Below are positions 1-64,000 of a stretch of 64,000 nt of DNA, piece by piece (position 1 is the stretch's first letter; each line of letters starts with the position of its first letter). Position numbers and translations under genes: made by a program. Source of the stretch: Hartmannibacter diazotrophicus. Its GTDB lineage: Bacteria > Pseudomonadota > Alphaproteobacteria > Rhizobiales > Pleomorphomonadaceae. Under the pieces are notes generated by a model. The model saw nothing but the letters and a program-made list of their open reading frames with translations, did not search any database and was not told the origin of the DNA. The stretch lies in NCBI RefSeq assembly GCF_900231165.1, contig NZ_LT960614.1:4279501-4343500 (forward strand), in the 5' to 3' direction.

Positions 1-144
1 CGGCAGCGGCAGCGGCTTCGGTGCCACCGTGCGCCCGGCAAGCGAGACCCTCGCGTCAAGACCCCGACGCTCGGCCAGCAGTCGGCAAAGGCTTGCTGCC
101 TCCTGCGTCCCTCCAAGCACCAGAATGCGCGGCTTCCCAGTCAA
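1..144 (-). CDS. cobK: Precorrin-6A reductase CobK, N-terminal 48 residues only (cut by window edge)
   Basis: The reading frame is open from a TTG at 144 to the left edge. It starts MTGKPRILVLGGTQEA and continues to an SLAGRT segment and a PKPLPLP run, the Rossmann start and glycine-rich loop typical of CobK/CbiJ precorrin-6x reductases. This enzyme reduces precorrin-6A with NADPH in aerobic cobalamin synthesis. The TTG start overlaps the stop of the upstream cupin gene (TTGA), so the two are probably translationally coupled. I see no better in-frame start nearby. The rest of the gene lies outside the window. A B12 locus fits the neighbouring B12-dependent mutase Ecm. Confidence 0.75.
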   Translation of the reverse strand, partial: MTGKPRILVLGGTQEAASLCRLLAERRGLDARVSLAGRTVAPKPLPLP

Positions 145-506
145 GGCAGGCGGATCACGTAGAGCTTGCGGGTCGTCTCGACCACTTCCCAAAGACCCGA
201 GAACCCCGGCCGGATAACGAAGCTGTCGCCGGCTTCCAGCCGATGCGGAGCCTCCGCGCCGTCTTCGTGCAGCAACGAGATGCCGGACTGGATGGAGCAG
301 AATTCCCACTCGTCGTAGGAGACGCGCCAGATCCCGGGCGTTGCCTCCCAGACGCCGGAGAACATCTTGCCGTCCGGGCTCTCCTCCACATTCCAGGTGC
401 GAAAGCGCGGATCGCCCTTGACGATGCGGTCAGGCTCCGGCGCCCCGTCTTCCGGAACGGTGGCGGAGAGGTCGAAGGGCAGGAACTTGGGCGGGACGTC
501 GTCCAT
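141..506 (-). CDS. Cupin_3-type small cupin protein
   Basis: The protein has 121 residues and a single cupin barrel. A region around residues 60-120 holds WRVSYDEWEFCSI, then HRLEAGDSFVIRPGFSG and a C-terminal KLYVIRLP. This matches the Cupin_3 (DUF861) family related to (S)-ureidoglycine aminohydrolase domains and EutQ-like cupins. The family usually binds a metal and a small carboxylate or ureido ligand, but the substrate here is unknown. There is no signal peptide, so it is cytosolic. Its stop overlaps the cobK start by 4 bp, suggesting one transcript. A specific role in cobalamin synthesis is not established. Confidence 0.7.
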   Translation of the reverse strand: MDDVPPKFLPFDLSATVPEDGAPEPDRIVKGDPRFRTWNVEESPDGKMFSGVWEATPGIWRVSYDEWEFCSIQSGISLLHEDGAEAPHRLEAGDSFVIRPGFSGLWEVVETTRKLYVIRLP

Positions 507-632
507 TGGAAAGCCTTGGCTGGTGGTCGTGGAGCCAAGGTAAGGTCACACGGGGAGTTGGTCCAGTCGGGGCCGTTCCCGACGCGAGCTGCCGGACGCA
601 GGACGCCGGCACGGACACCTGCTCCGCCGCCC

Positions 633-848
633 TCAATAATGCGGCGGCGGCGGCTCCGGCGGCGCGGTGGCCGCAAGGCGGCCCTCGGCATGGTGTAGCC
701 GGTCGAACAGCGTCGCCATCGCCTTCTTGAGCTGGTCGATCTCCGACCACTGCGCGGTGATGGTCCGGTTGAGGTCCTCGATCACCTCGTCCTGATGGGC
801 GATCTTCATCTCGAGCGCATCGATGCGCGCGCTGTCACTGTCCGTCAT
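633..848 (-). CDS. slyX: SlyX family protein
   Basis: The product is a 71-residue, highly charged coiled-coil protein. Heptad-like segments (IDALEMKIAHQDEVIEDLN, then WSEIDQLKKAMATLFDRL) are followed by a proline-rich tail ending PPEPPPPHY, as in the SlyX family. The family is widespread in Proteobacteria and its biochemical role is unknown. The codons of the proline-rich tail make a GGC-rich simple repeat visible near 640-665 on the plus strand. It stands alone between the cupin gene and ccr. Confidence 0.85.
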   Translation of the reverse strand: MTDSDSARIDALEMKIAHQDEVIEDLNRTITAQWSEIDQLKKAMATLFDRLHHAEGRLAATAPPEPPPPHY

Positions 849-928
849 GCCGTCACCCTTCCCGCGGTTGCCGGCCTTCCTAACCGATAACCGCGGGAAA
901 AGGCAAAAGGCTCCGATCCCGGGGCCGG

Positions 929-2209
929 TCAGTCGCCGGTGACCTCCAGGACGTCCTCAAGCGACTTGAGGCCGGTCTTCGGGGCGTTGACCAGCACGGC
1001 CATGTTGCCCGGCGCATGCAGGTTCTTCCACATCTTGGTGTGGGCGGCCGGGATCTGGTCCCAGGCGAAGACCTCCGACATGCACGGATCGACCCGGCGG
1101 TTGAGCACGAAGCGGTTGGCCTCGCTCGCCTGCTTGAGGTGGGCGAAGTGCGACCCCTGGATGCGCTTCTGGTGCATCCAGACATAACGGGCGTCGAAGG
1201 TGATGTTGAAGCCGGACGTGCCGGCACAAAAGACCACCATGCCGCCGCGCTTGACGACGAAGGTCGAGACCGGGAAGGTCGCCTCGCCCGGATGCTCGAA
1301 CACCGTATCGACGTTGACGCCCTTGCCTGTGATGTCCCAGATCGCCTTGCCGAACTTGCGCGCTTCGGCGAACCACTTGTCGTATTCGGGGCTGCCGACC
1401 TTCGGCAACTGGCCCCAGCAGTCGAAGTCCTTGCGGTTGATGACGCCCTTGGCCCCAAGGCTCATGACGTAATCACGCTTGGTCTCGTCGGAGATGACGC
1501 CGATGGCGTTGGCGCCCGCTGCCGCGATGATCTGCACCGCGAAGACGCCGAGACCGCCCGAAGCGCCCCACACCAGCACGTTCTGGCCCGGCTTCAGCGT
1601 ATGCGGGGCATGGCCGAAGAGCATGCGGTAGGCGGTGGCCAGCGTCAGCATGTAGGAGGCCGATTCCTCCCAGGACAGATGCTTCGGGCGCGGCAGCAGC
1701 TGCCGGCTCTGCACCCGGCAGAACTGGGCGAAGGAGCCGTCGTTGGTCTCGTAGCCCCAGATGCGCTGCGAGGGCGACAGCATCGGGTCGCCGCCATTGC
1801 ACTCCTCGTCGTCGCCGTCGTCCTGGTTGCAGTGGACGATGACCTCGTCGCCAACCTTCCAGCGCTTCACCTTGGAACCGACGGCCCAGACGATGCCGGA
1901 CGCATCGGAACCGGCGATGTGATAGGGTTGCTTGTGGCCGTCGAAAGGCGAGATCGGCTTGCCGAGCGAGGCCCAGACGCCGTTGTAGTTGACGCCAGCG
2001 GCCATCACGAGCACCAGCACTTCGTCGTTTTCCAGCTGCCAGGTCGGCACGACCTCGAGCTGCATGGCCTCTTCCGGCGGCCCGTGGCGCTCCTTGCGGA
2101 TGCACCAGGCCCACATCTTTTCCGGAACGTGGCCGAGCGGCGGAATTTCGCCGATGTCGTAGAGATCCTTGGTTTCAGACCCCGATTTCAGTTTTGTGGC
2201 AGCGCTCAT
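929..2209 (-). CDS. ccr: Crotonyl-CoA carboxylase/reductase
   Basis: This 426-residue zinc-independent MDR enzyme catalyses reductive carboxylation of crotonyl-CoA with CO2 and NADPH to (2S)-ethylmalonyl-CoA, the key step of the ethylmalonyl-CoA pathway. The N-terminal GroES-like part contains NYNGVWA and HIAGSDASG. The Rossmann part has the NADPH loop VWGASGGLGVFA (about residue 220), followed by the family-typical HFAHLKQASEAN and a late AAHTKMWKN segment. Length and sequence fit Ccr rather than a plain quinone reductase. The start ATG at 2209 is preceded by AGAGAG. The gene is divergent from ecm, the enzyme two steps downstream. I could not map the CO2-pocket residues with certainty. Confidence 0.96.
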   Translation of the reverse strand: MSAATKLKSGSETKDLYDIGEIPPLGHVPEKMWAWCIRKERHGPPEEAMQLEVVPTWQLENDEVLVLVMAAGVNYNGVWASLGKPISPFDGHKQPYHIAGSDASGIVWAVGSKVKRWKVGDEVIVHCNQDDGDDEECNGGDPMLSPSQRIWGYETNDGSFAQFCRVQSRQLLPRPKHLSWEESASYMLTLATAYRMLFGHAPHTLKPGQNVLVWGASGGLGVFAVQIIAAAGANAIGVISDETKRDYVMSLGAKGVINRKDFDCWGQLPKVGSPEYDKWFAEARKFGKAIWDITGKGVNVDTVFEHPGEATFPVSTFVVKRGGMVVFCAGTSGFNITFDARYVWMHQKRIQGSHFAHLKQASEANRFVLNRRVDPCMSEVFAWDQIPAAHTKMWKNLHAPGNMAVLVNAPKTGLKSLEDVLEVTGD

Positions 2210-2680
2210 GGCTTTTTCTCTCTTGAACGGTCGGTCCTGAGATCGGCCGAGGCATGCGATCTCCCTTGTTTCGCATTTTGCTGCAGCGCGGCAGCGGCCT
2301 TCAGCTGACCCGGTTGCCTACACCATGCACAGGTCAATCCGATCTTGCGTATAGGGCAACACGTCGCATGCGCCGAAAGACCAAATCGGCGGATTTCCGC
2401 ACTTTTGTGAGGCAATCCCAAGTCTTGTGCAATTCCATGACACAAGGTGCGTCGAATTGCTGCTGTGCGAAGGAAGGGCTTTTCGAAGGCCTCAAGGCGT
2501 GCCTATAGCTTGAGACAAGAATAAGCTGATGCCGCGCCGGAACGTCTGAAGGTGATCTGCCTGGCAGAGACTTGCCCGGGCAAGAAACGCCGCAAAGTCC
2601 GGCGAAACCAAAGCATTGGCATCGAGCATGACGATGGCCGGCACGGGGAAGGCCAACGCGACAAAGGGACGAGCAAGCCG
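2210..2680. promoter_or_regulatory. Divergent control region between ccr and ecm
   Basis: These 471 bases carry no convincing gene and must hold both promoters. An interrupted inverted repeat, CTTGTG-N11-CACAAG, lies at 2424-2446. Inside it is GCAATTCC-AT-GAC (2429-2441), which recurs as GCAATTCC-TC-GAC at 8716-8728 upstream of mcd. A TATAGC element at about 2502 is a weak -10 candidate for ecm. Open frames that cross this region have codon use unlike a gene. The regulator is not identified in this window. TetR-type CcrR and ScfR-type regulators of this pathway are known elsewhere, but I cannot assign this repeat to either. Confidence 0.4.
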
Positions 2681-4663
2681 ATGAGCGATGTGAAACGCGA
2701 CAAGCCCTGGATCATCCGCACCTATGCCGGTCATTCGACGGCGGCGGCCTCCAACGCGCTCTACCGGTCGAACCTCGCCAAGGGCCAGACCGGCCTGTCC
2801 GTCGCCTTCGACCTACCGACCCAGACCGGCTACGACCCGGACGACGCCCTCTCGCGCGGCGAAGTCGGCAAGGTCGGCGTTCCCGTCTCCCATCTCGGCG
2901 ACATGCGCGCGCTCTTCAACGACATCCCGCTGGAGCGCATGAACACGTCCATGACGATCAACGCGACGGCCGCCTGGCTCCTGTCGCTCTATATCGCCGT
3001 CGCCGACGAGCAGGGCGCCGACCGGGCAGCCCTCAACGGCACGACGCAGAACGACATCATCAAGGAATATCTCTCGCGCGGCACCTACGTCTTCCCGCCC
3101 GCGCCCTCGATGCGGCTCACCACCGACATGATCGCCTGGACCTACCAGAACATGCCGAAGTGGAACCCGATGAACGTCTGCTCCTACCATCTGCAGGAAG
3201 CGGGCGCGACGCCGGTGCAGGAGCTGGCCTTCGCCCTTGCCACCGCCACCTGCGTGCTCGACGGCATGAAGGCCTCCGGCGCGATTCCCGAGGCCGAGTT
3301 CCCGGCCGCTGTCGGCCGCATTTCCTTCTTCGTCAACGCCGGCATGCGCTTCATCACCGAAGTCGCCAAGATGCGGGCCTTCACCGAGCTTTGGGACGAG
3401 ATCCTGGAAGCCCGCTACGGCATCGCGGACCCGAAGATGCGCCGCTTCCGCTACGGCGTGCAGGTGAACTCGCTCGGCCTCACCGAGCCGCAGCCGGAAA
3501 ACAACGTCGCCCGCATCCTGATCGAGATGCTGGCTGTGGTGCTGTCCAAGAACGCGCGTGCCCGCGCCGTTCAGCTTCCGGCCTGGAACGAGGCCCTCGG
3601 CCTGCCTCGTCCGTGGGACCAGCAATGGTCGCTGCGCATGCAGCAGATCATGGCCTTCGAGACCGACCTGCTCGAATACGGCGACATCTTCGACGGCTCG
3701 ACCGTCATGACCGCCAAGGTCGACGCCCTGAAGGACGAGGCCCGCGCCGAGCTTGCCCGCATCGAGGAGATGGGCGGGGCGATCGCGGCCGTCGAAAGCG
3801 GCTACATGAAGCGGGCGCTGGTGGAGAGCAACACCCGCCGCCTTGCCGGCATCGAGGGCGGCGAGCAGATCGTCGTCGGCGTCAACAAATTCGTCGAGAC
3901 CGAGCCGTCGCCGCTGGCCGCCGGTGCCGACGGCGGCATCCTCACCGTGCCGGAGCACGTCGAGCCGGAAGCCATCGAGGCGATCAAGGCCTGGCGCGAA
4001 AGCCGGGACGCCAAGGCCGTCGAAAAGGCGCTGGCGGACCTCAGGTCCGCCGCCATCGAAGGCCGCAACATCATGGAGCCGTCGATCGTCGCCGCCAAGG
4101 CGGGCGTGACCACCGGCGAATGGGGCCGCGCCCTGCGCGAGGTCTTCGGCGAGTTCCGTGCTCCGACCGGCGTCGGCGCCGCCGCATCGGCCTCCGCCGG
4201 CGAGATCGAGGCGGTCCGGGCCTCCGTCGAGGCCGTCTCCGACAAGCTCGGCCGGCGGATCAAGTTCCTCGTCGGCAAGCCGGGCCTCGACGGCCATTCC
4301 AACGGCGCCGAACAGATCGCCGTGCGCGCCCGCGACTGCGGCATGGAAGTCGTCTATGAGGGCATCCGCCTGACCCCGGCCGAAATCGTCAACGCCGCGC
4401 TGGAGGAAGGCGTCCACGTCGTCGGCCTCTCCATCCTCTCTGGCAGCCATCTGCCGCTGGTGCGCGAGGTGATGAAGGGTATGCGTGAGAACGGGCTCGA
4501 CGACGTGCCCGTCGTCGTCGGCGGCATCATCCCGCCGGACGATGCCGAACAGTTGAAGGCGATCGGCGTTGCCGCCGTCTATACGCCGAAGGACTTCCAA
4601 CTCACTGACATCATGGCGGATGTGGTGCGGATCGTCGACCGGATGAGCGCGGCGGCGGCATAG
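2681..4663 (+). CDS. ecm: (2R)-ethylmalonyl-CoA mutase
   Basis: This 660-residue adenosylcobalamin-dependent mutase converts (2R)-ethylmalonyl-CoA to (2S)-methylsuccinyl-CoA. The N-terminal catalytic TIM barrel starts MSDVKRDKPWIIRTYAGHST and contains GLSVAFDLPTQTGYD, a substrate-binding signature of the methylmalonyl-CoA mutase family. The C-terminal B12 domain carries DGHSNG (the DxHxxG cobalamin-ligating motif, about residue 530), SILSGSH and a VGGIIP loop. I chose the ATG at 2681, after AAAGGGACGAG, because the frame upstream of it is not family-like. The pairing with ccr favours Ecm over methylmalonyl-CoA mutase. The cofactor demand fits cobK nearby. Confidence 0.94.
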   Translation: MSDVKRDKPWIIRTYAGHSTAAASNALYRSNLAKGQTGLSVAFDLPTQTGYDPDDALSRGEVGKVGVPVSHLGDMRALFNDIPLERMNTSMTINATAAWLLSLYIAVADEQGADRAALNGTTQNDIIKEYLSRGTYVFPPAPSMRLTTDMIAWTYQNMPKWNPMNVCSYHLQEAGATPVQELAFALATATCVLDGMKASGAIPEAEFPAAVGRISFFVNAGMRFITEVAKMRAFTELWDEILEARYGIADPKMRRFRYGVQVNSLGLTEPQPENNVARILIEMLAVVLSKNARARAVQLPAWNEALGLPRPWDQQWSLRMQQIMAFETDLLEYGDIFDGSTVMTAKVDALKDEARAELARIEEMGGAIAAVESGYMKRALVESNTRRLAGIEGGEQIVVGVNKFVETEPSPLAAGADGGILTVPEHVEPEAIEAIKAWRESRDAKAVEKALADLRSAAIEGRNIMEPSIVAAKAGVTTGEWGRALREVFGEFRAPTGVGAAASASAGEIEAVRASVEAVSDKLGRRIKFLVGKPGLDGHSNGAEQIAVRARDCGMEVVYEGIRLTPAEIVNAALEEGVHVVGLSILSGSHLPLVREVMKGMRENGLDDVPVVVGGIIPPDDAEQLKAIGVAAVYTPKDFQLTDIMADVVRIVDRMSAAAA

Positions 4664-4713
4664 CTGCCGCCCTCGCCGGGCCATTCACAACCCGGCCGAA
4701 CGCGCGTATGACT

Positions 4714-4738
4714 GCGGCCCTCGAAATTCGAAGGCCGC
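4714..4738 (+). promoter_or_regulatory. Hairpin that buries the ribosome-binding site of the downstream exporter
   Basis: GCGGCC at 4714-4719 pairs with GGCCGC at 4733-4738, and TCGA (4721-4724) pairs with TCGA (4728-4731). One C-A mismatch separates the two helices and the loop has three bases. The only Shine-Dalgarno candidate for the ATG at 4742 is AAGG at 4731-4734, which lies in the 3' arm. Folding would therefore hinder ribosome access. Whether this is regulatory is inference. Confidence 0.45.
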
Positions 4739-4741
4739 CTG

Positions 4742-5653
4742 ATGAATACCGCCAGCCAAACGACAACGCCCACCGGAACCGAAGGCGACCGCCTGATCCT
4801 GCGTGTCGCGCCGATGACCTTCGTCGTCCTCTGGTCGACGGGCTTCATCGCGGCGAAATACGCCGCCCCGGTCGCCGGCCCCTTCTCGCTGCTGTTCCTG
4901 CGGATGGCCTTCGTGATCCCGGCGCTCGGGCTGATTGCGCTGGTCTACAGCAAACGCAGGCCTTCCCCGCGCATCGCCCTCCACGCGATGGTTGCCGGTA
5001 TCATGATCCATGCGGCCTATCTCGGCGGCATGTTCTTTGCCATCAAGCATGGACTGCCGGCCGGCTTTGCAGGTCTCGTCGTCGGGCTCCAGCCGATGCT
5101 GACGGCGATTTTCGCTCGTCCCGTGCTGGGTGAGCGTCTGTCGCGCGCGCATCTGATCGGCCTGGCCCTGGGCCTTGTCGGCGCCGCGATGGTCGTCGTG
5201 CCGAAGCTGGACCCGAGCGCTGCGAACAGCGTCACGCCGATGGCGATTCTCATCGCCATCGGGGCCGTCGCGATGGCAGCCCTTGGCACGATCTATCAGA
5301 AGCGTTTCGTCTCCGGCGCCGATCTTCTCTCGTCCACGGTCCTGCAATATGTCGGCGCGACGCTGGCGCTCCTGCCGCTCGCGGCGGCCGAGGGCTTTCA
5401 TTACGTGCCGGGATTGCAGCTTGTCGCGGTCGTCGCCTGGCTCGCCATCGTCCTCTCGATCATCAGCGTGCTGCTGCTCATGCTGATGATCCGCGAGGGA
5501 GCGGTCTCGAAGGTCGCCGCCCTCTTCTACCTCGTGCCGCCGACGACGGCGGCGATGGCATGGGTGCTCTTCGGCGAAGCCCTGACCATCGTCCAGATGG
5601 CCGGCACGGCGCTCGTCGCCCTCGCCGTGGCGCTGGCGACGCGGAAGACGTAA
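4742..5653 (+). CDS. EamA/DMT family transporter
   Basis: This 303-residue integral membrane protein has about ten hydrophobic segments in two repeated halves, the EamA (drug/metabolite transporter) layout. Landmarks are MTFVVLWSTGFIAAKYAAP near residue 25 and the second-half LSIISVLLLMLMIREGAVSKVAALFYLVPPTTA (shortened here to its core idea: RxGA-KVA-LFYLVPP). DMT proteins of this type export amino acids or other metabolites across the inner membrane. The substrate cannot be read from sequence. It lies 78 bp after ecm on the same strand and may be partly cotranscribed. A leader hairpin covers its ribosome-binding site. Confidence 0.88.
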   Translation: MNTASQTTTPTGTEGDRLILRVAPMTFVVLWSTGFIAAKYAAPVAGPFSLLFLRMAFVIPALGLIALVYSKRRPSPRIALHAMVAGIMIHAAYLGGMFFAIKHGLPAGFAGLVVGLQPMLTAIFARPVLGERLSRAHLIGLALGLVGAAMVVVPKLDPSAANSVTPMAILIAIGAVAMAALGTIYQKRFVSGADLLSSTVLQYVGATLALLPLAAAEGFHYVPGLQLVAVVAWLAIVLSIISVLLLMLMIREGAVSKVAALFYLVPPTTAAMAWVLFGEALTIVQMAGTALVALAVALATRKT

Positions 5654-5670
5654 GCCGGCCACGGGCCGGC
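5654..5670. terminator. Hairpin between convergent eamA-type gene and chemoreceptor
   Basis: GCCGGCC (5654-5660) and GGCCGGC (5664-5670) form a perfect 7-bp stem with a 3-base loop directly after the exporter stop codon. There is no clear T-run on either side, so it may be only a weak or Rho-assisted end for the two convergent genes. Confidence 0.35.
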
Positions 5671-5694
5671 CGAACCGTCTCGCGGGGAGGACTG

Positions 5695-7446
5695 TTACAG
5701 CCGCCGTGCCAGCCTCAGACCACCCCAGTGGCGTCCAGCGACGATGATCGGCGCGTCCGTTTCCTTCATCATCACGATGTTGCCGCCACCCATGTCGCGG
5801 GCATAGTTCTGGACGAGGAAGGGCCGCGTGTTGCGGGCCGCGAGCAGCCCCGTGCGGTCGTCGAAGATGCGCTTGTTGCGGCTGTTGGCGGCATTCCAGA
5901 CCGGATCGTCCGGCTTTTGCGGCTGCGAGAACTTCCTGTTGTGGACCGGCAGATAGCCGTTGAGGTCCACCGCCGCACAGAAGGCGACGCTGGTATCGCG
6001 CTCCACCACGCCCTCCTGGATCGGCGGCAACAGGCGTTCGAGAACCTTGAGCGCCCGCGTCTCCACCTGCTGCGGATTGGTCCCCGCGATCGGCGTGTAG
6101 TCGTGGTCGAAGAGGGCTTCGGCGGAGAGATTGCCGGACCGGATTTCCTCTTCGAGCAACGAGGAGATCGTCGCGGCCGCCTGTTGCACGGTCGCGATAT
6201 CCCCGGCGCTGTCAGCCTCAAGACGCTCGACACGAGTCGTCACCGCTTCATAGGCGGCTCCCTCCGTGGCATCGAAGGCCATGTGGGCGCCGAGCGGGCT
6301 GACCGCGACGACACGCACCGGCAGACGCCCGATCCCGTCGAGAACAATCTCGGTCCTCCCGGGCTTCAGGACCGTATCGTCGGTCGCCCGCACGAGGCAG
6401 CCGCCGGATGAAAGGTCGATCGTGGCGACGGGGACTTCGCGTCCGCCGTCCTTCAGCCGTCCGTGGATCTCCACCGGCCAGCGGTCCGCCTTGCGCCGGT
6501 CGCCGCTTTCCGACTGGCGCACGACGGTCAGCATCTTGCGTGTGACATCGGCGAGTGTCTCGTCCATCGAGACGGTCGCGTCTTCCGCCCCCTGGCTGGC
6601 CTCGACCGCCTCGAAGGCGGCCGAACTGATGTCGCGGGCATGGCCGGCGACCTCGGCGGCGAACTGGGCCGTTTCCTCTGCGGCATGGGTGATCTTGGCC
6701 GCCGTCTCCGCCTGGCTCGCCACCGCATCGTTGACGCCGCGAATGACCGGCTGGATGCCGTCGACCGAGGTCACGATCCGGCCGACCGAGCCGATGGCCT
6801 TGTCGGCGCGCTCGCGAAGGTCGGCGATCGTGGCCGCGATCCGGTCGGTGGCATGACGCGTCTCGACGGAGAGCGCCTTGACCTCGCCCGCCACCACGGC
6901 GAACCCACGGCCCGCTTCTCCGGCGCGCGCCGCCTCGATGGTCGCGTTGAGGGCGAGAAGGTTGGTCTGGCCCGCGATCTCGGCAATGAGGCTCACGACC
7001 TCCTCGATGTCGCTGATGGCCTTGGCAAGTTCGTCCATTTCAGCATTGGCGCTGGTGGCCGAAGCCTGGGCATCCTCCAGCATCCGGCTCGACTGGTCGG
7101 CCCGCTCGCGAATGTCGCGGTTGGCCTCGACCAGCGCGACGATGGCGTTGGCGACCTCCGAGGTGCTCGCCTCGGCTTTCTCCGTCTGGGCGGTCAGCGT
7201 GTCGGTTTGATCATGAATGCCCGCGACGATCGTCCGGCTCTTCGCGGTGACCCCGCGCATCGACGCCCCGACGGTGGCAACGCGCTCGGCCATCCGCTTC
7301 AGGTCCATCTCGATCATGTCGACGAGAACGTCGTCGTGCCTCGGAGCCGGATCGGTCGCCGGCGCCATGACCGTCACGGGCACCGGTTCCGGCTCGACGG
7401 CGACCGGCTGCGTGCTGTCCTTGGTCCACCATCCAAACATCTGCAT
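5695..7446 (-). CDS. Soluble methyl-accepting chemotaxis protein with PilZ domain
   Basis: The protein has 583 residues and no membrane segment or signal peptide, so the receptor is cytosolic. A coiled-coil MCP signalling domain fills roughly residues 40-310. Its hairpin tip is at about 157-185 ([20 protein letters not shown], then GFAVVAGEV), the region that contacts CheA and CheW. A PilZ domain follows, with both c-di-GMP-binding motifs: RKADR (RxxxR, about residue 316) and DLSSGG (DxSxxG, about 342). The last 100 residues ([34 protein letters not shown]) form the C-terminal sensor module seen in many alphaproteobacterial MCPs. No che genes are nearby. It probably couples c-di-GMP level to chemotaxis (inference). 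Confidence 0.92.
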
Positions 7447-7623
7447 TCTTCCCTCGTTCGCGGGAAGTCTGCCTTTGAATGGTGGACAGAAAGTAAAACC
7501 AAATAAAGGACCTCCTCCCTACCAAAGTCGTAGCGCGGCACGACTTCAAGGCCGCCGAGATCAGCAGTTTTCCCGACAGATCAACCGCGTCATCGGCGAG
7601 CGAAGTTACTGAAATTTCTATGC

Positions 7624-8571
7624 CTATGCCTGCCCCATGGTCAGCATCTCGCGCGTCGCGCGATGTTCGATACGTGCCGCGTTGATGGATGCGCCGAACA
7701 GGAAGATCGCCGCCAGGAGATAGAGGAAAACGAGCGCCGTCATGACGCCCGCAAGGCCGGCATAGGTCGAGGCATAGTTGGCAAAGCGCGCAAGATAGGT
7801 GGCAAAGCCGATGCCGCCGGCGATCCATGCAACGATGGTCACCACGATGCCGGGCAGGATGTCGCCAATGTGCCGCTTGCCCGCCGGAAGCCACAAGTGG
7901 GCAATGACGAGCGCGATGCCGAGCACCCCGGCGGTGATGATGTAGCGCAGGAAGACGCCAAATTTCGACGTCACGAAAGCATAGAGCGACCAGGATGAGA
8001 GGCCGGACTTTTCGGCAAGTCCGGAAAGATCGTGGACGACCTGCTGTTGCTGGACGATGCCCCAGGCCACGGGACCGACGATCACCAGAAGACCGAGCGT
8101 CAGGAAGGCGACCGTTCCGATCAGCACATAGATGATGCTTTCGAGCCGAAGCACGATGAAATTCCGATGCTCCGTCGCGCCATAGGCCCTGTTGAGACCG
8201 AGCCGCATCGCCTCCACGCCATTGGAGGCAAAGTAGATGGCAAGAAGAATGCCGATGGTCAGAAGATCGCCGCGCGGCACCGTCAGCACCGAGTAGACTT
8301 CATGCGTGATCGGACCGGCGACGTTTTGCGGCCAGGTCTCGAACAGCAGCGAGATGCTGGTGCGGGCGACATCGCCGAGATTGAGGTAACTTGCAAAGGC
8401 GGTCAGGAAGATCAGGAAGGGAAACAGCGCCATCAGCGAGGTCATCGCCATGTGGCTGGCAATCGCCCACCCATCCGTTTCGTTGAAGCGATTGATGGCC
8501 CTGTAGAGGGAACGGCCAAGCCCCAGAAGGAAATGGAACACATCGGCGGGACCTGGAACTCGCAAATCCAT
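7624..8571 (-). CDS. YihY/BrkB family membrane protein
   Basis: The product has 315 residues and about six hydrophobic helices. The family signatures are a first helix preceded by RFNETDGWAIASHMAMTS, then FASNGVEAMRLGLNRAYG, and LPAGKRHIGDILPG before the last helices. The YihY/BrkB family was once called ribonuclease BN by mistake. Its members are inner-membrane proteins of uncertain role, some linked to export or stress. The gene is divergent from mcd across 238 bp and lies 177 bp upstream of the chemoreceptor on the same strand. Confidence 0.9.
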   Translation of the reverse strand: MDLRVPGPADVFHFLLGLGRSLYRAINRFNETDGWAIASHMAMTSLMALFPFLIFLTAFASYLNLGDVARTSISLLFETWPQNVAGPITHEVYSVLTVPRGDLLTIGILLAIYFASNGVEAMRLGLNRAYGATEHRNFIVLRLESIIYVLIGTVAFLTLGLLVIVGPVAWGIVQQQQVVHDLSGLAEKSGLSSWSLYAFVTSKFGVFLRYIITAGVLGIALVIAHLWLPAGKRHIGDILPGIVVTIVAWIAGGIGFATYLARFANYASTYAGLAGVMTALVFLYLLAAIFLFGASINAARIEHRATREMLTMGQA

Positions 8572-8693
8572 TACCTCCGGCCTCTCCTTCTTTGGGATGA
8601 AAGCCCGGCATCAAAGCGCGAGCCAGACACTTGAAAACTTGTCCCATTTCGCCGTCACATCAAGATGCAGCGGCCCCCCGTGACGAAAAGCGC

Positions 8694-8728
8694 ATTGCCG
8701 ACTGCCGAAAAAGCGGCAATTCCTCGAC
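8694..8728. promoter_or_regulatory. Inverted repeat and shared motif upstream of mcd
   Basis: ATTGCCG (8694-8700) and CGGCAAT (8714-8720) form a 7-bp interrupted inverted repeat with a 13-base spacer, between the divergent yihY-type gene and mcd. It overlaps GCAATTCC-TC-GAC (8716-8728), which resembles GCAATTCC-AT-GAC in the ccr/ecm region. It is a candidate operator; no binding data are available. Confidence 0.35.
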
Positions 8729-8809
8729 CAACGCACGGGTCCAAGGCCCCGAAATCTGCAACAAGACCTGCAACCGGCAGACATCATAACGGTAGGGAAT
8801 GAATTCGCG

Positions 8810-10486
8810 ATGAGCCTTCAACCGAATTTCAGCGACAGCAGCAGCGATGTCCTCGAAACGCTCGGGACGGCCGTTGAAGCGATCGACGCGCTCGTGGCCG
8901 CGGCCCGCAAAGCCGTGGCGGCCAAGGTCACCGTCGGCGGCCGCATCGATGGCAGCGCGCTGGAGCGCGAGCAGCGCGCGACCCACGGCCTTGCCTGGCT
9001 TGCCACCTATCGCGAAAGCCTGTCCCAGCTCGATGCCTATCGCACGCGTCTTTCCGCCGAGGGCCGCTTCGGCGAGACCGAACGTCTCCTGGTCCTGATC
9101 GGCGCTGGCGAATATCTGGCGCAGATCTTCGGCGGCATTCCCATGAACCAGGGCGAATTCGTTCGCCTTGGTGATCTCGGAGTCGATGCGGCAACCGCCG
9201 CCGCGGCCCGCACGGCCGACGTCGAGGCCCTGATCGCGGCCGGCTGCGCACCCACGCCGCGCGCCGCGCTTGTCGACGCCATGCGCAAGAAGACCGAGGC
9301 GGAGATCGTCGGCGACAGCGGCCTTGACGAGACCATGGAAGCCTTCCGGGCCGAAATGCGCCGCTTTGCCGAGGAAGAGGTGCTTCCGCATGCCCACGAG
9401 TGGCATCTGGCGAATGCCTATATCCCGATGGAGGTGATCGACAAGCTCGCCGAACTCGGCGTCTTCGGCCTCACCATTCCTGAGGAATACGGCGGGCTCG
9501 GCCTTGGCAAGGAATCCATGTGCGTCGTCTCCGAGGAATTGTCTCGGGCCTATATCGGCGTCGGCTCGCTCGGCACGCGCTCCGAGATCGCCGCCGAACT
9601 GATCCTCGGCGGCGGCACGGAAGACCAGAAGCAGGAATGGCTGCCCAAGATCGCCAGCGGCGAGGTGCTTCCGACGGCCGTCTTCACCGAGCCGAACACC
9701 GGCTCCGACCTTGGCTCGCTGCGCACCCGCGCCGTCAAGGACGGTGACGTCTACAAGGTGACCGGCAACAAGACCTGGATCACCCATCCGGTCCGCGCCG
9801 ACCTGATGACGCTGCTCACCCGCACCAACCCGGACGAGCCCGGATATCGCGGCCTTTCCATGTTCCTGGCGCCCAAACCGCGCGGTACGGACGAGACCCC
9901 CTTCCCGGCCGAGGGCATGTCCGGCGGCGAGATCGAGGTGCTCGGCTATCGCGGCATGAAGGAATACGAGATCGCCTTCGACGGCTTCGAGGTCCCCGCC
10001 GCCAACCTCCTCGGCGGCGTCGAGGGCCAGGGCTTCAAGCAGCTCATGCAGACCTTCGAGAGCGCCCGCATCCAGACGGCGGCCCGCGCCGTCGGCGTCG
10101 CGCAATCGGCCTTCGACATCGGCCTCAAATATGCCGAGGAGCGCATCCAGTTCGGCAAGGCGCTGGTCAATTTCCCGCGCGTTGCCGACAAGCTGGCGAT
10201 GATGGCCGTGGAGATCAACATCGCCCGCCAGCTCACCTATTTCTCCGCCCGCGAGAAGGACGAGGGGCTGCGCTGCGATCTGGAGGCCGGAATGGCGAAG
10301 CTGCTCGGCGCCCGCGTCGCCTGGGCGGCGGCGGACAATGCGCTGCAGATCCACGGCGGCAACGGCTTTGCCCTCGAATACCAGATCAGCCGCGTCCTTT
10401 GCGACGCCCGCATCCTCAACATCTTCGAGGGCGCCGGCGAAATTCAGGCGCAGGTCATCGCCCGCCGCCTGCTCGACGAGGCCTGA
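8810..10486 (+). CDS. mcd: (2S)-methylsuccinyl-CoA dehydrogenase
   Basis: This 558-residue flavoprotein is longer than ordinary acyl-CoA dehydrogenases because of an N-terminal extension of about 170 residues, the mark of Mcd. It oxidises (2S)-methylsuccinyl-CoA to mesaconyl-CoA in the ethylmalonyl-CoA pathway. The dehydrogenase core begins near residue 172 (METFRAEMRRFAEEEV-like) and has FGLTIPEEYGG, the FAD and substrate region AVFTEPNTGSDLGS, and NKTWITH. The C-terminal segment IFEGAGEIQAQ carries the expected catalytic Glu. Its location 4 kb from ecm and 6.6 kb from ccr strongly supports this role over a fatty-acid dehydrogenase. Electrons would pass to ETF, which is not in the window. 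Confidence 0.93.
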   Translation: MSLQPNFSDSSSDVLETLGTAVEAIDALVAAARKAVAAKVTVGGRIDGSALEREQRATHGLAWLATYRESLSQLDAYRTRLSAEGRFGETERLLVLIGAGEYLAQIFGGIPMNQGEFVRLGDLGVDAATAAAARTADVEALIAAGCAPTPRAALVDAMRKKTEAEIVGDSGLDETMEAFRAEMRRFAEEEVLPHAHEWHLANAYIPMEVIDKLAELGVFGLTIPEEYGGLGLGKESMCVVSEELSRAYIGVGSLGTRSEIAAELILGGGTEDQKQEWLPKIASGEVLPTAVFTEPNTGSDLGSLRTRAVKDGDVYKVTGNKTWITHPVRADLMTLLTRTNPDEPGYRGLSMFLAPKPRGTDETPFPAEGMSGGEIEVLGYRGMKEYEIAFDGFEVPAANLLGGVEGQGFKQLMQTFESARIQTAARAVGVAQSAFDIGLKYAEERIQFGKALVNFPRVADKLAMMAVEINIARQLTYFSAREKDEGLRCDLEAGMAKLLGARVAWAAADNALQIHGGNGFALEYQISRVLCDARILNIFEGAGEIQAQVIARRLLDEA

Positions 10487-10583
10487 GACGCAGCGGTCGG
10501 ACGAAGCCTGCGCGATTGAGCCGGCTGGACGTTTCGCCCGGCCGGCCTATCTGCAAGGTGTTTGAAGATCAGGAGCTTGCACC

Positions 10584-11087
10584 TTGGCGGACCTTGCCCG
10601 TCCCTCGCCCGTGAAGAATTTTGGCGCTTTCCTCGTCTGCCTCGCCCTCTGCGCCGCGGCAGGCGTGATCGGCAGCGCGGCGACGCTGCCGGAGATTCCC
10701 GGCTGGTATGCCTCGTTGCAAAAGCCGCCCTTCAATCCGCCGAACTGGGTTTTCGGCCCGGTCTGGACCTTTCTCTATATCCTGATGGCCTTTTCGCTCT
10801 GGCGCGTCTGGCGGGCCGGGCCGAATGCGCCGGGCAGACGGCGCGCGATCGGCCTCTTTCTCGCACAATTGGTGCTGAACGCTCTCTGGTCGGTCGTCTT
10901 CTTCGGCCTCCACAGCCCGGCCGGCGGCCTTGTCGTCATCGTCCTTCTGATCGGCACCCTGGTGCTGACGATGCGGGCCTTCTGGCCCATCAACCGCACG
11001 GCGGCGCACCTGCTCGTTTCCTATCTGGTGTGGGTCGCCTTCGCCAGCCTGCTTAATGCCTCGATCCTGTGGCTCAACGGGCCCTGA
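10584..11087 (+). CDS. tspO: TspO/MBR family protein
   Basis: This 167-residue membrane protein has five hydrophobic helices. It carries the tryptophan-rich family motifs WYASLQKPPFNPPNWVFGPVW and QLVLNALWSVVFFG. TspO proteins bind porphyrins and cholesterol-like ligands and act in tetrapyrrole and stress responses; in Rhodobacter, TspO modulates photosynthesis gene expression. The start is a TTG at 10584, with AGGAG 8 bp upstream. It follows mcd by 97 bp on the same strand and could be read through from it. Confidence 0.93.
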   Translation: MADLARPSPVKNFGAFLVCLALCAAAGVIGSAATLPEIPGWYASLQKPPFNPPNWVFGPVWTFLYILMAFSLWRVWRAGPNAPGRRRAIGLFLAQLVLNALWSVVFFGLHSPAGGLVVIVLLIGTLVLTMRAFWPINRTAAHLLVSYLVWVAFASLLNASILWLNGP

Positions 11088-11125
11088 AGGCCGCTGGCCC
11101 AACATCAGGCGTCGCCCCGGCGCGC

Positions 11126-11155
11126 CTGTCGCCAAACCTGTCAAGAGCCTGTCAG
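11126..11155 (+). promoter_or_regulatory. Pho-box-like triple direct repeat
   Basis: CTGTCGC (11126), CTGTCAA (11138) and CTGTCAG (11149) occur in the same orientation at 12- and 11-bp steps. The last two match the PhoB half-site CTGTCA with the normal 11-bp period, giving a near-complete Pho box. A further single CTGTCAT is at 11219. The next gene on this strand is the secreted phosphoesterase-like protein at 11286. No clear -10 sits at the ideal distance, so PhoB control is an inference. Confidence 0.55.
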
Positions 11156-11285
11156 GAATGCCGGAAATCCTTGTGCAACAGCACGGAAAGCCGGCATCGG
11201 GATCGTAAGGCAACATAACTGTCATGGAGCCATCCTAGCGTCCGCACCGCCCGATCCATTCGGTGAACAGACGACAGGAAAAATC

Positions 11286-12332
11286 ATGACAGCACCCAGC
11301 CTTCGCATCGCGCTTGCCGCGACCGTCTCCCTTTTGGCCGGCGTCCTGACCGCCGGCACGGCCGGAGCGGCCGAGGCGCCCTATTCGATCGGCCTTTGGG
11401 GCGACATGCCCTACGCCAAGTCCGGCGACCAGCCGCGGATCCCCGCTCTCATCGACTCGATCAACGCCTCCGACATCGAATTCTCGATCTATGACGGCGA
11501 CATCAAGGACGGCAGCTCCAAGTGCACCGACGACGTCTACGACAGCGCACTGAACATGTTCGACAGTCTCAAGAAGCCGGTGATCTACGTGCTCGGCGAC
11601 AACGAGTGGACCGACTGCCACCGCACCAACAATGGCGGCTATGACAACCTCGAGCGCCTCGACCACATCCGCAAGACGATGTTCACGACACCCGGCAGCT
11701 TCGGCCAGGAGAAGATGACGCTGGAGCACCAGGGCAAGCCGGGCGAGAAATACGTCGAGAACACCCGCGTCTCGCGCGGCGGAGCGATGTTCGTCGGCCT
11801 CAATATGCCCGGCAGCAACAACAACAAGGTCAACGACGACAAGGCCTGCACCAAGAAGAGCGACCGGACGCTGGAGCAGTGCGCCGCCGACAACGCCGAA
11901 TGGGCCGAGCGCAATGAGGCCAACATCGCCTGGATGCACGACTCCTTCGAGAAGGCCAAGGCCGAGGGCGACAAGGGCCTGATGATCGTGATCCAGGCCG
12001 ATCCGGGCTTCGACATTCCCGAGACCGAGGACGATGACGAAAGCCGCATGCCCGACCGCGACGGCTATGCCGCCTTCCTCGACGCGCTGATGGCCGAGGC
12101 CGAGGCCTACGACGGCCAGGTCATGCTAGTCCACGGCGACACCCACTTCTTCAAGATGGACAAGCCGCTGCGCAACGCCACGCACATGATCCCCAACATC
12201 ACCCGCGTCGAGACCTTCGGCAGCCCGAACGTGCATTGGCTGAAGGTGGACGTCGATCCCTCGACGCCGGACGTCTTCACGGTGCATCCGATGATCGTCA
12301 AGGCGAACGCCAAGGTCGGCATCACCAACTGA
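11286..12332 (+). CDS. Secreted calcineurin-like phosphoesterase family protein
   Basis: The 348-residue protein has a Sec signal peptide (hydrophobic ALAATVSLLAGVLTAGTAGA, cleavage after about residue 28). Metallophosphatase-like landmarks follow in order: GLWGDMPY, YDGDIKDGSSKC, VLGDNEWTDC and VLVHGDTHFF. These resemble the GDxxD, GDNH/E and GHxH metal-binding blocks, but with GDTH in place of GHxH, so activity is uncertain. Three cysteine-containing loops suggest disulfides in the periplasm. The upstream Pho-box-like repeat points to phosphate-starvation induction. Substrate unknown; it could be a phosphatase, nuclease or phytase-like enzyme. Confidence 0.72.
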   Translation: MTAPSLRIALAATVSLLAGVLTAGTAGAAEAPYSIGLWGDMPYAKSGDQPRIPALIDSINASDIEFSIYDGDIKDGSSKCTDDVYDSALNMFDSLKKPVIYVLGDNEWTDCHRTNNGGYDNLERLDHIRKTMFTTPGSFGQEKMTLEHQGKPGEKYVENTRVSRGGAMFVGLNMPGSNNNKVNDDKACTKKSDRTLEQCAADNAEWAERNEANIAWMHDSFEKAKAEGDKGLMIVIQADPGFDIPETEDDDESRMPDRDGYAAFLDALMAEAEAYDGQVMLVHGDTHFFKMDKPLRNATHMIPNITRVETFGSPNVHWLKVDVDPSTPDVFTVHPMIVKANAKVGITN

Positions 12333-12372
12333 TCCGGTCCCCGGCTTAGATCTGAACGACTAGACCTGAACG

Positions 12373-12417
12373 AAAAAAGGCCCGGAGCGGCGGATCGTCA
12401 TCCGCTGCTCCGGGCCT
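12373..12417 (-). terminator. Rho-independent terminator of leuB
   Basis: A 17-bp stem (12378-12394 with 12401-12417, one G-T pair) with a 6-base loop precedes six T residues in the minus-strand transcript (AAAAAA at 12373-12378). It lies 33 bp past the leuB stop and also faces the end of the convergent phosphoesterase gene. Confidence 0.85.
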
Positions 12418-12450
12418 CTGTCATTCATGCGAAGCGGTGAAGGACGACGC

Positions 12451-13557
12451 TCAGAAGCTCGCCTGGAAGGCCTTGAGCACGGCGGCGCCCATGTCCTTGG
12501 TGCCGACCGTCGCCTCGCCCTTGGCGGCGATGTCGCCGGTGCGCAGGCCATCGGCCAGGACCTTGGCGATGGCGGCTTCCAGCTTGTTGGCTTCCTCGAT
12601 CATGCCGAAGGAATAGCGCAGCGCCATCGCGAGCGAGCCGATCATCGCGATCGGGTTGGCGACGCCCTTGCCGGTGATGTCCGGGGCCGAGCCGTGCACG
12701 GGCTCGTAGAGCGCCTTGCGGCTGCCGGTCTTGGCGTCTTCCGCACCCAGCGAAGCCGACGGCAGCATGCCGAGCGAGCCGGTCAGCATCGCGGCGGCGT
12801 CGGACAGGATGTCGCCGAAGAGGTTGTCGGTGACGATGACGTCGAACTGCTTCGGATTGCGCACGAGCTGCATGGCGCAGTTGTCGGCGAGGATGTGGGT
12901 GAGCTGGACGTCCGCATATTCTTCGGCGTGGACGCGGGTGACGACTTCCTTCCAGAGCACGCCGGAACGCATCACGTTGTGCTTTTCGGACGAGAAGACG
13001 TGGTTGCGGCGGGTCTTGGCAAGCTCGAAGGCGACGCGGGCGATGCGTTCGATTTCCGGCGTCGTGTAGACCTGCGTGTCGACAGCGCGCTTGTCGCCGT
13101 TCTCAAGCGTCACGATCTCCTTCGGCGTGCCGAAATAGGTGCCGCCGGTGAGCTCGCGCACGATGAGGATGTCGAGGCCCTCGACAACCTCGCGCTTGAG
13201 GCTCGATGCGTCGGCCAGCGCCGGATAGCAGATCGCCGGGCGCAGGTTGGCGAAGAGGTCGAGATCCTTGCGCAGGCGCAGAAGACCGGCTTCCGGGCGA
13301 TGCTCATACGGCACCTTGTCCCACTTCGGTCCGCCGACGGCGCCGAAGAGGATGGCGTCCGCCGCCATCGCCTTTTCCATGTCGCCTTCGGAGATCGACA
13401 CCTGGTGCGCGTCGTAGGCGGCGCCGCCGACGAGGCCCTCGTCCGTCTCGAACTTGGCAAGGCCGGCCGAGTTCATCCAGTCGATGATGGCCTTCACCTC
13501 GGCCATGATTTCGGGGCCGATGCCGTCGCCGGGCAGCAGGAAGAGTTTCTTGGACAT
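12451..13557 (-). CDS. leuB: 3-isopropylmalate dehydrogenase
   Basis: The enzyme (368 residues) oxidatively decarboxylates 3-isopropylmalate with NAD+ in leucine biosynthesis. The start [16 protein letters not shown] at 13557 is the usual family start; the longer frame upstream is not conserved-looking. Landmarks are [10 protein letters not shown] (about residue 80), the substrate-arginine region [12 protein letters not shown], and the C-terminal [16 protein letters not shown] metal and NAD block. It is monocistronic with its own terminator. leuC lies 43 kb away in this window. Confidence 0.97.
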
Positions 13558-13739
13558 TGCGGACGTTTCCCGTTGAAGGAGCTTCTGGAAGGTCGCCCCA
13601 CGGGAGCGGCTCCGCCCGCGCGCGACGATATCGGCGCTCCCGTTACCGCGAAGACGCCCGGCTGGCAAGTCGGACGCCGAAGCGCAGGTGTTTCAACGCA
13701 AGGCCCCGGCGGCTCCGTCCAGCCGTCAACGCCCTCGGA

Positions 13740-14399
13740 TCAGAACCCGCTGAAGGGGCCGAAGTCGCCGGTGTCCGGATCGAGCACATGCAGTTCGCCG
13801 AGGCCGACATCGAACCAGGCGCCGTGGAGCTTCAGGTTGCCCTTGCCCGTGCGGATCTTCACGCAGGGGAAGGTCATCAGGTTTTCCAGCGACCTGCGCA
13901 CGACGTCATGTTCCAGCCGTGTCTGCTTCTGGTCTTCCGGCACGGAGGCATCGGCGCGTACCCGGTCCGCCTCGGGGGTTACCAGCGACATCCAGCGGCC
14001 GATAAAGTCGGTCGAGGTCAGCGGCGCGGGATTGGTGAGGGCCGCGTGCACGCCGCCGCAGCGGCCGTGGCCCATCACCACCACATGCTTGACCCTGAGC
14101 GCGACGATGGCGAACTCCAGCGCCGCCGAGGTGCCGTGGTGCACCTGGTCCGGCTGATACGGCGGGATGAGGTTGGCGACATTGCGCACGACGAAGATTT
14201 CGCCCGGCCCGGCATCGAAGATGACTTCCGGCGAGACCCGGCTGTCGCAGCAGCCGATGATCATGATCTCCGGCTGCTGTCCCGTCTCCGCAAGACACTT
14301 GAAGCGGCTCTGCTCGGTCGGAAAGCGGCTGTCGCGAAACGACTTGTAGCCGCTGACGAGACGATCCGGAAAGCTTGCCGGCAAATCGATCACACTCAT
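13740..14399 (-). CDS. Beta-class carbonic anhydrase
   Basis: The 219-residue enzyme interconverts CO2 and bicarbonate. Zinc ligands are visible as the CxDSR motif (GCCDSR, about residue 49) and HxxC (GHGRCGG, about residue 110), so the active site is complete. No signal peptide is present, so it is cytosolic. It lies between leuB and DUF429 on the same strand, with 182- and 205-bp gaps suggesting its own promoter. A link to supplying CO2 for the carboxylase Ccr is possible but speculative. Confidence 0.95.
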   Translation of the reverse strand: MSVIDLPASFPDRLVSGYKSFRDSRFPTEQSRFKCLAETGQQPEIMIIGCCDSRVSPEVIFDAGPGEIFVVRNVANLIPPYQPDQVHHGTSAALEFAIVALRVKHVVVMGHGRCGGVHAALTNPAPLTSTDFIGRWMSLVTPEADRVRADASVPEDQKQTRLEHDVVRRSLENLMTFPCVKIRTGKGNLKLHGAWFDVGLGELHVLDPDTGDFGPFSGF

Positions 14400-14604
14400 C
14401 GTGAGGAACCTCGTGACAGTAAAAACCCGGACGACGTCTAAGCAGTTTTACGGAAGCCGGCAAGGCCGGATGCTGCGCTGCAATGTCGCCATTTCGGACG
14501 ATTCCAGTGCGGTGCCCGCTCACGCGCATTCACATGACTGGGCCTGGCGCCGCTCTGCGCTCCTGAATTTGGAGCACAATGCATTCGCTTCAATAGGTTG
14601 CGCT

Positions 14605-15360
14605 CTAGGCCCAGATCGCGATCCTCAGCCCATGGGCATCGTAAATGTCCTCTTGCGGGAACGGACGCGCAAGGCCGCGCGCGATCCGTGATGCAATGGC
14701 CGCACAGGCGCAGGCATCGACGAAATCATCGCCGGCAGCCCCGCGCGGCGGCTTCTGCGAGAGGAAATCACTCGAAAATCCGCTTGCCTCCAGAAGCTGG
14801 CGCCGTTCATCGAGCCCCGCCGGATTGACGGAACCCTTGATCTTCTTCGGCAGCGACATCGCCCGTTCGCCGTTGAGCCGCCAGAAGGCGACCTCGGGGT
14901 GGACCTCATGGACCCGCTCTTGCAGACCGGTATCGGCGCGCAGCAACGCGTCGATCTCGCGGATTTTCGGGAAAAGATGAAAGGCCTGCTTGGACACCTT
15001 GCGCGGCGGATCGGAGGTGGCGAGCGCGACGCGGCAGGCTTCGCGATAGTCCTCGCATGCGACGGCGGATCGCGAAGGCACGGAAAAGACGCTCGACTGC
15101 CGCTCGCCGAGCAGCGGCCGGACGGCGACTTCGGCCCCGCGCCCGCCGATGCCGGCCCGGTCGGGCAGACCGATCGGCATATCGACGGCCACGATGCCCG
15201 GAACCTCGCTGCCGAAAAAAACATCGAGGAACTGAGGGACGACACGTGCGATCGGCGGCGCATCGCCCTCCAGGCGTATGGTCACCACCATCCACCCACC
15301 CGGACAGCCATCGACGCCCGCGACCAGACTCGGCCGCGCCGCCGGCGGCTCGTCCGTCAC
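14605..15360 (-). CDS. DUF429 domain protein
   Basis: The 251-residue protein has the DUF429 pattern: an N-terminal VAGVDGCPGGW strand-turn that looks like an RNase H-fold nucleotide-binding start, VAVDMPIGLPD, and a late DDFVDACACAAIA acidic motif. The fold suggests a nuclease or phosphotransferase of the ribonuclease-H/ASKHA type, but no function has been shown that I know of. It starts with GTG overlapping the pdxY stop (GTGA), so it is translationally coupled to pdxY. Confidence 0.85.
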   Translation of the reverse strand: MTDEPPAARPSLVAGVDGCPGGWMVVTIRLEGDAPPIARVVPQFLDVFFGSEVPGIVAVDMPIGLPDRAGIGGRGAEVAVRPLLGERQSSVFSVPSRSAVACEDYREACRVALATSDPPRKVSKQAFHLFPKIREIDALLRADTGLQERVHEVHPEVAFWRLNGERAMSLPKKIKGSVNPAGLDERRQLLEASGFSSDFLSQKPPRGAAGDDFVDACACAAIASRIARGLARPFPQEDIYDAHGLRIAIWA

Positions 15361-16268
15361 CGGATCTCCTCGGTTTCGCGCGGCACCGCCAGACGCCGGA
15401 CGTCCACCATCGCCATCGGATGAACGAACCGGTCCTGGCTGCCGACGAGGTCAAGCTCGTCCTCGCCGGTATGCGCCGAGCGGATCAGAACCTCGTAGGT
15501 GCCGGCCACCGCATGGCGCAGCGCCGTTTCGGCCGGCACCTTGGCGAGCAGCTTGTCGAGCAGCAGCGCGGCGAAGACATCGCCCGTGCCGCTGAAGACA
15601 TGAGACCCCTCGGGCGGCGGCAGCCTGTTGTTCTCCGCGACCAGCACCTGATCGCTGGCGCTCTCACCGCCGTCCACCAGAAGCGTCGCGATCTTGCCCC
15701 GCAGCATCGCCGGAACGGACGTGACCGCCACCCGCGCCGGGCCGAGCGCCCGCGCGACCTGCACCACCTCCGTGACCGACGACACAGACCGGCCGGAAAG
15801 CCAGCCAAGCTCGGTGATGTTCGGCGTCACGAGGTCGGCGAGCGGCAAGAGTTCGTCGCGCACGGCCTGCCCCGTCGCCTCCGGAACATAGAGGCCGCCT
15901 TCGTCGCCGATCACCGGATCGCAGAGAAAGAGCGCCGACGGGTTGACCGCCTTCAGCGCCCTGACGAGCCCTGCGATGGGCGCCGCCTGCGATCCGGAGC
16001 CGAGATAACCGCTGACGATCGCGCCGACATTGGGAAGCCACGGCGCACGGCCGAGGTCCGCCAGCATCGCCGCGAAATCGTCCGGCGACGGCTCGATCCG
16101 CGTCGCAAGCCCGTGCCCCGGGTGCCAGGGCAAGAGCACCGTCGGCACGAACCAGACCCGGTGCCCGAGGCGCTCGAACACGAAATCGGCCCGGCCGCCG
16201 ACCGAGCCCCGCGCGACCTGCGAGGAGATGACGATGATTTCGGACGGAGGCGGGGATTGATCGGTCAT
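15357..16268 (-). CDS. pdxY: Pyridoxal kinase
   Basis: The 303-residue protein is a ribokinase-fold pyridoxal kinase that makes PLP from salvaged pyridoxal. Family features are an early VISSQVARGSVGG, CDPVIGDEGGLYVPE in the middle, LVTPNITELGWLSG, and the ATP-site GSHVFSGTGDVFAALLLDKL with the catalytic Asp (about residue 220). It heads a two-gene unit with DUF429. The region upstream is the low-GC island, so the promoter must lie within the short 16269-16354 stretch or beyond. Confidence 0.93.
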   Translation of the reverse strand: MTDQSPPPSEIIVISSQVARGSVGGRADFVFERLGHRVWFVPTVLLPWHPGHGLATRIEPSPDDFAAMLADLGRAPWLPNVGAIVSGYLGSGSQAAPIAGLVRALKAVNPSALFLCDPVIGDEGGLYVPEATGQAVRDELLPLADLVTPNITELGWLSGRSVSSVTEVVQVARALGPARVAVTSVPAMLRGKIATLLVDGGESASDQVLVAENNRLPPPEGSHVFSGTGDVFAALLLDKLLAKVPAETALRHAVAGTYEVLIRSAHTGEDELDLVGSQDRFVHPMAMVDVRRLAVPRETEEIR

Positions 16269-16354
16269 GCTCGGGCAATATGAACGTTGAAGGGACTGCC
16301 GGCTTCATAGAGCCTGCGCGAACCGATGGCCAGCGGACTTGATGTCTTGGCCTC

Positions 16355-16545
16355 TTATCGTCGCTGCCAAGGTCCCTCAAAAATCATTGCCGCTCTATCC
16401 TGATCGCTGACAAACAGTTTCAGCTTGAGCTGATAAAAGGCCTGAATGATCTGGACAAGAAGAAGATGCGCCGGAACGAAGAGCAGGAATATGAACAAAT
16501 CACGGGCATCCGGATGGCTCAAGAACGACCACGCCCTGTAAGAGC
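16355..16545 (-). pseudogene. Out-of-frame C-terminal continuation of the membrane protein
   Basis: Directly after the stop region of the membrane protein, another frame reads RAWSFLSHPDARDLFIFLLF, then VPAHLLLVQIIQAFYQLKLK, and ends at a TAA at 16355. It has a further membrane helix and the same low-GC composition. It looks like the missing C-terminus of one gene of about 250 residues. A single indel would join the two parts. Real decay and sequencing error cannot be separated here. Confidence 0.4.
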
Positions 16546-17112
16546 GATGAGTAGGCCCGCCTTCGGCAAGTAAGGCAACGGGATGTAAAGCAGCAAAATC
16601 AAGGAACAGGTCAGCACAACCCCCAATACGCACCACCATGGATAAGCCAAAAGAATGTAAGGCTTTTTAGGAATATTTGGAGAAAGCTCCACAAAATCAT
16701 AGATGACGACCAAAAGGGCTCCATAGGACAGATAAGTTATCAGAAAAGAATTGTAGAGAGCGGAGTAATGCTGCTTCATGATGCGAAGCTCCATTCCGTC
16801 ACCCAGAGGAACTTCGAGATTGATACGCCCCATCGAGGACGTCAGGAAATATACGGAAAAATCCATCGAAAAATCTGGAATAAGTAGAAATATAACAAAC
16901 ACAACCACTTCCAGAGCGATCAAAAACCAGAGAAAAAAACCTGCAAATTCCAAATCTGTTTTCTCTGATTTCTCCTTCCTGAAAATAAGCGCCCAAATTA
17001 AAATGAATGTAGACCCAAAGAGAAATATTAACTTCGGGATTATCGCCCCAATGAAAATCGATGCGACCAAGGCAACAAAATAAACTGGAATTCTGCTTAC
17101 AGCATAGCTCAA
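16519..17112 (-). CDS. Low-GC multi-pass membrane protein of unknown function (probably truncated by frameshift)
   Basis: The intact frame gives 197 residues with about five hydrophobic segments (VYFVALVASIFIGAI, FILIWALIF, FLWFLIALEVVVFVIFLL, FLITYLSYGALLVVI, WWCVLGVVLTCSLILLLYI). I do not recognise the family. Base composition is much richer in A and T than all neighbours, which suggests recent transfer. The frame ends LLIALTGRGRS at 16519. A hydrophobic continuation exists in another frame down to 16355, so the gene may be frameshifted or the read may carry an indel near 16530-16560. No partner genes mark its role. Confidence 0.55.
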   Translation of the reverse strand: MSYAVSRIPVYFVALVASIFIGAIIPKLIFLFGSTFILIWALIFRKEKSEKTDLEFAGFFLWFLIALEVVVFVIFLLIPDFSMDFSVYFLTSSMGRINLEVPLGDGMELRIMKQHYSALYNSFLITYLSYGALLVVIYDFVELSPNIPKKPYILLAYPWWCVLGVVLTCSLILLLYIPLPYLPKAGLLIALTGRGRS

Positions 17113-17465
17113 GAGCCGCCTCCCCGATAGAAAATCACGCCTTTCATGAGTTGGGAGGCTTCACCGAAGCTACCTAAGATTGCGTCAAGGAATTCCCGAA
17201 ATTTCGCAAATATCAGGCTTTTCTATCCGGAAGTCCGGCATGGGAATGTCTCATCCTATTTCGGCGCAACCAGTTGAAATAGCGGAAGCTGAATTGAACG
17301 GAACATGCATGGCGGCGGTCTTTTCGGCCGGCAGACTGACGCGTCAGGCAACCACACTCCCATGGTCGCGGAGGTAAGGACACAGGTCCTTCTGAACCCA
17401 GGTTGAACAGAATTGAGCCGTTGGCGCTTGGCGCTCGCCCCTGCCCCCGGATTGCAAATATGCCC
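17113..17465. other. Gene-free stretch at the edge of the low-GC island
   Basis: These 353 bases show no convincing coding frame. The short plus-strand frame near 17180-17377 has no ribosome-binding site or family-like content. The left part is A/T-rich like the island and the right part returns to high GC, so the island boundary falls at roughly 17250-17300. I see no attachment-site repeat or tRNA. Confidence 0.4.
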
Positions 17466-18131
17466 TCAGTCCTCGCTCTCGCCCGGCTCACCGCTACGCC
17501 AGCGCAGCAGCGGCTTGACAATGCGCAGGTCCAGCAGCGTCAGGCTCGTCACCAGAAGGACGGCAAGGCAGAGGGCCCATTTGGAAATCGGCTCCATCGT
17601 GCCCTCGATCTGCAGGGCATGAACGACGGTGGCCACCACCACGATCAGGGCCAGACCGTTATGGACAATCCGCCAGATCGAACTGCGCATACCCATCCGA
17701 CGCCGCAGCGAGACGAGAAGGACCGTCAGCACGATGCCCCATAGCGCGATGACGCCGTAGACCGAAAAGGGCGTCGGCGCGACGAGCATCAGGGCGTCCA
17801 GCGTGTCCGGCGGGCTCGTCAGATAGAGGCCACCAATATGAAGGGCGACGAGCGTGACGATGGCCCAGCCTGCACGTCGGTGCCATTTACGCGCCTCCGC
17901 AAGGCGCAAGCCCGGCAGATAGCCCGCCGCGAGGACGGGCTGGATGAAGAGCACCGCAAGGCACAGGATGCCGGCAAAGCCGCCGACGGTATAGGGCACA
18001 CTGCGATAGGCGAGCAGCGGGCTGAGCGCCGCGAGCACGATCGGGACCGCGACGACAGCAGCAAGCACGGCCCAGATCGGAACGGCGAGGAAGGTCCGCC
18101 TCGGCGACTGTTTTTCCCCTGCGGACGACAC
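17466..18131 (-). CDS. Ferric-reductase-like transmembrane protein (cytochrome b type)
   Basis: The 221-residue protein has about six hydrophobic helices. Histidines placed for haem ligation occur in RKWHRRAGWAIVTLVALHIGG and IVHNGLALIVVVATVVHAL, the ferric reductase-like/MsrQ-type membrane layout. It lacks the FAD/NAD domains of true ferric reductases, so it would be only the membrane electron carrier. I chose the GTG at 18131, two bases after the stop of the upstream Tat protein, rather than an ATG inside that gene. The close pairing suggests it passes electrons to or from the exported partner. Confidence 0.75.
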   Translation of the reverse strand: MSSAGEKQSPRRTFLAVPIWAVLAAVVAVPIVLAALSPLLAYRSVPYTVGGFAGILCLAVLFIQPVLAAGYLPGLRLAEARKWHRRAGWAIVTLVALHIGGLYLTSPPDTLDALMLVAPTPFSVYGVIALWGIVLTVLLVSLRRRMGMRSSIWRIVHNGLALIVVVATVVHALQIEGTMEPISKWALCLAVLLVTSLTLLDLRIVKPLLRWRSGEPGESED

Positions 18132-18132
18132 G

Positions 18133-18627
18133 TCAGGCCGGGGCGAGAACGAAATCCGCCGTGACGGACGTATCGCTCGCACTCGGCATCACGGGGCGCA
18201 GGAACACCGTCTGGAATGCGCTGTCGTCATAGGCGAGATGAGCGTGCGGCTGGCCGAAATTCGGCACGATCTGCTCCATCTCCAGCTTGAACGAGCCATC
18301 GGCGGCAGTGAGAACGCTGCCGTGGTTGAGCGGCTCGCGCTCGCCGCCAAGCGTGGTCGCGGCCCAGATCTGGATGCGGACATTTTCCAGCGGCGCGCCG
18401 TCCCCGGCACGAACCACGCGGCCGGAGACCCAGAAGCCCCGCCCGAGACGTTCCACCAGCGGCGCGCCGGGGCGATAATTGTTGCTGCCGCCACGCATGG
18501 AGGCGGTCGGCGCGAGACCTCCCGCGAAGGCGGGCGCAATGAGGCCCATTGGCCCTTGTGCGAGAGCCGCTCCGGCCATTCCTGCAGCGGTGAGGAAAGA
18601 ACGGCGATTGTAGAAAGGAAGGTTCAA
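18133..18627 (-). CDS. Tat-exported intradiol dioxygenase-like protein
   Basis: The 164-residue protein starts with a twin-arginine signal (YNRRSFLTAAGMAGAAL), so it is folded in the cytoplasm and exported. The mature part resembles the beta-sandwich core of protocatechuate 3,4-dioxygenase: FWVSGRVVRAGDGAPLENV, VRIQIWAA, LTAADGSFKLEM and a PHAHL element giving an HxH pair. Of the usual Tyr, Tyr, His, His iron ligands, one Tyr (NNYRPG) and the two His can be placed. The second Tyr is not evident, so activity is doubtful. I prefer the TTG at 18627 (GGAG 8 bp upstream) over the ATG at 18684. Confidence 0.68.
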   Translation of the reverse strand: MNLPFYNRRSFLTAAGMAGAALAQGPMGLIAPAFAGGLAPTASMRGGSNNYRPGAPLVERLGRGFWVSGRVVRAGDGAPLENVRIQIWAATTLGGEREPLNHGSVLTAADGSFKLEMEQIVPNFGQPHAHLAYDDSAFQTVFLRPVMPSASDTSVTADFVLAPA

Positions 18628-18860
18628 TTCCGTTTCTCCTTGTCCGTTTCGTCGCAAAGGAGCCGGCACCGCATCTTGCGGCACCGCTCACTTGTTTCAG
18701 GAAAGATACATGGCGTGCAGCAGGGAAAGAAGAAGAGCGAGCACACAATATTGTGAGGCGATTGTCGCCGTCTCCTAGGACATCGCTCTCAGACCGGCTC
18801 GTTCGACTGTCGCCGGAGACGCGCCGTGTCATCCCCGAAGCGGTGCAGATTCGGTTCTCT

Positions 18861-19253
18861 TCATATGCGTGGCTTTGGAGCCGGCTCCCGGCCGCTATCG
18901 CCTGAATTGGGCTCGCCCTTCGGCTCGATCAGCAGAACTTTCACTTCGGCCTCTGCACGGGGGCGATGGACAACGCCTTTAGGAACCACAAAAAGCTCGC
19001 CGGCCTTGACGGTGCGCGACGGCTCTCCCTCGATGTCCATGACCATTTCGCCTTCAAGAACAAGGAAGAAGTCGTCGGTCGTATCGTGTTTGTGAAACGG
19101 GAACTCGCCCTTGAATTTCACGACCATGACGTCGTTCGCGTTGTAGTCCGCCACAACGTGCGGATCCCAGTGGCTTGAAAATTGGGCCAGTTTTTCGGCA
19201 AGATTGACGGCTTTCAATCCATCGGTCCTTTCGCGGTGAAACGTGTTGGGCAT
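18861..19253 (-). CDS. Cupin domain protein
   Basis: This 130-residue cupin carries FKGEFPFHKHDTTDDFFLVL with the metal-binding His, His and acidic residue, then ELFVVPKGVVHRP for the third His. It is a cytosolic single-barrel metal cupin of unknown ligand. The ATG at 19253 gives the family-like N-terminus MPNTFHRERTDGLKAVNLAE. A longer frame extends upstream but looks non-coding. It is divergent from priA across 183 bp. Confidence 0.8.
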   Translation of the reverse strand: MPNTFHRERTDGLKAVNLAEKLAQFSSHWDPHVVADYNANDVMVVKFKGEFPFHKHDTTDDFFLVLEGEMVMDIEGEPSRTVKAGELFVVPKGVVHRPRAEAEVKVLLIEPKGEPNSGDSGREPAPKPRI

Positions 19254-19436
19254 TGTCAGGAAGGCAGGACAGCACCGAGAAAGCCGACAATGTCCTTCCA
19301 ATGCCACCCGAAAGGCAAACGGCAAGCGACATCGCCCAATCTGGTCGCGAACAGAAATGACGCCGCGAACACATTGCCAGCGTCGCTCGCAGCCGATGAA
19401 ATAGCCCATCCTCGAATCGACTGGGCACATTCCTCC

Positions 19437-21659
19437 GTGGCGGACCTCTTCGGCCAGACTGACAGCAACAACCCGTCCGCCACTCCGACCATCGCGGAGA
19501 TCCTGACGCCGGTCGCGCTCGACCAGACCTACAGCTACCTCGTTCCCGAAGGAATGACGGTCCGGCCCGGATCCATCGTCATCGTGCCTCTCGGCCCGCG
19601 CAAGGTGATCGGCGCGGTCTGGTCCGTCGGCGGCACGTCCTCAGTTCCGGCGAAGAAGCTGCGGCCGATCGAGCTTGTCTTCAGCATTGCCCCGTTGTCC
19701 GACACACTACGCGAGCTCCTCGACTGGGTCGCCCGCTACACGCTGACGCCGCGCGGCATGATGCTGCGCATGGTGCTGCGCTCGCCCGAAGCGCTGGAGC
19801 CGGAAGCGCCGGTCACCGGCGTTATCCGCGACGGCGACGCGCCCGAACGGATGACCGACGCCCGCCGCCGCGTGCTCGCCACGATGGAAGACGGCATGGC
19901 CTGGACACGGACGGGTCTTGCCGCAAGCGCCGGCGTCAGCCCCGGCGTCGTCGACGGATTGGTCGCGGCGGGCACCCTGAAGCTCGTCGACCTGCCGCCG
20001 GGCCGCCCGCTCCATCGCCCCGATCCCGACTTCAATCCCCGCGAACTGACCGACGCCCAGGGAGAGGCGGCACGCCAGTTGAAAGCCGCCGTTGCCAATG
20101 GCTTTTCCGTGACGCTGCTGGAAGGCGTCACCGGCGCCGGCAAGACCGACGTCTATATGGAAGCGGTCGCCGAAACCCTGCGCAAGGGACGCCAGGCGCT
20201 CGTGCTGGTGCCGGAAATCGCCCTCACCCGCGATTTTCTGGAGCGCTTTTCCGGGCGCTTCGGCGCCAACCCCGGCGAATGGCATTCCGACGTCAATCCC
20301 AAGCAGCGCGCGCGCCTTTGGCGCGGCGTGACGACCGGCGACGTGCGCGTCGTCGTCGGCGCGCGCTCAGCGCTCTTCCTGCCCTTTGCAGACCTCGGCC
20401 TCATCGTCGTCGACGAAGAGCACGACACCGCCTACAAGCAGGAGGAGCGGGCAACCTACAACGCCCGCGACATGGCCGTGGTGCGCGGTCATATGGAAAA
20501 GATCCCCGTCGTGCTTGCCTCGGCGACGCCTTCTCTGGAAACCCGCGCCAACGTCGATCGCGGCCGCTACACGCGCATCCACCTGCCCTTCCGCGCCACC
20601 GGCGCCTCGCTGCCGGAACTGGCGCTCATCGACATGCGCCGGGCCGGGCCCGACAAGGGCCGGTTCCTGGCGCCCGGTCTCATGCGCGCCGTGGAGGCCA
20701 CCGTCGGCAAGGGCGAGCAGGCCCTTCTCTTTCTGAACCGGCGCGGTTATGCGCCGCTGACGCTCTGCCGCTCCTGCGGCCATCGCTTCCAATGCCGCAA
20801 CTGCTCCACCTGGCTGGTCGATCATCGCTTTCGCGGCACGCTCTCCTGCCACCACTGCGGCTTTACGATGCCGCGCCCGGAAAGCTGCCCCGAATGCGGC
20901 ACCGTCGATTCCCTCGTTGCCTGCGGTCCAGGCGTCGAGCGCATCGCCGACGAGGTGCAGACGCTCCTGCCCGGCAAGAGGACGGTCGTGCTCTCCTCCG
21001 ACATGACCGGCGGCGTCCAGCAGCTCCGCCGGGAACTGGCCGCCATCGCCGAGGGCGACGCCGACATCATCATCGGCACCCAGCTCGTCGCCAAGGGCCA
21101 CACCTTCCCGAAGCTCACCCTTGTCGGCGTCGTCGACGCCGACCTCGGCCTTGCCCATGGCGACCCGCGCGCCGCCGAGCGCACCTTCCAGCTTCTCGTG
21201 CAGGTCACGGGCCGCGCCGGACGCATCGGCGGCGAGGGCCTGAGCCCCGGCCTCGGCATCCTCCAGACCTATGCGCCCGAGCATCCGGTGATGGCCGCCC
21301 TCGTCTCGCGCGACCCCGAGCGATTTTACGAGACCGAACTTGCCGAACGCCGCGCCGCCCGCATGCCCCCCTTCGGCCGTCTTGCCGGCATCATCGTCTC
21401 CGCCACCGACCGTCATGCGGCCGAGGACCACGCAAGAGCACTTGCCCGGGCCGCCCCGCGCGATCCCGTCATCGAGGTGCTCGGACCGGCGGATGCGCCG
21501 CTGGCGCTCGTGCGCGGCCGCCACCGGCTGAGGCTGCTCGTCCACGGCGACCGCGACAGCGATCTTTCATCCTATTGCAGGGCGTGGCTCGATGCCGCAC
21601 CCAAGGCCACGGGGTCCGTCCAGGTCCTCGTCGACATCGATCCGCAAAGCTTCATGTAG
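19437..21659 (+). CDS. priA: Primosomal protein N' (PriA helicase)
   Basis: PriA restarts stalled replication forks: it binds branched DNA, unwinds 3'-5' and loads the primosome. With a GTG start at 19437 it has 740 residues, the family's usual length; the frame upstream of this point is not PriA-like. In order there are the N-terminal DNA-binding domain (TYSYLVPEGMTVRPGSIVIV), Walker A EGVTGAGKTD (about 233), DEEH in VVDEEHDTAYKQ, and a zinc module of eight cysteines (CRSCGHRFQCRNCS, CHHCGF, CPECG, about 444-490). Next come helicase motifs V and VI (TQLVAKGHTFP, QVTGRAGRIG). Being upstream of the atp operon is typical of Rhizobiales. Confidence 0.96.
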   Translation: MADLFGQTDSNNPSATPTIAEILTPVALDQTYSYLVPEGMTVRPGSIVIVPLGPRKVIGAVWSVGGTSSVPAKKLRPIELVFSIAPLSDTLRELLDWVARYTLTPRGMMLRMVLRSPEALEPEAPVTGVIRDGDAPERMTDARRRVLATMEDGMAWTRTGLAASAGVSPGVVDGLVAAGTLKLVDLPPGRPLHRPDPDFNPRELTDAQGEAARQLKAAVANGFSVTLLEGVTGAGKTDVYMEAVAETLRKGRQALVLVPEIALTRDFLERFSGRFGANPGEWHSDVNPKQRARLWRGVTTGDVRVVVGARSALFLPFADLGLIVVDEEHDTAYKQEERATYNARDMAVVRGHMEKIPVVLASATPSLETRANVDRGRYTRIHLPFRATGASLPELALIDMRRAGPDKGRFLAPGLMRAVEATVGKGEQALLFLNRRGYAPLTLCRSCGHRFQCRNCSTWLVDHRFRGTLSCHHCGFTMPRPESCPECGTVDSLVACGPGVERIADEVQTLLPGKRTVVLSSDMTGGVQQLRRELAAIAEGDADIIIGTQLVAKGHTFPKLTLVGVVDADLGLAHGDPRAAERTFQLLVQVTGRAGRIGGEGLSPGLGILQTYAPEHPVMAALVSRDPERFYETELAERRAARMPPFGRLAGIIVSATDRHAAEDHARALARAAPRDPVIEVLGPADAPLALVRGRHRLRLLVHGDRDSDLSSYCRAWLDAAPKATGSVQVLVDIDPQSFM

Positions 21660-22081
21660 GCCCCTGCAGCGGCCGATTGCCTTCGCCCGGGCAAAAGCGC
21701 TGTTCCGGGAAGGAGAGAGGCGTAAGTAGAGCCCCGGACCGCCCGGCAGGTCTCATCGCAGAGGCGTCGCCGCGGCGACGTAAAACGCACGGGCTCGGCG
21801 CTCGAACGGCGGCCGAAGCCAGTATTGTGCGGCCCGCCCGCCTCCGACTTTCGGCCCGATTCTTAACCATGCACGGAACAACCCCAGGTCAAAGGCTGAA
21901 ACCCGCGATTTTCGAGTCATAGGGCCATGTTGCCAGACCCCTCCCCTTATGCTAGACGAAGCCGAATTCGTGGCGGGGGCGCACGGCCCCTGCCATATTC
22001 ATGATTAAAACCATCAATCATTTCAGATTCTTGGGTTCACCCAAGGAAACTGAGTGAGGATCAGGAGAGGCATCGTTTCCC
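21660..22081 (+). promoter_or_regulatory. Upstream region of the ATP synthase operon
   Basis: The 422 bases between priA and atpH hold no convincing gene. The last 90 bases are A/T-richer (around 22000-22025). They include a small hairpin, TTGGG-TTCA-CCCAA (22031-22044), followed by AGGAG-type sequence before the GTG start of atpH. TTGCCA at 21930 with CTAGAC at 21952 is a poor promoter candidate. The operon promoter should be here but I cannot fix it. Confidence 0.35.
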
Positions 22082-22642
22082 GTGAGCGAGACCGCAGACG
22101 CCGTATCTGGTGTAGCCGAGCGCTACGCGACCGCCCTGTTCGACCTCGCCCTGGAAGCTGGCGCCCTTGACCAGGTGTCGGGCGACATCGCCAGTTTCGA
22201 GGCTCTCCTCAAGGAGAGCGACGACCTGAAGCGTCTTGTTCTCTCCCCGGTTTTCTCGGCCGATGACCAGTTGAAGGCGATCACCGCCATCCTGGATCGT
22301 GCCGGTCTCGGCGGCCTCGTCGGCAACATCGTCAAGCTTGCCGCACGCAACCGCCGCCTCTTCGCCATCGAAGGAATTTTCAAGGGATACCGCGCCCTGC
22401 TTGCCGCCCACCGCGGCGAGATCACGGCGGACGTGGTTTCCGCGACGCCGCTCAACGACGTGCAGGTCGCGGAACTCAAGGACACCCTGTCGGCGATGGC
22501 CGGCAAGCAGGTGATCATCAACGCGAGTGTCGATCCCTCGCTGATCGGCGGTCTGATTGTCCGCATGGGCAGCCGGATGATCGACAATTCGCTTAAAACG
22601 AAGCTCAACGCGCTCAAGATCGCACTGAAAGAGGTCGGCTGA
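22082..22642 (+). CDS. atpH: F1 ATP synthase subunit delta
   Basis: This 186-residue subunit forms the peripheral-stalk link between F1 alpha subunits and Fo b subunits. Family landmarks are [16 protein letters not shown] at the N-terminus, and late in the chain [20 protein letters not shown] and [14 protein letters not shown]. It starts with GTG after a purine-rich GGAGAGG. The stop overlaps the atpA start by one base (TGATG), giving tight coupling. It is the first gene of the F1-only atpHAGDC operon usual in Alphaproteobacteria, where the Fo genes lie elsewhere. Confidence 0.97.
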
Positions 22643-24171
22643 TGGATATTCGGGCCGCGGAAATTTCCGCAATCCTCAAGGAGCAGATCAAGAACTTCGG
22701 CCAGGAAGCCGAAGTCTCTGAGGTCGGCCAGGTATTGTCCGTCGGTGACGGTATCGCTCGTGTTTATGGTCTCGACAACGTCCAAGCGGGCGAGATGGTC
22801 GAGTTCCCGGGCGGTATTCAGGGCATGGCGCTCAACCTGGAATCGGACAACGTCGGTGTCGTTATTTTCGGCTCCGACCGCGAAATCAAGGAAGGCGACA
22901 CGGTCAAGCGCACCGGCTCGATCGTGGACGTTCCGGTCGGCAAGGGCCTTCTCGGCCGCGTGGTCGACGGCCTCGGCAACCCGATCGACGGCAAGGGCCC
23001 GATCGAATACACCGAGCGCCGCCGCGTCGACGTGAAGGCGCCGGGCATCATCCCGCGCAAGTCGGTTCATGAGCCGATGTCCACGGGCATCAAGGCCATC
23101 GACGCCATGATCCCGGTTGGCCGCGGCCAGCGCGAGCTCGTCATCGGCGACCGCCAGACCGGCAAGACCGCGATCATACTCGACACCTTCCTCAACCAGA
23201 AGCCCCTGAACATGGGCGACGACGAGAGCCAGAAGCTCTACTGCGTCTACGTCGCCATCGGTCAGAAGCGCTCGACGGTTGCCCAGTTCGTGAAGTCGCT
23301 CGAGGAAGCCGGCGCTCTGCAGTATTCGATCGTCGTCGCGGCCACCGCGTCCGATCCGGCTCCGCTGCAGTTCATCGCTCCCTTCGCGGGCTGCGCCATG
23401 GGCGAATATTTCCGCGACAACAAGATGCACGCGGTCATCGCCTATGACGACCTCAGCAAGCAGGCCGTCGCCTACCGCCAGATGTCGCTGCTGCTGCGCC
23501 GTCCGCCGGGCCGCGAAGCCTATCCGGGCGACGTCTTCTTCCTGCACTCCCGTCTGCTGGAGCGCGCGGCCAAGCTCAACGAGGACAATGGCCTCGGTTC
23601 GCTGACCGCCCTGCCCGTCATCGAGACGCAGGCGAACGACGTGTCGGCCTATATCCCGACCAACGTGATCTCGATCACCGACGGCCAGATCTTCCTTGAG
23701 ACGGACCTCTTCTTCCAGGGCATCCGCCCGGCGGTGAACGTCGGTCTCTCCGTGTCGCGCGTCGGCTCGGCCGCCCAGATCAAGGCGATGAAGCAGGTTG
23801 CCGGCTCGATCAAGGGCGAGCTTGCCCAGTATCGCGAAATGGCCGCCTTCGCCCAGTTCGGCTCCGATCTGGACGCCGCGACGCAGAAGCTGCTGAACCG
23901 CGGCGCCCGCCTCGTGGAACTCCTGAAGCAGCCGCAGTTCTCGCCGCTGAAGACGGAAGAGCAGGTCGCGGTCATCTTCGCCGGCGTCAACGGCTATCTC
24001 GACAGCATCCCTGTCTCCAGCGTCCGTTCCTTCGAGGAAGGCCTGCTGCGCTTCCTGCGCGACAAGCACAAGGACATCCTCGACGGCATCTGGAACGAGA
24101 AGGCTCTGTCCGATGACCTCAGGGGCAAGCTGAAGGCGGCGATCGACAGCTTCGCCAAGTCCTTCGCCTGA
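22642..24171 (+). CDS. atpA: F1 ATP synthase subunit alpha
   Basis: This 509-residue non-catalytic nucleotide-binding subunit is full length. The N-terminal helix [20 protein letters not shown] is typical. The P-loop [10 protein letters not shown] is near residue 170, and [20 protein letters not shown] and the ATP synthase signature region [14 protein letters not shown] follow. The C-terminal helical domain ends [10 protein letters not shown]. It alternates with three beta subunits around the gamma shaft on the cytoplasmic face of the membrane. Confidence 0.98.
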
Positions 24172-24362
24172 GACTGACCGGTAAGGCGGGCGGCGTGCTT
24201 GACGCAGGCCGAACCCGCCTTCCGGTCGATCGGCCGGCAACGGACGGCAAGAGGCATGGTGCGGTTTGCCGCAACATGCCGAAGCCCTGAACGAAAGACC
24301 CTTTCTGGCGGGCGCCAGAGGCCGAAGATGGCCGGGTGACCACCAAGGCAAGAGGACTGGGG

Positions 24363-25238
24363 ATGGCGAGCCTCAAGGAACTGAAGAACCGCATCGCCTC
24401 GGTGAAGGCGACGCAGAAGATCACGAAGGCGATGCAGATGGTCGCCGCCGCGAAGCTTCGCCGTGCCCAGGAGGCCGCCGAGGCCGCGCGTCCCTATGCG
24501 ACCCGCATGTCGACGGTGCTGGAAAACCTCGCCGCCGGCGTTGCCGGGCGAGACGGTGCTCCGCTGCTGCTGGTCGGCAACGGCAAGTCCGAAACGCATC
24601 TGCTTGTCGTGTGCACGGCCGAACGCGGCCTGTGCGGCGGCTTCAATGCCCAGATCGTCCGCCTTGCCCGCGAGCATATCCGCCGGCTTCTGGCCGATGG
24701 CAAGACGGTCAAGATTCTCGCCGTGGGCAAGAAGGGCGCCGATGCCCTGCGCCGCGACTATGGCAAGCTGATCATCGACCGCATCGAGTTCCGCGGCGTC
24801 AAGTCGATCGGCTTCGATCATGCGTCGAGCGTGCAGACCAAGGTCATGCAGCTCTTCAACGCAGGCGAATTCGATGTCTGCACGCTGTTCTTCTCGCGCT
24901 TCCAGTCGGTCATCGCGCAGATCCCGACGGCGACGCAGTTGATCCCGGCCCAGTTCCCCGAGCGCGACGAGAACGCCGCTGGCGCGCTCTACGAATACGA
25001 GCCCGGCGAGGCCGAAATTCTGGAGGACCTGCTTCCGCGCGCGATCGCCATGCAGATCTTCACCGGTCTTCTGGAGAATGCGGCCTCCGAGCAGGGCGCT
25101 CGCATGAGCGCCATGGACAACGCGACCCGCAACGCGGGCGACATGATCAACCGGCTCTCGCTGGAGTACAACCGTACCCGCCAGGCCATGATCACCAAGG
25201 AACTGATCGAGATCATTTCGGGCGCCGAAGCGCTCTGA
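24363..25238 (+). CDS. atpG: F1 ATP synthase subunit gamma
   Basis: This 291-residue subunit is the rotating central shaft. The start [20 protein letters not shown] at 24363 is canonical and preceded by AGAGGACTGGGG; a GTG nine codons earlier is less likely. The conserved N-terminal helix [17 protein letters not shown] and C-terminal helix [20 protein letters not shown] contact the beta subunits. [12 protein letters not shown] marks the Rossmann-like core. A 191-bp gap separates it from atpA without an obvious terminator. Confidence 0.97.
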
Positions 25239-25244
25239 TCGTGA

Positions 25245-26750
<1,506 letters not shown>

Positions 26751-26836
26751 TCGGATCGATCGAATCAACGCGGGCCGGCGGCAAAACCACCGGCCCGTAT
26801 TGCTCAAAGTTTCAAGCCTTCTAGTGGGAGCCGACG

Positions 26837-27244
26837 ATGGCCGGTCCTTTCAAATTCGAACTGGTGAGCCCCGAGCGCCTGCTGCTCTCCGAAGAGGCGC
26901 TGCAGGTCGATCTGCCGGGCACCGACGGTGACTTCGGCATTCTGGAAGGCCACTCGCCCTTTATCTCGACGCTGCGTCCCGGTGTTGCCGTGATCACGCT
27001 GCCGGGCGGTTCGATCCAGAAGTTCTTTGTGCGCGGCGGTCTTGCCGAGGTATCGGCTGCCGGCCTGACGGTCCTTGCCGAAAAGGCGATCGCCCTGTCG
27101 GACCTCAAGGCCGACGAGATCGCCCAGGAAGTGAAGAACGCCGAGGAAGACGTCGCCGATGCCGCGACGGAAATGGCTCGCCAGGCGGCGGAGATGCGTC
27201 TCGCCCAGATGAAGGATCTGGCCAACGCCCTCAAGGCGGCCTGA
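26837..27244 (+). CDS. atpC: F1 ATP synthase subunit epsilon
   Basis: This 135-residue subunit is attached to gamma and can inhibit ATP hydrolysis. The N-terminal beta sandwich has FELVSPERLLL and DFGILEGHSPFISTLRPGV, the conserved G-x-L-xxH-P region. The C-terminal helical part (residues about 85-135) is alanine-rich and short, as in Alphaproteobacteria. It ends the operon just before a strong terminator. Confidence 0.97.
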   Translation: MAGPFKFELVSPERLLLSEEALQVDLPGTDGDFGILEGHSPFISTLRPGVAVITLPGGSIQKFFVRGGLAEVSAAGLTVLAEKAIALSDLKADEIAQEVKNAEEDVADAATEMARQAAEMRLAQMKDLANALKAA

Positions 27245-27271
27245 TCGTCCGCGAGACATGCATGCTTTCCG

Positions 27272-27299
27272 AAGGCCCCGGTTCTCCGGGGCCTTTTTC
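27272..27299 (+). terminator. Rho-independent terminator of the atp operon
   Basis: AAGGCCCCGG (27272-27281) and CCGGGGCCTT (27286-27295) form a 10-bp stem with the loop TTCT, followed by a T-run to 27298. It lies 28 bp after the atpC stop and separates the operon from the methyltransferase gene. Confidence 0.9.
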
Positions 27300-27329
27300 G
27301 TTCCTGACAGATGACCGGACCCGGAAGAC

Positions 27330-28166
27330 ATGGCGAAGAAATCGGGAAAATCGAAAACGGACGCTCTCGCCGAGGCCTACAACCGCGCGCTCGCGCTGGA
27401 AAAATCCGGCGATGTCGAGGCCGCCGCCAAGGCCTACGCCGACGTGCTCGCCCTCGATCCGGCCGATCATGGCGGTGCCGCCGTTCGGCTGGCGGCCATG
27501 GGCAGGGGCGAAACGCCACTCAAGGCGCCCGATGCCTATGTCGAGACGCTCTTCGATCAGCACGCCGAGGCCTTCGAGGATATTCTCGTCGAGCAACTCG
27601 GCTATTGCGTGCCGCTTCTCATCCGCCAGCAGTTGCAGACGCTGAACCTGACCGCCTTCGGGACCGTGCTCGATCTCGGCTGCGGCACGGGGCTTGTCGG
27701 CACCGCCCTGCGCGACATGACCAGCGGCGAATTCGTCGGCATCGACCTCTCCGAAGCCATGGTCGGCGTCGCCTACGATAAAGAACTCTACGACACGCTC
27801 TATGTCGCCGAATGCGTCGACTATCTTGGAAGCAATGACGAAGGCACCTTCGACCTGATCGTCGCCGCCGACGTGCTGCCGTATGTCGGAGACCTTGCGC
27901 CGCTCTTTGCAGGTGCTGCGGCAAATCTGAAACCCGGCGGTCTCCTGGCCTTTTCCTCGGAGACACGACAGGCCGAAGACATTGGCGCCGAAGGCTACAG
28001 GGTCGGCCCGAGCCAGCGCTTCCTGCACGCAGAACCTTATGTCCGCGGCGAACTCTCAAAGGCAGGATTTGAGATCCTCTCCCTGACGGACATCAATGTC
28101 CGCATGGAGAATGGCCAGCCGTCCCCGGGCCACCTGATCATCGCGCAACGACACGTCGACGCCTGA
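27330..28166 (+). CDS. SAM-dependent methyltransferase with N-terminal TPR-like region
   Basis: This 278-residue protein begins with a helical tetratrico-like repeat (ALALEKSGDVEAAAKAYADV, LALDPADHGGA, residues about 18-55). It continues into a class I methyltransferase with motif I VLDLGCGTGLVG (about residue 112), the acidic motif II in EFVGIDLS, and FDLIVAADVLPYVG as motif IV. It is cytosolic and the methyl acceptor is unknown. The TPR-methyltransferase arrangement is common in rhizobia. It starts 31 bp after the atp terminator and so needs its own promoter. Confidence 0.85.
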   Translation: MAKKSGKSKTDALAEAYNRALALEKSGDVEAAAKAYADVLALDPADHGGAAVRLAAMGRGETPLKAPDAYVETLFDQHAEAFEDILVEQLGYCVPLLIRQQLQTLNLTAFGTVLDLGCGTGLVGTALRDMTSGEFVGIDLSEAMVGVAYDKELYDTLYVAECVDYLGSNDEGTFDLIVAADVLPYVGDLAPLFAGAAANLKPGGLLAFSSETRQAEDIGAEGYRVGPSQRFLHAEPYVRGELSKAGFEILSLTDINVRMENGQPSPGHLIIAQRHVDA

Positions 28167-28251
28167 AACAGACGGGCGGCCTCATGAGGGCCTTGTCGCG
28201 GTCCGCAGAGCTTCAAAAGTCACTGCGGTGGACAGACTGGATCACCCACGC

Positions 28252-29514
28252 TCACGGCACCGTTTTCGGCACGGCGTCGCGGGCAACCTCCTGAAGCAGG
28301 GCCTTGTCCTCGGGAAGCGACAGGGCCTCGAGGCTCCGTTCCAATGCCGCATCGGCATGCTTGCGAGCCAGCGCCGCATGGGCGCCGTCGCCGGCGAGAG
28401 CCAGGACACCCAGCATCTTTTGGAGGCGGATCGCGACTTCCAGCAGCCCGGCCCCGTCGCGCGCGATGGGCCGGATAAGATCGTCGAAAAGATCGTCCGC
28501 ATTGAGCCCCGGCGCGTAGACATGCGGATGCAGCGGCTCGCTCGTCACCTTCTCGCTCGAAACCTCGATCCAGTTCGCCAGAAGGCGCGTGCCGGCCGCC
28601 AGCGCCGCGATCGCCGTGCCCGGATCGTTGATGGCGGGCGACAGGGCTCTCGACGCCACTTCGGCAAGAACGATCATACCGAAGCGCGGATCATTGGAAA
28701 AATGCCGCCTGTCGGCGATCGTCAGCGCCTCGACGAGACGCTCCATCTCCCCGTCGTCGAGAGCATCGCGGCTTTCCATCACCATCATCCGCGAATGCAC
28801 ATAGCTTCCCGGCACGACGATCAGACGGATCACGGTGTCATTGCGCGCCGCCACGGCTTCGATGATGCCGACGTCGACATGCTGGACGTAGCCCTGGGCC
28901 GCGCCGGTGACCGCAAATCCCTGGGCCGGCTCCCACTCCTCGGTCGGTCGTCCCCCGAAATGCGGGTGTTTCAGCCATTTGGCAAAGGCGTCCAGGCAGG
29001 CCCGTTCCACCCTCGCCGTTGTCACGTCTACGCGGACGAGCGCGGCCAGATGATCCATCCAGTGCAGGAATGTCACCACGATCCAGAGCATGATGACGAC
29101 CGTGACGACGAAGAGCGCGAAGCTGCCCTTTTCGCCGAAGACGCCGAGATTCATCAGAACGAGGCTGGTCACGCCAAAAAGAAACGAGCCGAGAAAGATC
29201 GAAATGGCGTTCTGGGCGGTCCGGTCCTCGGTCACAAGGGGGGTCGCCCTGGGCGTCACGTTGCTGGTCGCCGCCGAGAATCCCGAGATCATCGTGCTCA
29301 GCGAGAAGGTCGTCACCGCCAGCATGCTGCTGGCGAGAATGTTGAGCATGGTCTCCGTCGCAGCGCGCGGGATTTGCAGCGACAGGTAATGCGCGACCAG
29401 CGGATCGATGGCGAAGGCAAAGATGGTCGTCGCGACAGAGAGCACGGAGAACAGGGCAGCCCTCAGCCAGAGGCGGCGGGTGAGGTTCGCCAGTATGAAG
29501 GACAGATTGCTCAG
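28252..29514 (-). CDS. DUF2254 family membrane protein
   Basis: This DUF2254 protein has four N-terminal membrane helices and a soluble C-terminal domain with AEVASRALSPAINDPGTA, the most conserved family segment. Its function is unknown. The first standard start in frame is a GTG at 29445, but that would begin inside helix 1. The codons before it encode the family-like NLTRRLWLRAALFSVLSVA, so translation must start earlier. The only candidate before an in-frame stop is a CTG at 29514 with GGAGCGGG about 6 bases upstream, giving 420 residues. The exact start is unproven. Confidence 0.8.
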   Translation of the reverse strand: MSNLSFILANLTRRLWLRAALFSVLSVATTIFAFAIDPLVAHYLSLQIPRAATETMLNILASSMLAVTTFSLSTMISGFSAATSNVTPRATPLVTEDRTAQNAISIFLGSFLFGVTSLVLMNLGVFGEKGSFALFVVTVVIMLWIVVTFLHWMDHLAALVRVDVTTARVERACLDAFAKWLKHPHFGGRPTEEWEPAQGFAVTGAAQGYVQHVDVGIIEAVAARNDTVIRLIVVPGSYVHSRMMVMESRDALDDGEMERLVEALTIADRRHFSNDPRFGMIVLAEVASRALSPAINDPGTAIAALAAGTRLLANWIEVSSEKVTSEPLHPHVYAPGLNADDLFDDLIRPIARDGAGLLEVAIRLQKMLGVLALAGDGAHAALARKHADAALERSLEALSLPEDKALLQEVARDAVPKTVP

Positions 29515-29712
29515 TGTCCCGCTCCGGTCAGCCGATCATGGGCAAGGTTGTTCGACAGAATTGTACAATCAACACATCAAGGCTTCGAATGTTCCGGCCT
29601 GCGTCCCGCTCGACGTCCTTGAAGCCGGGCCAGATCGGTCACGGACATGCCCCGCTCCGGACCGCGTGACGCTCTTGCCCGCCAATCCCGCCAACCCCAT
29701 CATAGCACGCTC

Positions 29713-30651
29713 TTATGCGTCCTTCGGTGCCGTCAGCAAACCATAGGTGTCCGGCTCGCGGTGAAGCGCGAAATTGAAGATATTGGCCTTGATCTCGCGG
29801 CACCGGTCGAGGTTGATGGGCGCGGTCACGAGTTCATCGCCGCGTGTCGCCGCCAGCGCCACAATCTCGCCAGTCGGCGCGACGATGCAGCTTCCGCCGA
29901 TGAGCTCGCAGCCCTCCTCGAACCCGGCCTTGGCGCTGCCGATGACATAGGTGCCGTTCTGGTAGGCGCCGGCCTGAAGGCTGAGGTGATTGTGAAAGTC
30001 CTGCAGGTGGTCGTGCTCCGGCGCCGGCGGATAGTGCTGCGGCGTGTTGTAGCCGACGGCGACGAGTTCGGCGCCCTGAAGGCCCAGCATGCGAAAAGCC
30101 TCCGGCCAGCGCCGGTCGTTGCAGATGAGCGTGCCGTAGCGTCCGCCATCCACATCGGCAACGGGAAAGCCGAGATTGCCGCGCGTGAAATAGCGCTTTT
30201 CCAGATGCTGGAACGGCCGTTCGGGCTCGTGCTCGCGATGGCCCGGCAAATGAATCTTGCGGTATTTGAGCGCGATCTTCCCTTCGCGGTCGACGAGGAT
30301 CGCGGTGTTGTAGCGCACCGCCCTGCCCTCTTCCTCGGCCAGTTCCGCATAGCCCAGATGGAAGCCGATTCCCGCCGCCTTCGCCGCCTCGAACAGCGGC
30401 GCGACGTCGGCGTTGGGCATTGCCCTCTCGTAAAAGACGTCGAGATCGGCGTCGTTGCCAAAGAACCAGCGCGGAAAGAAGGTCGTGAGCGCCAGCTCGG
30501 GAAAGACGACGAAGCTCACCCCGCGCGCCTTCGCCTCATCCAGCAATGCCAGCATGCGCCCGACGACCGAAGAGCGCGGCTCGTCACAGGCGATGGGCCC
30601 GAGCTGGGCGCTGGCGGCAATGAACTTGCGATCCGTACCTGTGTTGCTCAT
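29713..30651 (-). CDS. N-carbamoyl-D-amino acid hydrolase (nitrilase superfamily)
   Basis: The 312-residue amidohydrolase hydrolyses N-carbamoyl-D-amino acids to the amino acid, CO2 and ammonia. The nitrilase triad is complete: Glu52 in FPELALTTFFP, Lys132 in KYRKIHLPG and Cys177 in ICNDRRWPE. These sit exactly five residues later than E47, K127 and C172 of characterised D-carbamoylases, and LPGHRE and PFQHLEKRYF also match that family. It is the last gene of a coupled trio: its ATG overlaps the stop of dpaL (ATGA). Relaxed specificity for other ureido acids is possible. Confidence 0.88.
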   Translation of the reverse strand: MSNTGTDRKFIAASAQLGPIACDEPRSSVVGRMLALLDEAKARGVSFVVFPELALTTFFPRWFFGNDADLDVFYERAMPNADVAPLFEAAKAAGIGFHLGYAELAEEEGRAVRYNTAILVDREGKIALKYRKIHLPGHREHEPERPFQHLEKRYFTRGNLGFPVADVDGGRYGTLICNDRRWPEAFRMLGLQGAELVAVGYNTPQHYPPAPEHDHLQDFHNHLSLQAGAYQNGTYVIGSAKAGFEEGCELIGGSCIVAPTGEIVALAATRGDELVTAPINLDRCREIKANIFNFALHREPDTYGLLTAPKDA

Positions 30652-31886
30652 TGCCGTTTCTCCCAGGCGGTGGCCGCGGCGCGCACCTCGTCGCCCGTGC
30701 GCCCGGCAAGGCGTGCATAGACCGCCGGGTCGGTATCACCTTCCGTGCCGAAGACAAGGACGCGCGACCTCGGTCCAAGCTCCAGCCGGGCCGCGGCCTC
30801 GGTGTCTTCCATCAGGGCTGCAAGCGCAGCGATGCCGGCTACGGCGGATTCCCCGGCGACCACCGGTTTGTCGCCGCAGGCGCCTTCCGCCAGGACCTTC
30901 ATCGCATCGATCGCGGCCCGGTCCGGCAACCGCACGACCACGTCGGCGCCCGTTTTCAGGATGTCGTAGGCAAGCTCGGAAACCTCGCCGCAGGCTAGCC
31001 CGGCCATGAGGGTGTCGAGGTCCCCGCCGACGGTAACCGGATGCCCGGCGGCGATGGTCTCGTACCAGCAGGCCGCGGCCTCTGGATCGGCCAGGATCAC
31101 CTTGGGGCGGTGGGGGGCCGTCCGGCGCCAGACGTGGGCGGCGACAGCCGCCGCCATGCCGCCGACGCCCGTCTGCAGGATCAGATGGGTCGGCAGGTCG
31201 TCCATCTGGGCAAGCGCCTCGAAGGCCATCATCTCGTAGCCCTGCATGACATTCGCCGGAACGTCGCGATAACCGGGATAGGAGGTATCGGAGACAACGA
31301 ACCAGCCCTCGCGCGTCGCGGTCTCCTGGGCCTCGCGCACACTGTCGTCATAGTTGCCGGCGGAGCGCACGACGCGGGCTCCGAAGGCCTCAATGGCGGC
31401 CTTGCGCCCCTCGCTGACATCCTTGTGGATGAAGATGACGCAGCGGCAGCCGAAGAGCTTCGCGCCCCAGGCAACGGATCGGCCGTGATTGCCGTCTGTC
31501 GCGCAGGTCACCGTCAGGGTGTCTGCGATCTCGGAAAAGCGCCCCTCGAAAAGGTCCGCCATCTCCGGCGTTTGCCCCGTCTCGTCCGCAATCCGCTTCA
31601 TCAGCAGCCGCATGACGGCATAGGCTCCGCCAAGCGCCTTGAAGCTGCCGAGCCCGAAGCGGCCGCTCTCGTCCTTGTAGGCGATGGATCCGACGCCGAG
31701 GGCATGCGCCAGCTTCGGCATGAAGACAAGCGGTGTCGGCGCATAGCCGGGCCATGACGTGATCGCCGAGCGCGCCGCCTGGAAGGTGGCATCGCTCAGG
31801 ATCGCCTCCATCGCGGGCGTATAGTCCCTCCCGGCCTGCCCATTGAAGACAATGGCCGCGCCGCTGGTCTCGATCGATGGTGTCAT
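30648..31886 (-). CDS. dpaL: Diaminopropionate ammonia-lyase
   Basis: This 412-residue PLP enzyme splits 2,3-diaminopropionate to pyruvate and two ammonia. It resembles E. coli YgeX throughout: the PLP lysine in KDESGRFGLGSFKALGGAYA (about residue 82), TCATDGNHGRSVAWGA, YDDSVREAQE, PANVMQGYEMMA, LQTGVGGMAAAVAAHVW, GGDLDTLMAGLACGE and VFGTEGDTDP. I took the ATG at 31886, which overlaps the deaminase stop (ATGA); the longer frame above it lies inside the deaminase gene. A threonine dehydratase role is less likely given these motifs. E. coli ygeX also sits near hydantoinase-type genes. Confidence 0.88.
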   Translation of the reverse strand: MTPSIETSGAAIVFNGQAGRDYTPAMEAILSDATFQAARSAITSWPGYAPTPLVFMPKLAHALGVGSIAYKDESGRFGLGSFKALGGAYAVMRLLMKRIADETGQTPEMADLFEGRFSEIADTLTVTCATDGNHGRSVAWGAKLFGCRCVIFIHKDVSEGRKAAIEAFGARVVRSAGNYDDSVREAQETATREGWFVVSDTSYPGYRDVPANVMQGYEMMAFEALAQMDDLPTHLILQTGVGGMAAAVAAHVWRRTAPHRPKVILADPEAAACWYETIAAGHPVTVGGDLDTLMAGLACGEVSELAYDILKTGADVVVRLPDRAAIDAMKVLAEGACGDKPVVAGESAVAGIAALAALMEDTEAAARLELGPRSRVLVFGTEGDTDPAVYARLAGRTGDEVRAAATAWEKRQ

Positions 31887-32374
31887 GCGCGCGATGCCCA
31901 GAAGGTCAGGTGCATCTCGGCGGCCTCGTCCTCGAGCATCGGCCCGACGACCTCGACCGTCCGTTGGCCAGTCGCGAGCACCTCCCGGCAGGGCATGTCC
32001 AGCGTCGGGTTTTCGGGATGGTTGCCGGTGATCGTCTTCAGCCGTGCCTCCGAGAGCCCGTAGACGATGCGCCCGATCCCGGCCCAATAGGCAGCGCCCG
32101 CGCACATGGCGCAGGGCTCGGCCGAGGAATAGAGCGTCGCACCGGCGAGTTCCTCGGGACGATAGGCCTTCGAGGCGCGTGTGGCGATGACCCGCTCCGC
32201 ATGGCCGGTCATGTCATGGTCCGGAAGGTAGGCGTTGCCCTGTTCCAGGAGAATGGTGCCGTCAGCGCCGACGACGATCGCGCCGAAGGGGTGGCTCCCC
32301 TCCTCGGCGGCTTTGGCGGCAATGTCGAAGGTCCGGCGCAGAAAGACGGTGTGATCGAGATCGGGAAGAGACAC
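31883..32374 (-). CDS. CMP/dCMP-type (guanine/cytosine-like) deaminase
   Basis: This zinc deaminase of the CDA fold has the HAE motif in MTGHAERVIATRAS and the PCxxC motif in SSAEPCAMCAGAAYWAGI, so the zinc site is complete. It resembles guanine deaminase/TadA-like nucleoside deaminases but the substrate is not clear. A GTG at 32374 gives a family-like start (MSLPDLDHTVFLRRTFDIA, 163 residues); an ATG at 32446 would add 24 unlike residues. Neither has a good ribosome-binding site. It is the first gene of the coupled trio with dpaL and the carbamoylase, and it probably acts in the same catabolic route. Confidence 0.75.
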   Translation of the reverse strand: MSLPDLDHTVFLRRTFDIAAKAAEEGSHPFGAIVVGADGTILLEQGNAYLPDHDMTGHAERVIATRASKAYRPEELAGATLYSSAEPCAMCAGAAYWAGIGRIVYGLSEARLKTITGNHPENPTLDMPCREVLATGQRTVEVVGPMLEDEAAEMHLTFWASRA

Positions 32375-32539
32375 GAAGCGGTCCGGCAAAAAGGAGAAAG
32401 GAAAGACAGCCGGCTCCAGAGATCGGGAGCCAGTCAGGCACAGCATAGTGCATTGCAGCGAAGCTTGGGAACAGGTCGCCGGATCAATCCGGTGCAGAAA
32501 TCATCAGCCGGCGCAGGAAATGATGGGGCGCGTCGCCGA

Positions 32540-33106
32540 TCAGGTCATGGAGCCGAAAGCAGCCACGACCCGTTCATAGATCCCGCGGCGGTGAAGCGGA
32601 CAGATCAGCGGCATGCCGGCAAGCGGCCGCCAGCCCCATTCGAGAAATTCCGCCGGCTCGTCCGTGTGCTCGGCAAGCACCGTGATCTCGCGCTCGTCGC
32701 CCATGAAGCGGAAGGCAGCCCAGCGCTGACGCTGACCGCGAAACGGATAAAGCTTGTGGACGGATGCCCCCCGCGCCGGAAAATCGTAGGTCCACCAGTC
32801 GTCGGTAACGGCGAGGAAGTCCGCCGAGACGACGCCGGTCTCCTCGTGAAGCTCGCGCCGCGCAGCCTCGACGATGTCCTCGCCCGCGTCGATCCCGCCC
32901 TGCGGCATCGCCCAGTCGAGCCCAGGAGCGAAGACTTCCGGATCCGGCCAGCCGAAGAGGTTCGGAAAGGCCCGTCCAGCGAAGACGAGACCGGCCGCAT
33001 TGAAGAGGCAGATGCCGACATTCGGCCGGTAAGGCAGATCGGCCGAAAGCGGCTCGCGCTCGGCCGGGTCGGGCGGTGTCTCGGCCGCCGGCAGCCGGAC
33101 ACTCAC
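32540..33106 (-). CDS. Nudix hydrolase, RppH-like paralog 1
   Basis: The 188-residue protein is an RppH/Ap4A-type Nudix hydrolase. The Nudix box is intact ([20 protein letters not shown], then TGVV). The start of the domain, [13 protein letters not shown], mirrors that of the neighbouring paralog. It starts with GTG overlapping that gene's stop (GTGA). Compared with true RppH it has an N-terminal extension of about 25 residues and a diverged segment ([12 protein letters not shown]) before the box. It may have a different nucleotide substrate. Confidence 0.82.
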
Positions 33107-33630
33107 GCCGGAACGGCCAGATGCTGGAAAGCCGTCACCACCTGCTCGTAGACCGGGCGCTTGAAGGGAACGATCAGGCCCGGCAGAGCGTCGATCCGCT
33201 CCCAGCGCCAGTCGCGGAATTCCGGCTTGTGCGCGCCGCCGGCCGGGTTGTGGATGTCAATCTCGCTTTCCTTGCCCTTGAAGCGGAAGGCGAACCACTT
33301 CTGCGTCTGCCCGCGGTATCGGCCTCTCCAGGCTTTTCCGCTCTCCATGGGCAGGTCGTAGGCGAACCAGTCCGGTGCTTCGGCGATCAGCTCGACGCTG
33401 CGGACATTCGTTTCCTCATAGAGCTCCCGAACCGCCGCATCGAACGGCGCCTCGCCCGGATCGATGCCGCCCTGCGGCATCTGCCAGGAATAGGCCGGCG
33501 CTTCCTTGTTCGCCTTGGCGGCCTTTGCCGCGCCCTCGCCCCGGCGCTGTCCGATCCAGACCTTGCCGTCCTTGTTGAGCAGCAGGATGCCGACACAGGG
33601 ACGATACGGAAGCTCATTGAGGAACGCCAT
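33103..33630 (-). CDS. rppH: RNA pyrophosphohydrolase (RppH/IalA)
   Basis: The 175-residue Nudix enzyme removes pyrophosphate from 5'-triphosphate RNA to start mRNA decay, and also cleaves dinucleoside polyphosphates. It has [13 protein letters not shown], the [11 protein letters not shown] lead-in and an intact Nudix box ([20 protein letters not shown], then TNVR). KWFAFRFKG follows as in RppH. It lies 19 bp after the divergent polysaccharide deacetylase gene, as in other Rhizobiales, and is coupled to a second Nudix gene. Confidence 0.9.
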
Positions 33631-33649
33631 TGATCTGCCTTCTAACCGA

Positions 33650-34843
33650 TCAGCCCCCCGGCCGCTTCAGCGCGGCCGTGAGAGGAACGAGAGTGATTCC
33701 GCGATTTTCCAGTCCGCTGGCCCAGTCCTTGATTCGCGCGATGGTGACCGGCAGCGCCGAAGCATAGCCGATCGCGATTCCCCGTGTCCGGGCGATCTCC
33801 TCAAGCTGAACGAGACGCGTGTCGACGCTGGCGTCGGAAGGTTCGGAATCGATGATGAGATCGGCAAGGACAAAGGGCGTTCCCACCTGGCCGGCGATTT
33901 CCCTGGCCTTGCTGCGCGACGACGAGGCATCGTCGAAATAGAGCAGCCCCCGCTTGGCAAGGTCCTGGAGGACCGGTTCGAACGCGATCTGGTTGGCGGT
34001 GAACCGCGCGCCCATGTAGTTCATCACACCGACATAGGCCGAGATGCGCGCCATCAGCCAGTGCAGCCGCTCCAGATTCCGGTCAGCGGAATTATCCGTC
34101 AGCAGCGTATGGGGGCCAGGATCGTTGTCGGGAAAATCGAACGGCTCCAGCGGGATTTGCAGCAGCAGTTCATGACCGTCCTGCCGCGCCCGCCGTTGCC
34201 AGAGATCGAGACTGTTGCCATAGGGCGCGAAGGCCAGTGTGATCTCCGGCGGCAGTTCGTTCAGAGCCTCGTGCGTTCCCGTCTGGCTGAGGCCGAGACC
34301 GCCGATGACGATCGCGACCTTGGGCGATGCACCGATGATGGGCGGCACCGGCCGGGCATAGGCGTCGACCGGCCGCACGCCATTGGCGCCGACCCGCGGC
34401 AGCGCGCCAACCGAGGATGCCTCGACGAGAGCCGGCAATCCCTGCACCGGCATCTCCCCCTTTGTCTCGGAGGACGCCATGTCGCTCGCATCGCCAGACA
34501 TTGCGCCCGGCATCGCGCCAGGCAGCGTGACGTCGGCGACATCCGCATTGCCCTCGCCGGTCGTCGGCAGCGGCGCATCGCGGCTCACCGGCGGCAGCCG
34601 TTCGCCGGCTCCGGACTTGACGCCGACGACCGCGACGCGTTCGGAGCTTTGCGCGTCCTCGCCGCGCTCGATACGCACGACGGCTTGCGGTTCGCCGCCG
34701 AGCGGATCGTCGATGGCAAAGACCCAGATGGACGCCCCCGCCAGCGCGATGAAGATCAGGCTCAGCGACAGGGCGAGATAGGGGACTCTCCTGCGCACTG
34801 CCTTGGGCAGCTTCAGTCCAAGCGGCGCTGAAAGGTCATTCAT
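33650..34843 (-). CDS. Divergent polysaccharide deacetylase family protein
   Basis: The 397-residue protein has one N-terminal membrane anchor ([21 protein letters not shown], about 21-41), a variable low-complexity linker to about residue 170, then a YibQ/DUF610 domain: [25 protein letters not shown] and [12 protein letters not shown], then YMGARFT and [12 protein letters not shown]. The fold is that of NodB deacetylases. It would act in the periplasm, likely on cell wall glycan, but activity is not established. It continues the envC-ctpA gene group. Confidence 0.85.
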
Positions 34844-35012
34844 GGCAAGACGCGGGCCTGCGAACGGAATTGCTGAACATCGGTTTCGATATCTAGAGCA
34901 CCATCCCTCTTAGGAAATCGTTAACCGTAATTTCGGCCCGGCCGCCGCGACCGGCGGTGCTGGAGGACTGTCCAGCCGTGTCCGGGCCGGAGGGGCTGAT
35001 GACCCCACTTGC

Positions 35013-35040
35013 GAAAATGGCCGGGCTTGAGCCCGGCCAT
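35013..35040 (-). terminator. Rho-independent terminator after ctpA
   Basis: ATGGCCGGGC (35017-35026) pairs perfectly with GCCCGGCCAT (35031-35040) around a 4-base loop. In the minus-strand transcript the stem is followed by TTTTCGC. It ends the envC-ctpA transcript 43 bp past ctpA, so the deacetylase gene has a separate promoter within 34844-35012. Confidence 0.75.
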
Positions 35041-35082
35041 CGCTTCAACACCCTCGGAAGGGCGGTCTCATCGGCACAGGGC

Positions 35083-36411
35083 TCAGTTCGGAACCGGCGT
35101 GTCGCCCTTCGGCGGGAAGGCGCTGTTCGCCTGCAGGCCGCGCAGAAGATCAAGCGCCGTGTTGAGCTGCTTGTCGTCCTTTGCATCCGGCGGCACATAG
35201 GCGCCCGAGCCGGTCTCTTCCGTGCCGTCCTGCGACGAAAGATGGCCCGGCAGGCTTGCCTCGCCCTTGGTCTCGACCTGGCCCTTCAGATCGTCCGGCA
35301 GCTCCTGCTTGACCTCGATGTCGGGCGTGATGCCCTTGGCCTGGATCGACGTGCCCGACGGCGTGTAGTAGCGCGCCGTGGTCAGGCGGATCGCACCGTT
35401 TTCGCCAAGCGGGATGATCGTCTGGACCGAGCCCTTGCCGAAGGACCGCGTGCCGAGGATCGTCGCGCGGCGATGATCCTGAAGCGCGCCTGCGACGATC
35501 TCCGAGGCCGAGGCCGATCCGCCGTTGGTCAGGACGATGACCGGCTTACCGCCCGTCATGTCGCCGGAGCGGGCACTGTAGCGGCGGGTCTCGTCCTCGT
35601 GGCGCCCGCGCGTCGACACGATCTCGCCCTTGTCGAGGAACGTGTCGGAGACGGCGATGGCCTGGTCGAGCAGGCCGCCCGGATTGTTGCGAAGGTCAAT
35701 GATGAAGCCCTTGAGCTTGTCCTTCGGGATGTCCTTCTCGATCTTCTCGATGGCGGCCTTCAGCCCGTCATAGGTCTGCTCGGTGAACTGGGTGATTCGG
35801 ATGTAGCCGACATCGTCCTCCTCGCGCGAGCGGACCGACTGGATCCGGATCACGTCACGCTTGACGGTGATCTCCAGGGACTTGGACGCCCCCTCGCGGA
35901 CCACGGTCAGGGTGATCGGCGAATTGACCGGCCCGCGCATCTTTTCGACCGCCTGCTGCAAGGTCATGCCCTGCACCTGCTCGCCGTCGAGCGCGACGAT
36001 CAGATCGCCGGAGAGAATGCCTGCCTTCGCGGCGGGGGTATCATCGATGGGGGTGACGACCTTCACCACGCCGTCCTGCATCGTGACCTCGATGCCCAGA
36101 CCGCCGAACTCGCCCTTCGTCTGGACCTGCATGTCCTCGAAGCTCTTCGGGTTCATGTAGCTGGAATGCGGATCGAGCGAGGTCAGCATGCCGTTGACGG
36201 CGGCCTCGATCAGCTTCTGCTCGTCGGGCACCTCCACATAGTCAGCGCGAATGCGTTCGAACACATCGCCGAACAGCGCCAACTGACGGTAGGTGTCGGG
36301 CGCCGCGGCATTTGCGATGCCGATGGACGAAAGGTCCGCCTTGCCCACACCAACGGCGACGACCGCGCCGATCAGGGCACCCGTCGCCAGCAGTGATACT
36401 TTCTTCATCAT
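35083..36411 (-). CDS. ctpA: Carboxyl-terminal processing protease (S41 family)
   Basis: This 442-residue periplasmic serine protease has a signal sequence (LLATGALIGAVVAVGVG), an N-terminal helical part and a PDZ domain (about 90-170, GGLGIEVTMQDGVVKVV, PAAKAGILSGDLI). The S41 core carries the catalytic serine region NGGSASASEIVAGAL (about residue 299) and the lysine in GTRSFGKGSVQ. It trims or degrades envelope proteins and often controls peptidoglycan hydrolases. The ATG overlaps the envC stop (ATGA), so the two are made together, consistent with joint action at the cell wall. Confidence 0.95.
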   Translation of the reverse strand: MMKKVSLLATGALIGAVVAVGVGKADLSSIGIANAAAPDTYRQLALFGDVFERIRADYVEVPDEQKLIEAAVNGMLTSLDPHSSYMNPKSFEDMQVQTKGEFGGLGIEVTMQDGVVKVVTPIDDTPAAKAGILSGDLIVALDGEQVQGMTLQQAVEKMRGPVNSPITLTVVREGASKSLEITVKRDVIRIQSVRSREEDDVGYIRITQFTEQTYDGLKAAIEKIEKDIPKDKLKGFIIDLRNNPGGLLDQAIAVSDTFLDKGEIVSTRGRHEDETRRYSARSGDMTGGKPVIVLTNGGSASASEIVAGALQDHRRATILGTRSFGKGSVQTIIPLGENGAIRLTTARYYTPSGTSIQAKGITPDIEVKQELPDDLKGQVETKGEASLPGHLSSQDGTEETGSGAYVPPDAKDDKQLNTALDLLRGLQANSAFPPKGDTPVPN

Positions 36412-37733
36412 CCGCGAACCTTCCGGTCTTCAGAGGCCACCCACCAGGGTGACGGGTCAATTGCAGTGTCGTCCTTTCGGAACTCCACATAAAGAACAGG
36501 TTGTGTTGAACTTGCGTCCGGCGCCGTCGCGCTGACAAGACGCGTCTCTCCCATGGAGCCCAAGGGCTCGCCTGTGAGCACGAACTGCCCGAGCTGGACG
36601 TCGATGCTCTCCATGCCTGCTATGACTATATGATATCCATCTCCTGCATCGAGGATCAAGAGTCGCCCGTAGGAGCGAAAGGTCCCGGCATAGACAATCC
36701 ACGCGTCGCAGGGCGAGGTGACGCTGGCCCCCGCGCGCGTCGCGATCGAAACGCCGGAGGACAGGGTTCCAAAGCCCGTATCGGCGCCATATCCTTCAAT
36801 TTCAACACCCCGGACCGGAATACGCAGCGTGCCTTTGGCGTCCCCGAAGGCAATGGCGGGCCTGAGCCGCCCCATTCCGGTGTCGGTTCGGCCGGTCTGC
36901 TGGCGCTGCTTTGCCGCGTCAAGCTGCTTGCCAAGGCTTGCGATCAAATCTTCGAGAGTCTTCGCTCTCTTGCTCAGTTCCTCGGCTCGCTGCCGTTCCT
37001 CGGCAAGATTCTGCTCCGATTTTTCGCTGAGCTTGCGCTTTTCCTCGACCAGCAACTGCACGCGCTTGCGGTCCTCGGCCATCGCGACACGGTCGGTCTC
37101 AAGGCGCTTGCGCTCCGCCTCGACCTCGTTCCGCACGCTGATGAGCGCCGCAAGATCGGAGGCAAGGGCCTCGGCCTCGACACGAAGTTCAGGCAGAACG
37201 GCGCCGAAGGCAATCGCCGAGCGCACCGCGCCGAGCGCATCTTCCGGCCGCACCACGACCGCCGGCGGCGGCCGCCGGCCGATCCGCTGCAGCGCGCCCA
37301 GCACGTCGATGAGAACGCCGCGCCGCGCGTCGAGGCTCTTGCGGATATCGGCGGCATTGCGGTCGAGCCGCTGAAGCCGCTGCTCGCTGTCCTCCAGTTC
37401 GCCTTCGAGCGTCTGGATGCGGGCCGCCGTGGTCACCAGCTTGTCCGTCAGGGCGGCGCGGTCCTTTTCGATTCCCGCGATCTCGGTTTCCAGCGCGTCC
37501 TGGCGCTCCTTGGAAAGCTGGATCGAATTGGAGATGGACTCAAGCTCGGCCTGCGATGAATTGTGCTGATCGGCAATGTCGCCGCGCTTGTCGCCTGCCT
37601 CCGCCTGTCCGGCTCCAAGGTCCGATCGCCCCGCGGCCGAAGGTGACCCGCCGGTCGTCTGGGCGTGCCCGCCCGATGTCGCAAGGGCGGCAGACAACAG
37701 GAGCACTGCGGCCAGCCGGAAACCGGGCAACAT
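36408..37733 (-). CDS. Murein hydrolase activator EnvC-like protein
   Basis: With the ATG at 37733 the protein has 441 residues and a clean signal peptide (MLPGFRLAAVLLLSAALATS). Long coiled coils fill about residues 45-290 (heptads such as LETEIAGIEKDRAALTDKL). A LytM/M23 domain follows at about 320-441. The M23 HxH zinc motif is replaced by LYVEFRKD, so the domain is degenerate and should activate amidases rather than cut murein, as in EnvC. A longer frame starts at 37901 but would bury the signal peptide. Confidence 0.88.
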   Translation of the reverse strand: MLPGFRLAAVLLLSAALATSGGHAQTTGGSPSAAGRSDLGAGQAEAGDKRGDIADQHNSSQAELESISNSIQLSKERQDALETEIAGIEKDRAALTDKLVTTAARIQTLEGELEDSEQRLQRLDRNAADIRKSLDARRGVLIDVLGALQRIGRRPPPAVVVRPEDALGAVRSAIAFGAVLPELRVEAEALASDLAALISVRNEVEAERKRLETDRVAMAEDRKRVQLLVEEKRKLSEKSEQNLAEERQRAEELSKRAKTLEDLIASLGKQLDAAKQRQQTGRTDTGMGRLRPAIAFGDAKGTLRIPVRGVEIEGYGADTGFGTLSSGVSIATRAGASVTSPCDAWIVYAGTFRSYGRLLILDAGDGYHIVIAGMESIDVQLGQFVLTGEPLGSMGETRLVSATAPDASSTQPVLYVEFRKDDTAIDPSPWWVASEDRKVRG

Positions 37734-38190
37734 CCGCTGGACAGACGTCCGGCCGCGATAAATCCCGTCCCGGACCAGAATCGGCAACGAAGGACATGCG
37801 GAAAAAAGGGTCAGCGCTACCCGTCGCCCGGCCGGACGCTTCAGCCGCGTGTCTTGAAACAAGCGCAACCTTATGACCGCCAACAGGCTTGTCCTCAACA
37901 TCCGCGCATTCGCCCGGTTTCGGGCGAAGTCAGTTCAATGTCCGCTCGGGAAGGAAACAGTCTAGTCAGAATTCGTTAACCAGTTCTTCCGGCCCGCCGG
38001 TCCGGAAGCATTGCATCCTCATGCGTGCCCATGCCTCAGCATCAGGGCAAGATCATGGCCGGGACACATTTCGGCTCGCATTGAAGCCTGGCATCAGTCC
38101 GCTTCGAGCAAAACCGGCAGGATCGCGACCTTATCCGGTCCAACTCCGCGGTCGTCCGCAAACGGCTTGCCGCATCGTGGCTCCAGGCCT
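37734..38190. other. Non-coding region between rlmH and envC
   Basis: These 457 bases contain no convincing gene; short plus-strand frames look like noise. A perfect 8-bp hairpin, TTCGCCCG-GTTT-CGGGCGAA, lies at 37909-37928 without a T-run. A TTCGTTAACC element at about 37972 resembles half of a CtrA site but lacks the second half. The envC promoter is probably in this region. Confidence 0.4.
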
Positions 38191-38673
38191 TCAGGCCCGA
38201 TGATAGGGATGACCTGAGAGCATCGTCACGCTACGGTAGATCTGTTCTGCGATCAGAATTCGCACAATCTGGTGCGGCCAGGTCATGTGGCCGAGAGCGA
38301 TGGTTCTCTCGGCGCGCTGGAGCAAGGCATCGCCATGGCCATCCGCTCCGCCGATGAAGATGTCGACGCCAGCACGCCCGCCATCGCGGGCCTCCGACAG
38401 AAGCGTGCAGAATTTGTCGCTGGTGGGCGTCTCGCCCCGCTCGTCCAGCACGACCAGGAGTGACTTGCCCTGCACGCCGGCAAGAAGCGCCTCGGCCTCC
38501 TCGGCCTTGCGGGCGGCAGCACTCGAGGCCCGGCTTTCGGTCAGTTCGCGCACGCCGACCGGCGAGAGGCCGACGGCCCGCCCCGCCTTGTCCGCACGAT
38601 CCAGATAGCGCGCAACGAGTTCACGCTCCGGACCGGCCTTCAGCCGGCCCACCGCATGAATGGTCACACGCAT
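38191..38673 (-). CDS. rlmH: 23S rRNA pseudouridine-1915 N3-methyltransferase
   Basis: This 160-residue SPOUT methyltransferase acts on assembled 70S ribosomes. The start MRVTIHAVGRLKAGPERELV is typical. The knot region has LVVLDERGETPTS, VDIFIGGADGHG and ALGHMTWPHQIVRILIAEQIYRS, ending in the family-typical GHPYHRA. It is in the conserved proA-nadD-rsfS-rlmH order, 25 bp after rsfS. Confidence 0.97.
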   Translation of the reverse strand: MRVTIHAVGRLKAGPERELVARYLDRADKAGRAVGLSPVGVRELTESRASSAAARKAEEAEALLAGVQGKSLLVVLDERGETPTSDKFCTLLSEARDGGRAGVDIFIGGADGHGDALLQRAERTIALGHMTWPHQIVRILIAEQIYRSVTMLSGHPYHRA

Positions 38674-38698
38674 ACTTCGCCCCGGTTACGCTCGCCGA

Positions 38699-39106
38699 TC
38701 AGCCGACCCGTCGGCCTGAGTCCGGGTCCGCCCACATCTTCTCCAGATTGTAGAAGGTACGGACTTCCGGCCGAAAGACATGCACAATCACGTCGCCGGC
38801 GTCGATCAGCACCCAGTCGCAGGCCGTCTGGCCCTCGACGGAGGCATTGCCGAGACCGGCATCCTTGAGGTCTTTCAGGAGATGTTCGGCGATCGCCGCG
38901 ACATGTCGGTGAGAACGGCCGGACGCCACGACCATAAAGTCGGCAACCGGTGTTTTCGCGGTGATGTCGAGAGCGACGATATCCTCGGCCTTGCTGTTTT
39001 CCAGGCTCGCGAGGACAGCGGCAAGGGCCGCTGAAGGGTCCGCATCGGTCATGGCAACCGATGAAACCGGCGCGACTGAACTCGCGCCTTCGGACATGTG
39101 CAACAT
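38699..39106 (-). CDS. rsfS: Ribosome silencing factor
   Basis: RsfS binds L14 on the 50S subunit and blocks subunit joining in starvation. The domain (SKAEDIVALDITAKTPVADF, VVASGRSHRHVAAIAEHL, DWVLIDAGDVIVHVFRPEVR, TFYNLEKMW) is complete. The start is uncertain: ATG at 39106 (MLHMSEGA, with GGGAGG 14 bases upstream) gives 135 residues, while ATG at 39052 (MTDADPSA) would also fit. Confidence 0.94.
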   Translation of the reverse strand: MLHMSEGASSVAPVSSVAMTDADPSAALAAVLASLENSKAEDIVALDITAKTPVADFMVVASGRSHRHVAAIAEHLLKDLKDAGLGNASVEGQTACDWVLIDAGDVIVHVFRPEVRTFYNLEKMWADPDSGRRVG

Positions 39107-39232
39107 ATTCAGGGGATTAACCTCCCTTCGGTGATTCCACGGGGCGCCGCTTGCCGGAAAGCCCCATCCCTCCCTGCCTGACAACAGGGACAGGCGACTT
39201 CGAATGTGCGCCCGGACGATGAATTTTTCAAG

Positions 39233-39871
39233 TCAGACTGCCGATTCAGCCGCCGGGCTCTCTGTCCCGGTCCGGGTGTCCCGACGGTTCCGCCGCAGTT
39301 CGGTCGAGGACAGCGGCGATCGCCGGCCGGTCAGAAAGACCCAGGCCGGCGGCTTCAGGGAAGCGATGCACGCCGCATCGCTGGCATCGATCCGGTAACG
39401 CGCGAAGGTGCGCGCCGCCGGCGAATTCAGTGCCTTCAGGCTGGCGCCCGGCCGGTCGACCACCACCACCGGCACCGTTTCGACGATTTCCCGCCAGTCG
39501 CCCCAGCGATGGATCGTCGCCCAGTTGTCGGCGCCGATGACGAGAACAAAGCGCACATTCGGCCTCATCCGCGTCAGCCGGCGGATCAGGTCGATCGTGT
39601 AGCGCGTGCGAAGCCGCGCCTCCAAGTCGGTGACGATCATGCGCGGGTGGCGTGCCAGTTGGCGCGCATTGTCCATGCGCTCGGCCATGGACGGCAGGCG
39701 GCCGGTGTCCTTCAGGGGATTGCCGGGTGTGACCAGCCACCAGACCCGGTCGAGCCGCGCCCGGCGCATGGCCATCAGGCTCGCAAGACGATGGCCGAGA
39801 TGCGGCGGATCGAAGGATCCTCCGAACAATCCCACGGCCATCCCCGCTACGGTCGGTGGAAGACGCTGCAT
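39233..39871 (-). CDS. nadD: Nicotinate-nucleotide adenylyltransferase
   Basis: The 212-residue enzyme makes nicotinate adenine dinucleotide from NaMN and ATP in NAD synthesis. It has the nucleotidyltransferase start GLFGGSFDPPHLGHRLAS (HxGH type), WWLVTPGNPLK, DLIRRLTRMRP, FVLVIGADNW and the late SSTELR motif. It lies 19 bp downstream of proA in the same transcript. Confidence 0.96.
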   Translation of the reverse strand: MQRLPPTVAGMAVGLFGGSFDPPHLGHRLASLMAMRRARLDRVWWLVTPGNPLKDTGRLPSMAERMDNARQLARHPRMIVTDLEARLRTRYTIDLIRRLTRMRPNVRFVLVIGADNWATIHRWGDWREIVETVPVVVVDRPGASLKALNSPAARTFARYRIDASDAACIASLKPPAWVFLTGRRSPLSSTELRRNRRDTRTGTESPAAESAV

Positions 39872-39890
39872 GAGCCCCCGAAGCGGAAGG

Positions 39891-41174
39891 TCAGGTGCGA
39901 ACCTGACCCGTCCCCGTCACGCGATACTTGAAACTCGTGAGCTGCTCGGCGCCGACAGGCCCGCGCGCGTGCATCTTGCCGGTGGCAATGCCGATCTCGC
40001 CGCCCATGCCGAATTCGCCGCCGTCGGCGAATTGCGTCGAGGCGTTCCACATGACGATCGCCGAGTCGATGCTGTTCATGAACCGCATGGCCGTTTCGGC
40101 ATCGTCGGTGATGATCGCTTCGGTATGGTGCGAGCCGAAGGTCTCGATATGCTCGATGGCCGCATCGACCCCGTCGACGACCCGCACGGCGAGGATCTTG
40201 TCGAGATACTCCGTGCGCCAATCCTCTTCGCTGGCGACCTTCGCCGCCAGATAGATCGCCCGCGTCTCCGCATCCCCCCGGATCTCGCAGCCTTCCTCGG
40301 CAAGAGCCTTCAGGATGCCGGCAAGATGCGCCTTGGCGAAAGAGCGCTCGACGAGCAGCGTTTCGGCGGCCCCGCAGATGCCCGTGCGCCGAAGCTTGGC
40401 GTTGAGGACGATGGCTTTCGCCATTTCCGGATTAGCCTCGGCGTCGAGATAGACGTGGCAGATGCCTTCCAGATGCGCGAAGACCGGCACCCGCGCCTCG
40501 GACTGGACACGCGCGACAAGGCTCTTGCCGCCACGCGGCACGATCACATCGATATGGCCATTGAGCCCAGCGAGCATCTCGCCCACGGCCGCCCTGTCGC
40601 GGGTCGGCACGAGCTGGATCGCGTCGGCCGGAAGGCCCGCCGCCTCAAGCCCCTCGACCAGCGCATTGTGGATCGCCGACGAGGTCTCGAAAGTGTCCGA
40701 GCCGCAGCGCAGGATCGAGGCATTGCCGGCCTTGAGGGCCAGACCGCCTGCATCCGCCGTCACGTTCGGGCGGCTTTCGAAGATGATGCCGATAACGCCG
40801 AGCGGCGTTGCCACCCGCTCGATCTTGAGCCCGTTCGGCCGGTCCCAGGCGGCCAGCACCCGGCCGACAGGATCGGGAAGAGCGGCGATGTCTTCCAACG
40901 CCGCTGCAATGGCCTCGACGCGGGCCTCGTTGAGTGTGCCGCGATCGAGGAAGGAGTCGATCCGGCCGGCCTCATGCATGGCGGCGACGTCACCCGCGTT
41001 GGCCGCAAGGATCGCCGGGGTGGAGGCGCGAACGGCCGAAGCCATCGCCTTCAGAGCGGCGGTCTTTTCCTGCGGCGACGCAATGGCAAGGCGCCGCGCG
41101 GCCTTGCCCGCCCGCTCGCCGATCTCTGCCATAATGGCCGCCACATCCCCGTCCGTCTTGGTCCTGTCCAGCAT
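39891..41174 (-). CDS. proA: Gamma-glutamyl phosphate reductase
   Basis: The 427-residue enzyme reduces glutamyl-5-phosphate to glutamate-5-semialdehyde with NADPH in proline synthesis. Landmarks are [40 protein letters not shown], the catalytic cysteine region [16 protein letters not shown] (about residue 265), and the C-terminal [21 protein letters not shown] (split here as [14 protein letters not shown]). It opens the proA-nadD-rsfS-rlmH group; proB is not next to it in this window. Confidence 0.97.
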
Positions 41175-41511
41175 CGCACGTCACTCCGCCGCCGTCAGTT
41201 CGGTCGGCTTCCATCCATAAAGGCGGCCCTGATAGCATTTTGCGGAGAAAATTGCAGCCCTCAAGCGATCCTTGCTCCCGCACAGGACTTCACAAGTTGC
41301 GGCCCGGACGTTCTGTAAAGGAGTTGGTTACCAACTTCGTTGATCCTTCCTCAAGAATTCGGCGCCGCCTCCTACTTCTTCTGGGATGCCAAAAGTCTGC
41401 CGGATTTCGAGGTTAGTCGAGCCATGTGTTTGAAACGGGGATGGACCCGAGCGATGGCTTCTGACGACAGTCACACGGTGGCCAGGACGACCGCCGGTTA
41501 GGGTCAAGAAC
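41175..41511. promoter_or_regulatory. Divergent region between proA and the DUF2778 gene, with a 15-bp palindrome
   Basis: No gene is visible in these 337 bases. AGTTGGT-T-ACCAACT (41322-41336) is a perfect 7-bp inverted repeat with a one-base centre, the form of a dimeric repressor site. It lies about 150 bp upstream of proA and 176 bp upstream of the DUF2778 start. Its regulator is unknown. Confidence 0.45.
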
Positions 41512-42891
41512 TTGACGGCAATAGACTTCTACGGCGCGGTGCCGGCTTCGACGCGCGGGCGCCCTGCGAGAACCTGGACACGCGCCTCCCGTGGGGCAAC
41601 GGTCGGTGCGAGCATCGCTGCGCTGGCGCTCGCGGGCACGGCTTTGCTGTCCCTTGCCGGCGGACTTGCCGCCTACCATCTCGCCGATCGTGCCGCGAAC
41701 GCCGACAGGCACGGAACGCGGATGTTGGAGCCGGCGCTCCTGGTGCAGCAGGCCCAGCGCGCGCCTCAAGCCCGTCCGACTCTGTTTGCCCTGAACGACA
41801 CCCGCGCCAGCAAGACCGATCTGCTCGCCCCGAACCTGCCTGCGGAAATCCCGGCCGAGCCCGTCAAGGAGGTGAAGGCCTTCGAGGCGGCCTGGTCCAG
41901 CTTCGGTCAGACGGTCGTCGCCAGCCGCTCCGGCGGTCCGGCGCTGGAGGAACGCTCCGCGGACCAGCTCGCGCCCTCCACGGACGTGGCCATGGCGGCG
42001 AATGCGCAGGCAGCCGGCAGCAACGCCGCCGTCGCGATGGAGATCGCTCTGGGCGACGCATCGAACGAGCCATCGGCCCCGATCGTCCTCGCCTCGCTGG
42101 AACAGGACGGCGACGCGGCACCGGACGGACTTGTTGCCGTTCCCGAGGACGAAACCGCCAGCCGACTGCCCTCCGCTCCGATCCCGCTGCCGACGACGCG
42201 GCCCATCGAAGTGGCGCGGCTGGAAGAGCCCGCACCCGAGAACGAGGCTCCGCCCGCGCCGGACAGCGCGGCCCCGTCCGCCGCAGCCAGCATGCCGGAG
42301 ACGGTTCCCCTTCGGGGCCGCCAGCCGGAGCCCCCCGAGGACAAGCCGCTCGGCGGGCGCACCAGCCCCTATGCCATCGCCTATGCCAAGGATGAGGAAG
42401 CGCCGGCCCGCAGCAAGGGCATTTTCGGCTCCATCGGCCGCCTCTTTTCAGGCGGTCCGCGTGGCCCGGACATGGCTGAGATCGGCAACCGCACCGCCGT
42501 CTACGATATCTCGACGGCGACGGTCTACATGCCCGACGGCAGCAGGCTGGAGGCTCATTCCGGTCTCGGGTCCATGATGGACGACCCGAGTTTTGTGAAG
42601 CAGAAGAACAAGGGGCCGACGGTCCCCAACGTCTACAAGCTGGTCATGCGCGAGTCGCTGTTCCATGGCGTGGAGGCCGTCCGCCTGCTGCCCCACGACG
42701 GGGTCAACAAGTATAATCGCGACGGCTTCCTGGCGCATACCTACATGCTTGGAAAGTCCGGCCAGTCCAACGGCTGCCTCAGCTTCAAGGACTATCAGGC
42801 CTTCCTGAAGGCCTTCAAGGCCGGCAAGGTCAACCGGATGATCGTCGTGCCGGAGATGTCGAAGCTGAGCACCTATACCGCGATGCTGTGA
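41512..42891 (+). CDS. DUF2778 / L,D-transpeptidase-like envelope protein
   Basis: The 459-residue protein starts with TTG (AGGG eight bases upstream). It has one membrane helix near residues 29-55 (ALALAGTALLSLAGGLAAYH), a long disordered Ala/Pro/Glu-rich linker to about 320, and a C-terminal DUF2778 domain. That domain carries a His and Cys arranged as in L,D-transpeptidases: AHTYMLGKSGQSNGCLSF (HxxxxxxSxxSNGC). DUF2778 includes the Tlde1 transpeptidase toxins of type VI systems, but members like this are common in Rhizobiales and probably act on the cell's own peptidoglycan. No immunity gene or T6SS gene is nearby. Confidence 0.8.
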   Translation: MTAIDFYGAVPASTRGRPARTWTRASRGATVGASIAALALAGTALLSLAGGLAAYHLADRAANADRHGTRMLEPALLVQQAQRAPQARPTLFALNDTRASKTDLLAPNLPAEIPAEPVKEVKAFEAAWSSFGQTVVASRSGGPALEERSADQLAPSTDVAMAANAQAAGSNAAVAMEIALGDASNEPSAPIVLASLEQDGDAAPDGLVAVPEDETASRLPSAPIPLPTTRPIEVARLEEPAPENEAPPAPDSAAPSAAASMPETVPLRGRQPEPPEDKPLGGRTSPYAIAYAKDEEAPARSKGIFGSIGRLFSGGPRGPDMAEIGNRTAVYDISTATVYMPDGSRLEAHSGLGSMMDDPSFVKQKNKGPTVPNVYKLVMRESLFHGVEAVRLLPHDGVNKYNRDGFLAHTYMLGKSGQSNGCLSFKDYQAFLKAFKAGKVNRMIVVPEMSKLSTYTAML

Positions 42892-42903
42892 TCCGATTGC
42901 CGG

Positions 42904-43623
42904 CTATCCGGCCGCGGGAAGTGTTGGTCCGGCCACGGGCTTTGCGGTCGCGCGCACCAGCTTCTGAACAAGGTTGCGGCTGATGCTGGCCTGCAGGGCA
43001 TAGCGCACGGACTGGCACTTGATCAGTCGGCCGGCCAGCAACTCGCGGCTGAACCAGGCATAGCGCACGGCCCCGGATGACAGAACGGTCGCCAGAGCTC
43101 CTCCGCCGTCGGCCCAGGTCATCTCGCCGATGAAATCCCCCGGCCCGCAGTCGCCGGCGTTGCGCCCGCGAGACTGCACCTGTGCCGTGCCGGCCGAGAT
43201 ATACATGAGCCCGCCGACGGGCTTGCCCTCCTCTGCGAGGACAGCCCCATCCGGGACCTCGCGCCATTCGGCGGCGGAAAGCAGAATTCTGGCTTCGGAA
43301 GGGGAAGCGCCAGGTGCGATCGCCTCCAGCATTCGGCGTTCTTCCTCGGTCATGGAGGGCGGACGGTTCAGCCACCAGATGATGGCGAGCTGGACGAGAT
43401 TGACGAGGACGAAAATGCTTTGCCAGAGGACGCTCACCGGATCGACCACAACAAGAATCCGGTAGGCGACGCTCATCATGCCGTAAACAATGGCAAGGGA
43501 TCGCAACCAGACGATGTTGCGCATGAACATCGACGCGACAAGCACCAGATAGATGAGGTGGCCGACCATAAGGTCCGGCTGGCTAAAGGCCTTCGCCAGG
43601 TCTTGCTGTATGAAATCCATCAT
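42904..43623 (-). CDS. Popeye-like membrane protein with cyclic-nucleotide-binding domain
   Basis: With the ATG at 43623 (GGGGG six bases upstream) the protein has 239 residues. Three membrane helices (about 18-34, 37-59, 64-85) end with SVLWQSIFVLVNLVQLAIIWWL, which resembles the third helix of Popeye-domain proteins. A cNMP-binding beta barrel follows (about 110-225) with VLAEEGKPVGGLMYISAGTA and GPGDFIGEMTW. The Arg that normally binds the cNMP phosphate (PRxA motif) is not present (GGALATV), so ligand binding may differ, as it does in Popeye proteins. It is 106 bp downstream of a GGDEF-EAL gene on the same strand. Confidence 0.72.
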   Translation of the reverse strand: MMDFIQQDLAKAFSQPDLMVGHLIYLVLVASMFMRNIVWLRSLAIVYGMMSVAYRILVVVDPVSVLWQSIFVLVNLVQLAIIWWLNRPPSMTEEERRMLEAIAPGASPSEARILLSAAEWREVPDGAVLAEEGKPVGGLMYISAGTAQVQSRGRNAGDCGPGDFIGEMTWADGGGALATVLSSGAVRYAWFSRELLAGRLIKCQSVRYALQASISRNLVQKLVRATAKPVAGPTLPAAG

Positions 43624-43729
43624 CAATGGCCCCCAGCCTACGCCGCCGTAGAGGGCCTGAAAAATACTGATTTTTTGCGCGACGGACAATGGATCGAGCC
43701 GGTTTTTACAGCCCGTCATCGACCCGGCT

Positions 43730-45340
43730 TCACTCCGCGAAGCGAAGGACCTTCTTCCAGTCCGTTGCGACAAGCGGCCTCGGCCGTCCGAAATGATACC
43801 CCTGGAACATCACGAGGCCGGCGAGGCGGGCAAGCTTCGACTGCTCGTCGGTCTCGATCCCCTCGGCAAGAACCTTGAAGCCAAGCAGATTGCCGATCTG
43901 GTTGACGGCGGCAACGAAGACCTGGGCGGTCGGGTCGTTCTCCAGCGTCTGGATATAGCTCTTATCGATCTTGACGATGTCCACGGGAAGTTCGCGCAGC
44001 ACCGCGAAGGAACTGTTGCCCGTGCCGAAGTCGTCGAGCGCGATCCTGAAGCCGATCTCGCGCATCTCCTTCACCTTCTGAAGGATATTGTCCGACGCGT
44101 TGAGGATCACCGTTTCCGTGATCTCGAGAACGAAATTCTCGGCGCTGCGCCCGCTTTCCCGCAAAGCGCTCTTGAGCATCGGAATGAGTTCCTCGCCCTT
44201 CAGCTGCTCGCCTGAAATGTTGACGAAGATCGTCGGATAGTCGGCCGCGGTGAAGTCGTGGCACACCCGCCGGAAGACCCATTCGCCGAGGGCGTCTATC
44301 AGGCCGGTCTGTTCGGCCACTGGCACGAAATGGCCGGGCGACGTCGGCCCGCGGAAGGGATCGGGCCACCGGACGAGAGCCTCAGCCCCGATGGCCTGCC
44401 CGTCCTTGCCGACGATCGGCTGATAATGCACGTCGAGGCGATCGAGGATGATGGCGGCCCGAAGGTCGCGCGCGTCCTTCCTCAGTTCGATCTGCTCTTT
44501 CTGCATTTCCTTGTTGAAGAGCGTCACCTGCCCCCGGCCGTTGCGCTTGCCGGCGTAGAGCGCGATGTCGGCGAATTGCAGCAGCGTATCCGAGAGATTG
44601 GCATCCTTCGGCGCCAGCGCGACACCGATGGAAAGCCCCTGGTATCCCCTGGTCTGTTCGTTCAGCGCCATTGCCGCCCGGCAGCGGTCCATGAAGTCGT
44701 TGATGTCGCTGAGCAGCCGCCAGTAGTCGGTCGCCTCGACGATCGCCGCGAATTCGTCGCCGCCGAGCCGGCCGATGGTCCAGCCGACCTGCCGTCTGGC
44801 GCAATCGACGATGCGTCTCAGCATGAGGTCGCCGGCGGCATGGCCGAAGGCATCGTTGATATGCTTGAAATGGTCGACGTCGATCAGAAGCAGCGCGAAT
44901 TCGCTCGATGGCCGCCCCTTCATCTGCGCACTGCGAATGTCCTGCAGCCGCGCGTCGAGGATGCCGATGAACTTGCGCCGGGTCAGGGCGCCGGTCAGGT
45001 GATCGACATTGATCAGCCGGTCCCTTTCTTCCTCGCGCTCCTCGATGTGGCCGGACAGGCGTCCGACGAAGAGAAAGCCGCCGAGAAGCGGAAAGAAGGA
45101 CGAGACCAGCAGCGCGCAGGCAAACAGTCCCCAGCCGTGCGGCAGAACGCCCCCGTCCGGGGATGTCGACATTTCCGCGCCGAAGAGCACAAGCGACAGG
45201 ACCGCAAAGACGCCCGCCACGAGCTGCATCTGCCGCGTCCGGCCGAGCAGCAGATGCACACGCGTCATCGACAGCTCCGCGGCCTCGGCGACGGAGCGCC
45301 GTCTCAGGAGAAAACCGACAATCGGCTGTTTCACCGCCAT
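43730..45340 (-). CDS. GGDEF-EAL cyclic-di-GMP protein, membrane anchored
   Basis: The 536-residue protein has two membrane helices (about 38-55 and 68-92), a GGDEF domain with intact active-site loop RLGGDEF (about residue 188) and LIDVDHFKHIND, then an EAL domain with EALVRW (about 317), VNISGEQL, LEITETVIL, IALDDFGTGNSS and VKIDKSYI. Key residues for both synthesis and breakdown of c-di-GMP look present, so it may be bifunctional. It lies next to the Popeye-like gene. A GATTG-A-CAATC palindrome (45434-45444) lies about 95 bp upstream of its start. Confidence 0.93.
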   Translation of the reverse strand: MAVKQPIVGFLLRRRSVAEAAELSMTRVHLLLGRTRQMQLVAGVFAVLSLVLFGAEMSTSPDGGVLPHGWGLFACALLVSSFFPLLGGFLFVGRLSGHIEEREEERDRLINVDHLTGALTRRKFIGILDARLQDIRSAQMKGRPSSEFALLLIDVDHFKHINDAFGHAAGDLMLRRIVDCARRQVGWTIGRLGGDEFAAIVEATDYWRLLSDINDFMDRCRAAMALNEQTRGYQGLSIGVALAPKDANLSDTLLQFADIALYAGKRNGRGQVTLFNKEMQKEQIELRKDARDLRAAIILDRLDVHYQPIVGKDGQAIGAEALVRWPDPFRGPTSPGHFVPVAEQTGLIDALGEWVFRRVCHDFTAADYPTIFVNISGEQLKGEELIPMLKSALRESGRSAENFVLEITETVILNASDNILQKVKEMREIGFRIALDDFGTGNSSFAVLRELPVDIVKIDKSYIQTLENDPTAQVFVAAVNQIGNLLGFKVLAEGIETDEQSKLARLAGLVMFQGYHFGRPRPLVATDWKKVLRFAE

Positions 45341-45599
45341 CCCGTCCCGATCGCTCCCTCACCTGGGCCACATGTGCGCGGCCGACCACTCGCGATTGCG
45401 TTGGAGAAGGAGGTAACCGAAAAAGATTAACGAGATTGACAATCAGACGAAGAAAGCAAAGGAAAAACAGTTATTTAAGCAGAACTAATTTAGCCGGATA
45501 ACATATGAGGACCAGTCCACCGGCGAGCACTCCCGGCATGCTGCGGCAACCAGCAGCAACGGCGGACCATCGTCCTCAACCGCCCCGGCGCGCGCAGCA

Positions 45600-47078
45600 C
45601 TACAGGCTGTAGCCCGCGATGTCGCCGATCCATTTCACGAAGGCGCCGGGGTCGTAGTTCACCGCGTGCCCGCCGTCCCAGTACATGGCGGCATTGACGT
45701 CGTAGCCGAGGTTTTCTGCGGCGGCGGCAAGGTTGCCGGAAACCGACAGCGACGTATCCGTGTCCATCGTGCCGACCCGGATCCACCAGTGCTTCGCATG
45801 GGACCCAGACGCTTCCTTAAGGAAGGGCATCGGATTCATCATCCGCACCGTCTCGGCAAGATCGGCATCGAGTTCGGCGGCGGGGTTGCCCGTCCCATGG
45901 CGCAGGCCGTAGAGCGTGAAATGCCGCGCGGGCGTCCTGCCAAGGCCGAAGAGATTGTTCTCGGGCGAGGAAAGATCGAAGGCGTCGAACGCTGGCGCCG
46001 CCTTCATGCGCGGGCCGACATGCGCGAGAAATCCGTTCCAGTCGAACGAGACGTCATCGCCCGAAAGGCTCATGAAGCGATTGCGGCCAAGATAGGCCGC
46101 CCGGTCCTTCTCCGGCAGCCACTTGAGAAAACGTCCGGCCGCCGGCTGCAGATAGGTCCGGGTCAGATAGTCGCCCATGGTTTCGGCGGTCAGCGGTCCG
46201 AAACCGCCCAGCCCCCGCAGCCCGAGCGAGGCCTGATAGCCGGCGAAGGCGGCTCTGAGTTCGTCCGAGACCGCGCGGTTGATCCGTCCGCCACCCTGGA
46301 GCGGATTGTCGCCCCAGTTCCATTCGTAGGCCATGTCGGCGTGTTCCAGATCGATGATCGGACACCAGACGCCGCTTGCGAAGACGGCGTCGCTCGCCTC
46401 GGCCGCTTCGAGGGTCTTCAAATGAGGCTCGTAGAGCGGACTGTCGCCCGTGGCGCCGAGAAGCGACGACATCGCGCCGCCGGCGCTGGTGCCGGAGGTG
46501 ACGATCCGATCCGTGTTGCCGGGAACGCGGCCCTTGTTGAAACGCAGGTAGCGGACCGCCGCCTTGAGGTCGACGATGGCCGCCGGCGCGACGCCATAAT
46601 GGACGCCGTCGGCACTGACGAGCGTGCGTCCGCGCGCGCCCGGTTCGACGACCACATGGCCGGCGCCAAGCGCGAGCAGGACATTGATGTTCTCGCCGGC
46701 GCCGTTCCGGTCGACGACCGAGGCGGGATTGAATCCCCCGACCGCCGTATGGAAGAGGATCGGCGCTTCGCTCGCATCCACCGGCCTGCCGTCGATCCGG
46801 ACCGGAACGGAGATATTGAGACTCTGATGACGCAGGTCGACCGGCCTGCCCACATAGGGAACGGCCTTGTAGAAGCGGTAGGTCACGTTCCGGACACCGT
46901 TGTGAACCGGGACCATCGCCTTCCGTTCGACGAACGTGTCCTTGTCAAAGATCAGGGAAATCTCCTTTCGCCCGCTGTCGGGAGGCGTTTCCTCGCGGAA
47001 CCCGGCCAGGACCCCGGCTGCACCGAGAACCGTTCCTGCGCCAAGACCGAGTTTGAGGATGTCTCTGCGGCCAATCAT
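45600..47078 (-). CDS. Tat-exported subtype-B tannase-like esterase
   Basis: The 492-residue alpha/beta hydrolase has an N-terminal twin-arginine-like signal (IGRRDILKLGLGAGTVLG). The sequence follows subtype B tannases: DTFVERKAMVPVH, a VAxPVD-like segment (YVGRPVDLRHQSLNISVPV), the nucleophile SGTSAGGAMSS (Ser198), and late Asp in VGTMDTDTS (about 439-441) and His in GGHAVNYD (His471). The complete Ser-Asp-His triad suggests hydrolysis of gallate-type or other aromatic esters outside the cytoplasm. The actual substrate is not known. No aromatic-degradation genes are adjacent. Confidence 0.8.
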   Translation of the reverse strand: MIGRRDILKLGLGAGTVLGAAGVLAGFREETPPDSGRKEISLIFDKDTFVERKAMVPVHNGVRNVTYRFYKAVPYVGRPVDLRHQSLNISVPVRIDGRPVDASEAPILFHTAVGGFNPASVVDRNGAGENINVLLALGAGHVVVEPGARGRTLVSADGVHYGVAPAAIVDLKAAVRYLRFNKGRVPGNTDRIVTSGTSAGGAMSSLLGATGDSPLYEPHLKTLEAAEASDAVFASGVWCPIIDLEHADMAYEWNWGDNPLQGGGRINRAVSDELRAAFAGYQASLGLRGLGGFGPLTAETMGDYLTRTYLQPAAGRFLKWLPEKDRAAYLGRNRFMSLSGDDVSFDWNGFLAHVGPRMKAAPAFDAFDLSSPENNLFGLGRTPARHFTLYGLRHGTGNPAAELDADLAETVRMMNPMPFLKEASGSHAKHWWIRVGTMDTDTSLSVSGNLAAAAENLGYDVNAAMYWDGGHAVNYDPGAFVKWIGDIAGYSL

Positions 47079-47309
47079 TCTTCAGACACCATATCGGTTC
47101 GAAAACAACAATCGAGGTGATATGTGTCTCGCACAAGGTCTTGACCACCTTTGGCCGCGACAGAAACCCATTTTCCTTGACTTCGCAGGCCCGCCGCTGT
47201 AGTCACCCGACAAATTTCTGCAAGGTCTGCCTTCAGAGCCGCCGACCGGGGCCATGATCCCGGAGGTCAACATCCGTCAGCGCGATGCGCCCACGGGTGC
47301 TGTCGTGCT

Positions 47310-47338
47310 TTGCATATACGCCTTGCCGGGACTATGTC
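47310..47338 (+). promoter_or_regulatory. Candidate sigma-70-type promoter of ffh
   Basis: TTGCAT (47310-47315) and TATGTC (47333-47338) are spaced by exactly 17 bp, upstream of ffh. This is the best match in the 295-bp gap after the divergent tannase gene. Confidence 0.4.
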
Positions 47339-47340
47339 AG

Positions 47341-47359
47341 GCGGGAGTGTTCCTCCCGC
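47341..47359 (+). other. Hairpin in the ffh leader
   Basis: GCGGGAG (47341-47347) pairs with CTCCCGC (47353-47359) around a 5-base loop. It would lie at the very 5' end of the ffh mRNA, a few bases after the expected transcription start, and could protect the 5' end. No T-run follows, so it is not a terminator. Confidence 0.4.
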
Positions 47360-47374
47360 AAAAGGTTGCTGTCG

Positions 47375-48913
47375 ATGTTTGAAACCCTTTCGGATCGCCT
47401 TTCCGGCATTTTCGACAAGCTCACCCGCCGCGGTGCGCTGTCGGAAGCCGACGTGTCCGAAGCGATGCGCGAAGTCCGCCGCGCCCTGCTCGAGGCCGAC
47501 GTGGCGCTCGACGTCGTCAAGTCCTTCACCGACAAGGTCCGCAATCGCGCCATCGGCGCCGAGGTGGTCAAGTCCGTCACCCCCGGCCAGATGGTCGTCA
47601 AGATCGTCCACGACCAGCTCGTGGAAATGCTCGGCTCCGACGCCAAGCCCATCGACCTTCATGCCGTCGCCCCGGTGCCGATCCTGATGGTCGGCCTGCA
47701 GGGCTCGGGCAAGACGACGACGACCTCCAAGATCGCCAGGCGCCTGACCGAGCGTGACCGCAAGAAGGTCCTGATGGCCTCGCTCGACACGCGCCGCCCG
47801 GCCGCGATGGAGCAGCTCAAGATCCTCGGCGAGCAGAACAGCGTCGACACCCTGCCGATCGTTCCCGGCCAGACCGCCGTGCAGATCGCAAGCCGTGCGA
47901 TCAATGCGGCCAAGCTCGGCGGCTACGACGTCGTCATCCTCGACACCGCCGGCCGCGTCACCGTCGATCAGGAACTGATGGCCGAGGTCGCCGAGGTCAA
48001 GCGCCAGACGAACCCGCACGAGGTGCTGCTCGTCGCCGACGCCCTCACCGGCCAGGACGCCGTCAACACGGCGCGCGCCTTCGACGAGCAGGTGGGCGTC
48101 ACCGGCATCGTGCTGACCCGTGTCGACGGCGACGGCCGTGGTGGCGCCGCGCTCTCCATGCGCGCCGTCACCGGCAAGCCGATCAAGCTGATGGGTGTTG
48201 GCGAAAAGTCCGACGCCCTTGAGGATTTCCATCCCTCCCGCGTTGCCGACCGCATCCTCGGCATGGGCGACATCGTCGCCCTCGTGGAGAAGGCCGCCGC
48301 CAATTTCGACGCCGATCAGGCGGCGAAGATGGCCAAGAAGATGCAGAAGGGCGAGTTCGATCTCGACGATCTCGCCGAGCAGCTTCGCCAGATGCAGAAG
48401 CTCGGCGGCATGTCCGGCATCATGGGCCTGATGCCCGGCATGGGGAAGATGAAGAACCAGATCGCCGCGGCCGGCTTCGACGACAAGCACATCAAGCGCC
48501 AGATCGCGATCGTTCAGTCGATGACCAAGAAGGAGCGCGCCAAGCCGGCCCTCCTCGACGCCAAGCGCAAGCGTCGCGTCGCCGCCGGCTCCGGCACCGA
48601 CGTCTCCGACATCAACAAGCTTCTGAAGATGCATCGGCAGATGGCCGACATGATGAAGAAGATGGGCAGGCAGAAGGGCGGCATGCTGGGCAAGATGCTC
48701 GGCGGCCTCGGCGGCGGCATGCCCAACATGGGCGACGTCGATCCCGCCGTTCTGGATCAGGTGGCCCGTGACGCCGGCCTTGGCGGCCCCGACGCCCTGA
48801 AGAACGCGATGAAGGGCATGCCGGGCGGTCTTCCCACCGGCCTTCCCGGAATGGGCGGCATGCCCCGGCTTCCCGGCCTTCCGGGCCTCGGAAAGGGACC
48901 CAAGGGCAAATGA
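47375..48913 (+). CDS. ffh: Signal recognition particle protein Ffh
   Basis: This 512-residue GTPase targets inner-membrane proteins with the 4.5S RNA to FtsY. N domain: MFETLSDRLSGIFDKLTRRG. G domain: P-loop GLQGSGKTTTTSK (about residue 107), DTRRPAAMEQL, DTAGR, TRVDGDGRGGA. The M domain from about residue 300 is rich in Met, with the RNA-binding GSGTDVSDINKLLKMHRQM and a long Gly/Met tail ending LGKGPKGK. The ATG at 47375 gives the canonical start. The stop overlaps the next gene's ATG. Confidence 0.97.
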   Translation: MFETLSDRLSGIFDKLTRRGALSEADVSEAMREVRRALLEADVALDVVKSFTDKVRNRAIGAEVVKSVTPGQMVVKIVHDQLVEMLGSDAKPIDLHAVAPVPILMVGLQGSGKTTTTSKIARRLTERDRKKVLMASLDTRRPAAMEQLKILGEQNSVDTLPIVPGQTAVQIASRAINAAKLGGYDVVILDTAGRVTVDQELMAEVAEVKRQTNPHEVLLVADALTGQDAVNTARAFDEQVGVTGIVLTRVDGDGRGGAALSMRAVTGKPIKLMGVGEKSDALEDFHPSRVADRILGMGDIVALVEKAAANFDADQAAKMAKKMQKGEFDLDDLAEQLRQMQKLGGMSGIMGLMPGMGKMKNQIAAAGFDDKHIKRQIAIVQSMTKKERAKPALLDAKRKRRVAAGSGTDVSDINKLLKMHRQMADMMKKMGRQKGGMLGKMLGGLGGGMPNMGDVDPAVLDQVARDAGLGGPDALKNAMKGMPGGLPTGLPGMGGMPRLPGLPGLGKGPKGK

Positions 48914-49224
48914 GCACTGCCGCCGAAAAAAGCCTTGGCGACGGCCAGGCTCTCGAACAGCTCAAGGAATTGCGCTCGTCGATCGACAACATCGACGCCG
49001 CGCTGGTGCATCTGCTCGCCGAGCGGTTCAAGTGCACGCAGAAAGTGGGGGTCCTCAAGGCGACCCACGATCTGCCGCCCTCCGATCCTGCCCGCGAGCA
49101 GCAGCAGATCGATCGTCTTCGTCGTCTCGCCGAGGATGCGAGGCTGGATCCCGATTTCGCCGAGACCTTCCTGAACTTCATTGTCAGGGAAGTCATCCGG
49201 CACCACCAGGCAATCCGCGGATAA
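48910..49224 (+). CDS. Chorismate mutase (AroQ type)
   Basis: The 104-residue helical enzyme converts chorismate to prephenate for Phe and Tyr synthesis. It has the AroQ pattern: LRSSIDNIDAALVHLLAERF, KVGVLKATHDLPP and EQQQIDRLRRLAED, ending in FLNFIVREVIRHHQAI. The start overlaps the ffh stop (ATGA), so expression is tied to ffh and the ribosomal genes, an arrangement known in rhizobia. It is a stand-alone domain without prephenate dehydratase. Confidence 0.93.
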   Translation: MSTAAEKSLGDGQALEQLKELRSSIDNIDAALVHLLAERFKCTQKVGVLKATHDLPPSDPAREQQQIDRLRRLAEDARLDPDFAETFLNFIVREVIRHHQAIRG

Positions 49225-49272
49225 GGCGGATTTCAGAAAAACGACCGAACCAGACCAGGAAAGCAGAAAACA

Positions 49273-49647
49273 ATGTCTCTCAAGATTCGTCTCGCCCGTG
49301 GCGGCGCCAAGAAGCGTCCGTTCTACCGCATCGTCATCGCCGACGCCCGCTCCCCGCGTGACGGCCGCTTCATCGAGAAGATCGGCACGTTCAACCCGCT
49401 GCTGGCCAAGGACAACGCCGATCGCGTCACCCTCGACCTCGACCGCGCCAAGCATTGGCTCGGCGAAGGCGCCCAGCCGACCGATCGCGTCCTGCGCTTC
49501 CTCGACGCCGCCGGCCTGATGACGCGTCCGGCCCGCAGCAACCCGAAGAAGGCCGAGCCGGGCACCAAGGCCAAGGAGCGCGCCGCCGAGGCCGCCGAGA
49601 AGGCCGCTGCCATCGCCGAGGCTGCCGCCGAAGCCTCCGCCGAGTAA
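49273..49647 (+). CDS. rpsP: 30S ribosomal protein S16
   Basis: The 124-residue protein begins with the S16 signature ([20 protein letters not shown]) and continues [13 protein letters not shown] and [21 protein letters not shown]-terminal Ala/Glu/Lys-rich tail of about 35 residues ([20 protein letters not shown]) goes beyond the core protein, as in other Alphaproteobacteria. It sits between chorismate mutase and rimM in the usual order. Confidence 0.98.
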
Positions 49648-49673
49648 TCGGTCGGGTTCTTGAACTTGCGCGC

Positions 49674-49703
49674 GCCGTCCGTTTGCTTCGTCGAGCGGAC
49701 GGC
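49674..49703 (+). terminator. Possible attenuating hairpin between rpsP and rimM
   Basis: GCCGTCCG (49674-49681) pairs with CGGACGGC (49696-49703) across a 14-base loop, followed by GTTCGTGTTTG, which is not a true T-run. It may trim expression between the ribosomal protein and the maturation genes. The rest of the 255-bp gap shows nothing else. Confidence 0.4.
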
Positions 49704-49902
49704 GTTCGTGTTTGGGCGCCCCAATTTGCCGGACCGGCGTCCGACCTCAATCCTTCGGGACGGCCCGCAGGGCTTCCTCGGGTTGAAGTATTCCCGACAT
49801 CTCGAACGGCATGCAATCGGCCGTTCTTTCCCATCGTCCCGAGCAAGGCGCAAGGCGACCGTTTCGAAGGACGAAGGAAAAGCCCAATAGGCGGCAACGT
49901 CC

Positions 49903-50460
49903 TTGAAGACCACCCTTCCCCATCCGATCCTGATCGCGGAAATCGGCGCGGCCCACGGCATTCGCGGCGAACTGCGCGTCAAGCCGCACACCGCCGATCC
50001 CGAAGCGATCGGCGACTACGGCCCGCTGACGAGCGAGGATGGCCGGCAGTTCATCGTCAAGAGCGTGCGTCCGAACAAGAATGTCATCGTCTGCACCTTT
50101 GACGGCATTCGCGACCGCAACGCCGCCGAGGCCCTGACCGGCACGAAGCTCTACGTCGACCGCTCCGCCCTGCCCGAGACGGAGGACGAGGAGGAATTCT
50201 ACCATGCCGACCTCATCGGCCTTGCCGTCGAGACGGTAGGCGGCGAGGCCATCGGCACGGTCGTCGCGCTGCATGATTTTGGTGCCGGCGATCTTCTCGA
50301 GGTGAGCCGGACGAGGGGGGGCTCGTTCTACGCGCCCTTCACCCGCGATTTCGTCCCGACGATCGACATGGCGGCGGGCAAGATCCTGATCGATCCGCCC
50401 GAGGATTTCTTCAAGGCGGAAAAGCCGCCCGAGGAAGAGGACGGGGAGGACGGGCGGTGA
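49903..50460 (+). CDS. rimM: Ribosome maturation factor RimM
   Basis: The 185-residue 16S processing factor binds S19 during 30S assembly. It has the N-terminal [34 protein letters not shown] for the second domain, and [20 protein letters not shown]. The start must be the TTG at 49903, because an in-frame TAG lies four codons before it. The stop overlaps the GTG start of trmD. A run of acidic residues ends the protein. Confidence 0.95.
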
Positions 50461-51143
50461 GCGGCTTTGCGGCCTCGGTGCTCACGCTCTATCCGGAAAT
50501 GTTTCCCGGCCCTCTCGGGCTCAGCCTTGCCGGCAAGGCGCTCGGCAACGGCACCTGGTCGCTGGAGACAACCCAGATCCGCGACTTCGGCCACGGCAGG
50601 CATCGCGCCGTCGACGATACGCCGGCCGGCGGCGGCCCCGGCATGGTCCTGCGCGCCGATGTCATGGCGGCCGCGATCGACAGCGCCTCTCCGCCGGACG
50701 ATCCCCGCCCCCGGCTGATGATGAGCCCGCGCGGCCAACCGCTGACGCAAACCATGGTGCGTGAATGGGCCGGCGGCCCGGGCGTCGTCATCGTCTGCGG
50801 GCGGTTCGAGGGGATCGACGAGCGCGTCATCGAGGCGCGCGGCCTCAAGGAAGTCTCCGTCGGCGACTATGTGCTCTCGGGCGGGGAAGTCGCGGCCATG
50901 ATCGTCCTCGACGCCGTCGTGCGCCTTCTGCCCGGCGTCATGGGCAACGACCAGTCTGGCGAGACGGAAAGCTTCGAGACGGGACTGCTGGAGCACCCGC
51001 AGTATACGCGGCCTGCCGTCTTCGAGGACCGCTCCATTCCCGAGATCCTAACGTCTGGCGATCACGGCCGGATTGCGCGCTGGCGCCGGGAACAGGCCGA
51101 GAAACTGACGGCCGAGCGCCGCCCCGATCTTCTGAAAAAATAA
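50457..51143 (+). CDS. trmD: tRNA (guanine-N1-)-methyltransferase
   Basis: The 228-residue SPOUT enzyme methylates G37 of tRNAs with SAM. Landmarks are [32 protein letters not shown], the knot [11 protein letters not shown] and [12 protein letters not shown], and the late [16 protein letters not shown]. It starts with GTG inside the rimM stop (GTGA). A hairpin follows directly. Confidence 0.97.
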
Positions 51144-51170
51144 GCGGCCGGGCGAAACCGCCCGACCGCT
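51136..51170. terminator. Bidirectional terminator between trmD and the first BA14K gene
   Basis: AGCGGCCGGGCG (51143-51154) and CGCCCGACCGCT (51159-51170) form a 12-bp stem with one mismatch and the loop AAAC. On the minus strand it is followed by TTATTTTTT, a good terminator for the BA14K gene. On the plus strand the tail is only CCTTTC. Confidence 0.7.
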
Positions 51171-51196
51171 CCTTTCAGCACCCAGCATCTCAACTC

Positions 51197-51673
51197 TTAT
51201 TGGCAGTAATGCCTGTAGCCGTCGTAGCCCATGAAGGTGCCCGAGCGGGCATCGAAGGACCTGTATTTCGACGAGCAGTAACTGACGTAGCCGGCCGATC
51301 CGAACCGGTAGCCCCCGGCGGAAGGCGGCGCGTCGGAATTGATGGTCGCCCGCGACCGCGGCGGCGGAGCCATGGATCCCGCGGCGATGCCTCCGAGAAT
51401 CGCACCCGCGGCAAGTCCGAAGATGGCGGCGGCCGCCGCATCGTTGTTGTCGTCATGACGACGATGCCCTTCGTACCAGCGGCGATAGTCGCGGTCGTTC
51501 CAGTGACGACGGTCCTTGCGCCAGCGATAGTAATCCCTGTCGCGCCCGTGTTGGTTGTAGTAGCGCTCCATGTAGTGCTCACGCCGGCCATCGGCGAAGG
51601 CTGGCGCGGCCGTGGCGAAAACACTCGTCGCCAGAATCGTTGCGGCAAGAACGGCGCTGATTGTTCGTTTCAT
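51197..51673 (-). CDS. BA14K-like secreted protein, copy 1
   Basis: With the ATG at 51673 (AGGAG seven bases upstream) the product has 158 residues. A signal peptide (MKRTISAVLAATILATSVFA, then AAPAFA) is followed by an Arg/Tyr/His-rich stretch, a glycine-zipper segment AAAAAIFGLAAGAILGG, and the BA14K C-terminus YCSSKYRSFDARSGTFMGYD with two cysteines. The family is named after a 14-kDa immunoreactive protein of Brucella and is an envelope protein of unclear function. It is a paralog of the next gene, with an extra charged region of about 40 residues. Confidence 0.85.
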   Translation of the reverse strand: MKRTISAVLAATILATSVFATAAPAFADGRREHYMERYYNQHGRDRDYYRWRKDRRHWNDRDYRRWYEGHRRHDDNNDAAAAAIFGLAAGAILGGIAAGSMAPPPRSRATINSDAPPSAGGYRFGSAGYVSYCSSKYRSFDARSGTFMGYDGYRHYCQ

Positions 51674-51959
51674 CATTGGTCTCCTGTCTGCGGCCCGCAC
51701 CCTGCCGGCATTCCGTCCGACTGACACCGGAAGCGTTCCGGCCGAGCCACTCCCGCCGAGGCTTGGCCTCGCCTTCGAGCATGGCGACAAGTGTGGGCGT
51801 GGCCACCTGAACCTCACCTGAACAGTCGACGAGAGAACGACCGAAGGGCATTTCCGGTTCCGCGCCTCCCCCCGGACCACCGGAGGAAAGCTCCTGCCTT
51901 CAGTTCTTTGAGATGGGTATATCGGCCGCCGCTCGCAAGATGACCTTTTGGTCGCATGC

Positions 51960-51996
51960 CAGAACGGCCAGGCACGAGAGGGGCCTGGCCGTTCTG
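51960..51996 (-). terminator. Strong hairpin after the second BA14K gene
   Basis: CAGAACGGCCAGGC (51960-51973) and GCCTGGCCGTTCTG (51983-51996) form a perfect 14-bp stem with a 9-base loop, 28 bp past the stop of the second BA14K gene. No T-run follows in the minus-strand transcript, so termination may be Rho-assisted or the stem may stabilise the mRNA end. The rest of 51674-52024 holds the promoter of copy 1. Confidence 0.5.
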
Positions 51997-52024
51997 CTCC
52001 GCATCGGTCGGACGGTCCTGCCGA

Positions 52025-52390
52025 TCAACGGCAATAATGGCGATAGCCGTCGTAGCCGAGGTAGGTGCCCGAGCGGGCGTCGAAGGAGCGATACTTGGCC
52101 GCGCAGTAGTTGTAGTAGCCGGCCGTTCCATAGGCCCAGCCCCCCGCTCCCTGCACGCCATTGTAGCCGTCGTTGTAATAGTAGGTCGGCTGACGATAGA
52201 CCCGGCGCGGCGGCGTGTTGGCGATCATCCCGCCGACGATGGCGCCCGCGGCAAGGCCGAAGATGGCCGCTGCGGCGGCATTGCCGCCATGGCGATGATG
52301 CCAGTGGTGCGCCTCGGCCGGAGCGGCGGCGGCGAAAAGGCTGGTTCCGACGATGGCGGCTGCAAGAATGGCGCTGACGGTACGTTTCAT
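52025..52390 (-). CDS. BA14K-like secreted protein, copy 2
   Basis: The 121-residue protein has a near-identical plan to copy 1: signal peptide MKRTVSAILAAAIVGTSLFA, His-rich HHWHHRHGG, glycine zipper AAAAAIFGLAAGAIVGG, a Tyr-rich linker and the C-terminus YCAAKYRSFDARSGTYLGYD plus GYRHYC. AGGAGG lies upstream. It and copy 1 are tandem duplicates, each with its own hairpin, so they are probably separately transcribed. Confidence 0.87.
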   Translation of the reverse strand: MKRTVSAILAAAIVGTSLFAAAAPAEAHHWHHRHGGNAAAAAIFGLAAGAIVGGMIANTPPRRVYRQPTYYYNDGYNGVQGAGGWAYGTAGYYNYCAAKYRSFDARSGTYLGYDGYRHYCR

Positions 52391-52667
52391 GACCCGGTTC
52401 CTCCTGGTTGCTACCGGGGCGGTGGCGGTTCCTCGACACGCCGGCCAGCCCCTCCATGCCCGATGGGACAGTGCGTCCCAAAACCCTGTCCCGAATGTGG
52501 GCTCCCCCGAAAAGAAGCTCGCCTAGGCCATGGACAAGCGTGGCCCATTCCTGTATGGAACCGCCTCATATCCGAAATGATGCGATTAGAACGGCGAATA
52601 CGCCCCCATTCGCGTGGACGATGCGTGGGCGCTCTGGGCGTTCGAGAAGAGACGAAGGCAAGATGCC

Positions 52668-53132
52668 ATGAACATCATCGAAGAGCTCGACAAGGAGCAG
52701 ATGGAAGCCGTTAACGCCAAGCGGACGCTTCCCGAATTCGGCCCCGGCGACACCGTGCGCGTGAACGTGCGCGTCACCGAAGGCACCCGCACCCGCGTGC
52801 AGGCCTATGAAGGCGTCTGCATCGCCCGCAACGGCGGTGGCCTGAACCAGAGCTTCACCGTCCGCAAGATTTCCTACGGCGAAGGCGTGGAGCGCGTGTT
52901 CCCGGTCTTCTCGCCGATGATCGAGGGCGTGGAAGTCGTGCGCCGCGGCAAGGTTCGTCGCGCCAAGCTGTACTACCTGCGCAATCTGCGCGGCAAGTCG
53001 GCCCGTATCGTCGAGGCCACCAACGCCCGCGCCCGCAAGCTCAACGACGCCCAGCGCGCCGATGTGGCTGCCGCCAAGGCGGACGCCGCCGCAGCCAAGG
53101 AAGCGGCCAAGGCCGAGGCTGCCGCCGAGTAA
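52668..53132 (+). CDS. rplS: 50S ribosomal protein L19
   Basis: The 154-residue protein has the L19 core [48 protein letters not shown] and [20 protein letters not shown], then [11 protein letters not shown]. The tail after about residue 125 is Ala/Lys-rich as in other rhizobia. ATG 52668 is preceded by GAAGG. It is followed by a strong terminator and, 3.8 kb on, by leuC. Confidence 0.98.
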
Positions 53133-53162
53133 TCGGCAGGCGGTCATCGCCGAATTTTCCGA

Positions 53163-53192
53163 ACGGGTGGCCCCGCGCCACCCGTTTTTTTT
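53163..53192 (+). terminator. Rho-independent terminator of rplS
   Basis: ACGGGTGGC (53163-53171) and GCCACCCGT (53177-53185) form a 9-bp stem with a 5-base loop, followed by eight T residues. It is 31 bp past the rplS stop. Confidence 0.92.
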
Positions 53193-53400
53193 GCTCTCGG
53201 GCAGGCAGAAAGCCCGCAAGGAAGAAGTCTATCTCAAATCGATACGGTATACGGCAGATGCCTTTTCTGCTTAAAAAGGCGTGCCGTCGAGTGATCGACA
53301 TCGGTGCTGGGACGATTCGCCCAAATTGCACGCGGAATGTTTATGCGATTCGATATATCTTGAGGGCTCACGAAGGGCGACGGCGCGACGGCGCGCTCGC

Positions 53401-53430
53401 TTGACATAATTGGCGGCGGCCACAGACATA
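53401..53430 (+). promoter_or_regulatory. Candidate promoter of the desaturase gene
   Basis: A perfect -35 TTGACA lies at 53401-53406. At 18 bp spacing the -10 would be GACATA (53425-53430), a weak match. It is the only consensus -35 in the 251-bp gap before the gene. Confidence 0.35.
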
Positions 53431-53443
53431 CGGCAGGAAATTT

Positions 53444-54523
53444 TTGCAAACGGTGCTACCGATGCCAAAGATGGCAGACACAAGCGCGCCCCCCGTCTCC
53501 GGGCAGGAAGAGGCAGCAGCTGAAAGCGTCAACTGGACACGCGCTCTGGCACGCTATCGCGACCCGGACATCCGGCGAAGCCTGCTGGAACTCTGCATTA
53601 CCGCCGTGCCGTTTGTCGGCCTGTGGGCGCTGTCCCTCATTGCCGTGAAGTTCGGCTGGTACTGGGCATCCGCCATCCTGGCCGTGCTTGGCGCAGGCTT
53701 TCTCCTGCGGTTGTTCATGATCCAGCACGACTGCGGCCATGGGGCCTTCTTTCCCGGCCGTCGCGGTAACGACTGGACCGGCCGCGTCCTCAGCATCATC
53801 ACATTCACGCCTTACGACATGTGGCGGCGGGCCCATGCCGTGCATCACGCCAGTTGCGGCAATCTCGACCATCGCGGCATCGGCGACGTCGATACGCTGA
53901 CGGTGCGCGAATATCTCGGCCGTTCCCGCTGGGGGCGTTTCGCCTACCGACTCTATCGGCACCCGGCCATCATGTTCGGCCTTGGCCCGTCATGGCTCTT
54001 CCTGCTGCAGAACCGCCTGCCGGTCGGTTTCATGCGCAACAAGGGCTGGACGCCTTGGATCAGCACCATGGCGACCAACGCCGCCATCGTCGCCGTGATC
54101 GGCCTTCTCGCCTACGCCATCGGCCCCGTCCCGCTCCTGCTCGTCCATCTGCCGATCATGCTGATCGCGGCGACGATCGGCGTCTGGCTCTTCTTCGTCC
54201 AGCACCAGTTCGAGGAGACGCACTGGGAGACCAACGAGGGATGGAACTTCCAGGAAGCGGCGCTGCATGGCAGCTCGCACTATGACCTGCCGGGCATCCT
54301 GCGCTGGTTCACCGCCAACATCGGCATGCACCACGTCCATCATCTGTCGAGCCGCATTCCCTACTACCGCCTGCCGGAAGTGCTGCGCGATCATCCCGAA
54401 CTGCGCGACATCAGCCGCCTCACGCTCTGGCAGAGTTTCCAGTGCGTGCGCCTGACGCTCTGGGACGAGGAGCGGCGCAAGCTGATTTCCTTCAAGGAGA
54501 CCAGGGCGCTCTACGGCGCCTGA
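53444..54523 (+). CDS. Membrane fatty acid desaturase
   Basis: The 359-residue integral membrane di-iron desaturase has all three histidine boxes: HDCGH in MIQHDCGHGAFF (about residue 90), HAVHH (about 128) and HHVHH in IGMHHVHHLSS (about 300). Membrane helices lie in pairs between the boxes. It inserts a double bond into acyl chains, most like the delta-12/omega-6 type group; regiospecificity is not readable. A TTG at 53444 with AGGA five bases upstream is the likely start, while an ATG at 53462 is possible. It is convergent with the transglutaminase gene. Confidence 0.88.
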   Translation: MQTVLPMPKMADTSAPPVSGQEEAAAESVNWTRALARYRDPDIRRSLLELCITAVPFVGLWALSLIAVKFGWYWASAILAVLGAGFLLRLFMIQHDCGHGAFFPGRRGNDWTGRVLSIITFTPYDMWRRAHAVHHASCGNLDHRGIGDVDTLTVREYLGRSRWGRFAYRLYRHPAIMFGLGPSWLFLLQNRLPVGFMRNKGWTPWISTMATNAAIVAVIGLLAYAIGPVPLLLVHLPIMLIAATIGVWLFFVQHQFEETHWETNEGWNFQEAALHGSSHYDLPGILRWFTANIGMHHVHHLSSRIPYYRLPEVLRDHPELRDISRLTLWQSFQCVRLTLWDEERRKLISFKETRALYGA

Positions 54524-54534
54524 TCCGGCCCGGT

Positions 54535-54560
54535 GAGACCGGCCACCAAGGCCGGCTCTC
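54535..54560. terminator. Hairpin between convergent desaturase and transglutaminase genes
   Basis: GAGA-CCGGCC (54535-54544) pairs with GGCCGG-C-TCTC (54550-54560) with one bulged C and a 5-base loop, in the 50-bp gap between the two stops. No T-run is present. Confidence 0.4.
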
Positions 54561-54573
54561 ATATGTCCGGCCC

Positions 54574-55389
54574 TCACTTCGGCGGATCGACCTCGTCGGT
54601 CCAGACCGTGAACTCCGCCAGCGTGTTGACCCCGAAGGTCGTCGCAATCGCCACGTCGGCCGCATCCCGGCCACGCGCCATCAGGATGCGCCCGATGCGC
54701 GGCATGTTGTTGCGCGGATCGAACGTATGCCAGTGGCCGCCGAGATAGGCTTCGAACCAGCCGGCAAAATCCATCGGGCCATAGGGCGGCGGCATGCCGA
54801 TGTCGCCGAGATATCCGGTGCAATAGCGCGCCGGAATGTTGAGGGCCCGGCAGAAGGCGACGGCAAGGTGCGCATAGTCGCGGCACACGCCCACCCCCTC
54901 GCGATAGGCTTCGGCGGCCGTCTTCGTCGCCCGGGCATGTTCATAGCCGAAGCGGATGTGATTGTGCACGAAGTCGCAGACGGCCTGGACACGCGGCCAG
55001 CCCGGCTCGGTGTGGCCGAACAAATCCCAGGCGATCTGGCTCAGAAGCTCGGTTTCGCAAAAGCGGCTGGACAGCAGAAAGACCAGCGTGTCCTCGGGAA
55101 GGTCCTCGACGGGGTGCTGCATGGCATCCCTCTGCACGGCCTCCGGCAGGCCGCTGTCCCGCACGATGCCGGATCCGGAAATCACGGTGCGCCCCGCGGG
55201 CGCGGTCATGCGGCTGCACCAGTTTCCGAAGCTGTCGCGATAGGCGGTGATCGGGACGGAAGGATCCGTCGTCACATAGTCCGGCACGGCCATGTCCGAC
55301 GCACGGCTGTAATGCACGTTGAGCACCAGCAGCATGGGCGTCGGCTGCGGGCAGTCGAAGACGAGACGGAAGCCAACGCGGATGTGCAT
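54574..55389 (-). CDS. Transglutaminase-like cysteine protease family protein
   Basis: The 271-residue protein has a bacterial transglutaminase N-terminal region followed by the transglut core: the catalytic Cys in GVGVCRDYAHLAVAFCRAL (about residue 166), His in GGHWHTFDPRNN and the Asp of FDPR. AGYLGDIG-type spacing (TGYLGDIGMPPP) is also seen. Such proteins are usually peptidases or amidases of unknown substrate, often encoded with envelope genes. The ATG at 55389 has GAGG eight bases upstream. No signal peptide is evident. Confidence 0.85.
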   Translation of the reverse strand: MHIRVGFRLVFDCPQPTPMLLVLNVHYSRASDMAVPDYVTTDPSVPITAYRDSFGNWCSRMTAPAGRTVISGSGIVRDSGLPEAVQRDAMQHPVEDLPEDTLVFLLSSRFCETELLSQIAWDLFGHTEPGWPRVQAVCDFVHNHIRFGYEHARATKTAAEAYREGVGVCRDYAHLAVAFCRALNIPARYCTGYLGDIGMPPPYGPMDFAGWFEAYLGGHWHTFDPRNNMPRIGRILMARGRDAADVAIATTFGVNTLAEFTVWTDEVDPPK

Positions 55390-55392
55390 CAA

Positions 55393-55738
55393 ATGGGCCT
55401 CTTGGAGCGGTCACGAGGAAAAAGGGTATCCGGAGGATACAAGGCGCAATCGGCGCAGGAATTGAAAAATCCGGACAGGATTGGCGAAGGCAGACCGCCG
55501 AGTGGAGAACGAAGGCCACACACTTTGGTTCCGTGAGGGGCGCGGCGATCCACCGGACAAAGGCCACAAACAGAGTAGATCACGAGGACAAAGCCGATCA
55601 CCAGCCTGTTTAACAGTAAGACCCCATCAACCATGCATGAAATTAATGCAGGTGAGCCAGTTCAAGACTGCGCACCTGTCCCGGAATGGCGAGGTCCGGT
55701 GAGACTTCCTCGACTGTTCAGCAGGTAGCATCCGCCGC
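55393..55738. promoter_or_regulatory. Divergent region with GTATCC-GGA-GGATAC palindrome
   Basis: The 346 bases between the transglutaminase and the Tat phosphoesterase hold no convincing gene. GTATCC-GGA-GGATAC at 55426-55440 is a perfect 15-bp inverted repeat 36 bp upstream of the transglutaminase start, a good position for an operator. The stretch 55610-55660 is A/T-rich and may hold the phosphoesterase promoter. Confidence 0.45.
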
Positions 55739-56683
55739 ATGATTTCACGCCGCACCTTTCTGAAGCTCGCCGGCTCGGCCCTCTTCTCCGCCATCCCGAT
55801 GACGGCCTACGCAGGCCTCATCGAGACGCGCTACAAGCTCGTCACGACGCGCTACGAGATCGGCATTCCCGGCTGGGACGACAGTCACGGGCGCATGCGG
55901 ATCGCGGTTGTCGCCGACATCCACGCCTGCGAACCCTGGATGCCGCTGAGCCGTGTGAGCGAGATCGTCGAGGCCACCAATGCCCTCAAGCCGGACGTGA
56001 CGCTGCTTCTGGGCGACTATGCGGCCGGCATGGAGCATTTCAAGACGGCGGACGTCGCCATCGCCGACTGGGCCCGCGCCCTCGGGCGGCTTCGCGCCCC
56101 GCTGGGCGTTCATGCCGTCCTCGGCAACCATGACTGGGCGGTTGGCGGCGAGTTCTGCCGCTTTTTCCTCGACGACTACGCCGGCGTTCCCGTGATGGAG
56201 AACAAGGCCGTGCGTCTTTCGACGCCGAACGGCGGCCATTTCTGGCTCGCCGGCCTCGGCGACCAGATCGGCATCAACGACTATGGCCGCCCGGGACGCG
56301 ACAACCTGCCGGGCACGCTGGCGCAGGTGACCACCGACGACCCCGTCATCATGATGGCGCACGAGCCGGACATTTTCCCCTTCATGCCGGCCCGCGTCGG
56401 CCTGACGATTTCCGGCCACACACACGGCGGCCAGGTCAGCCTGCCGGGCATCGGTCCGCTCATCGTGCCCTCGCGCTTCGGCACGCGCTACGCCTACGGC
56501 CATGTCGTGGAACGCGGCCGGCAGTTGCTGGTCTCCGGCGGCCTCGGCTGCTCGCGCCTGCCGATCCGCTTCGGGCGCCCGCCGGAACTGGTGCTTCTCG
56601 ACATCGTGCCGGGCAAGAGCATCCAGGGTCCGGTCATCGGCCTCTCGGAGACCGCGCAGGTCGAGGATCACACCCTCGCCTGA
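55739..56683 (+). CDS. Tat-exported metallophosphoesterase (YkuE/YaeI type)
   Basis: The 314-residue enzyme has a twin-arginine signal (ISRRTFLKLAGSALFSAI) and the full calcineurin-like metal-site series: VVADIHAC (DxH), LLLGDYAAG (GD), VLGNHDWA (GNHD), MAHEPDIF and SGHTHGGQ (GHTH). It therefore should be active in the periplasm or at the membrane. The closest known types act on UDP-diacylglucosamine-like lipids or other phosphodiesters, but the substrate is not shown. It lacks the odd GDTH substitution seen in the 11.3-kb phosphoesterase. Confidence 0.9.
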   Translation: MISRRTFLKLAGSALFSAIPMTAYAGLIETRYKLVTTRYEIGIPGWDDSHGRMRIAVVADIHACEPWMPLSRVSEIVEATNALKPDVTLLLGDYAAGMEHFKTADVAIADWARALGRLRAPLGVHAVLGNHDWAVGGEFCRFFLDDYAGVPVMENKAVRLSTPNGGHFWLAGLGDQIGINDYGRPGRDNLPGTLAQVTTDDPVIMMAHEPDIFPFMPARVGLTISGHTHGGQVSLPGIGPLIVPSRFGTRYAYGHVVERGRQLLVSGGLGCSRLPIRFGRPPELVLLDIVPGKSIQGPVIGLSETAQVEDHTLA

Positions 56684-56730
56684 CAGCCCGCGAATTCGCC
56701 GGCGCGTGACGGTTTGGAATCGCTCTCACA

Positions 56731-56759
56731 TTGTCGTTTGCCGCTGGCGCTGCTATATG
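56731..56759 (+). promoter_or_regulatory. Candidate promoter of leuC
   Basis: TTGTCG (56731-56736) and TATATG (56754-56759) are 17 bp apart. The expected transcription start is at about 56766, right at a small open frame, leaving a 200-base leader before leuC. Confidence 0.45.
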
Positions 56760-56766
56760 CACCGCC

Positions 56767-56901
56767 ATGACGAAGACGAGACACATGACCCGTGATCATG
56801 TTCCGACGATGGTGGAGTTCGCCGCCGTCTCCGATCACGCGCGCCTGCCGGGTCGGTTCTTTGCCGCCCTCCTCGCCTCGGACAGCTTGCTTCGACGCTG
56901 A
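56767..56901 (+). CDS. Possible 44-residue leaderless small ORF before leuC
   Basis: An ATG at 56767 opens a 44-codon frame (MTKTRHMTRDHVPTMVEFAA, ending SLLRR) with no ribosome-binding site. It begins about where transcription from the TATATG promoter would start, so it would be leaderless. Leucine codons are not concentrated, so it does not look like a classic leucine attenuator peptide. It may also be chance. Confidence 0.25.
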   Translation: MTKTRHMTRDHVPTMVEFAAVSDHARLPGRFFAALLASDSLLRR

Positions 56902-56969
56902 CCGCGTTTCGTTTTTTCCGTTTCATTCGAATGTGACGCCCAAAGAGGCAATGCCCCAAGAGGCCCAAG

Positions 56970-58382
56970 ATGACGACCAATCCGCGCACGCTCTATGACA
57001 AGATCTGGGACGACCATGTGGTCGAGACCGCCGAGGACGGCACGAGCCTGCTCTATATCGACCGCCACCTCATCCACGAGGTGACGAGCCCGCAGGCCTT
57101 CGAGGGCCTGCGCACGGCCGGCCGCCCGGTTCACCAGCCGAAGAAGACGCTCGCCGTCGTCGACCACAACGTGCCGACCACCGACCGTTCCAAGCCCAAC
57201 GAGGACCCGGAATCGGCCGCCCAGATCGCCGCGCTCGCCGAAAACACCAGGGAATTCGGCATCGAATACTATGACGAGTTCGACAAGCGCCAGGGCATCG
57301 TCCACGTTGTCGGCCCCGAGCAGGGCTTCACCCTGCCCGGCATGACCATCGTCTGCGGCGACAGCCATACCTCGACGCACGGCGCCTTCGGCGCGCTCGC
57401 CCACGGCATCGGCACCTCTGAGGTCGAGCACGTGCTCGCCACCCAGACGCTGATCCAGAAGAAGGCGAAGAACATGCGGATCACCGTCGACGGCAAGCTG
57501 CCGGACGGCGTGACCGCCAAGGACATCATCCTCGCGATCATCGGCGAGATCGGCACCGCCGGCGGCACCGGCTACGTCATGGAATATGCCGGCGAGGCGA
57601 TCCGCTCGCTCTCGATGGAAGGCCGCATGACGGTCTGCAACATGTCGATCGAGGGCGGCGCCCGCGCGGGCCTCATCGCCCCCGACGAGAAGACCTTCGA
57701 CTATATCCTGAACCGCCCCATGGCGCCGAAGGGCGAAGTGCTCGAAAGCGCCATGGCCTACTGGAAGACGCTGTTTTCCGACGAAGGCGCCCATTTCGAC
57801 CGCGAGGTCCGGCTCGACGCGGCCAGCCTGCCGCCGATCGTCTCCTGGGGCTCCTCGCCCGAGGACGTCACCTCCGTCACCGGCGTCGTGCCGAACCCGG
57901 ACGAGATCGAGAATGAAGGCAAGCGCACCTCCAAGTGGCGTGCGCTGGAGTATATGGGCCTGAAGCCCGGCACGAAGATCACCGACATCATGCTCGACAA
58001 GGTCTTCATCGGCTCCTGCACCAACGGCCGCATCGAGGATCTTCGCGCCGCCGCCGCCGTGGTCAAGGACAAGAAGATCGCCGGCAACATCAAGCTGGCG
58101 ATGGTCGTCCCGGGCTCCGGCCTGGTGAAGGACCAGGCCGAGGCCGAAGGCCTCGACAAGATCTTCATCGAGGCCGGCTTCGAATGGCGCGAGCCGGGCT
58201 GCTCCATGTGCCTTGCCATGAACCCCGACAAGCTTTCTCCGGGCGAGCGCTGCGCCTCGACCTCGAACCGCAACTTCGAGGGTCGTCAGGGCTTCAAGGG
58301 CCGCACGCACCTCGTCTCGCCGGCCATGGCCGCCGCCGCCGCCGTCGCGGGTCACTTCGTCGACATCCGCGACTGGAAATGA
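56970..58382 (+). CDS. leuC: 3-isopropylmalate dehydratase large subunit
   Basis: This 470-residue aconitase-family subunit isomerises 2- to 3-isopropylmalate in leucine synthesis together with LeuD, which is not in the window. The 4Fe-4S ligands are visible as [10 protein letters not shown] (about residue 347) and [11 protein letters not shown] (about 410). [20 protein letters not shown] and [11 protein letters not shown] are also canonical. AGAGG precedes the ATG. Its place after rplS is typical of Rhizobiales. Confidence 0.97.
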
Positions 58383-58410
58383 CACGCCAACTTGCGAACC
58401 GCTGAAACGA

Positions 58411-58441
58411 CAAACGGCCGGAGCGATCCGGCCGTTTTGTT
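58411..58441. terminator. Bidirectional terminator between leuC and the AraC gene
   Basis: AAACGGCCGGA and TCCGGCCGTTT (58412-58437) form an 11-bp stem with a GCGA loop, flanked by T-rich sequence on the plus strand (TTTTGTTTC) and a short T-run on the minus strand. It serves both convergent genes. Confidence 0.85.
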
Positions 58442-58496
58442 TCTTGCGCCCAGTGCTTCAACCAGATGAAGATTCGGGCCGGAACGACAAGGCCCC

Positions 58497-59555
58497 TCAA
58501 CTCGCTCGACTTTCGCTCGGATGGGCCGGTGCCGCCTCTCCGGCGGGTTCGGCGTCCACCTGCTGCGCCAGCCAGGCACTCGGCGCGACGCCCGAGACAC
58601 GCAGGAATTCGCGATTGAAGTTCGACTTGGTGTTGAAGCCGCTTTCGAGCATGGCGCTCGTCACGCTGTCGCCGCGCGCCAGCAGCGCGCAGGCATGCCG
58701 AATCCGGAAATCGTTGATGAAACGCGAGACATTCTGGCCGCTACCCCGGTTGATCGCCGTCGACAGGTGCTTTGCCGGAACGCCGAGACGCCTTGCAAGA
58801 CGCGCCAGCGTCAGGTTCGGATCGAGATAGAGCGGTTCCTCGTTCAGCAGATGGCGCAACCGGGACATCAGGGCGGCGTGTTCTTCCACAACGCCCGGAT
58901 CCTCGTCGGCCTCTCTTTGCCGGGCGGCATCGTCCGGCTCCTGCGCAAGGCTCTGCGACAGGCCGAGGATGCCGATGGCGAGCAGGGCCAGAGATGAAAA
59001 GCCGCCAACGATGAGCGGCTTCAGCCAGTCCATTCCCTGTGCCAGGACGAGCGCGATCAGTCCGTCGTTGACGGCCGACAGAATGAGGGCAAGCGCAATC
59101 ACGCGCCAGACGAGTTCAGGCCTCTCGCCGGCTTCAAGGCGCATGCGGGGCAACCCGTCCGGACCGGCACGCAGCCCATTCAGCATCAGCCCACCGTAGA
59201 TCAGGAAGACGCCGCAGACGACGACGTCGACCGCCATCGGGGCAAAAACAACGCAGAAGGCTGCGAACAAGGGAACGGCCGCATGCGGCACATCGAGCGA
59301 GCGGGAGAACGGGCGCACCGCCGTCACCTGAAAGATGACCCAGGCAAGCGGTGGAATGACGGTGGCCGTGACAGGCTGAACCCTGCCAAGACCACCGAAC
59401 CCATAATACTGGTTGAGGGCCACGATTAGGCTCTGCAGGCCGCAGACGCCGATGAGCACCGCCAACAGCCACGGTCTGTCCTTCACGACCAGTATTCTGA
59501 TAACGAGAAAAGCCAGGACGATCGCAACGATCAAGGGAACAGGCAAAGCCAGCAT
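58497..59555 (-). CDS. Membrane-anchored AraC family regulator
   Basis: The 352-residue protein has about seven N-terminal membrane helices (residues 3-200), then a cytoplasmic AraC/XylS DNA-binding domain of two helix-turn-helix motifs. These contain LTLARLARRLGVPAKHLSTA and the second VTSAMLESGFNTKSNFNREF, with FLRVSGVAPSAW as the usual end. Such membrane-AraC proteins sense extracellular or membrane signals. It is divergent from a secreted hydrolase gene across 211 bp, which may be its target. Confidence 0.88.
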   Translation of the reverse strand: MLALPVPLIVAIVLAFLVIRILVVKDRPWLLAVLIGVCGLQSLIVALNQYYGFGGLGRVQPVTATVIPPLAWVIFQVTAVRPFSRSLDVPHAAVPLFAAFCVVFAPMAVDVVVCGVFLIYGGLMLNGLRAGPDGLPRMRLEAGERPELVWRVIALALILSAVNDGLIALVLAQGMDWLKPLIVGGFSSLALLAIGILGLSQSLAQEPDDAARQREADEDPGVVEEHAALMSRLRHLLNEEPLYLDPNLTLARLARRLGVPAKHLSTAINRGSGQNVSRFINDFRIRHACALLARGDSVTSAMLESGFNTKSNFNREFLRVSGVAPSAWLAQQVDAEPAGEAAPAHPSESRAS

Positions 59556-59766
59556 CGGGCACCAACGACAAAAAGCAAAACAGGATCTGGCCGATCATGA
59601 CGATGAGCCGGAACGCGGTGGTCGGACTGGATTAAGGTCCTGTCCGCCGCACTGCAATGGTCCCAAATCCGGTTTCGCGCGACCTGAAACCGGTTCGAGG
59701 ACGCTTCAACGCCGTGATTCCTGAAGAAAGAGTCCGCACCCAATGCGTCAACACGGAGCTCTTTCC

Positions 59767-60819
59767 ATGAGACCCTGCGCTTACCTCGCCGCTTTCATTC
59801 TTGCCGCCACCTCGGCAATATCCAGTGCATCCGCCGATCCGATCGCCGGTTACGACCGAATGGACATGCTCCTTCCCCACCGCGCCCGCCCCGTCGATGC
59901 CACGGTGTGGTATCCGGTCAAGACACCCACCTATCGAGGCCTGGTCGGCGACGACGCGGTGTTCAGGGGAACATATGCCAATGTCGGCGCGGCGGTTGCG
60001 GACGGCACACGTCCGCTCGTCCTGCTGTCGCATGGCTCCGGCGGCAATATGGACTCGCTCGGATGGCTTTCGTCGGCGCTCGCCCGGCGCGGCATGATGG
60101 TGCTTGCCGTCAATCACCCGGGCAGCACATCGGGAGATTCCTCACCCCGTCGCTCGCTGCGGTTCGACGAGCGCGCCGCCGATCTGTCGGCGGCGCTCGA
60201 CAAGCTTCTTGCCGACCCTGCCTTCGGCCCACACGTCGACCGCTCGCACGTCACTGCACTCGGCTTTTCTCTCGGCGGCGCGACAGCGCTCCATCTCGGC
60301 GGCGCACGCCTCGATCCGCAGAAATACCGCGAATACTGCGACCGGTTCGGCGCTGAGGCCGCCGACTGCCACTTCTTCGCCAGGGGCAGCGTCGATTTCA
60401 CCGACGTTCCGAAGGGATTTACCGCCGATGCCAAGGATCCGCGGGTCACAACCATTGTCACCATCGATCCCGGAATGACCTACGGCATGACCGAGCAGAG
60501 CCTTTCGTCGATGAACCTGCCGGTTCTGCTGATCAATCTCATTGCGCCGCCGGATTGGAAAGGCATGAGCCTCGGGCTCGCCGGTGACGTCGGACCGAAG
60601 GGAAGCGATCTCGCTCACCGTCTGCCCCGGGCGGACTACGTTAGGATCAGCCCGGCGATCCATTACACCTTCCTTGGCCTTTGCAAGCCCGATGCTGCGC
60701 AAATCCTGCGCGAGGAGGAGGATGATCCGATCTGCGACGATCCGGCGGCAACGGACCGGGCCGCCATCCACGCAAGGATCGTCGACGAGATCGCGGCATT
60801 TCTCTCACGAGAGCATTGA
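59767..60819 (+). CDS. Secreted alpha/beta hydrolase (dienelactone hydrolase-like)
   Basis: With the ATG at 59767 (GGAG upstream) the protein has 350 residues and a signal peptide (LAAFILAATSAISSASA). The fold follows: VLLSHGSGGNMDSLGW for the oxyanion loop, VNHPGSTSGDS, the nucleophile elbow GFSLGGATAL (Ser about residue 171), and a late AIHYTFL that may supply the His. It resembles the platelet-activating factor acetylhydrolase/dienelactone hydrolase group. The substrate is unknown. A paired Cys motif near CDRF..DCHFF suggests a disulfide in the periplasm. Confidence 0.83.
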   Translation: MRPCAYLAAFILAATSAISSASADPIAGYDRMDMLLPHRARPVDATVWYPVKTPTYRGLVGDDAVFRGTYANVGAAVADGTRPLVLLSHGSGGNMDSLGWLSSALARRGMMVLAVNHPGSTSGDSSPRRSLRFDERAADLSAALDKLLADPAFGPHVDRSHVTALGFSLGGATALHLGGARLDPQKYREYCDRFGAEAADCHFFARGSVDFTDVPKGFTADAKDPRVTTIVTIDPGMTYGMTEQSLSSMNLPVLLINLIAPPDWKGMSLGLAGDVGPKGSDLAHRLPRADYVRISPAIHYTFLGLCKPDAAQILREEEDDPICDDPAATDRAAIHARIVDEIAAFLSREH

Positions 60820-60897
60820 GCAACGCCTGCCCTTCCACCCGGCAGGAGACGAGACGCATCGTGAGGACGAGGCAAACCAGCGCCTGATCGACGCAAA

Positions 60898-60922
60898 GCG
60901 GCCGGATCGCTCCGGCCGTTTC
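60898..60922. terminator. Hairpin after the secreted hydrolase gene
   Basis: CGGCCGGA (60899-60906) and TCCGGCCG (60911-60918) with a TCGC loop form the same stem as at 58412-58437, read in the opposite direction. A short TTTCTC follows on the plus strand. It also lies past the lolA stop on the other strand. Confidence 0.55.
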
Positions 60923-60948
60923 TCATTCCATGCTGTCGTGCAGGACGC

Positions 60949-61599
60949 TCACTTGTAGAGCGAGAAATTGATCTTGAACCATTCGGGCTTGGTCGCAACG
61001 CCCGACTTCAGGTCGTAGACCGCAACCGTCGTGTCGAGCCCCTGCGCGTCGGTGACGGTCCACTGGCGCAGCTCCACCGTGCGTCCGTCGAAGATCAACG
61101 TCAGCTTGCCGGAGGCGAAGGTGCCCGGGTCCTCAAGGACGACCGTCAGGAGATCGTCCTCCATGCTGACGGACTTCACCACCGCCTCCTTGGTGAGATC
61201 GATATTCTTGTCCAGGAGGAAGCGCAGCGGCGTGTCGGAGAGGAAGACCAGCGTCTGGTCCCGCGCCACCTTGTCGTCGATCGCCACCGTCTTGCCGTCG
61301 GAGATGATGTCCATCTTCGTCGGCGGCGCGTAGCGGAAGCGCATCTTGCCGGGCCGGTCGAGGACGAAATAGCCCTCCGCCATGCTGCCGTCCGGACCAG
61401 TCTGGATGAACTTGCCTTCCAGCGTGTCGATCGAGTTGAAGTAGTTGTTGACCGCCTTCACCTTGTCGATCTGCTCGGCGGTGAGCCCGCCGAGATTGGG
61501 CACCGCAAAAGCGGGCGAGACGAGCCCGCCCCCAACGATCGCCAGCGTCCCGAAGGCCGCGGCACGGCGGATCAACTGGCGGCGGCTGAATGCGATCAT
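60949..61599 (-). CDS. LolA-like outer-membrane lipoprotein carrier family protein
   Basis: The 216-residue protein has a signal sequence (SRRQLIRRAAAFGTLAIVGG, with twin arginines). A LolA-like beta-barrel half-shell follows: LEGKFIQTGPDGSMAEGYFV, LDRPGKMRFRYAPP and VSMEDDLLTVVLED, then ELRQWTVTDAQGLDT. It would carry lipoproteins or similar lipidated ligands across the periplasm. I took the ATG at 61599, after AGGACAGGACCC. It is adjacent to ftsK in the order seen in rhizobia. The fold could also be a LolA relative for other ligands. Confidence 0.87.
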   Translation of the reverse strand: MIAFSRRQLIRRAAAFGTLAIVGGGLVSPAFAVPNLGGLTAEQIDKVKAVNNYFNSIDTLEGKFIQTGPDGSMAEGYFVLDRPGKMRFRYAPPTKMDIISDGKTVAIDDKVARDQTLVFLSDTPLRFLLDKNIDLTKEAVVKSVSMEDDLLTVVLEDPGTFASGKLTLIFDGRTVELRQWTVTDAQGLDTTVAVYDLKSGVATKPEWFKINFSLYK

Positions 61600-61714
61600 G
61601 GGTCCTGTCCTTGTCGTCTTCCTGAGGCCGGCGCTCCTGCGCCGTTCCTCCAACCCTATGTGTTATTGACCGTCCGTGGCGGCAAGTGGGCGCCGGCGCG
61701 CGCCCTCCCCGTCG

Positions 61715-64000
61715 TCAGAACGGATCGTCGTCGTAGTCGTTGCCGCCGCCGTGGCGATCCTCCATCAGGATCTCGCGCTTGCCGGCGTGGTTGGCGGGCG
61801 AAACGATGCCTTCCTGCTCCATGCGCTCGATGATCGAGGCAGCACGGTTGTAGCCGATGCCGAGCCGGCGCTGGATGTAGCTGGTGGAGACCTTCTTGTC
61901 GCGCAGGACGACCGCGATCGCCTGATCGTAGAGGTCGGCGCCTTCGCCCGAACCGCTGTCGCCGCCGGGCGCGCCGCCACCGTCATAGGGGCTCGCCTCT
62001 TCGTCTTCCTCGGTGATGGCGTCGAGATAGTCCGGCACCCCTTGCGTCTTCAGGTGCGCGACGATCTCCTCGACCTCCACGTCGGAGACGAAGGGGCCGT
62101 GAACGCGCTGGATGCGCCCGCCGCCCGCCATGTAGAGCATGTCGCCCTGGCCGAGGAGCTGCTCGGCGCCCTGCTCGCCGAGGATGGTGCGGCTGTCGAT
62201 CTTCGACGTCACCTGGAAGGAGACGCGGGTCGGGAAGTTGGCCTTGATAGTGCCGGTGATGACGTCCACGGACGGACGCTGCGTCGCCATGACGACGTGG
62301 ATGCCGGCCGCGCGCGCCATCTGGGCAAGCCGCTGCACCGCGCCCTCGATTTCCTTGCCCGCGACCATCATCAGGTCGGCCATCTCGTCGATGATGACGA
62401 CAATGAACGGCATCGGCTGCAGGTCGAATTCCTCGGTCTCGAAGATCGGCTCGCCGGTTTCGCGATCGAAACCCGTCTGCACGGTCCGGCTGATCTGCTC
62501 GCCCTTTTCCATCGCCTGCGAAACACGGGCGTTGAAGCCGTCGATGTTGCGCACGCCGATCTTGGCCATCTTCTTGTAGCGGTCCTCCATCTCGCGGACC
62601 GTCCACTTGAGCGCCACCACCGCCTTCTTCGGGTCGGTGACGACCGGCGTCAGGAGGTGCGGAATGCCGTCATAAACGGAAAGCTCCAGCATCTTGGGGT
62701 CGATCATGATCAGGCGGCACTGCTCCGGCGTCAGCCGGTAGAGCAGCGACATAATCATCGTGTTGATGGCGACCGACTTGCCCGAGCCGGTGGTGCCGGC
62801 GACCAGCATGTGCGGCGTGCGGGCAAGGTCGACGATGACGCTCTCGCCGCCGATGGTCTTGCCGAGCGCCAGCGCGAGGCGCGCCTTGGTGCGCTCGAAT
62901 TCCTCGCTGCCGAGGATTTCGCGCAGGTAGACCATCTCCCGGTGCTGGTTCGGCAGTTCGATGCCGATGGCGTTCTTGCCGGGGATGACCGCCACGCGCG
63001 CCGCGATGGCGCTCATCGAACGGGCGATGTCGTCGGCAAGGCCGATGACTCGGCTCGACTTGATGCCCGGCGCCGGTTCCAGTTCGTAGAGCGTCACGAC
63101 GGGGCCGGGACGCACATGGATGATCTCGCCCTTGACGCCGAAGTCGTCGAGAACGCCTTCCAGAATGCGGGCATTCTGTTCCAGCGCATCGGAGGAAATC
63201 TTGACCTGACCATCGGCGCGCGGCTCGGCGAGAAGCTGCAGCGGCGGGAAGACATAGCCCTCCTCGTGACCCGGCAGGCGCGGCTGGGCATCGTTGACGA
63301 GGCGGCGGCCGGGCTTCGGCGGCGGGGCGGCCGGCGTCACGCGCGGGGCCATCGGCGGCCCCTGTTCGGCGCCGCTGGTGTCGGCGTGCGGCTGTCCGCG
63401 CCCGTCACGGGCAAAGGCGGGCGGAGGCGCGGCCGGCGGACGCGCTTGGGGCCGCGCAACCGGACGGGAGACCATGGGCGGCTCGACGCGCGCATCGGCG
63501 GACCGCGGGCGCAGCCATCCGCCGCGCTTCTGCGGCGTCACCGGCACCGGATCGGCATCTTCCCAGCCGCCGGCATCGTGACCGAAATCCTGCTCCGGCT
63601 GGTCGGAGCCATCGTAGTCGTGCTCCGGTTCCGGAGCCGGTGCGGGCCTGCGCAGGGCGGCCGGGCCGCGCAAGGGACGCGGCGGCGGAACGACCGTCGG
63701 ATCGGGACGCGGCATGACCCGCGCGGCCGGCTCCATATGCACCGAACCCATAGCCCGTTCCTCGGGCATCATGTCCTGCTCGTAGGCGGCATCCTGCCAG
63801 TGCGCACGCGGAACGGCCACCTCGACGGGCGGCGGAACCGGCGCCATGCGGCCCTGCCGCTGCACCGGCGCCGGATGATAGGCCTCGCCGTAGCCGTCCA
63901 TCGCCTCGTCGGAGGCGGCCAGATTGCGCACCAGACGTCCGAGCCGACGCTCGCCTTCGACCGGGATCGGACGTTCCGGCGCTTCCACCTGCACCGCCCG
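61715..64000 (-). CDS. ftsK: DNA translocase FtsK, N-terminus beyond the window
   Basis: The frame is open to the right edge; the first base pairs at 63995-64000 are in frame, so the start and the four membrane helices lie outside. What is here: a Pro/Arg/Ala-rich linker (about 63300-64000), the RecA-like motor with Walker A GTTGSGKS and Walker [16 protein letters not shown], and the C-terminal gamma winged helix ([20 protein letters not shown], then [14 protein letters not shown]). FtsK pumps DNA at the septum and activates XerCD; the gamma domain reads KOPS sites. Confidence 0.95.

Follow-up and report, generated by a model that had tools for sequence, protein, structure and literature searches.

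What compound would be consumed by a deaminase, a diaminopropionate ammonia-lyase (DpaL) and an N-carbamoyl-D-amino-acid hydrolase (D-carbamoylase) whose genes overlap in the genome of the soil bacterium Hartmannibacter diazotrophicus E19T (G000)? We analyzed a 64-kb stretch of this genome, referred to here as the window, for which a preliminary description had proposed that the three enzymes degrade a ureido amino acid such as albizziine.

Genes of the locus and their predicted products

All three ORFs were confirmed, arranged head to tail on the minus strand; they encode a CDA-fold, nucleobase-type deaminase (31883..32446 as the longest ORF), a PLP-dependent lyase of the DpaL/YgeX family (30648..31886; 412 aa) and a D-carbamoylase (29713..30651; 312 aa). 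These coordinates, and the two ATGA overlaps of 4 bases each, were as previously claimed: the deaminase stop overlaps the DpaL start at 31883..31886, and the DpaL stop overlaps the carbamoylase start at 30648..30651 (both on the minus strand). The true deaminase start is probably GTG 32374 rather than ATG 32446, because homologues begin near residue 25, the predicted model has low pLDDT for about residues 1–25, and a terminator-like hairpin (32410..32433, minus strand) lies upstream of the GTG, although this hairpin is weak, being a consensus match only (1 found vs 2.0 expected in shuffles). The surroundings of the trio showed no promoter consensus. Two NUDIX/RppH-like tandem ORFs just upstream (33630..33103 and 33106..32540, minus strand, 4-base overlap) look like a duplicated pair. 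The sole Rfam match in the window at the gathering threshold was an ffh sRNA (RF01793; 47256–47307, plus strand; 66 bits), and no tRNA was found within the 64 kb.

The window genome contains a single DpaL. Its product scored above the cut-offs of NF006058 (490.6 bits; cut-off 276) and TIGR01747 (305 bits; cut-off 274) and matched the PDB entry 4d9g (E 1e-71). Residues K83, D131 and D200 aligned with K77, D120 and D189 of E. coli YgeX, the lysine that binds PLP and both catalytic aspartates, and were conserved in 26/26 sequences. The window enzyme has the fold family, the catalytic lysine and both aspartates in common with E. coli YgeX and Salmonella DpaL (4d9g, 5ygr), but it does not reach the cut-off of TIGR03528, a stricter equivalog model for YgeX (332 bits; cut-off 532), and it belongs to a carbamoylase-linked branch.

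A different role for this gene has been proposed in the genome paper of strain E19T, which shows ACC deaminase activity yet carries neither acdS nor dcyD; ygeX, the window DpaL, and tdcB were named as candidates (PMC6754898). The proposal that ygeX is the source of this activity gains some room from the seven other PALP genes scanned in the window genome, which encode EutB, cysteine synthases, threonine ammonia-lyase, tryptophan synthase and an unassigned dehydratase-like protein, and 0/7 of which matched an ACC-deaminase model. However, the DpaL gene is bound in an operon with the D-carbamoylase, its product keeps the lysine and both aspartates of a true DpaL, and no ACC deaminase chain appeared among its 57 PDB matches, which leaves the proposal very improbable. 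Given the operon context and the DpaL residues, diaminopropionate chemistry is likelier than ACC to be the main role of the enzyme, while an ACC side activity is conceivable.

The carbamoylase was 62% identical to the Agrobacterium D-carbamoylase 1FO6 (phmmer E 3e-128), and the Glu52-Lys132-Cys177 triad noted in the preliminary description aligned with it exactly. The triad, together with H134, N178, R180 and R181, was kept in 33/33 aligned sequences save for one His, which is Asp in one sequence; the triad, the His and the Arg-Arg were also kept, apart from one His, by all examined DpaL-linked carbamoylases. The window enzyme therefore belongs to the same family as the Agrobacterium hydantoinase/D-carbamoylase system, with all catalytic and binding residues kept, whereas 1FO6 groups with carbamoylases for which no DpaL neighbour was seen in the members examined and the window enzyme is paired with a diaminopropionate lyase. 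D-carbamoylase homologues without DpaL also occur, in other contexts.

The deaminase matched PF00383 (E 4e-19) and carries the Zn motifs HAE (82–84) and PCxxC (111–115). Both by sequence and by predicted fold, the closest solved structure was Msd/Msmeg3575 (5xkq, 8wlw; ~36% identity, Z about 23), a free-base deaminase of Mycobacterium smegmatis crystallised with ammeline and 5-azacytosine, whose gene neighbourhood differs from that of the window deaminase. Assignment as TadA was rejected (67.1 bits vs the NF008113 cut-off of 150).

Linkage of the pair and position of the deaminase

We surveyed 397 genomes of the same order, with a carbamoylase regarded as linked when it lay ≤4 kb from a DpaL homologue. 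The results showed linkage in 43/55 cases at ≥51% DpaL identity, 5/39 at 46–50% and 1/43 below 46%; in two further genomes (G011, G012) the carbamoylase lies at the edge of the retrieved locus and comes in addition to the 43/55, and a few other DpaL genes sit at contig ends. The divergence of DpaL and carbamoylase ran in parallel (r = 0.61, 28 pairs; 0/2000 permutations as high), and the DpaL tree and the carbamoylase tree both recovered the group holding the window genes. These results bear out the earlier view that the lyase and the carbamoylase form a real functional pair.

The deaminase fared differently. Among the 397 order genomes, it adjoined DpaL in only two, the window genome and G002, with the same order and the identical two ATGA junctions, and it stood beside DpaL in 0/28 further DpaL loci from a class-level search. 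The trio is rare and the DpaL/D-carbamoylase pair is common. The preliminary description, which had treated the three genes as one set, is thus borne out in that the set recurs in a second genome, beyond chance, with the deaminase in the same operon; but two genomes are barely more than one, and it is the pair that is widespread. In the deaminase tree, the window protein grouped with genus g6 of the host family (98/97) and the G002 protein with those of G005, G223 and G317 (95/89), which suggests two separate joinings to the pair. A single ancestral trio with later losses is possible, because a one-gene proxy for the species tree gave a similar split.

Elsewhere, relatives of the deaminase occur without DpaL in a separate unit with an importer and a LysR regulator, accompanied, depending on lineage, by FAD oxidoreductase, CocE/NonD hydrolase, ureidoglycolate-lyase-like, creatininase or amidohydrolase genes. 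This putative N-heterocycle catabolic unit (L163–L170, L078; ABC importer, deaminase, LysR and others, with varying content) recurs in Hyphomicrobiales. In G002, the DpaL pair lies inside the importer/LysR unit, between the deaminase and LysR, while the binding protein of the unit is missing from the window genome. Within the host family, a deaminase homologue was present in 13/16 genomes with the linked pair vs 0/4 without it (Fisher p 0.007, kinship ignored), which hints at a functional tie; no such enrichment was seen by eye outside the host family.

The shared operon in two genera, this co-occurrence and the arrangement in G002 could be explained if the deaminase performed an obligatory first step, deaminating an imino- or amino-substituted ring whose opening would then supply DpaL and the carbamoylase with their ureido acid. 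We consider this rather doubtful in view of the rarity of the deaminase beside DpaL and of the company it keeps elsewhere. Judged by its gene neighbourhoods, the deaminase is part of an N-heterocycle catabolic unit distinct from the pair, and its part in the trio is only proposed; its probable substrate is a free N-heterocycle, and its association with the pair is probably secondary.

The pair and reductive uric-acid degradation

Reductive uric-acid degradation has been described in E. coli and C. difficile (Li et al. 2025, PMC12507026; commentary PMC12990295). At its end, 5-ureidomethylhydantoin is converted to 2,3-diureidopropionate, albizziin, diaminopropionate and finally pyruvate; the 2-ureido group is removed by the carbamoyltransferase YgeW in E. 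coli and by the D-aminoacylase UacY in C. difficile, and the hydrolase YgeY converts albizziin to diaminopropionate (PMC12507026, PMC12990295). The 2025 work did not settle the order in which the two ureido groups are lost or the configuration (D or L) of the chiral centre (PMC12990295). This pathway accounts for the linkage of E. coli ygeX to hydantoinase-type genes, to which the preliminary description had drawn attention (PMC12507026, PMC12990295), and its albizziin intermediate, together with the linkage of the pair, agrees with the earlier choice of a ureido-diaminopropionate as the right kind of substrate. The window pair would have in common with it the removal of ureido groups from 2,3-diureidopropionate followed by PLP-dependent DpaL/YgeX cleavage of diaminopropionate to pyruvate, but with a nitrilase-family D-carbamoylase in the place of YgeW or UacY. 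The paper on the reductive pathway makes no mention of a carbamoylase or nitrilase (PMC12507026), and our literature search found no paper joining the phrase N-carbamoyl-D-amino acid with diaminopropionate.

Relatives most often carried a DpaL-M20 hydrolase-carbamoylase operon accompanied by either an RpiR regulator or a TRAP importer, and DpaL-M20-carbamoylase operons were found in many genera, including the betaproteobacterium Cupriavidus, where the operon is on a plasmid. In Rhizobium daejeonense, a hydantoinase, an ABC importer and RpiR face DpaL-M20-carbamoylase (L084 3506–13322, plasmid NZ_CP048425.1); this cluster is compact, self-contained and suited to biochemical reconstitution. In Albimonas, the pair is accompanied by a TRAP importer and by genes of the hydantoinase A/B type (hydantoinase B and a partner gene).

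Homologues of YgfK, XdhD and SsnA, the upper half of the reductive pathway, share the cluster of the pair in some relatives of the window organism. In genus g6, RpiR adjoins DpaL-M20-carbamoylase-YgfK-XdhD-SsnA, with XdhD at 883 bits (cut-off 830), YgfK aligning with no more than the N-terminal portion of the E. coli model and SsnA below its cut-off; one genome of the genus (G010) is without YgfK and without DpaL. In G277, xanthine/urate permease-YgfK-SsnA-YgfM-XdhD lies near carbamoylase-M20-DpaL, and both YgfK (910 bits; cut-off 835) and SsnA (484 bits; cut-off 444) exceeded their cut-offs. YgfK, XdhD, SsnA, M20 and DpaL are thus together in one cluster in genus g6 and in G277, and neither YgeW nor UacY was seen in these clusters. 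Because YgeW and UacY were not seen in the alphaproteobacterial clusters and the carbamoylase family is specific for the alpha-ureido group and the D form, we assign the 2-ureido step to the D-carbamoylase, which probably does the work of YgeW/UacY in the urate clusters of these relatives. In another family, the same urate cluster was seen in three genomes in which DpaL or the carbamoylase is absent or survives only as fragments. Such fragments in the urate clusters of G291 and G276, which hold no intact gene there (L074 5379–5486; L073 9481–9621), suggest recent decay.

The window genome differs from the E. coli and C. difficile pathway in being without YgfK, and the window operon in having a deaminase and no M20 hydrolase. 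With the g6 protein as query, a search of the window genome for YgfK found nothing at E ≤ 1e-10, and within the host family YgfK was found only in genus g6; this query was used because the family-model search returned mostly glutamate-synthase-like proteins matching the C-terminal half. No M20 (YgeY-type) or hydantoinase gene was found in the window operon, and no importer, XdhD or SsnA beside it. The dihydropyrimidinase of the window genome and its nearest M20 (45% identical) lie together elsewhere (G000:C1:1592210–1594878) and look like ordinary pyrimidine degradation. Since YgfK is absent and the dihydropyrimidinase and M20 lie apart and are of the pyrimidine type, the window operon is best read not as a uric-acid cluster but as a stand-alone lower module for ureido-diaminopropionates, or for hydantoins opened elsewhere.

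Candidate substrates and order of steps

Enzymes of the D-carbamoylase family hydrolyse D-amino acid derivatives at the alpha (C2) ureido group, whereas albizziin bears its ureido group on C3, and the albizziine of legumes is the L form. The carbamoylase would therefore more naturally yield D-albizziin from 2,3-diureidopropionate than consume it. This bears on the earlier proposal that albizziine is degraded directly, with the carbamoylase taking the 3-ureido group to give diaminopropionate and the trio serving a legume ureido amino acid. The proposal named the right pair of enzymes, and albizziin is indeed a reported intermediate that a hydrolase turns into diaminopropionate. However, the carbamoylase closely resembles an enzyme specific for alpha-N-carbamoyl-D substrates and keeps all of its binding residues, the plant compound is an L, beta-ureido acid, and the related operons have a separate M20 hydrolase that fits the 3-ureido bond. 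Direct albizziine degradation is thus improbable; the compound class stands, whereas the direction would be reversed, with the carbamoylase making albizziin or using 2-ureido-3-aminopropionate, and the configuration does not match that in legumes.

Enzymes of the D-carbamoylase family are used industrially on many N-carbamoyl-D-amino acids, and some pairs adjoin other genes of D-amino-acid or hydantoin metabolism: an amidase and a hydantoin racemase in G249, and a D-serine dehydratase-like gene in others. A broad D-amino-acid route could be proposed from this, in which the carbamoylase frees various D-amino acids and the lyase acts on several beta-substituted ones, with no dedicated ureido-diaminopropionate substrate. 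The tight pairing with DpaL and the co-divergence of the two enzymes argue against it, as do the recurring M20, hydantoinase and YgfK-XdhD-SsnA partners, which point to diaminopropionate chemistry; we regard the broad route as unlikely.

The reading that we favour, with a little more confidence than doubt, is a two-step catabolic module in which the D-carbamoylase acts on a D-ureido-diaminopropionate and DpaL forms pyruvate; its substrates, stereochemistry and direction of flow, like the role of the deaminase, are what we infer from homology and gene context. A 5-substituted hydantoin, for example 5-ureidomethylhydantoin, would be opened by a hydantoinase or dihydropyrimidinase to the ureido acid. 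The D-carbamoylase would then take the 2-ureido group off D-2,3-diureidopropionate or D-2-ureido-3-aminopropionate, releasing CO2 and NH3 and leaving D-albizziin or D-diaminopropionate. A 3-ureido group, if present, would be removed by an M20 hydrolase; many relatives have its gene within the operon, and in the window genome a pyrimidine-type M20 from elsewhere may take this role. Finally, DpaL would eliminate two ammonia from diaminopropionate to give pyruvate, a step compatible with a D product, as the E. coli DpaL relative accepts both D- and L-diaminopropionate. In relatives with YgfK-XdhD-SsnA, the module would act as the lower half of the reductive uric-acid pathway, the D-carbamoylase replacing YgeW or UacY. 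In the window genome, where the upper half is missing, ureido acids or hydantoins that are imported or otherwise derived would be expected to serve as a nitrogen source; this substrate is a prediction because the genome has no YgfK and the operon no M20.

Taken together, the D-carbamoylase may have been recruited independently for the 2-ureido step of reductive uric-acid catabolism, as a third enzyme besides YgeW and UacY. We put this forward tentatively, at somewhat less than even confidence, along with what would follow from it: a D-diureidopropionate intermediate, removal of the 2-ureido group first, a D configuration for bacterial albizziin, and, for the stand-alone copies that accompany importers and hydantoinases in alpha- and betaproteobacteria of soil, scavenging of ureidomethylhydantoin-type compounds outside the anaerobic gut. 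Such a D-carbamoylase variant looks like one not described in PMC12507026. The pair also bears on the published proposal that ygeX underlies the ACC deaminase activity of E19T (PMC6754898). A D- and alpha-specific family replacing YgeW/UacY in urate clusters would be independent genomic evidence for a 2-ureido-first, D-configured route, and the D-carbamoylase offers a simple, purifiable enzyme for testing the ureido order and the configuration. The reach of the lower half of the pathway would thereby widen to include many proteobacteria associated with soil and plants in which the upper half is missing.
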